From the IMG/VR virus record IMGVR_UViG_3300028864_000101, positions 1 to 23,832 of that record: a stretch of 23,832 nt of DNA; one strand, written 5' to 3'. Below the pieces are notes generated by a model that saw only the letters and a program-made list of their open reading frames with translations, did no database searches and was not told the DNA's origin. The stretch comes from a virus. The position numbers and the translations under genes were made by a program. Below, piece after piece: positions 1 to 23,832 of this stretch. How positions within the stretch are numbered: the first letter of the stretch is position 1; each line of letters starts with the position of its first letter.

Positions 1-418
1 TATTTCTTAATTCACATAAACCTCTTACATCTGATTTTGCCCCCCTATCTTTAAAACCTAAATTAGCTATTGATAAATCTACTCTAGTTGCTAATTTTTT
101 TCCTTCAGAACTGCTACCTAAATATAAAACTTCACAACCTACAGGATTAGAAGTTTTATCACAACTATTGGCATGACAACTTATAAAATAATCAGCGCCC
201 CAATTATTAGCCATATTAACTCCATACATTAGACTATCACTTAATGATCTGCTAGCTTCTGGTGGTGTTACATCTAACACTTCATGACCTTGTGATTTTA
301 ATCCATCTATAACATATTTATAGTAAGCATTAGCTACATCTATTTCATTTAATATATCTTCAGCACACCCATCAGAACCAGTTCGTTGATGTCCACGCCT
401 TATTGCATATTTACTCAT
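1..418 (-). CDS. Endolysin, N-acetylmuramoyl-L-alanine amidase (Amidase_3), 3' part cut off
   Basis: The gene runs off the left edge; 139 residues are visible. The product should cut the amide bond between N-acetylmuramic acid and L-alanine in host peptidoglycan at lysis. The fold is recognisable as zinc-dependent Amidase_3: an N-terminal RRGHQRTG with His10 as first zinc ligand, an acidic stretch (Glu20/Glu25, Glu25 being the likely ligand), and DYFISCHANS with His82 as the next ligand, then GCEVLYL and the start of the LCELRN strand. The catalytic Glu expected further on, and any cell-wall-binding domain, lie outside the window. There is no signal peptide, so export would depend on the holin upstream. 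The ATG at 418 follows AAAGGAAG at a normal distance. The catalytic-domain call is firm; the substrate is inferred from the family. Confidence 0.88.
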   Translation of the reverse strand, partial: MSKYAIRRGHQRTGSDGCAEDILNEIDVANAYYKYVIDGLKSQGHEVLDVTPPEASRSLSDSLMYGVNMANNWGADYFISCHANSCDKTSNPVGCEVLYLGSSSEGKKLATRVDLSIANLGFKDRGAKSDVRGLCELRN

Positions 419-447
419 CTATATTACTTCCTTTCTATAATAAAATA

Positions 448-470
448 AGAGTAACCATATAGGCTACTCT
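448..470 (-). terminator. Hairpin between the holin-associated gene and the endolysin
   Basis: On the minus strand this is a 9-bp stem (AGAGTAGCC with GGTTACTCT, one G-U pair) around a 5-nt TATAT loop. It begins 12 nt after the upstream stop codon. The tail is TATTTTATTA, not a clean U-tract, so termination may be partial. Its sequence resembles the hairpin at 986-1012. Confidence 0.6.
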
Positions 471-481
471 AAAAATTAAGC

Positions 482-952
482 TTATGCTACTGCTGGATTT
501 GTAGCCACATTTTGAACTGTACTTGCAGCATCTTCTGTTGTTGATGCTATTGCAACTAAAGATTGAACTTTACTTAATTGATCTTTAAGAGTTGCATTTT
601 CTGTTGTTAATTGAGTATTAGAATCTTGTAATTGCTTTAACAAATCCGAATTACTAACGACTGCCTCTTTATCTACATTTACTTCACCAGCTATGCTTTG
701 TCTTAAATTATCAATATCACTTTGATTTAATTCTGGGAACTTAGCCAATAGAGCTTTTGCAAATCCGTCTGCTTTGGATATTAGTTTTTCTTCTACTGTC
801 TTTGAAATTCTCTTGTTTTCATCTACCATATTCCATATTTTTTTAGCTTCTGTAATATAATTCTGATTTTTTAATATTTCTGTTTCTACTCCACTTTTGA
901 CTAATTTGCTTTCTAATACCTTTGCGATTAATACTATGATTTCTTTTATCAT
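482..952 (-). CDS. Holin-associated protein, possibly LLH-type, with C-terminal coiled coil
   Basis: A 156-residue protein between the holin and the endolysin. It starts with a short hydrophobic/amphipathic segment (residues 1-18, MIKEIIVLIAKVLESKLV). A mostly helical middle region follows, including a motif FAKALLAKFPELNQSDIDNL around residues 64-83. Residues about 100-130 look like a coiled coil, and the tail is Ala/Thr/Val-rich. Position and overall shape resemble proteins annotated as phage holin LLH family, but the hydrophobic segment is short for a membrane span, so that assignment is tentative. It could be a holin partner or antiholin. The ATG at 952 has a GAAGGGAAG ribosome binding site. 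Hairpins on both sides make it almost a separate transcription unit within the lysis cassette. Confidence 0.5.
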   Translation of the reverse strand: MIKEIIVLIAKVLESKLVKSGVETEILKNQNYITEAKKIWNMVDENKRISKTVEEKLISKADGFAKALLAKFPELNQSDIDNLRQSIAGEVNVDKEAVVSNSDLLKQLQDSNTQLTTENATLKDQLSKVQSLVAIASTTEDAASTVQNVATNPAVA

Positions 953-981
953 TTTACATACTTCCCTTCGAATTTTGCATT

Positions 982-1012
982 AAAAAAAGAGCAACCATAA
1001 AAGTTACTCTTT
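982..1012 (-). terminator. Rho-independent terminator overlapping the holin stop codon
   Basis: On the minus strand a 10-bp stem (AAAGAGTAAC with GTTGCTCTTT, one U-G pair) closes a 7-nt loop and runs into a U-tract of seven. The left arm contains the last two sense codons (AAA GAG) and the TAA of the holin gene, so a ribosome at the stop codon would cover part of the hairpin. Confidence 0.8.
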
Positions 1013-1420
1013 AATTTCCTTTTTTTCTCCATCTTTCAATTGTGCTAGTGCTTCTTTCAGTTTCTCGGGAGCTGGTACCCCTAAGCCTATTGCATTTTCT
1101 ATTAAACTTAATCCTTCGTTGGCAATATAGAAATAACAGGTCATTGTTCTGAATACCCATGTTCCTGAGTTCAACAATCTATCTAATAGTACTGCCATAA
1201 TTAATACTGCAAATATAACAACTTTTCTAGCTATTCCTTTGAGTCCTACATCACTTGATAACTCTTTATTAATATATCCTCTTAAGACTCCTGTCGCATA
1301 ATCTAAAGCCATAAATGTTACTAATACACCTAAAGGAGTATCCCAGATACCAAATAACCATGTAAAAACTGTTCCTGTTATTGCAATTATTGTTTTGAAA
1401 TATTTTAATATATTTTCCAT
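1004..1420 (-). CDS. Phage holin, TcdE / phage_holin_4 family
   Basis: A 138-residue membrane protein that should form the inner-membrane lesions letting the endolysin reach the wall. At least three hydrophobic segments are visible: residues about 10-25 (TIIAITGTVFTWLFGI), 28-45 (PLGVLVTFMALDYATGVL) and 66-83 (KVVIFAVLIMAVLLDRLL), with a weaker one at about 88-108. The motif MALDYATGVLRGYINKELSS between spans and the LLDRLLN segment are typical of the toxin-secretion/phage-lysis holin family that includes clostridial TcdE. The tail is charged (LKDGEKKEIKE), as usual for a holin. The ATG at 1420 follows AAGGCAGG. Terminator hairpins lie on both sides, so levels may be set by read-through. Confidence 0.9.
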   Translation of the reverse strand: MENILKYFKTIIAITGTVFTWLFGIWDTPLGVLVTFMALDYATGVLRGYINKELSSDVGLKGIARKVVIFAVLIMAVLLDRLLNSGTWVFRTMTCYFYIANEGLSLIENAIGLGVPAPEKLKEALAQLKDGEKKEIKE

Positions 1421-1453
1421 TTCGCCTGCCTTCTTTCTAATTTTTTATGAAAA

Positions 1454-1497
1454 ATAAGCATAAAAAAAGACTCCTGAAAGTCCTAAATTATGCTTAT
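1454..1497 (-). terminator. Terminator nested in a longer inverted repeat, end of tail operon
   Basis: The core on the minus strand is AGGACT-TTCAGG-AGTCTT (1467-1484), a 6-bp stem with one G-U pair, followed by a U-tract. Around it a perfect 10-bp inverted repeat pairs ATAAGCATAA (1488-1497) with TTATGCTTAT (1454-1463). It separates the XkdX-like gene from the holin gene. Confidence 0.75.
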
Positions 1498-1528
1498 AAT
1501 TTTTGTTTACTTGATACTCCATATATTC

Positions 1529-1660
1529 CTATTGTGTAGAAACACTTGCCAATATCTCTGTTTTTTGTTCCTCTGTAATCCAACCTAGTGTAACCGCTTT
1601 TGCTAGTCCAGTTTCCTTCAATCTGCCTTCGTTATACAATCTTAATAATGTTTCATACAT
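1529..1660 (-). CDS. XkdX-like small tail protein
   Basis: A 43-residue protein beginning MYETLLRLYNEGRLKETGLA and continuing with AVTLGWITEEQKTEIL. The pattern of a short helix, a K-x-x-G/A-L-x-x-A-V-x-x-G-W-I-T-x-x-Q segment and a short tail is that of XkdX of the Bacillus PBSX element and its clostridial relatives, which sit at the end of the tail-fibre block just before the lysis genes, as here. Its molecular role is unknown. The ATG at 1660 follows GGGGGTG, which overlaps the end of the preceding gene, so the two are probably translationally coupled. Confidence 0.82.
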   Translation of the reverse strand: MYETLLRLYNEGRLKETGLAKAVTLGWITEEQKTEILASVSTQ

Positions 1661-1663
1661 GAT

Positions 1664-1912
1664 TTACACCCCCAAATTAGCTAATACTAAAGCATCAACG
1701 GTTTCTTTCAATAATTCTAATTCTGTTTTTGCCATAGTATCAAAATTTGTATTTGTCCCATCTTCATTTTTAACAGTAAATCCACTAAAATCAGATATTC
1801 CTTTAAAACTAAATATTTCATTTCCGCTAGAATCATATCCAATAGTATCAGTATCAGTTTTTATTATTGTATCTGCTTTAAATTCTTGATTATTAAAATT
1901 CAACACTTTCAT
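1664..1912 (-). CDS. Small conserved tail-region protein of unknown function
   Basis: An 82-residue acidic protein starting MKVLNFNNQEFKADTIIKTD, with GISDFSGFTVKN in the middle and a Leu-rich C-terminal helix (TELELLKETVDALVLANLGV). Small proteins of this build are commonly found between the tail fibre and XkdX in PBSX-like clostridial prophages; this rests on my recollection of the family and was not searched. The start codon overlaps the stop of the fibre gene by one base (TAATG), and its ribosome binding site GGAGGTG lies inside the fibre gene, indicating coupled translation. The C-terminal helix could mediate oligomerisation at the fibre tip or act as a fibre chaperone; that is a guess from position. 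Confidence 0.6.
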   Translation of the reverse strand: MKVLNFNNQEFKADTIIKTDTDTIGYDSSGNEIFSFKGISDFSGFTVKNEDGTNTNFDTMAKTELELLKETVDALVLANLGV

Positions 1913-3081
1913 TATCTAATAACACCTCCATAAGTTACACTTGTTGCAGTTGTTCCTGTAGGTTGAGTTCCTGCTTGAGCTATAACCGAACCATAGTCAA
2001 CTGCCAATACAATTGTATTAGCAGCACCACTGTTACTATCACTTATAATATGAGCATTGTAACTACCTTTAATCGCGGTTGCTTTATTACTTAGAGTACA
2101 ATTTGAAACCATAATGCTTGAATTTCTTGAAGCAAAAACTCCAAAAAATGAACTTGATGCAGTTGCAATACAATATAAAAGTTTTACATAATTACAATAT
2201 GTTATTGAAATACTTGTTGTACTAGTTGAATTGCATGTCAATCCTGTTATATTAATTGGTATAAAACTATTTAACATAGAAATAGAACCAACAATATAAT
2301 TCACTGCTGTCGTTAAAGATGTTCCACCATTTAATATCAAAGTTCCATATCCTAAAAACCCATTAATATTTACTGTTTCATTATAAGTTCCACTTGAGAT
2401 ATTTATAGTTACTGTATGATTAATCACTTGTGGTAAGCTATCTATTGCATGTTGAATTGTTTTAAATGCAGTTCCACTTGTCAATCCATCATTTGTATCA
2501 CTTCCGCTTGTAGAATTTACATAATAAGTAAGCGCTACAGTTGATTTATTCACCCTTTCTGACAATTGCGCAGCAATAGGATCATCTCCTGATTGAGCAA
2601 TTAGTCCTGCTTTTACTCTAATATCTGTTATATTTGAAGATACTATTGAAGTCACATTTGCTGCAACATATATTTGCGCTAATGGTATCGCAACTAATCC
2701 AGCAGGTATAGAAGGAACTGTTGGTGATGCTGCTGGAGTTCCTGTAATAACTTTAACTGATGGAGTATAAGGTGAAGTAGTTGTATCTATACAGGCAACT
2801 ATTAAATCAATTCTAGGATTAGTTGCATTGGCTGTTGTTATTGCCAGTGTAGCTAATGCATCATTAAATATCCTATATCCTCCTGGTAACCATGCATTTC
2901 CTCCGACTTGTCCTTGTGCTGCACCCGAAACCGTAACTGCCATTGAAGCAACTGTAGTCTGCGCAACTACTAAATCTGATGAAGATAAAACGCCTGGTGA
3001 TACCCAATCAGCTTCTCTTTGTAACATATCTGCTGGTGTGTAACCTGTACCACCAGCATAATAAGTAGCTTGTACTGACAT
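1912..3081 (-). CDS. Tail fibre / receptor-binding protein with right-handed beta-helix
   Basis: A 389-residue protein in two parts. Residues 1-165 form a baseplate-attachment-type N-terminus with SVQATYYAGGTGYTPADMLQ, INDALAT-like core strands (IFNDALATLAI) and RIDLIVACIDTTTSPYTPSV, a pattern common in phage tail-fibre N-termini. Residues about 185-380 begin with YYVNSTSGSDTNDGLTSGTA and FKTIQHAIDSL, the typical entry of a pectate-lyase-like parallel beta-helix, then Ser/Thr/Asn/Ile-rich turns (ISSGTYNETVNING). Such domains bind or degrade surface polysaccharide. No catalytic residues can be assigned from sequence alone, so enzyme versus plain binding protein is open. The ATG at 3081 follows a strong AAGGAGG. 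It is the best candidate in the window for the host-receptor contact. Confidence 0.78.
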   Translation of the reverse strand: MSVQATYYAGGTGYTPADMLQREADWVSPGVLSSSDLVVAQTTVASMAVTVSGAAQGQVGGNAWLPGGYRIFNDALATLAITTANATNPRIDLIVACIDTTTSPYTPSVKVITGTPAASPTVPSIPAGLVAIPLAQIYVAANVTSIVSSNITDIRVKAGLIAQSGDDPIAAQLSERVNKSTVALTYYVNSTSGSDTNDGLTSGTAFKTIQHAIDSLPQVINHTVTINISSGTYNETVNINGFLGYGTLILNGGTSLTTAVNYIVGSISMLNSFIPINITGLTCNSTSTTSISITYCNYVKLLYCIATASSSFFGVFASRNSSIMVSNCTLSNKATAIKGSYNAHIISDSNSGAANTIVLAVDYGSVIAQAGTQPTGTTATSVTYGGVIR

Positions 3082-3098
3082 TGTTCATTCCTCCTTAA

Positions 3099-3518
3099 TT
3101 AGTTAATTGTGATTGTTAAACTTCCTATTGCAAATGATAATGTCGCACCGCTTGATGCAACTACCTGAGGATTGTTTAGAGATGCAAATCCTAAAACATT
3201 TCCTGATGTTGCAGCATCATAGAAAACTAGATATCCTAGTGAAGCTGATGAAAGCCACGCTCCAGTTGATGTAGGGAATGTAATTGCAGTACCATTAGAT
3301 TTATTATTGGTTGAAGTCGTTGGAAAATTGGTTGTATTATTTGCAACTGATGCTCTTGCATACCCATTAGTACCTACTGTAGGCTCTGTGATATTTGTAC
3401 CTCCTACTACGGGTAAAGTTGAAGATAAACCAATATATAGAGTTGTGGGTGGAGTAAAATTAACTCCTCCAAACACCTCATTTACTAATGCATCCGCTAA
3501 ATAAGTTGTAAATGCCAT
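3099..3518 (-). CDS. Small fibre-like virion protein
   Basis: A 139-residue, Thr/Ser/Gly-rich, probably all-beta protein. It begins MAFTTYLADALVNEVFGG and carries LYIGLSSTLP, then ITEPTVGTNGYARASV, ITFPTSTGAW, and a C-terminal beta tail SFAIGSLTITIN. This succession (short N-terminal helix, YIGLS, EP..GYAR, FP.ATG.W, F..G.L.I) is seen in a widespread family of phage tail or minor virion proteins whose exact role is not established. It has a very strong ribosome binding site (AAGGAGG), shared in strength with the next fibre gene, suggesting high expression. It could be a knob or trimerisation partner of the adjacent fibres; that is inference from position. Confidence 0.65.
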   Translation of the reverse strand: MAFTTYLADALVNEVFGGVNFTPPTTLYIGLSSTLPVVGGTNITEPTVGTNGYARASVANNTTNFPTTSTNNKSNGTAITFPTSTGAWLSSASLGYLVFYDAATSGNVLGFASLNNPQVVASSGATLSFAIGSLTITIN

Positions 3519-3530
3519 AATTGTTCCTCC

Positions 3531-5981
3531 TTAAAATTTAGTTTTAATTAAAATATTAACAAATTGTTGAGTTTCTTCATATTTTTTAAATTGCTCTATA
3601 CTCGATATTTGAGTATTAAAAATAACCATTTCAAGTACATCTGAAACAGTTGATAAATTTACATTAACTGAAAAAGGTTGAACCGTTAATGCTTTATTGA
3701 TATTAAATTGTGTTTGTTCTTTTATATTTTTAATGTTGAAGATTTGTAATATATTACTATCGTGGATAACAGTATCACTACAATCTGTATAAATAGAATT
3801 AACTGAATGATTTATATCAAATATTTCTGTAATTTCTGAATTTTTAATAAAAGTACCTTTGAGAACAATGAAATATAAATAAGATAACTTTGCGTTTATA
3901 CTAGAGTTAGATACAAAATTTTCTACTAATCCAACATTGTTTTTTAAAGCTGCATTTAAAGTAGAATTGCTTATAATGTTTCCAGTTAATTTATTTGTTC
4001 TTGTTATAGACACACTTACAATTGAACCAATTGAAATATTACTAGAGAGTTGAGTTACATCCGTTATAACATCATTAATTTTTAATTCAACATGTATAGA
4101 ACTGTCTATTAAAATATTGTTTCTTATTTTTGCATTTAAATCTGTAGCTCCAGATATATTCGAAGTAATAATCGATGATACATTAGCTTCAATTACTGTT
4201 TCAACTTCTACACCAATATTAATACTTACGTCATTGAATAATCCATTAAATCCAAGCGGAAATTCTAATGGAAATTCAAATATTTCTCTTTCTTTAATAG
4301 AGCAATCTGCTTCAATTTTACTCTCGATAAGACTGTAAGTATCCGCGTTAATATCTAAATAGCTATCTATATTGCATTGTTCTAAAAATTCACTTTTAAT
4401 TAATCCATTTGTTACTGTATTTGCGTTAACTGGACCTATTAAATTCAATTTATTGTTAATAGTTGTATTGCTAATAGTTAAATTTAATCCTAGTGTTTTA
4501 CTAGTTAAAAGTGAAACTTGCTTGATATATGAATTAATACTAGAATTAACATTTACATTTTCATTTATAGAATATTTTGAAGTAATATCTGCACTTATTT
4601 CTACATCACTTTGCATATTTGAAGTCATTAAAGATTGAATGGAGCTATTAATAATAATTGAATCTGCATCTAGTAATCCAGGATCCATAGATACATAATT
4701 ATTTAGTCCATTTTTAAAATTCAAAGGAAATTCTAAAGGGAAATAAATCCTTTCTAAAACTTCAATTATACTTTCACTTTCAATTGAACTTTCGATAAGT
4801 TTGCATAAATTAGCATTCACAACCAATTCTGATTCTAAATTAGAAGTTTCTGAAAATAATTGTTCTGACAAACTTCTTATTGTTGTATTTGAATTAAGTA
4901 AACTTATTACTTTCAAGCTATTATCAATATTTGAATCAGCAATTACTTCATTAGAATTTAGATTACTTATTACTTTAGAACTTTGTGAAATAGATGATAA
5001 AATATTTACTGCGGTAATAACATCTGATTCTATTGCTAAATAATCCACTATATCAGCTGAAATATTACTATCTGATGTTAAATTACTAATACATTGTTGT
5101 AAGCTTAATAAAGAGCCTTGTACTGCTGAATTAGATACAACATTACTTATTTCTTTTAATTGATTTATGATAGTTGAACTTATTACTGTGTTACTTACAA
5201 TATTACTTGTAGCTTTTAATTGAGAATTAATATTTGCACTAATATTTGTATTTGAGTTAATTGTACTTATTTCACTATAAATACATGAAATATTTGTATT
5301 TATTTCTGATTGTGATTCAAGATCTACGCTCAACAAAGATGTAATAGAATTATTAATCATTACAGAATTTGATGTTAAATCACTTTCGATATTATAAGTT
5401 ATTGATTCCTTATCATTAATTAATAACGGAAACTCTAAAGGAAACTCCCAAGTTTGATGTAAATGTATTTCAGAATTTTGTATTAAATCACTTTCAATTA
5501 GATTTATTAAATTTCCTTGAATATTCTCATAAACACTTAAATCACTATCTAAATTCACATTATTGTTAACTGAAATTGCTATTGATGTATTTGCAATTAT
5601 ATTAGTTACAAGTTTAAATATAGCAGTTTCTACACTAATAATATTAGCGGTTGGATTAATAACCTGTGGTGCTAATAACTGTTTATTTGAAATGGTTGGA
5701 GCAATAGTAGAATTGCTTATTACATTACAACTTAACAATGAATTAAATAATAATTGTCCACTAATATTAGCAGTAGAAGATAAACTACTGTTCAAAGGAA
5801 CTATTGATATTAAATTTCCATTAATTGCACTATTAACAACTAATGGAGCTACTTCACTATAACTAATATTTATACTTTCGTTAGTGAATCTAAGTGGGAT
5901 AATTAACGGGAATTTGAATTTGGCAGGTTCTTGCGTTATTTTAGAATAACTAATTAATGAACTAGATATATTTGTTGCCAT
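3531..5981 (-). CDS. Large modular 20-residue-repeat tail protein, novel
   Basis: An 816-residue protein rich in Ser, Asn and Ile and poor in Gly and Pro. I do not recognise a named family. Residues 1-23 are a unique head. From residue 24 it is built of four modules, each opened by an F-P-L-x-[FI]-P-L motif: FPLIIPL at 24, then exact FPLEFPL at 180, 414 and 570. Each module continues with about 36 residues of linker and then tandem 20-residue repeats with consensus near xLkxISNlxSNtxIsaxIxx. Modules 1 and 3 are both exactly 156 residues, and module 2 is 234. A similar LIES segment closes modules 1-3 (residues 161, 395, 551). After about residue 755 a non-repetitive tail ends in IEQFKKYEETQQFVNILIK. 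Regular Ile/Leu spacing with Asn/Ser corners suggests a beta-solenoid or fibre shaft. Its place in the fibre region suggests a tail fibre or shaft. The ATG at 5981 follows GGGAGG. Confidence 0.72.
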   Translation of the reverse strand: MATNISSSLISYSKITQEPAKFKFPLIIPLRFTNESINISYSEVAPLVVNSAINGNLISIVPLNSSLSSTANISGQLLFNSLLSCNVISNSTIAPTISNKQLLAPQVINPTANIISVETAIFKLVTNIIANTSIAISVNNNVNLDSDLSVYENIQGNLINLIESDLIQNSEIHLHQTWEFPLEFPLLINDKESITYNIESDLTSNSVMINNSITSLLSVDLESQSEINTNISCIYSEISTINSNTNISANINSQLKATSNIVSNTVISSTIINQLKEISNVVSNSAVQGSLLSLQQCISNLTSDSNISADIVDYLAIESDVITAVNILSSISQSSKVISNLNSNEVIADSNIDNSLKVISLLNSNTTIRSLSEQLFSETSNLESELVVNANLCKLIESSIESESIIEVLERIYFPLEFPLNFKNGLNNYVSMDPGLLDADSIIINSSIQSLMTSNMQSDVEISADITSKYSINENVNVNSSINSYIKQVSLLTSKTLGLNLTISNTTINNKLNLIGPVNANTVTNGLIKSEFLEQCNIDSYLDINADTYSLIESKIEADCSIKEREIFEFPLEFPLGFNGLFNDVSINIGVEVETVIEANVSSIITSNISGATDLNAKIRNNILIDSSIHVELKINDVITDVTQLSSNISIGSIVSVSITRTNKLTGNIISNSTLNAALKNNVGLVENFVSNSSINAKLSYLYFIVLKGTFIKNSEITEIFDINHSVNSIYTDCSDTVIHDSNILQIFNIKNIKEQTQFNINKALTVQPFSVNVNLSTVSDVLEMVIFNTQISSIEQFKKYEETQQFVNILIKTKF
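3717..5912 (-). repeat. Four-module coding repeat array (FPLEFPL motif plus 20-residue units)
   Basis: Module boundaries on the minus strand are 5912 (residue 24), 5444 (residue 180), 4742 (residue 414) and 4274 (residue 570). Modules 1 and 3 are 468 nt each and module 2 is 702 nt. Inside modules the unit is 60 nt in a near-constant register, for example residues 61-80, 81-100, 101-120, 121-140, 141-160 and 161-180 in module 1. The repeats are clear in protein but diverged in DNA, except that the FPLEFPL codons stay nearly alike, so this is an old, selected protein repeat and not a recent slippage product. Confidence 0.85.
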
Positions 5982-6004
5982 TCACATTTCCCTCCCAATT
6001 TAAG

Positions 6005-6325
6005 TTAAATTAATGATTCTTTAATTGTTATAGAGCCTGTCATTACAATAGAAGAATTACCATCAGCAGTTGTAACTCTTACCATCTGTTGATATGTCCC
6101 ACTAAGAGTTTTAGTATTACTAGCTGTTAATAATACTGTAAATTCACCTTGTGTCGGATTAGATATTGTTATTCCAGAACTGATAACTTTAGATAATTTA
6201 ACAGAACCTTGATCTGTTAAAATCCATTTTATAGTTGCACCTGTTAGGTTGATAGGTACACTATTTTCATCTGTTACACTTATTTTTAAATTTCTACTAT
6301 CTCCAGCATATAAAGTTAAATCCAT
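6005..6325 (-). CDS. Small beta-sandwich baseplate/fibre protein
   Basis: A 106-residue protein starting MDLTLYAGDSRNLKISVTDE, with PINLTGATIKWILTD and a C-terminal beta tail SIVMTGSITIKESLI. The LTGATIKW..TD core followed by an ISNPTQGEFTVLLTA strand pair resembles the Ig-like N-terminal domain of BppU-type upper-baseplate proteins and similar phage beta-sandwich modules; the resemblance is from motif shape only. The ATG at 6325 has a GGGGGTG site that overlaps the end of the preceding gene. It lies directly before the 816-residue repeat protein and could connect it to the baseplate. Confidence 0.55.
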   Translation of the reverse strand: MDLTLYAGDSRNLKISVTDENSVPINLTGATIKWILTDQGSVKLSKVISSGITISNPTQGEFTVLLTASNTKTLSGTYQQMVRVTTADGNSSIVMTGSITIKESLI

Positions 6326-6331
6326 ATTATA

Positions 6332-6814
6332 TTACACCCCCACTATCGAACTAGATATATACGCTTTATTAGCTACACTTGCGGTTGCTGTTAATGTAAT
6401 TTGACTTCCTGCTTTTGCATTAATAAATAATGATTTGAGTACATAGCTTCCAATCTTATAAGCTTGTATACCTGTAGAAGTTGGAAAAGATAACCCTAAG
6501 TTTTCTGGTAAAATAGCTTTTGTCTGCACTCCAGTTACATCAGTATAATTAACCAATATAGTAACATTTACTGCACTTAATATTCTTAAATAGGCCTTTA
6601 TTTCAAAGTTTCCATCTGTAGTAGGTGTATAAGCTGCAACAACTTGAGAATTAGTAGAATTAATAATCAAATCTTTAGCAGATGCAAATGGAATATTTGC
6701 TTTAACAGCTAATATTTCTTCATTCTTGTCCCAATTACCATTCTGAATTTCTACATTATACTTTTCTGATTGTAAAGGTTTTTCAAAATTATAAATTGGA
6801 GTATGATTAGACAT
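6332..6814 (-). CDS. Short tail-fibre-type protein downstream of XkdU
   Basis: A 160-residue protein. The N-terminus MSNHTPIYNFEKPLQSEKYN with NGNWDKNEEIL just after is the kind of segment found at the start of tail fibres in PBSX- and Mu-like phages (TPxYxLxKPxxxExYDV-like), which attaches to the gpI/XkdU baseplate protein encoded immediately upstream. Residues about 50-160 are beta-rich and Thr/Ala/Val-rich, with IINSTNSQVVAAYTPTTDG and a hydrophobic C-terminus. It is much shorter than a full fibre, so it may be an adaptor carrying other fibres. The ATG at 6814 follows GAGGTG. Confidence 0.6.
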   Translation of the reverse strand: MSNHTPIYNFEKPLQSEKYNVEIQNGNWDKNEEILAVKANIPFASAKDLIINSTNSQVVAAYTPTTDGNFEIKAYLRILSAVNVTILVNYTDVTGVQTKAILPENLGLSFPTSTGIQAYKIGSYVLKSLFINAKAGSQITLTATASVANKAYISSSIVGV

Positions 6815-6830
6815 TAAATCACCTCACTTT

Positions 6831-7373
6831 CTAAAATTTATGTGTTGTTAATTCTTCATGTGTAAAATTGCTTAAGGCTTCGTTTGTTTGAGCTCCTAAT
6901 ATTCCATAAGTATTATAAGTATACTCATAAACTATTTTCCAATCAGCAGCCTTAAGGGTTTCTAGTATTTCTTTTAAATCATTTAGATTTGGTGGAATAC
7001 CCATTACCCCAGTGAATTTAATAATTAAAGTATATTCTATTGGAATAGTACTTACTTCAACTTCTCCATTACTAAAAGATTTAGCAATATCTTTTATAAC
7101 TTGTTCTGTAATTATGCCTTTGCCCCTAAGTTTACTAAGCATTTTACTGATTCTATATGAATTTTCATAGTTATTTGAAATAGGTAATACAAAATCACGT
7201 TCATATCTATCTAAAGTATTAGAAGCACTATAAAAAGTTAATTCATTTTGAGTATTTGCACAATCTTTTTCGTACCTTGTAAATTCATTTGAAATAGCAA
7301 CTAATATAGCTTTTGTATAATTCGAATCCTTATAATATGTTGGCATATGATCTAAAAGAGTTATACTATCCAA
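6831..7373 (-). CDS. xkdU: Baseplate protein XkdU / gpI-like (DUF2313)
   Basis: A 180-residue protein with the features of the DUF2313 family (PBSX XkdU; counterpart of P2 gpI): MDSITLLDHMPTYYKDSNY at the N-terminus, then ASNTLDRYERDFVLP, a helical LSKLRGKGIITEQVIKDIAK and a C-terminal NDLKEILETLKAADWKIVYE. These proteins connect the baseplate wedge to the tail fibre. The start is TTG at 7373, supported by AGGGGGT seven bases upstream; the gene overlaps the end of xkdT by 8 nt, so translation is probably coupled. Order and overlap with the gpJ-like gene are as in PBSX and P2-type tails. Confidence 0.85.
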   Translation of the reverse strand: MDSITLLDHMPTYYKDSNYTKAILVAISNEFTRYEKDCANTQNELTFYSASNTLDRYERDFVLPISNNYENSYRISKMLSKLRGKGIITEQVIKDIAKSFSNGEVEVSTIPIEYTLIIKFTGVMGIPPNLNDLKEILETLKAADWKIVYEYTYNTYGILGAQTNEALSNFTHEELTTHKF

Positions 7374-8406
7374 TAGTTATACCCCCTAGAATTGCTATTT
7401 CTGTATTCTCTACTAATATATTAGAATTTCCACCATTAACTAATAAATTACTATAATCATTCACTCCATTAGAATTAAAAATTTTATTTCCAATTTGAGC
7501 GTAACTAACATAATCCTTATTAAATGCTATGTCAGCTAGATATTCAGTTATATTATCTTCAATACTAGCGTTTATTTCATCAATTGTATAATTAGTTGTA
7601 TCCATATCTAAAGTAACACTAATAGTAATACTTACTGTACTAGCACCAATTACAGCCAATGTTCCACTACATGCAGGTCTTACACTTAATATATAGGTTT
7701 TTACACTATCGCTTAATATTGAATCAGCTGGGAGATTATTAGAGTTTATTAGAACTATTTCAATAGCTCCAGTCCCAGATATTACTTTTGCATCACCTAC
7801 TCCAGTAATACTTTTAGCCCAAGCTTTGTATTGTGCTTCATTTCCACTTGTTTCATATTCACCAATTTTTTCATAATATCTCGTCCTTAATTCATCATCT
7901 GTTTCTTCGTCATAACCATTTACAAAAGCTTCTGAATTAGAAACAGATACAAGTCCAGCTAATGTCTTAGGAAAATATATAATTGTTCCTACATCAGTAT
8001 TACCAGCACTTCCTATAGTAGTACATTGTACTGTGACATTAATTGAACCACTAGCTTGAATAACTGTGGATTCAGTAAACCTATAATTCAAGCTACTTGT
8101 TGAAACTAATTCACCTTCTATAATTGGTGCCCCAACTGTTCCCATTATTGTTACTGTTCTGCTCGCATAAGTAGCATTTTTTCTTGTCATATTTGCATAC
8201 TCTTTTACAAGTGTTTCTAACTCTTTTCCAACTGCGGAATTTATGTGTTTTTTTCTTATTTCTTCTTGGTTTGCTGCATATCCTTTTTGAAATTCTATTG
8301 CTACTGCATTACAAAAATCATATGCAAAACTACCTTTAGTTTTATCATAAGTTCCATCTATATCGGCTAATATCCTGTTTAATATAGTTTTTTGATTATC
8401 TGCCAT
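7366..8406 (-). CDS. xkdT: Baseplate J / XkdT-like wedge protein
   Basis: A 346-residue Baseplate_J family protein (P2 gpJ, Mu gp47, PBSX XkdT), a wedge component that starts sheath contraction. Seen: N-terminal LNRILADIDGTYDKTKGSFA, the KELETLVKEYANMTRKNATY helix that is a hallmark of the family, GAPIIEGELVSTS, then VNGYDEETDDELRTRYYEKI with SGNEAQYKAWAKSITGVGDA, and a C-terminal beta domain. Length is usual for the family. The ATG at 8406 lies one base after the preceding stop codon, with GAGGTG inside the upstream gene. Confidence 0.93.
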   Translation of the reverse strand: MADNQKTILNRILADIDGTYDKTKGSFAYDFCNAVAIEFQKGYAANQEEIRKKHINSAVGKELETLVKEYANMTRKNATYASRTVTIMGTVGAPIIEGELVSTSSLNYRFTESTVIQASGSINVTVQCTTIGSAGNTDVGTIIYFPKTLAGLVSVSNSEAFVNGYDEETDDELRTRYYEKIGEYETSGNEAQYKAWAKSITGVGDAKVISGTGAIEIVLINSNNLPADSILSDSVKTYILSVRPACSGTLAVIGASTVSITISVTLDMDTTNYTIDEINASIEDNITEYLADIAFNKDYVSYAQIGNKIFNSNGVNDYSNLLVNGGNSNILVENTEIAILGGITIG

Positions 8407-8407
8407 T

Positions 8408-8839
8408 TTATAAAATCACCTCACTCTCCGTAGCACCATAAACTGTATGACAAGTGAAACTTACTTTTAATGTTCTTTTATCTCTAGTAAACTCAAAGTT
8501 ATCTGCTGATTTAATAGCAGTATTAGTCAACAAAGTTTCTTTTATCTCTCGCTCTATTTCACTTTTAATAAAAGGATAGGGATAATCACTTGATACTGTT
8601 TCTAATAAGGTCGTTCCGTAACTTGTACCATAATAAATATCAAACTTTCCCTTTTCTGTTTTAAGAATTTTCTTAATCCACATTTTTAACGCTTCATATC
8701 CAGTAATTTCTGTTAGTTTTCCATTCACTAATACAAATTCACCAGCTTCAAAGTCAAATAAAAAAGACTTCCCAACAGTGGAAATCTCATTTTTACTTGA
8801 TGTTAAATTGTCTAAACTAACTTCTTGTGTTGGAAACAT
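8408..8839 (-). CDS. xkdS: Baseplate protein XkdS-like (DUF2634, gp25-like)
   Basis: A 143-residue DUF2634-family protein, related in position and probable role to T4 gp25, which joins wedge to sheath. Typical features are KSFLFDFEAGEFVLVNGKLT, the ALKMWIKKILKTEKGKFDIY segment with YGTSYG after it, and the C-terminal FEFTRDKRTLKVSFTCHTVY. It sits directly before the gpJ-like gene, as in PBSX. The ATG at 8839 follows AGGTGGTG. Confidence 0.88.
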   Translation of the reverse strand: MFPTQEVSLDNLTSSKNEISTVGKSFLFDFEAGEFVLVNGKLTEITGYEALKMWIKKILKTEKGKFDIYYGTSYGTTLLETVSSDYPYPFIKSEIEREIKETLLTNTAIKSADNFEFTRDKRTLKVSFTCHTVYGATESEVIL

Positions 8840-8858
8840 TCTTATTCCACCACCTTAT

Positions 8859-9209
8859 CTATATATTTTTGTCAACTTTTTCAACAATGATATATTTTTG
8901 ACCGTTTGCAGTAGGTATACAAACAACTTCATCTCCTATATTTAAATCTCTAGTTATAGTAAATCCTGTAGTTATTGTCCCATGATCTGCAATATTATCT
9001 AATATTATAGTACCTTTTATACTTTTCAAGCTTTCACATACATAACAATTAACTCCATCTGTATATATAGCTTGACCATTAAATAAAGATACTGTAATTG
9101 GATTAGTTTTAATTATATCTCCGATTATTGCTTCATCAACATCTTGATTTTCCCTATCTTTAAATAGCTTTCCTAATTCTACGTCATAATTCATAGCATC
9201 ATGATTCAT
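8859..9209 (-). CDS. xkdR: Baseplate protein, DUF2577 / XkdR-like
   Basis: A 116-residue protein between XkdQ and XkdS. The fold cues are a short N-terminal helix (MNHDAMNYDVELGKLFKDRE), two beta strands around GDIIKTNPITVSLFNGQAIY, and a C-terminal NIGDEVVCIPTANGQKYIIV, which is the OB-like DUF2577 pattern. I place the start at the ATG at 9209 and not at the upstream in-frame ATG at 9224, because the GGAAGGTG site lies between them, five bases before 9209. This also gives an ATGA overlap with the xkdQ stop, the normal coupling arrangement. Confidence 0.8.
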   Translation of the reverse strand: MNHDAMNYDVELGKLFKDRENQDVDEAIIGDIIKTNPITVSLFNGQAIYTDGVNCYVCESLKSIKGTIILDNIADHGTITTGFTITRDLNIGDEVVCIPTANGQKYIIVEKVDKNI

Positions 9210-10123
9210 GGATTCACCTTCCATTCTATAGTTAGATTAACTTTATGAATTCCTTTAGATAATGTATGACTAGCATTTTTTATTTTATAATAACCACATA
9301 ATCTACTACCTACATTAAGATATATAAGTCTATTTGCCTTTATATCTTCACCACCATCTAAAACTATTATGTCATTAATTGAACAACTTCTTACTATCAT
9401 ATTAGCTTCACTCAAAGTGTTATTTGCTATATTTTGAGCCTGTGCTATATTTTTATCATCTACTTCTTGCATATCTGAAAGTAATCCGTACCAATCAAGC
9501 TTATCAGTATTTTCAGCTGTTGCTATAATAGCATTATTACTTTCACTATTACTAACTATTTGTATTCTGTTCTTCATATTTTCTATAGAACTTTTAGGAT
9601 TTATTGATTTAGGTAATATTATATTAGGGTTTATTTTCATGTCCTGAAGTTCTCTAACATAAAGAATATTACTTTCTATTTCCTTAAAATACTCTATTCC
9701 CTGATCACCTTTTGCTTGTTCTAAAATATCATCTATAATCTCGCTCAAATTTTTATTTTTATATGTCTTACTTATTAAAGTAGGTATTTCAACTATATTC
9801 CCTGTTATATAAGCTTCAGATAATAAAGAATTTATAGCATCACTAGCCTTAATATTATTAAATTGCTTTATAACCTTATTTTTCAAATAGCGTGAATAAT
9901 CTTTAGTTGTATATGTTTGAGTCCGTCTATTCCAAGTTTTATCTATTATTACACTTCTTATTAATTCCCTAGAACCTGAAAATAAACTAACAACTGCACC
10001 TTCATATAAATCCTTTATACTTTCAAAACTTAATTGAGTTCCTAATGTATCAATATCACTATTCCAAGAAATACTATTTGAATTATATAAAATATCTGTA
10101 TTTTCTGTAATTAACTTATACAT
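9206..10123 (-). CDS. xkdQ: Baseplate hub protein XkdQ-like (gpD-like)
   Basis: A 305-residue protein of the XkdQ/late-control-D type that forms the tail hub at the end of the tube. Seen: N-terminal SISWNSDIDTLGTQLSFES, then KTWNRRTQTYTTKDYSRYLK and NKVIKQFNNIKASDAINSLL typical of the second hub domain, and a C-terminal YYKIKNASHTLSKGIHKVNL beta segment. Length fits the family. The ATG at 10123 has TTAGGTG upstream, overlapping the stop of the XkdP-like gene. The stop overlaps the next start by 4 nt. Confidence 0.88.
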   Translation of the reverse strand: MYKLITENTDILYNSNSISWNSDIDTLGTQLSFESIKDLYEGAVVSLFSGSRELIRSVIIDKTWNRRTQTYTTKDYSRYLKNKVIKQFNNIKASDAINSLLSEAYITGNIVEIPTLISKTYKNKNLSEIIDDILEQAKGDQGIEYFKEIESNILYVRELQDMKINPNIILPKSINPKSSIENMKNRIQIVSNSESNNAIIATAENTDKLDWYGLLSDMQEVDDKNIAQAQNIANNTLSEANMIVRSCSINDIIVLDGGEDIKANRLIYLNVGSRLCGYYKIKNASHTLSKGIHKVNLTIEWKVNP

Positions 10124-10130
10124 TCAACAC

Positions 10131-10877
10131 CTAACTTTCTACCCACGCACCATTTGAATCTACCAAATATCCATCTGGAGTATACGTATTAGCATACATT
10201 CCTCCTTGATCTCCAAAGTAATATGATTTACCATCTACTTTAACCCATTCATTTCTAGCCATCATACAATTATCTTTTAGATAATACCAAAAACCCTTAT
10301 CTAACAACCAAGTTGATTTTCTAGCATATCCATCTGAATCAAAAGAATACCATTCTCCATCTATTTGCTCCCAACTATCTTTATAATAAGTATAATTTTC
10401 AACATTTGTGCAATACCACCAACCAGTAGCATCTTGATTCCATCCCAAAACATAAATTTTACTTGTAGTTTCTCTATATTGTTTAAGTCCTAAAGAATAG
10501 TTATAATCTCCACGTTTATTAACATGATATTGAAAGCTCTCAATAGAAAATTTATCATTAATATATGTTGATCCATTTGCTTTTAAAATAACTAATTGTA
10601 TAGCTTCAGTATTATCAATAGCATTATTAAGTAAAGATATAATATCATTAGCCTTGTATGAACTTTTTGTAAAATTATAATTCTTTGTAGGTAGCCAACT
10701 TTCTAATGATAAAGTACTAAGTCCAGCCTTTTCTATAAAATTAAAAGTACCATTATCATATGTTTCAAATTCTTCATTTTTAATTGATCTAGAAATAGAA
10801 GGTAATTCACTTGGAATAATAGGTAGTTTTAATACCTTAGTTTTTTTATAATCTGCTAAATAAATATTATAACCCAA
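10131..10877 (-). CDS. xkdP: XkdP-like baseplate protein with C-terminal choline-binding-type repeats
   Basis: A 248-residue protein. Residues 1-135 match the N-terminal part of XkdP-type baseplate proteins: LPIIPSELPSISRSIKNEEF, a GLSTLSLESWLPTKNY strand and a YSLGLKQYRE end. In PBSX and most relatives this is followed by LysM. Here residues 145-248 instead hold four aromatic repeats of the choline-binding/cell-wall-binding type: GWNQDATGWWYCTNVENYTY, then EQIDGEWYSFDSDGYARKSTW-like, LLDKGFWYYLKDN and VKVDGKSYYFGDQGG with TPDGYLVDSNGAW at the end. Such repeats bind choline or related wall polymers. The start is TTG at 10877 with AGGGGGG upstream; an ATG is not available at a sensible distance. 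It lies between the tape measure and the hub gene as expected. Confidence 0.85.
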   Translation of the reverse strand: MGYNIYLADYKKTKVLKLPIIPSELPSISRSIKNEEFETYDNGTFNFIEKAGLSTLSLESWLPTKNYNFTKSSYKANDIISLLNNAIDNTEAIQLVILKANGSTYINDKFSIESFQYHVNKRGDYNYSLGLKQYRETTSKIYVLGWNQDATGWWYCTNVENYTYYKDSWEQIDGEWYSFDSDGYARKSTWLLDKGFWYYLKDNCMMARNEWVKVDGKSYYFGDQGGMYANTYTPDGYLVDSNGAWVES

Positions 10878-10888
10878 TAAAATCCCCC

Positions 10889-12994
10889 CTACATATTCCC
10901 TAATGCTAGTTTAACTTTTCCTACTATATGATTACCTAAATAATCTGCATATTCTTCGTTTCCTATAACATTTCCTTGTACAGTTACATATACTTTTACA
11001 TCTTGTCCACTACTTAATGTTTTTTGAGTTTGACTAGCTGTATAAACTTTGCTTCCACTTGGTAAGTCAATAAGTTCTTTCCCATGCTCGCCTACTGTAG
11101 TTAAACCACCTTTCCAATATTGTGTGCCTGTAGCATTTTCTGGTGAATTTGTACGTATTATATTTCCATTATCATCAGTTATCGTTGAGGTTCTACTAGC
11201 ATTCATAGATACATTTACACTTGAACCATCTAACCCAAGGAATTTTTTAAACCCATCCCAAGCTTTTTTTGCCCATTCACATATTTGTTTAAAATGTGTA
11301 ACTACCTCATAGATTGCAACTCCTAATGCTGTTATTACAATTATTGTTGCTCCGATAGGATTTGCATCAAAAGCAACATTTAAGAGCCATTGAGCAGCTT
11401 CCCAAGCATTAGTTGCATTTTTAATACCCCAAATCATTAATTCAATTGTACTCCAGGCACCTGTAGCTAATGTTACTACACCTGTAGCTATTTCAACTGC
11501 AATACATGCAATTTTCCACTCAGCAAGTCCTAGAACAATACCACCTATAATTGGAGCAATAAGACCCCAATGATCATTTATAAAATTAAAAGTATCTTTA
11601 GCTTCTACTAAAATATCTTTTATTGCACCACCTACAGAATTCCAATTATCAGGTACAATTGCATCAAAAGCTGGTTTTACACTATTAAAAATAGTATTCC
11701 CTAAACTTTTACCAGCATCGACTAAATCCTTTACTGCTGGTAAATCTGTATCTATTATTGAACTTCCTATATCTATAAAAGATTTAGTTATTCCAGAAAC
11801 TCTTTCTTTTATGGATGGAATATTATTTAAAAACCAACCACCAAATTCATTTAATCTAGGTAAAACCTCATCGGAAATCGGTATTAATACACTTGTTTTG
11901 ATATTTCTTTTTATCCCTTCAAAAGCCGAACCTACATCATTATATTTAACACTATTTATATTTTGCAATGCATTATATGTTTGATTCATATCACCATTTA
12001 AGTCACCTAAACTAGTTATTGCAGTTATACCTAAATCCTCAAATTGAGTACCAAATAATTCAACTCCTACTTGACTTTGTTTTAATGGATCTTTCATATT
12101 AGATAAAGATGCTACTACTTCTTCAAATGCTCCTTTGGCAGTATCTCCACCTTGAGCAAATCTAGCAGCTAATTTATCTGCATTAAACCCAAGTTGCGTA
12201 AATCCATCAGATGTTGTCTTGCTTCCATCGATTGCTCTAATTGAAAATTCTTTAACTGCATCACCAACTTTATCTAAATTAAATGCTCCCTCAAATGAAC
12301 CATTGTTTAAAACATTAAACATATCCTCCGCATTTAATCCAAGCTTTTTAAATTGTACACTATATTCATTAATAGAATCTAACATTTCACCACTAAAATC
12401 TAATCCGGATTGTTTTCCTTGGGAAATTAAATTGAATGCTTCATCACCAGATATACCAAACTGTTTCATAAGCATTGATGCTGATCTAACAGATTCGCCT
12501 ACATCAAAACCAAAAGTATCACGTAAAGCTAATGCATCTTCGGTTAAACTTTTTAAATCATCACCAGTATATCCAGTTTGTTGACCTACAGATTTTAAAG
12601 CATCCCCAATATCCTCAAAGTCTTTTCCGAAATTATCATTATATATGTCTAACATAACATTTTTCATTCTGCCCATGCCAGTTTCAGCAAGTCCGCTTGA
12701 AGCCATAACTCCATTTAATGATTTTTGTAAATCAGAGCCGAAATTAACAATTTCTGAAAATCCATCTTTTGCACCTTCAAATATATCTAAACCTGCACCT
12801 AATCCAATACCACTTAGAACCGAATTTTTAATAGTACCAAATGCATCAAGCACACTGTTTTTCATTTTACCTACTGATGTTTCAGAATCTTTTATCCCCT
12901 TTGTAAATGTAGCTGTATTTGATGTAGTTTTTCTTATGGTCTCACTAAAGTTATCTTTTAAGTTTAGAATCGTAGATATAGTTTTTGAGGCCAA
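10889..12994 (-). CDS. Tail tape measure protein (XkdO-like)
   Basis: A 701-residue tape measure protein that sets tail length and is threaded inside the tube. The N-terminal half is helical with Ala/Gly/Ser-rich stretches and repeated LG-x-NADK/AED motifs (QLGFNADKLAARFAQGGDTA), typical of the TP901/PhageMin_Tail family. Hydrophobic segments lie at about residues 478-520 and 549-563, probably for membrane passage of DNA. The C-terminus has the conserved GGLTTVGEHGKELIDLPSGS segment near residue 629. At the usual ~1.5 angstrom per residue the tail would be about 105 nm. The start is TTG at 12994, with GGGGGAGGTG seven bases upstream lying inside the frameshift extension of the chaperone gene. 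Confidence 0.92.
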   Translation of the reverse strand: MASKTISTILNLKDNFSETIRKTTSNTATFTKGIKDSETSVGKMKNSVLDAFGTIKNSVLSGIGLGAGLDIFEGAKDGFSEIVNFGSDLQKSLNGVMASSGLAETGMGRMKNVMLDIYNDNFGKDFEDIGDALKSVGQQTGYTGDDLKSLTEDALALRDTFGFDVGESVRSASMLMKQFGISGDEAFNLISQGKQSGLDFSGEMLDSINEYSVQFKKLGLNAEDMFNVLNNGSFEGAFNLDKVGDAVKEFSIRAIDGSKTTSDGFTQLGFNADKLAARFAQGGDTAKGAFEEVVASLSNMKDPLKQSQVGVELFGTQFEDLGITAITSLGDLNGDMNQTYNALQNINSVKYNDVGSAFEGIKRNIKTSVLIPISDEVLPRLNEFGGWFLNNIPSIKERVSGITKSFIDIGSSIIDTDLPAVKDLVDAGKSLGNTIFNSVKPAFDAIVPDNWNSVGGAIKDILVEAKDTFNFINDHWGLIAPIIGGIVLGLAEWKIACIAVEIATGVVTLATGAWSTIELMIWGIKNATNAWEAAQWLLNVAFDANPIGATIIVITALGVAIYEVVTHFKQICEWAKKAWDGFKKFLGLDGSSVNVSMNASRTSTITDDNGNIIRTNSPENATGTQYWKGGLTTVGEHGKELIDLPSGSKVYTASQTQKTLSSGQDVKVYVTVQGNVIGNEEYADYLGNHIVGKVKLALGNM

Positions 12995-12996
12995 AC

Positions 12997-13604
12997 TTAT
13001 TCACCTCCCCCAAATGCTTCTGATAATATTGATTTCCATTTTAATTTTTCTTCTTCGTAATGTTCATTTCTTGCACAATGAAAGAAAGCTTTTTCTAAGT
13101 GTGTTAGATTTAATAAATATTGTAATTTATAACCTCGCACTAAGTAAAAAGCTATCATATTTGTTTCTCCATCATGCTCTATGAGTTTTTTATTTTTTCT
13201 TCAATCTTCGTTGAATTAAGAATTCTATTGAATTGATTCATTATTTCTTTGACTTCATTAATTTCAAATAATATTCTTGGCACATCATAAGGATCTTTTA
13301 CTTCTAATGCTTCATGCAATTCAGGATTTTGTAATTCTGAACAACAATCATAAATCAATTTTCTATTTGTCTCTACAATAGTCTTTAAATTTGCATTACT
13401 TCCAAGTTCATCTGCATACGTATATAATCTTTCCTCACTTGGTTTCACTAATGTAATTGTTCTATCCATACTTGGTACAAAAGCATCTATAGTAGCATTT
13501 TTATTTTCTTCTGTCTTAACTTTTTTTGCTAAAAAATCTTGGAACGTTGCCTTTTTAGGTATCTCTGTCTTTTCAGCTTCTTTTTTTTCTAGTTCTTTAT
13601 TCAT
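12997..13604 (-). CDS. Tail assembly chaperone fusion made by -1 frameshift (gpGT-type)
   Basis: The long form of the tail assembly chaperone. Translation starts at ATG 13604, reads 140 codons, slips back one base on A AAA AAC (13191-13185), then reads 62 codons in the -1 frame to TAA at 12997-12999, giving about 202 residues. The extension begins LIEHDGETNMIAFYLVRGYK, then a helical LQYLLNLTHLEKAFFHCARN, a charged stretch and a Gly-rich end EAFGGGE. Such extensions in lambda gpGT and PBSX-like chaperones bind the tape measure protein. No good start or ribosome binding site exists for the 62-codon frame by itself, and it fills the otherwise empty gap between the chaperone and the tape measure. 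The frame join is read from the sequence; use in the cell is inferred. Confidence 0.85.
13179..13604 (-). CDS. xkdN: Tail assembly chaperone, short form (XkdN-like, Phage_TAC)
   Basis: A 141-residue protein in the gpG/XkdN position between the tube and tape measure genes. The N-terminus is Lys/Glu-rich (MNKELEKKEAEKTEIPKKAT), then FQDFLAKKVKTEEN, the conserved DAFVPSMDRTITLVKPSEER, and C-terminal helices with LQNPELHEALEVKDPYDVPR and EIMNQFNRIL, characteristic of XkdN-type chaperones. I place the start at ATG 13604 because GGAGG lies eight bases upstream. The longer in-frame extension, to 13643, has no such site and would read through a hairpin. The end of the frame carries the slippery heptamer two codons before TAG. 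Confidence 0.87.
   Translation of the reverse strand: MNKELEKKEAEKTEIPKKATFQDFLAKKVKTEENKNATIDAFVPSMDRTITLVKPSEERLYTYADELGSNANLKTIVETNRKLIYDCCSELQNPELHEALEVKDPYDVPRILFEINEVKEIMNQFNRILNSTKIEEKIKNS
13185..13191 (-). promoter_or_regulatory. Programmed -1 ribosomal frameshift slippery site A AAA AAC
   Basis: Read on the minus strand in the chaperone frame, the codons are ATA AAA AAC TCA TAG. A AAA AAC is the canonical X XXY YYZ heptamer in the correct phase. A one-base slip leads directly into the open frame CTC ATA GAG CAT that continues to 12997. I see no strong stimulatory stem-loop downstream and only a weak GAAG upstream. Confidence 0.85.
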
Positions 13605-13638
13605 GTTACATTCCTCCAGTTTATTTTTTAAATTAGTA

Positions 13639-13656
13639 GACACTCCTAAGAGTGCC
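13639..13656 (-). terminator. Stem-loop after the tail tube gene (weak or processing hairpin)
   Basis: On the minus strand GGCACTC-TTAG-GAGTGTC forms a 7-bp stem with one G-U pair and a 4-nt loop, 12 nt after the tube stop codon. The following bases are TACTAATTT, not a U-tract, so a stabilising or partial attenuating role is more likely than full termination. Confidence 0.4.
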
Positions 13657-13668
13657 CCTTATAGTTAT

Positions 13669-14094
13669 TTATGCTATTGAATCTAATACTTCATAATCAC
13701 TGAATTTGAATGGATATTCTTCCTCTAACATTTTCTTAGCTTCAAAGCTTGCTAGCGCAAATTCTGTAATAACTACATTTTCAATTGATGCTCTTTCTGA
13801 TTGTCCTGTACTCGAATCTGTTAGCGCAGTAATTATTTTTATCGATGGCATATTTCCACTTTTATATGCCTCTGCAACTAACTTCCATATTGTACTATCA
13901 ATTTTCTGCAACGTAATCGTACCTTCACCACTCCAACCATTATAAATGCTATATGTTGCATTATCTCCACAAAAATTATCATCTTCAAATTCTCCCTTAA
14001 CTTTTGCTTCAATTTTTTTTACAGTTGCGAGCAGCTTTCCATTAAACCAAACATTTCCGTTATTCCCTTTAAGGATTCTATTTACATTAACCAT
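13669..14094 (-). CDS. xkdM: Tail tube protein (XkdM-like)
   Basis: A 141-residue XkdM-type tail tube protein, the subunit of the inner tube inside the contractile sheath. Seen: MVNVNRILKGNNGNVWFNGK at the N-terminus, KKIEAKVKGEFEDDNFCGDN, the YNGWSGEGTITLQKIDSTIW beta hairpin that is a hallmark of the family, and a C-terminal EEYPFKFSDYEVLDSI. Length is standard. The frame could open at GTG 14106, but that codon directly abuts the GGAGG site. ATG 14094 is at a more usual, if slightly long, distance and gives the family's normal N-terminus. Confidence 0.9.
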   Translation of the reverse strand: MVNVNRILKGNNGNVWFNGKLLATVKKIEAKVKGEFEDDNFCGDNATYSIYNGWSGEGTITLQKIDSTIWKLVAEAYKSGNMPSIKIITALTDSSTGQSERASIENVVITEFALASFEAKKMLEEEYPFKFSDYEVLDSIA

Positions 14095-14109
14095 TTTTTC
14101 ATACACCTC

Positions 14110-15192
14110 CTAAGCCATATTAAAGATTAATTGTAAGTTTTCCATTGCACCTAATATTTTTATATTTCCGTTTAGAAAAACACTTCTTTTAAATGCAGTA
14201 GTTTTTACTTTTGCATCACTCCATGTACTAGCTTCAGCTTTACCACTTGCTACCCACGCTTCTCTTTGAGCAACTGCATTTATTCCAGCTATGTTTGAAT
14301 ATTCACTATCTAATACATCTTGACTAGCAATACTTTTCAAATATCCATTTACTGCACTTATAAATAAGATTTGATTATCATATTTATTTTTATAACTTCC
14401 TTGATACTCTTTAAATGCAGTAAATATGTCATCATAAATTAAATCTTGCGCTTCCACTATGTCTATATATTTCATATCTTCTGTTAAGGTAGTCCCATTT
14501 GTTGTTTTCAATGATGTAATACCTAATCCTACTTTTACTTTATCAACATCATTAACTAGTATAAATTGTCCATTTCCAACTGCTGCATTGTTATCAGCAA
14601 CTTCTTCTACATGACTTAAGTTACTACAAACATAATTTGTTGCAGCTCTGCTAATATTACAAACTGCTAATATTCCTATAATACTCGGACAATATTTTTC
14701 CCCAGTAACTTCTCCTCTATCATCATTAAAAGTAACCTTGCTATTATAAAAATTAACAATATGTTTACTATCTGTAGTAGCTGCTTTATAACAAACTGAT
14801 TTATAATATTTTTTATTAGTTTCCTTTGATTTGGTCCAACTTGCTAAAGTAGCAAAATCTTCTGTTGTACCATCCGCAATGGTAACCCAACCAGTCTTTA
14901 CATTACCTTCTAATATTATTAGAGCATCAGATATTGTTTTTGTTGTCCTAATTTTAACAACACAAACTTTATATGGTGCAAATGTAAATATATCTTTTAA
15001 GTATTGTAAATTTTCTTCTGTATATAACGTTGAATCTGTTTCTAACTCTGTTATATCTGCATATTCTTTATAATTAAACATAGCGCTTGTATCATCTTTA
15101 ATTATAAGAATTGCATAACCTCTTTGGCTTCTTGTAATTAAACTAGCTGCTAATTGATTAAATAATATATCTATAATAGGCATTGTAACCAT
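14110..15192 (-). CDS. xkdK: Contractile tail sheath protein (XkdK-like)
   Basis: A 360-residue sheath subunit that polymerises around the tube and contracts during DNA injection; its presence makes this a myovirus-type tail. Seen: MVTMPIIDILFNQLAASLIT with RSQRGYAILIIKDD, the family N-terminus; a middle domain; and the conserved C-terminal FKRSVFLNGNIKILGAMENL followed by QLIFNMA, which exchanges strands between subunits in known sheaths. It is shorter than PBSX XkdK, with a smaller outer domain. A GTG at 15201 overlaps the preceding stop (GTGA) but abuts the ribosome binding site GGAG; ATG 15192 is preferred, with moderate certainty. Confidence 0.93.
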   Translation of the reverse strand: MVTMPIIDILFNQLAASLITRSQRGYAILIIKDDTSAMFNYKEYADITELETDSTLYTEENLQYLKDIFTFAPYKVCVVKIRTTKTISDALIILEGNVKTGWVTIADGTTEDFATLASWTKSKETNKKYYKSVCYKAATTDSKHIVNFYNSKVTFNDDRGEVTGEKYCPSIIGILAVCNISRAATNYVCSNLSHVEEVADNNAAVGNGQFILVNDVDKVKVGLGITSLKTTNGTTLTEDMKYIDIVEAQDLIYDDIFTAFKEYQGSYKNKYDNQILFISAVNGYLKSIASQDVLDSEYSNIAGINAVAQREAWVASGKAEASTWSDAKVKTTAFKRSVFLNGNIKILGAMENLQLIFNMA

Positions 15193-15197
15193 TAAAT

Positions 15198-15665
15198 TCA
15201 CTCTCCTTCATATTCTAAGTTTAAAATTAATTCTTCCATTGGTTCATAATCTGTAGTATCTTCTATTTCTTCAATACTGTATAAATCAAAACTGCATACT
15301 AAAACTGTATCAACAATAGTGCTATCTACTCCATCTTCAAGAACTGGCATTGAAAAAGCATCTGTTACTTGCACATCTTCCAAGAAGGTATTTTCAATTA
15401 TATCTTGCATTTTAAGATTATCAATTTTGTATTTATACCGATTTTTTGCAAAAAAATAAACTCTACATGTTAGAGTTCTTTCTTTATTACAACTATTAAA
15501 TTTTCCTGTTTTATTATCTTCAATTTGAATTTTTAAATATGGTCTTAAAGTTTTTTCTGTTATATCATCCTCTGGCTTAATTTCTACATCGCTAAGACTT
15601 GTACCAATTAATGCATTTTGAATCATGATTTTAATTGCCTTATTAATTTGTATAAGATTAATCAT
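15198..15665 (-). CDS. Tail terminator protein (PBSX-like, DUF6838-type)
   Basis: A 155-residue acidic protein in the slot between the gp10-like tail completion gene and the sheath gene, where PBSX-like phages encode the tail terminator that caps the tube and joins the tail to the head. Seen: INKAIKIMIQNAL near the N-terminus, EKTLRPYLKIQIEDNKTGKF, the RTLTCRVYFFAKNRYKYKID strand-turn that recurs in this family, and a strongly acidic C-terminus (IEEIEDTTDYEPMEELIL). The ATG at 15665 follows AAAGGA. The stop codon overlaps a possible GTG start of the sheath gene. The family name is from memory of similar proteins. Confidence 0.75.
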   Translation of the reverse strand: MINLIQINKAIKIMIQNALIGTSLSDVEIKPEDDITEKTLRPYLKIQIEDNKTGKFNSCNKERTLTCRVYFFAKNRYKYKIDNLKMQDIIENTFLEDVQVTDAFSMPVLEDGVDSTIVDTVLVCSFDLYSIEEIEDTTDYEPMEELILNLEYEGE

Positions 15666-15668
15666 AAG

Positions 15669-16100
15669 TTATAATCCTTTCAGAAATACTTGTTGAAGCC
15701 AATCTTCAACATCTGTATAATAACCACTTTCAAAAAGTTTAGCAGCTTGTTCCATAAAATGAAATCCTGGTATAAACTTTTCATTACCTTTTGCGCCTTT
15801 ATGTGGTTTCCACATGTATCCTTGATCTAATAAATGAGCATGTGGACTATTATTATATGCTCTCGAACTCCAAACACCATTATATTTGTATGCCTTACCG
15901 CTTTTAAATCCTTTAATAAGATTACCTGTTTTTTCATCTATTCCCTTACTTTTATATGCATCTTTATTAGCTTTATTAAGCTTATTAGATTCTTTCTTTA
16001 TGAATTTTCTGGATTCCTTTGGCATAGTATCATTTGCTCTAGCTGTTAATTTTTTTTCGAACTTTGTTAATTCACTTATATCAAAGCCATCATTACTCAT
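15669..16100 (-). CDS. HK97 gp10-like tail completion / head-tail joining protein
   Basis: A 143-residue basic protein of the HK97 gp10-like family, which occupies the head-tail joining region. The recognisable features are a Lys-rich N-terminal helix (ELTKFEKKLTARANDTMPKE), DEKTGNLIKGFKSGKAYKYN, and the family motif NNSPHAHLLDQGYMWKPHKG, followed by PGFHFMEQA. I place the start at ATG 16100 (MSNDGFDISE), because the AGGAGG site lies six bases before it. The in-frame ATG at 16115 precedes that site, so MRRYI would be the ribosome binding site misread as protein. Confidence 0.87.
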   Translation of the reverse strand: MSNDGFDISELTKFEKKLTARANDTMPKESRKFIKKESNKLNKANKDAYKSKGIDEKTGNLIKGFKSGKAYKYNGVWSSRAYNNSPHAHLLDQGYMWKPHKGAKGNEKFIPGFHFMEQAAKLFESGYYTDVEDWLQQVFLKGL

Positions 16101-16216
16101 GATATACCTCCTCATAAATTGAAATAATGAATATATTAAACTTTATAAAAGTTACTCCATTCCCACACTCCCAAAGAACATCTTTCACTCATAGATTTAT
16201 ATAGCTTAATATTTAC

Positions 16217-16576
16217 CTATTTTTCAATTATTTCTTCTACAAATATTTCTAAAAACTCATTGCTAAAGAAAGGATTGAGAATATATTTAATATCAAATCT
16301 GTGTTCTTTAGGATTTATACTTGATTTATTTTCTGTATATTTTATATACATGCTATCTGTAATATTTTTACCAGAAGCATATCTAACTTTTATTTTATGA
16401 GTGACATTAGAGAGCATTGTATTAGCCTGTTGCTTTTGTAAACTTCCTGTTTGTGGTATTATATCTGACCAAATACTTTTTATTAGCCCTGGACCATGAT
16501 CCTTCTCTTCAACTTCATTTATGAATTCTATATCATTACTCCATATTTCTATTTTTTTATTTAATCTGCTTCTCAT
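16217..16576 (-). CDS. Head closure / head-tail adaptor protein (Phage_H_T_join)
   Basis: A 119-residue protein of the SPP1 gp16/HK97-type head closure family. The order of motifs is typical: N-terminal RSRLNKKIEIWS, IKSIWSDIIPQTGSLQKQQA, VTHKIKVRYASGKNITDSMY with a YIKY strand, and a C-terminal RFDIKYILNPFFSNEFLEIF. It binds between the connector ring and the tail. The ATG at 16576 follows AGAGGTG. A 116-nt stretch without a clear gene follows its stop (see findings). Confidence 0.85.
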   Translation of the reverse strand: MRSRLNKKIEIWSNDIEFINEVEEKDHGPGLIKSIWSDIIPQTGSLQKQQANTMLSNVTHKIKVRYASGKNITDSMYIKYTENKSSINPKEHRFDIKYILNPFFSNEFLEIFVEEIIEK

Positions 16577-16585
16577 AAATCACCT

Positions 16586-16864
16586 CTAAACAGTTGGTAA
16601 ACTTTTAATAGCTAATTGAGTTACAAAGTTATTAAATAGTGAAGAGAACTTTAAATCACCAGGTGTTAAATCCCATATGTCATTTACTCCTATAGTAAGT
16701 GCTGCTATCCCTAATTCTGTTTCAATTTGTTCCTGTGATACTCCACTGTTTAGCATATAATATTTAACACCTATAGTTTTAATTAATAATCCACTATCAT
16801 TATCATCACTATCATCAGCATTTAACCCTATTTTAACTTTTTCTAGTATTTCATTATCAGTCAT
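16586..16864 (-). CDS. Head-tail connector protein (gp6-like)
   Basis: A 92-residue helical, acidic protein with the profile of gp6-type connectors that form a ring under the portal. Seen: N-terminal MTDNEILEKVKIGLNADDSD, a central YYMLNSGVSQEQIETELGIA helix pair, GVNDIWDLTPGDLKFSSLFN and NFVTQLAIKSL. Position directly before the head closure gene supports this. The ATG at 16864 follows AGGTG, which overlaps the preceding stop. Confidence 0.8.
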   Translation of the reverse strand: MTDNEILEKVKIGLNADDSDDNDSGLLIKTIGVKYYMLNSGVSQEQIETELGIAALTIGVNDIWDLTPGDLKFSSLFNNFVTQLAIKSLPTV

Positions 16865-16872
16865 AATCGCAC

Positions 16873-17466
16873 CTACACAATCAAATAAACATCAACAATT
16901 TTTCCATTTAATGAACTATTTAAATCAATTGTATTACTTTCTAATACTGTAGCACTTGTAGCAACTGTTGGTGCTGTAGCCTCTTTAATATTATCAAAAC
17001 AAGCAGCTAATATAGTATTGTGAGGTAATTTATAAGGTAATCCTAGTTTTTCACCAAAACCAACGCTAACAGTATCACCACTCGCATTAGTTTTAATTGG
17101 TAAATCAATCTCTGTTACTGTTTTAAATGCTTTATTTCCCTCTACTGCTGTAGTTCCATTTAAAGCTATAGTCTCAGTAATTGATTCATTATTATAATTA
17201 GTTCCTTTTATAACAACATTCCCTACTATTCCAGCTGCATTACCTATGATTTTTATATTTCTTGGTACTGCTGGATTAGTTATATTACTTATAATAGCTT
17301 GTATTGCTGCGGTTAATGTTGTTGCTGCTAATATTGAAGTATTGCTTGCAGCAACTGCACAAGTACCTCCTATTTGAAAATGCACAATTGAGCTTCCAGT
17401 TATTTTTAATCCACTTACATCACTTTTAACCTTTGAATTAGTTTTCGTGTTAAAACCTATGAACAT
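16873..17466 (-). CDS. Capsid-associated protein, possible decoration protein
   Basis: A 197-residue, Thr/Ala/Ile-rich, probably all-beta protein directly after the major capsid gene. It opens MFIGFNTKTNSKVKSDVSGL and carries GTCAVAASNTSILAATTLTA, a central NVVIKGTNYNNESITETIAL strand pair, AVEGNKAFKTVTEIDLP, and a hydrophobic C-terminal strand KIVDVYLIV. The middle portion resembles an Ig-like or fibre-type beta-sandwich. No named family is recognised with certainty. Its position and composition suggest a head decoration or head-fibre protein, although proteins here may also be connector parts. The ATG at 17466 follows AGGTAGG. A GC-rich hairpin lies between it and the capsid gene, so it may be transcribed less than the capsid. 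Confidence 0.55.
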   Translation of the reverse strand: MFIGFNTKTNSKVKSDVSGLKITGSSIVHFQIGGTCAVAASNTSILAATTLTAAIQAIISNITNPAVPRNIKIIGNAAGIVGNVVIKGTNYNNESITETIALNGTTAVEGNKAFKTVTEIDLPIKTNASGDTVSVGFGEKLGLPYKLPHNTILAACFDNIKEATAPTVATSATVLESNTIDLNSSLNGKIVDVYLIV

Positions 17467-17492
17467 TTTTCCTACCTACCTTTCATTTCAAA

Positions 17493-17516
17493 TTAAAAGG
17501 TGAGGTTTCCCCCACC
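17493..17516 (-). terminator. Intrinsic terminator/attenuator after the major capsid gene
   Basis: On the minus strand GGTGGGG-GAAA-CCTCACC forms a 7-bp GC-rich stem (one G-U pair) with a GNRA-type GAAA loop, followed by TTTTAA. It begins 6 nt after the capsid stop codon. It is by far the most GC-rich local structure in this AT-rich window. Confidence 0.75.
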
Positions 17517-17522
17517 AATTCA

Positions 17523-18773
17523 TTAAGCTTTTTTAACTCTTAAAAATCCATTTGCTGATACTACATTTCCACCTACAAATATTGAAGATTTATTTGCGAT
17601 CATACCTTGTTTAAATTTGTAATCCATAGAACGTTGTACATCCATTTCACTGAATACAGTTAAAAGATAGTTCTCAAGTGGGCCATAAGCCATACAATAT
17701 TGACCAATAGTAGCTCCACTTGTTATTGAATAACAAGCACTATTAATAATATAAGGTATTGTATTTATAGTACCTGTATTTCCATTTGTTACTATTTCAT
17801 ATATTTTCTTTCCATTAGCATCTCTTAATAAAGAAAATGCTTTAAGATCTTTCTTATTTAAAATTAAAACTGATGCAGATTCTACATCTTCATCTCCACC
17901 AAAACCAAAAATAATGTTATCTAATGTGTCTTCATCTATTGCACTAATAGATACGTCAGTGGCTATATCTATTGCAGTTGCATTGGCAGAAAATATTCCA
18001 ACTAAATGACCAGTTGTACCATCTCCAACTAATATTTCTCTTGATATCTTCTTTCTTGATGCAATAGTTACACCTTTTAAAACCTCTGCATCATAGTTTG
18101 CTGCTGAAAGTTTTAATAATTCCTCTGTATCTTCTGCGTAAGAAGTAATCTTAGTTTTATTAATAGTTGCATATCCAAATGTTGGTTCTGCTGAATTATA
18201 GTCACTACCTTCAGTAGTATAATCACCAGTACCATACCCTTTAACATATCCTTTTGAGTAAGATTCACCACCAATTAATGGTTTAGTAGTAACTTTGTCT
18301 ATTAATCCAGATACTTGATTAAAAACTGGATTTAATGTAGTATCAGTATATTTTGCTAATAATACATTAGAAGCAATTGTTACACTTCTACCTTCAAGTA
18401 AATCCTTTCCTCTTTTTTCAGCTTCTTCTTTTACTTTTGCTGCTCTTCCTTCTAAATTTTCATCAATTTGTGCTCCTGCTGAATATGTTCCCATAGGCTT
18501 TAATCCACCTTCTGGTTGCTTTCCTCTTGATTCAATTACTGTACCTGCTGGTGGGTCCATTGCTGCAATGTTAGGATCAATTCCTGGAGTATCACTTCTT
18601 GCTTCTTCTTCTTTTATAATCTCATCAAGTTCAGCTATTTCAACGTTTAAATTTTCTAATTCTGCATTAATGCTTCTTAATTCTGCAATATCCTCTGTAG
18701 AGTTTGCCTTTTTGCCTAAAGTTGCTTTTCTTTCGTTCTTTGTATTTAATAGTTTTAATAATTTCTTTTTCAT
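17523..18773 (-). CDS. Major capsid protein, HK97 fold
   Basis: A 416-residue HK97-type major capsid precursor. Residues 1-60 are a charged coiled-coil delta domain (ELRSINAELENLNVEIAELD) that acts as scaffold; residues 60-125 are a low-complexity linker. The mature protein probably starts around residues 108-130, near NLEGRAAKVKEEAEKRGKDL, after cleavage by the protease encoded upstream. The fold domain includes KVTTKPLIGGESYSKGY-like strands, a TKITSYAEDTEELLKLSAAN spine-helix region and RKKISREILVGDGTTGHLVG, with the family C-terminus MDYKFKQGMIANKSSIFVGG. The ATG at 18773 follows AGGAG. Whether subunits crosslink as in HK97 cannot be told from sequence. Confidence 0.94.
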   Translation of the reverse strand: MKKKLLKLLNTKNERKATLGKKANSTEDIAELRSINAELENLNVEIAELDEIIKEEEARSDTPGIDPNIAAMDPPAGTVIESRGKQPEGGLKPMGTYSAGAQIDENLEGRAAKVKEEAEKRGKDLLEGRSVTIASNVLLAKYTDTTLNPVFNQVSGLIDKVTTKPLIGGESYSKGYVKGYGTGDYTTEGSDYNSAEPTFGYATINKTKITSYAEDTEELLKLSAANYDAEVLKGVTIASRKKISREILVGDGTTGHLVGIFSANATAIDIATDVSISAIDEDTLDNIIFGFGGDEDVESASVLILNKKDLKAFSLLRDANGKKIYEIVTNGNTGTINTIPYIINSACYSITSGATIGQYCMAYGPLENYLLTVFSEMDVQRSMDYKFKQGMIANKSSIFVGGNVVSANGFLRVKKA

Positions 18774-18786
18774 TTAATCCACTCTC

Positions 18787-19599
18787 CTATAATTTTAATA
18801 ATGTTTGTGTTCTAAGTCTTTCTAGTTCTAAGTTTTGTGAATCTTTATTCCTGCATTGTCTATTATCCATTTCTTTCATGTCTGTTTGATTGTTACAATT
18901 TGAACTTGAACATGAACTACAGCAACGTGTACAATTAGCACAGGAACAATTATTACAATCCATGCCACTTCTTTTATTTGATTTATTTGAACTCTCCAGT
19001 TCTTGGGATCTTGCATTCTCCAATACAATTTTGGCACTATCCAGTGTTTCTTTATCTCTTGATGAAGCTATATCTGTGCCATCGTAAGCTGGAAAGCTAA
19101 CAACAGAAACTTCCACTACTTTTTCTATGACTTCAATATGCCTAGTTGGCATATCAGTGTCTAATCCTTCCCATCTTTCTTGGGATACATAAAAAATAAA
19201 ACTCATACCATCCATATCACCTCGGTTTATGGAACTGTATAAGCTTTTTGCATCATTATTATTTTCAATATCTAAATTAGCTCTAACAGCTAACCCTATA
19301 TTATCTACTTGTAATTGTAATGTAGAATTTACATTATTATTTCTACTTCTTGCAAGTGGAATTTTTTCTAAATCATGATTTACACTTAAAAGAACATCTG
19401 TAAAATCTGTTCTTGCAAATGCCCCTGGTTCTATAATTTCATTAAACCAACCACTTATATTTGTCATTTGTCCAAATACAGCTGCATGACCACTTATTAT
19501 TGATTGATCACTGTTTTCTGTTGGGTCCATTGCTCGCAAATCTGCTACTACAAAATTACGTTTTGCTCTTTCACCTGTTTTCGGTAACTTTTTACCCAT
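18787..19599 (-). CDS. Prohead protease (HK97 family, U35) with Cys-rich tail
   Basis: A 270-residue prohead maturation protease that removes the capsid delta domains. The catalytic core covers residues 1-180: GHAAVFGQMTNISGWFNEII, then LLSVNHDLEKIPLARS with catalytic His75, GDMDGMSFIFYVSQERW with catalytic Ser133, and VVEVSVVSFPAYDGTDIASS. After residue 200 comes an unusual extension with nine Cys, eight of them between residues 215 and 235 (CNNCSCANCTRCC then SSC and SSSNC). I use ATG 19599 as the start, since GGAGGT lies seven bases before it and the in-frame ATG at 19614 lies just before that site. The gene overlaps the portal gene by 8 nt. Confidence 0.92.
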   Translation of the reverse strand: MGKKLPKTGERAKRNFVVADLRAMDPTENSDQSIISGHAAVFGQMTNISGWFNEIIEPGAFARTDFTDVLLSVNHDLEKIPLARSRNNNVNSTLQLQVDNIGLAVRANLDIENNNDAKSLYSSINRGDMDGMSFIFYVSQERWEGLDTDMPTRHIEVIEKVVEVSVVSFPAYDGTDIASSRDKETLDSAKIVLENARSQELESSNKSNKRSGMDCNNCSCANCTRCCSSCSSSNCNNQTDMKEMDNRQCRNKDSQNLELERLRTQTLLKL

Positions 19600-20845
19600 T
19601 GCTATTACCTCCATCCTGTTTTATTTTTGCATTATTTAATTGATATTGGGTAGCGACATTAGTATCAACATAATTTAAACTTATTGTACGTCTATTCCCA
19701 GTACCATCTACCAAAGGCGCATAACCTAATATTGCAAGCTTTTGGTCATCAGTTAATAGTCCTTGAGCTCCTGCTATATTTAATAAATCTAACTTTGATT
19801 TAGTGCTTAGATACATCATATCTTTTTGATAAAATACAATTTCATTCCCAACATCTAATTCTCTTTGACTAAACATACATTTAGAAAATGCTTGACCTAA
19901 TCTAATTAATATAGGTTCTAAAGTTTTCTCATAAAATGCCTGGTAATCATCATCATTGTATACACCAGTTAAAATTGGTATTGATACTCCAAACCAATTT
20001 AAGACTTTATCCTGAAGAAATTGCATTGTATCTTTATCTATTAATTTAGGATCTACATCTAACGGAATATAATCACCTTTCAAATCTAAAGCAGCCATTC
20101 CAGTATCACCACTTGATATAGCTTCTTCTAACCTTTTTCTTTCTGCTTTTTGACCTTCATCATCCATCATTGTATTAATTTTTAAAATACCTCTAATACT
20201 TAAGCTAGTTTTTATAGCCTTTCCTACACCTTGTAATGTTGTATCATTTATATCTAATACTTTTAATAGTGCTGAATTATCAGGTTGTCCATTGTAGCCA
20301 CCACCCATTATGTCATTTACACTGAATTTTTTTCTAATATGAATCACATCAGAATATGGTAATGTATAATCTCTACCACTACTAAAATAAAATTTAATAA
20401 ACATAGTTCCAGTAGGATCTTGTAAAAATTCTACTTGTATCGGATTCAAAGGATAAAACCCAGTATAAGAAACCTGTTTATTCCCATTTACATCAGTATA
20501 AGTATCATAAGTTGGATAAATGAAAACATTGTAGTTCATAAATAACAACCATATACACTTTTCAATAAATTCTGATGTTGTCATAAGCTCATTGGGAGCA
20601 AATTTAAATAATCTATTTATACTAGATTTTGGTGCCTGCTGCAGACCTTGGCTATTAGTAAAAATATGTCTTGGTTGAAGCTTACTACATTCAGAAGCTA
20701 TAATATCTATGCAATTTTGAACTATGTCAGATACGTAAATATTCTTACCAAATTGACTAAAAGTAGGATAACTACCATCAAGCATTTTTGCATACTGTAG
20801 ATTTCTATTTGATTGATTATTGTTAAATAAACTTTGTAATAACAT
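19592..20845 (-). CDS. Portal protein, HK97 family
   Basis: A 417-residue portal protein, the 12-subunit ring at the head vertex through which DNA passes. Seen: N-terminal QNCIDIIASECSKLQPRHIF, PNELMTTSEFIEKCIWLLFM, the central DVIHIRKKFSVNDIMGGGYN, a helical LQDKVLNWFGVSIPILTG clip/stem region, and a C-terminal KSKLDLLNIAGAQGLLTDDQ and RRTISLNYVDTN typical of the family. Length fits. The ATG at 20845 is preceded by AAAGGAGG, which overlaps the end of the 57-residue membrane protein gene. The end overlaps the protease start. Confidence 0.94.
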   Translation of the reverse strand: MLLQSLFNNNQSNRNLQYAKMLDGSYPTFSQFGKNIYVSDIVQNCIDIIASECSKLQPRHIFTNSQGLQQAPKSSINRLFKFAPNELMTTSEFIEKCIWLLFMNYNVFIYPTYDTYTDVNGNKQVSYTGFYPLNPIQVEFLQDPTGTMFIKFYFSSGRDYTLPYSDVIHIRKKFSVNDIMGGGYNGQPDNSALLKVLDINDTTLQGVGKAIKTSLSIRGILKINTMMDDEGQKAERKRLEEAISSGDTGMAALDLKGDYIPLDVDPKLIDKDTMQFLQDKVLNWFGVSIPILTGVYNDDDYQAFYEKTLEPILIRLGQAFSKCMFSQRELDVGNEIVFYQKDMMYLSTKSKLDLLNIAGAQGLLTDDQKLAILGYAPLVDGTGNRRTISLNYVDTNVATQYQLNNAKIKQDGGNSNG

Positions 20846-20848
20846 CTG

Positions 20849-21022
20849 CTATCCTCCTTTTCTTGCAATAAAAAAAGCAAATGCAATAAAGCAAATGCCT
20901 AATACTATATATCCAGCTGGAATAAATATTCTAAATACTCCCATAGATAATAAAATAATTCCTATTATTAATAAAATATCATCAATACATTTTGTAATTA
21001 TTTTAAAATACTTTTTTAACAA
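20849..21022 (-). CDS. Small two-span membrane protein between terminase and portal (DUF1056-like)
   Basis: A 57-residue hydrophobic protein starting at TTG 21022, with GGAGGTG six bases upstream at the very end of the large terminase gene. Residues about 15-34 (DDILLIIGIILLSMGVFRIF) and 36-53 (AGYIVLGICFIAFAFFIA) are two membrane spans; both ends are Lys/Arg-rich (KKYFKIITK and ARKGG). Size, layout and the slot between terL and portal match the small DUF1056 proteins of Firmicutes phages, named head-tail joining in databases without much support. Its stop is 3 nt from the portal ATG, so it is firmly within the packaging operon. The function is unknown. Confidence 0.75.
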   Translation of the reverse strand: MLKKYFKIITKCIDDILLIIGIILLSMGVFRIFIPAGYIVLGICFIAFAFFIARKGG

Positions 21023-21034
21023 TCAATCACCTCC

Positions 21035-22771
21035 TTATGCAGTTCTTTTTACCAAATCTAAGAATGTAGGTCTATTATCTATATAAATTCTATAACATAT
21101 TATAGTGGTTACAGCTCCATCTATTTTCTTATCATCTTGCCCTTGAACTTTTGTTGGCATTATATCTTGTTTGCTATTTATAACAAATGCAGTATTTTCA
21201 AGACACCATTTATCTACAGGATTATTATTATAAATTATCAATTTCTTTTTCAAGTCCTTTTCAACTAATCTCATAGGCTCGCTCATGGTTCCAAAATCTT
21301 GATTAACTCTTGTACAATCAAAACCATAACTCTCCATTTCTTTAACCCAATATATAGCTGACCACTTATCATATCCAGTATTAAATACTCTGATATTATA
21401 ATCTTTATATAATTTATAAAACCATGCTGAAACTAACCTAAAATCATTTTCATTACCTGGGGATATAGTTATATATCTATCTGCTATCCATTGTTTGAAC
21501 ATAGGCAAATCTTCTTTTGATAAATTATCTAACTTTGATTCAGGAATGAAATAGTGTTGATAAAAATATTTGTGATCATCTCCTGGCTTCATAAGCATTA
21601 TTCTAGCACTTGTTAAATCTCCAGTCTTTGAAAGGTCTCCAGCTCCTATAGCAAAACAATTTCTAAAGTCTTCTAAACTAAATGTTTCTTTATTTTCAAT
21701 ATCTTCTGTAGACAACCATGCTGCAGAATTATTTTGTTTAATATTAAAGTCTTTAGATAATACAAAGACTTTTGTTGGTTTACTTGTCTTGGCTTCCTCT
21801 ATCATTTGTCTTAAGAAACTTTTTTTCTTAACTACTCCTAATGATGGATTGGATTTGTAATGGCTTTCTTCATCTTGCCATACTTCTCTTTCATTGTCTT
21901 GAGTATAAAGCCATATTAACCAACGTGGCCTTTCAAGTTCACCATCTAATACTTGTCTAGCTTCTTTCAATCTACCATCTAAGTATCCATCATTAACAAC
22001 TCCTTCCGTTGTTAACTCAAAGTATAGTGGTTCTTCTTGTGTGCTTAGTGCTTGTCTGATAGGCATTATAGAACTATTATCTTTAAGTTCATGCACTTCA
22101 TCAACTGCCCCTACTCCAATATTACGACCTTCTTTTGCTCCTGTCTTAGCAGATATCTTTTTAATTGTGCCTTTATTTTGATATGAAAACTTACCTTTTT
22201 TCTTTTTAGTTTTAGGATTACCAAAAAACATACCTTTTATAGTTTTTCTAGTTCTTTTTTCGAGAGATGGACTATCCTCTCTCATTGAGTTTATAGCTTG
22301 GAACATTAAATCAGCAGATTCATAGTCATTACTGGAGCATAGTATTTTTAATCCTATAGGACCACACCACCATTCTGCTAAACAGATTGCAGATACTAAA
22401 GGAGTTTTACCATTCTTTCTTCCAACTAGAAATAATACATCTTGATATAATCTTACTTGCCTTCCTATTTCTTCATCAAATATCTTAAATGAATATATGG
22501 CTTCTATAAATGCTTTTTGATAGAGCAATAGCAAAAAAGGCTTTCCAGCAAAAGGTGCTTCACTATGTTTGCATTTTTCTTCTATGAATTTAATTCTTTT
22601 ATGGCCATCTGAAAAATCTATAGTTATATCAGGATCATCAAAGTGAGTTAATAAAATATCTAATTGTTGCATTAATTCATGGCCAATAATTATTTCTCCG
22701 CTTTTACATTTCTCAATGTATTGCATTAACCATGAATATTGACCATTATAAGTGCAATCAATTATATTCAT
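21035..22771 (-). CDS. Terminase large subunit (TerL, HK97/Terminase_1 type)
   Basis: A 578-residue packaging motor ATPase and nuclease. ATPase motifs: a Walker A variant VGRKNGKT at 116-123, Walker B VGAVDE at 220-225 with the catalytic Glu225 followed by VHE, and a coupling-type TTEG at 254-257. The nuclease domain starts with FAIGAGDLSKTGDLTSAR, in which Asp379 and Asp385 are the likely metal ligands, and ends with a QGQDDKKIDGAVTTIICYRI segment carrying another acidic residue. Length is normal. The ATG at 22771 overlaps the stop of the 66-residue gene (ATGA), and the ribosome binding site is weak, so translation is probably coupled to that gene. Confidence 0.95.
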   Translation of the reverse strand: MNIIDCTYNGQYSWLMQYIEKCKSGEIIIGHELMQQLDILLTHFDDPDITIDFSDGHKRIKFIEEKCKHSEAPFAGKPFLLLLYQKAFIEAIYSFKIFDEEIGRQVRLYQDVLFLVGRKNGKTPLVSAICLAEWWCGPIGLKILCSSNDYESADLMFQAINSMREDSPSLEKRTRKTIKGMFFGNPKTKKKKGKFSYQNKGTIKKISAKTGAKEGRNIGVGAVDEVHELKDNSSIMPIRQALSTQEEPLYFELTTEGVVNDGYLDGRLKEARQVLDGELERPRWLIWLYTQDNEREVWQDEESHYKSNPSLGVVKKKSFLRQMIEEAKTSKPTKVFVLSKDFNIKQNNSAAWLSTEDIENKETFSLEDFRNCFAIGAGDLSKTGDLTSARIMLMKPGDDHKYFYQHYFIPESKLDNLSKEDLPMFKQWIADRYITISPGNENDFRLVSAWFYKLYKDYNIRVFNTGYDKWSAIYWVKEMESYGFDCTRVNQDFGTMSEPMRLVEKDLKKKLIIYNNNPVDKWCLENTAFVINSKQDIMPTKVQGQDDKKIDGAVTTIICYRIYIDNRPTFLDLVKRTA

Positions 22772-22968
22772 TTTATTCCACTGCCTGTACTTGGAGGTTT
22801 TCTTGATCCTGGGTAACCTGGTCTTGGTGGTGGTGGATAAGTTGGACTTTTACACTTTTCAATCGAATTTTTATCATCACTCTTATATTGAAACTTCAAG
22901 CCACTAATTATTTGAGAAATTACAATAGTAGCACATATTATCAATGTTATTTGAACTGATGCATACAT
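22768..22968 (-). CDS. Small membrane protein with proline-rich tail
   Basis: A 66-residue protein with one membrane span at about residues 5-24 (VQITLIICATIVISQIISGL), a Lys/Asp-rich linker, and a proline-rich tail (YPPPPRPGYPGSRKPPSTGS). The family is not recognised. It lies between the zinc-ribbon protein and the large terminase, overlapping the terL start by 4 nt, and has an AGTAGGG site, so it is translated and probably drives terL translation. The proline-rich segment would be on one side of the membrane and could bind a host or phage partner. Alternatively it is a membrane-targeted exclusion factor carried in the operon; neither idea has direct support. Confidence 0.68.
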   Translation of the reverse strand: MYASVQITLIICATIVISQIISGLKFQYKSDDKNSIEKCKSPTYPPPPRPGYPGSRKPPSTGSGIK

Positions 22969-22970
22969 AT

Positions 22971-23402
22971 TTATTCCCTACTTTCCTTTAATAATTCCAC
23001 TGATTCTTTATTCATATATTCAGATACTTTTATATAACCCTCTGTATTTGACTTTTCATCAAAACCTCTGAATTTAACTCTTGCTGGATAAACATCAGAT
23101 ATTGTTCCATCTTTTTCAACAACTAAAACTATGCTCCATCCAAATGTGTGAAGTATCATATTTATCCACCATATCAAGCCACTATCTCTAAATTCTTTCC
23201 ATTCTTTTTCATCAACCATAGGTATTATTTTAAGCTTTAATTCTTTATAAGTTGATACTTTAGCTAATTCTTCATCTGTCGGATTAAGATTAAATGGGCC
23301 TATTGGACTTTTACATTTTGGACACCTTAATCCATCTTTATTGCTTTCTTTAAATTCACAGGCACATTTATCATTTAAACATTTATATATTATTTGATTC
23401 AC
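22971..23402 (-). CDS. Zinc-ribbon protein of unknown function next to terminase
   Basis: A 143-residue protein. Near the N-terminus, CLNDKCAC and RCPKCKSPIG form a Cys4-type zinc ribbon (about 20 residues between the two Cys pairs). The rest contains DSGLIWWINMILHTFGWSIV with WSIVLVVEKDGTISDVYPAR and VKFRGF, then a polar C-terminus. I recall such proteins beside terminase genes in clostridial phages, always without known function. I choose the GTG at 23402, since AGGGGTG lies five bases upstream. The ATGs further upstream in the same frame lie inside the small terminase Asp-rich end and would encode an odd Met-rich peptide. It might bind DNA or the terminase; that is inference. Confidence 0.7.
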   Translation of the reverse strand: MNQIIYKCLNDKCACEFKESNKDGLRCPKCKSPIGPFNLNPTDEELAKVSTYKELKLKIIPMVDEKEWKEFRDSGLIWWINMILHTFGWSIVLVVEKDGTISDVYPARVKFRGFDEKSNTEGYIKVSEYMNKESVELLKESRE

Positions 23403-23412
23403 TATATCACCC

Positions 23413-23739
23413 CTATTCATATTCATCCATATCATCATCGTCATCATCAATTTTCTTTTGTAGAACACTACTAAGAGATTTAATTACAATAGAATAACTA
23501 TTTAGATTTTGTCTATATTCTTTTGCAGCTGGTAAATGCTTTTGCATTGTTGAGTTGCTTGGATGAAATTTAATCATGCCTGTTTCATCTAAACTCTTTT
23601 TTAATATATAATTTTCTGCATATAAAAAAGCTGCATCTTGGATTAATCCCTCGACCAGCTTTTTATCAGATTCTTCAACGTCTTTGAAGATTTCATTTAA
23701 TTTATTTAATTCTTTATTATAGACTTCTTTTTTAGTCAT
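23413..23739 (-). CDS. Terminase small subunit (P27-like)
   Basis: A 108-residue helical protein resembling the P27 family of small terminases, which recognise the packaging site and regulate TerL. Seen: MTKKEVYNKELNKLNEIFKD, VEGLIQDAAFLYAENYILKK, then KFHPSNSTMQKHLPAAKEYR and a helix SYSIVIKSLSSVLQKK. The end is a run of six Asp in IDDDDDDMDEYE. It lies where small terminases lie, at the start of the packaging operon. The ATG at 23739 follows GGAG at a slightly long distance. It is at the short end for the family but looks complete. Confidence 0.8.
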   Translation of the reverse strand: MTKKEVYNKELNKLNEIFKDVEESDKKLVEGLIQDAAFLYAENYILKKSLDETGMIKFHPSNSTMQKHLPAAKEYRQNLNSYSIVIKSLSSVLQKKIDDDDDDMDEYE

Positions 23740-23771
23740 TCTTGCAACATCTCCAAATAGCTCATTTTATT

Positions 23772-23832
23772 TTAAGGTTTTTCAAAAAGTCTCAACTGAT
23801 TTTCAAAATTTTCATCGTGTGTCGAGATTGGG
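23772..23832 (-). CDS. 3' end of an unidentified gene upstream of the small terminase
   Basis: From the right edge the frame starting at 23831 is open for 19 codons to TAA at 23772-23774, reading PISTHDENFENQLRLFEKP. The segment is not low-complexity and reads like a real C-terminus, on the same strand and 32 nt before the small terminase. In phages of this type the upstream neighbour is often an HNH nuclease, a DNA methyltransferase or a small replication protein; the fragment is too short to choose. Confidence 0.45.
   Translation of the reverse strand, partial: PISTHDENFENQLRLFEKP

Follow-up and report, generated by a model that had tools for sequence, protein, structure and literature searches.

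A modular 20-residue-repeat protein encoded beside a Gp80-family gene as the probable rope of a bead-and-rope fibre in a contractile-tailed phage

PDB entry 8JOU, entitled "Fiber I and fiber-tail-adaptor of phage GP4", contains 10 Gp80 chains of a Ralstonia podophage. Fiber I reportedly consists of an elongated rope protein that links five gp80 dimers. In phage LSH1, gp34, gp35 and gp36 have been described as a set of three proteins invariably found together; gp34 has a low-confidence tail that was considered uninterpretable and "maybe" repetitive, gp35 is dimeric and matches 8JOU, and gp36 is Ig-like (PMC13243795). Slicko01 was named there as a carrier of a gp34-like protein, and the 8JOU protein is described as a dimer forming a fibril that connects an adhesin with the tail collar (PMC13243795). 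The contractile-tailed Anabaena phage A-1(L) has a flexible three-part neck fibre in which a chain of many gp81 beads lies between gp82 and gp80, and a rope protein of the kind reported here is not described (PMC10966104). In Sf14, both whiskers have a whisker chain running through them (PMC11821841), and our fold search found a related Gp80-type fold in the Sf14 neck model (chain 9c39_K).

The locus analysed here resembles that of GP4 Fiber I in that a Gp80-family protein of the same fold is encoded beside an elongated repeat partner. The closest relatives of GP4 gp80, from BcepMigl, BcepIL02 and POI1126, likewise have a protein with a 20-residue period encoded by the adjacent gene. The present phage differs from GP4 in having a contractile tail with a baseplate, a repeat protein about three times as long as those of GP4's relatives and divided into modules by FPL joints, and a BppU_N-like protein in place of the Gp77 adaptor (PF23148). 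Given that the small sandwich protein of the window matches BppU_N and not Gp77, the fibre is classed as a variant that would work like GP4 Fiber I, and not as a member of that group. Searches with the repeat proteins of several relatives did not match the GP4 rope sequence in the PDB set, and the GP4 genome was not among the phage matches listed.

Gene content of the window and the fibre cassette

The window, i.e. the whole stretch of DNA that was analysed, is a complete IMG/VR record of 23,832 bases that carries a contractile-tail gene set on the minus strand and belongs to a Clostridia-type bacterial virus. The genes are arranged in the order terminase, portal, protease, capsid, sheath, tube, tape measure, baseplate J and a Gp48-like protein, followed by small fibre genes, a holin gene and a cut amidase gene. 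Names of the baseplate, fibre and holin genes are based on Pfam and PHROG matches, and the other genes were named by position and by analogy with annotated relatives. A tail protein in the LysM position (10131-10877, minus strand; phrog_5184, phrog_380 and others) carries choline-binding-type cell-wall repeats (PF19085, PF19127, PF01473) at its end; thus, this protein may bind the cell wall.

The gene for the 816-residue repeat protein P0001 (3531-5981, minus strand), identified as an ORF and by repeat analysis, lies within the tail-fibre cassette, in keeping with the original prediction. Twelve nucleotides downstream, and in frame with the repeat gene (one TAA and four codons lie between them; 3519-3533, minus strand), is the gene for a 139-residue protein (3099-3518, minus strand) that belongs to the family PF23140, "Podophage GP4 fiber I protein gp80" (E 4e-26). 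This protein matches PDB 8jou_a by sequence, and its model from the window matches by fold with E 6e-6 and TM 0.63 by target. Upstream of the repeat gene is that for a 106-residue protein (6005-6325, minus strand) with a BppU_N-like beta-sandwich (PF10651, E 6.7e-7), a domain that Pfam finds in this separate neighbour and not in the 816-residue protein; the neighbour does not match the Gp77-family adaptor PF23148. A 160-residue protein (6332-6814, minus strand) corresponds to the C-terminal portion of a tail-collar fibre protein encoded by the related contig L023 (IMGVR_UViG_2711768655_000002). The 389-residue tail protein (1912-3081, minus strand; phrog_4577) is a candidate for the fibre tip or for a separate fibre. 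Its N-terminal part is 58% identical to the L023 counterpart over 250 residues, after which the two diverge, and the protein is likely a host-range determinant. The swapped C-terminal part includes a weak pectinesterase-like stretch.

A cassette of four genes is common to the window and L023, with the 106-residue protein 59%, the repeat protein 39% and the 139-residue protein 84% identical, whereas the baseplate J proteins are only 26% identical, over part of their length. Hence, the cassette appears to travel as a whole between different baseplates, in the way of host-facing fibre sets.

Repeat architecture and relatives of the 816-residue protein

The motif F-P-L-x-[FI]-P-L was found by motif search at four positions on the minus strand, as FPLIIPL at residues 24-30 (5892-5912) and as FPLEFPL at residues 180-186 (5424-5444), 414-420 (4722-4742) and 570-576 (4254-4274), with start-to-start distances of 156, 234 and 156 residues. 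A LIES segment begins 19 residues before each of the last three joints, at residues 161 (5490-5501), 395 (4788-4799) and 551 (4320-4331). The original prediction had given the same module lengths and the same recurrence of both motifs, and all of its figures hold on recount. The N-terminal 23 residues (5913-5981, minus strand) that precede the first joint form the most conserved stretch, being 78% identical in the L023 relative.

Autocorrelation of the protein gave the strongest signal at a lag of 20 residues (z 6.3 against 500 shuffles), with lags of 4, 10, 30, 40 and 60 also elevated. An expectation-maximisation model of a 20-mer scored 406 on the protein, as compared with 214–265 on ten shuffled versions. 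Counted by module, in order, 5, 9, 4 and 5 units exceed background; thus, the spacing of 20 proposed earlier is retained but the proposed six units are not present in every module. In the remaining module stretches the spacing is kept and the consensus is lost. MAFFT alignment of the modules was too loose to set unit borders. Each unit comprises two short hydrophobic strands rich in Ser and Asn, and Ser, Asn, Ile and Leu together make up more than half of all residues. At the DNA level the repeat copies are old, the best identity between copies within 3531-5981 being 72% over 60 nt, with no recent tandem duplication.

No match to the 816-residue protein was found in Pfam, PHROGs or NCBIfam, or in the PDB by sequence, so that, as had been supposed from the pattern, no characterised family covers its length. 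Pattern scans with the protein gave no match either, and tblastn searches with P0001 and its L023 homologue P0002 against phages and plasmids were also negative, although repeats may be masked by the low-complexity filter of BLAST. Scans with the baseplate J and 160-residue neighbours as queries were nearly empty. A DNA pattern scan for EFPLEFPL returned mostly chance frames, some Dit proteins and one true relative, L023.

The Dit proteins are of the SPP1 type and carry FPLEFPL or FPLEFPF just before the C-terminal domain (in L006, residues 103-110 of the first plus-strand ORF; in L021, the protein encoded at 2957-3850). They match both or one of the Pfam families Sipho_tail and SPP1_Dit, neither of which matches the 816-residue protein, and in contrast to the latter they have different domains and lack the 20-residue repeat. 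A Dit identity for the 816-residue protein was thus rejected, and the shared motif, although it marks a joint in both, is probably a coincidence.

P0002, a protein of 602 residues encoded in the same gene slot of L023, is 39% identical to P0001. As compared with P0001, it lacks a stretch of the length of the 234-residue module and has a 21-residue insertion in the first module. Its joints begin at residues 24, 201 and 357, giving module lengths of 177, 156 and, for the last, 246 residues; the lengths 156 and 246–247 are therefore retained between the two proteins despite the low identity. The repeat protein thus varies in length both by a whole module and by about one unit, as seen in this one close relative and in agreement with the variation in module and unit number that had been anticipated. 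The FPL joints were found only in these two proteins.

Association of the 20-residue repeat with Gp80-family genes

Gp80 loci were gathered, blind to repeats, by a scan for relatives in viral contigs and by tblastn in phage genomes, and a locus was scored positive when a gene next to Gp80 had a lag-20 z of at least 3. A protein with a 20-residue period is encoded directly beside Gp80 in 18 of the 26 scored loci and is absent from that position in eight. Counted by gene, the period occurs in 18/50 Gp80-adjacent genes versus 4/227 other genes (Fisher p 1e-11, a value that is too small since it treats related loci, such as the close kin L040, L041, L042 and L046, as independent). L043 and L061, outside the scored set, also carry the repeat beside Gp80. 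Hosts of the Gp80 loci include Burkholderia, Pseudomonas, Ochrobactrum, Sinorhizobium and Mycobacterium, and further loci come from environmental contigs.

Among the loci with an adjacent repeat are those of Lessievirus, Ittyvirus and Namazuvirus podophages. In the podophages closest to GP4 the gene order is Gp80, repeat protein and Gp77 fibre-tail adaptor; the gene after the repeat protein in BcepIL02, Itty13 and POI1126 belongs to PF23148, "GP4 fiber-tail adaptor gp77". The virion structural protein of phrog_19041 (BcepIL02 gp56) shares with P0001 the 20-residue period, the position adjoining Gp80 and the association with the virion, and neither P0001 nor P0002 matches the phrog_19041 profile. 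The unit consensus ranges in composition from Ala/Gly-rich to Ser/Asn/Ile-rich, an alternation of hydrophobic and small residues being common. P0001 exceeds most of the repeat proteins found three- to fourfold in length, and its repeats are more irregular.

Shorter repeat proteins (L040, L041, L042, L043, L046 and L048) start with a GYGxxxYGxxxYG-like motif, and several of them end in short Trp-containing repeats (DxAxW). Both features are absent from P0001 and perhaps represent different anchors and tips. A Gp80-like gene occurs in 392 Mycobacterium phage records. Mycobacteriophage minor tail proteins (phrog_416, phrog_9784) encoded beside Gp80 homologues, as in L061 (3789-4949) and L062 (5340-7640), have the 20-residue period and, unlike P0001, carry the repeat fused to a Gly_rich_2 domain. 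In Sporosarcina phage Lietuvens (L054, 7397-8317, plus strand), the gene following Gp80 encodes a Gp48-like baseplate protein whose first ~120 residues resemble by eye about five degenerate 20-residue units (lag-20 z of the whole protein 1.6); a direct fusion of rope and baseplate protein is possible.

If the repeat protein is a chain that carries Gp80 beads, the gp34-like protein of Slicko01 should have the 20-residue repeat as well. As predicted beforehand, WGH49683 of Slicko01 contains such a repeat over its ~800 C-terminal residues, with z up to 11.8 at lag 20 and 13.0 at lag 40 in 200-residue windows. The next genes encode a 107-residue protein that is Ig-like by eye (no Pfam family scored above cut-off) and a 121-residue Gp80-like protein (PF23140, E 8.5e-4, below the curated cut-off; phrog_240, E 1.7e-9). 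That WGH49683 is the protein meant by the LSH1 authors is our own identification, made from its size and neighbours. LSH1 gp34-gp36 and Slicko01 WGH49683-WGH49681 thus resemble the present cassette in combining a 20-residue repeat chain with an Ig-like small protein and a Gp80-like protein. They differ in that the repeats form a C-terminal tail after large N-terminal domains (lyase-like in LSH1, another type in Slicko01) and in that no FPL joints were seen.

Proposed fibre and alternative explanations

Because the same repeat accompanies Gp80 genes in many other viruses, the 816-residue protein is interpreted, with a probability of about two in three, as the rope of a host-touching bead-and-rope fibre that carries Gp80 beads. 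The rope would have little fold of its own, and each 20-residue unit would be bound by copies of the Gp80-family protein encoded downstream, turning the chain into a string of beads whose number, and with it the fibre length, would be set by the number of units. The conserved N-terminus would be held to the baseplate, most likely via the 106-residue BppU_N-like protein encoded upstream, and the placement of the rope in the virion is likewise inferred. The FPL segments would divide the string into modules and may serve as joints, or else as sites for a further component. This arrangement accords well with the earlier idea that several copies of a small neighbour dock on repeated segments, but the partner is likely the 139-residue Gp80-family protein and not the 106- or 160-residue protein then suggested. 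Similarly, the docking sites are probably the 20-residue units, which are common to many phages, and not the FPL joints, as had been proposed.

For structure prediction, the repeat protein and Gp80 were folded as one chain with the intergenic stop read as glycine, a modelling device and not a claim of read-through; rows of other repeat proteins that were misaligned to Gp80 were dropped from the alignment before folding. AlphaFold2 gave pLDDT values of ~25–59 for the repeats and ~50–81 for most of Gp80 in the window chain, and of 28–59 and 64–94, respectively, in the L043 chain, whose repeats are far more regular. A confident solenoid is absent from both models, which were computed as monomers from shallow alignments, and no solenoid was matched in the PDB by fold or sequence. 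The low pLDDT of the repeats agrees with a rope that would fold only on its partner, though shallow alignments could give the same result.

These data bear on the beta-solenoid shaft that had been proposed originally. In a rival reading of this kind, with a beta-solenoid or a trimeric beta-shaft, each unit would be one coil, the FPL segments would be joints, and the rigid fibre would need no beads along its length. A constant-period repeat, a feature of beta-solenoids, is present in the 816-residue protein; 20-residue periods with two hydrophobic strands in every unit are common among beta-helical repeats, and AlphaFold2 draws beta-strands in the L043 repeats, at pLDDT ~42–59. However, the window model shows no solenoid anywhere along the protein, which, with shallow alignments and monomers only, is weak evidence against the shaft; the authors of the LSH1 study regard their own poor beta-helix model as doubtful (PMC13243795); and a shaft leaves the association of the repeat with Gp80 genes unexplained. 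A solenoid is therefore considered unlikely. The composition dominated by four residues, the low pLDDT and the location among tail-fibre genes would suit a long disordered or extended linker, or a surface adhesin, bearing the 389- or 160-residue protein as receptor-binding protein, with the repeat a low-complexity spacer and the adjacency to Gp80 a result of general clustering of tail-fibre genes. Yet a strict 20-residue period recurs in unrelated compositions and is rare in tail genes not adjacent to Gp80, and the lengths of two modules are preserved in the L023 relative, which makes a mere spacer quite improbable.

Assembly factors are encoded in some fibre cassettes, and the 816-residue protein could accordingly be a fibre chaperone or an assembly scaffold outside the mature virion. 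This role is very improbable, as the equivalent gene products are annotated as virion-associated or virion structural in BcepMigl and BcepIL02 and as minor tail proteins in mycobacteriophages.

Beyond the window, it is proposed tentatively that ropes with 20-residue repeats form a widespread family and are the regular companions of Gp80 in podo-, myo- and siphophages, with Gram-positive as well as Gram-negative hosts. Bead number would be programmed by the number of units in the manner of a tape measure for an appendage, and in the Clostridia branch FPL joints would segment the rope, whole modules being gained or lost. What is new is that an unnamed repeat family is recognised as the regular companion of Gp80, together with a long, modular, FPL-jointed version of it in a contractile-tailed phage. 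A function is thereby offered for repeat proteins that have no class name in any family library, and the low-confidence region left uninterpreted by the LSH1 authors gains an explanation. Phages with other tail types probably make common use of a fibre design whose atomic structure is known from one podophage.
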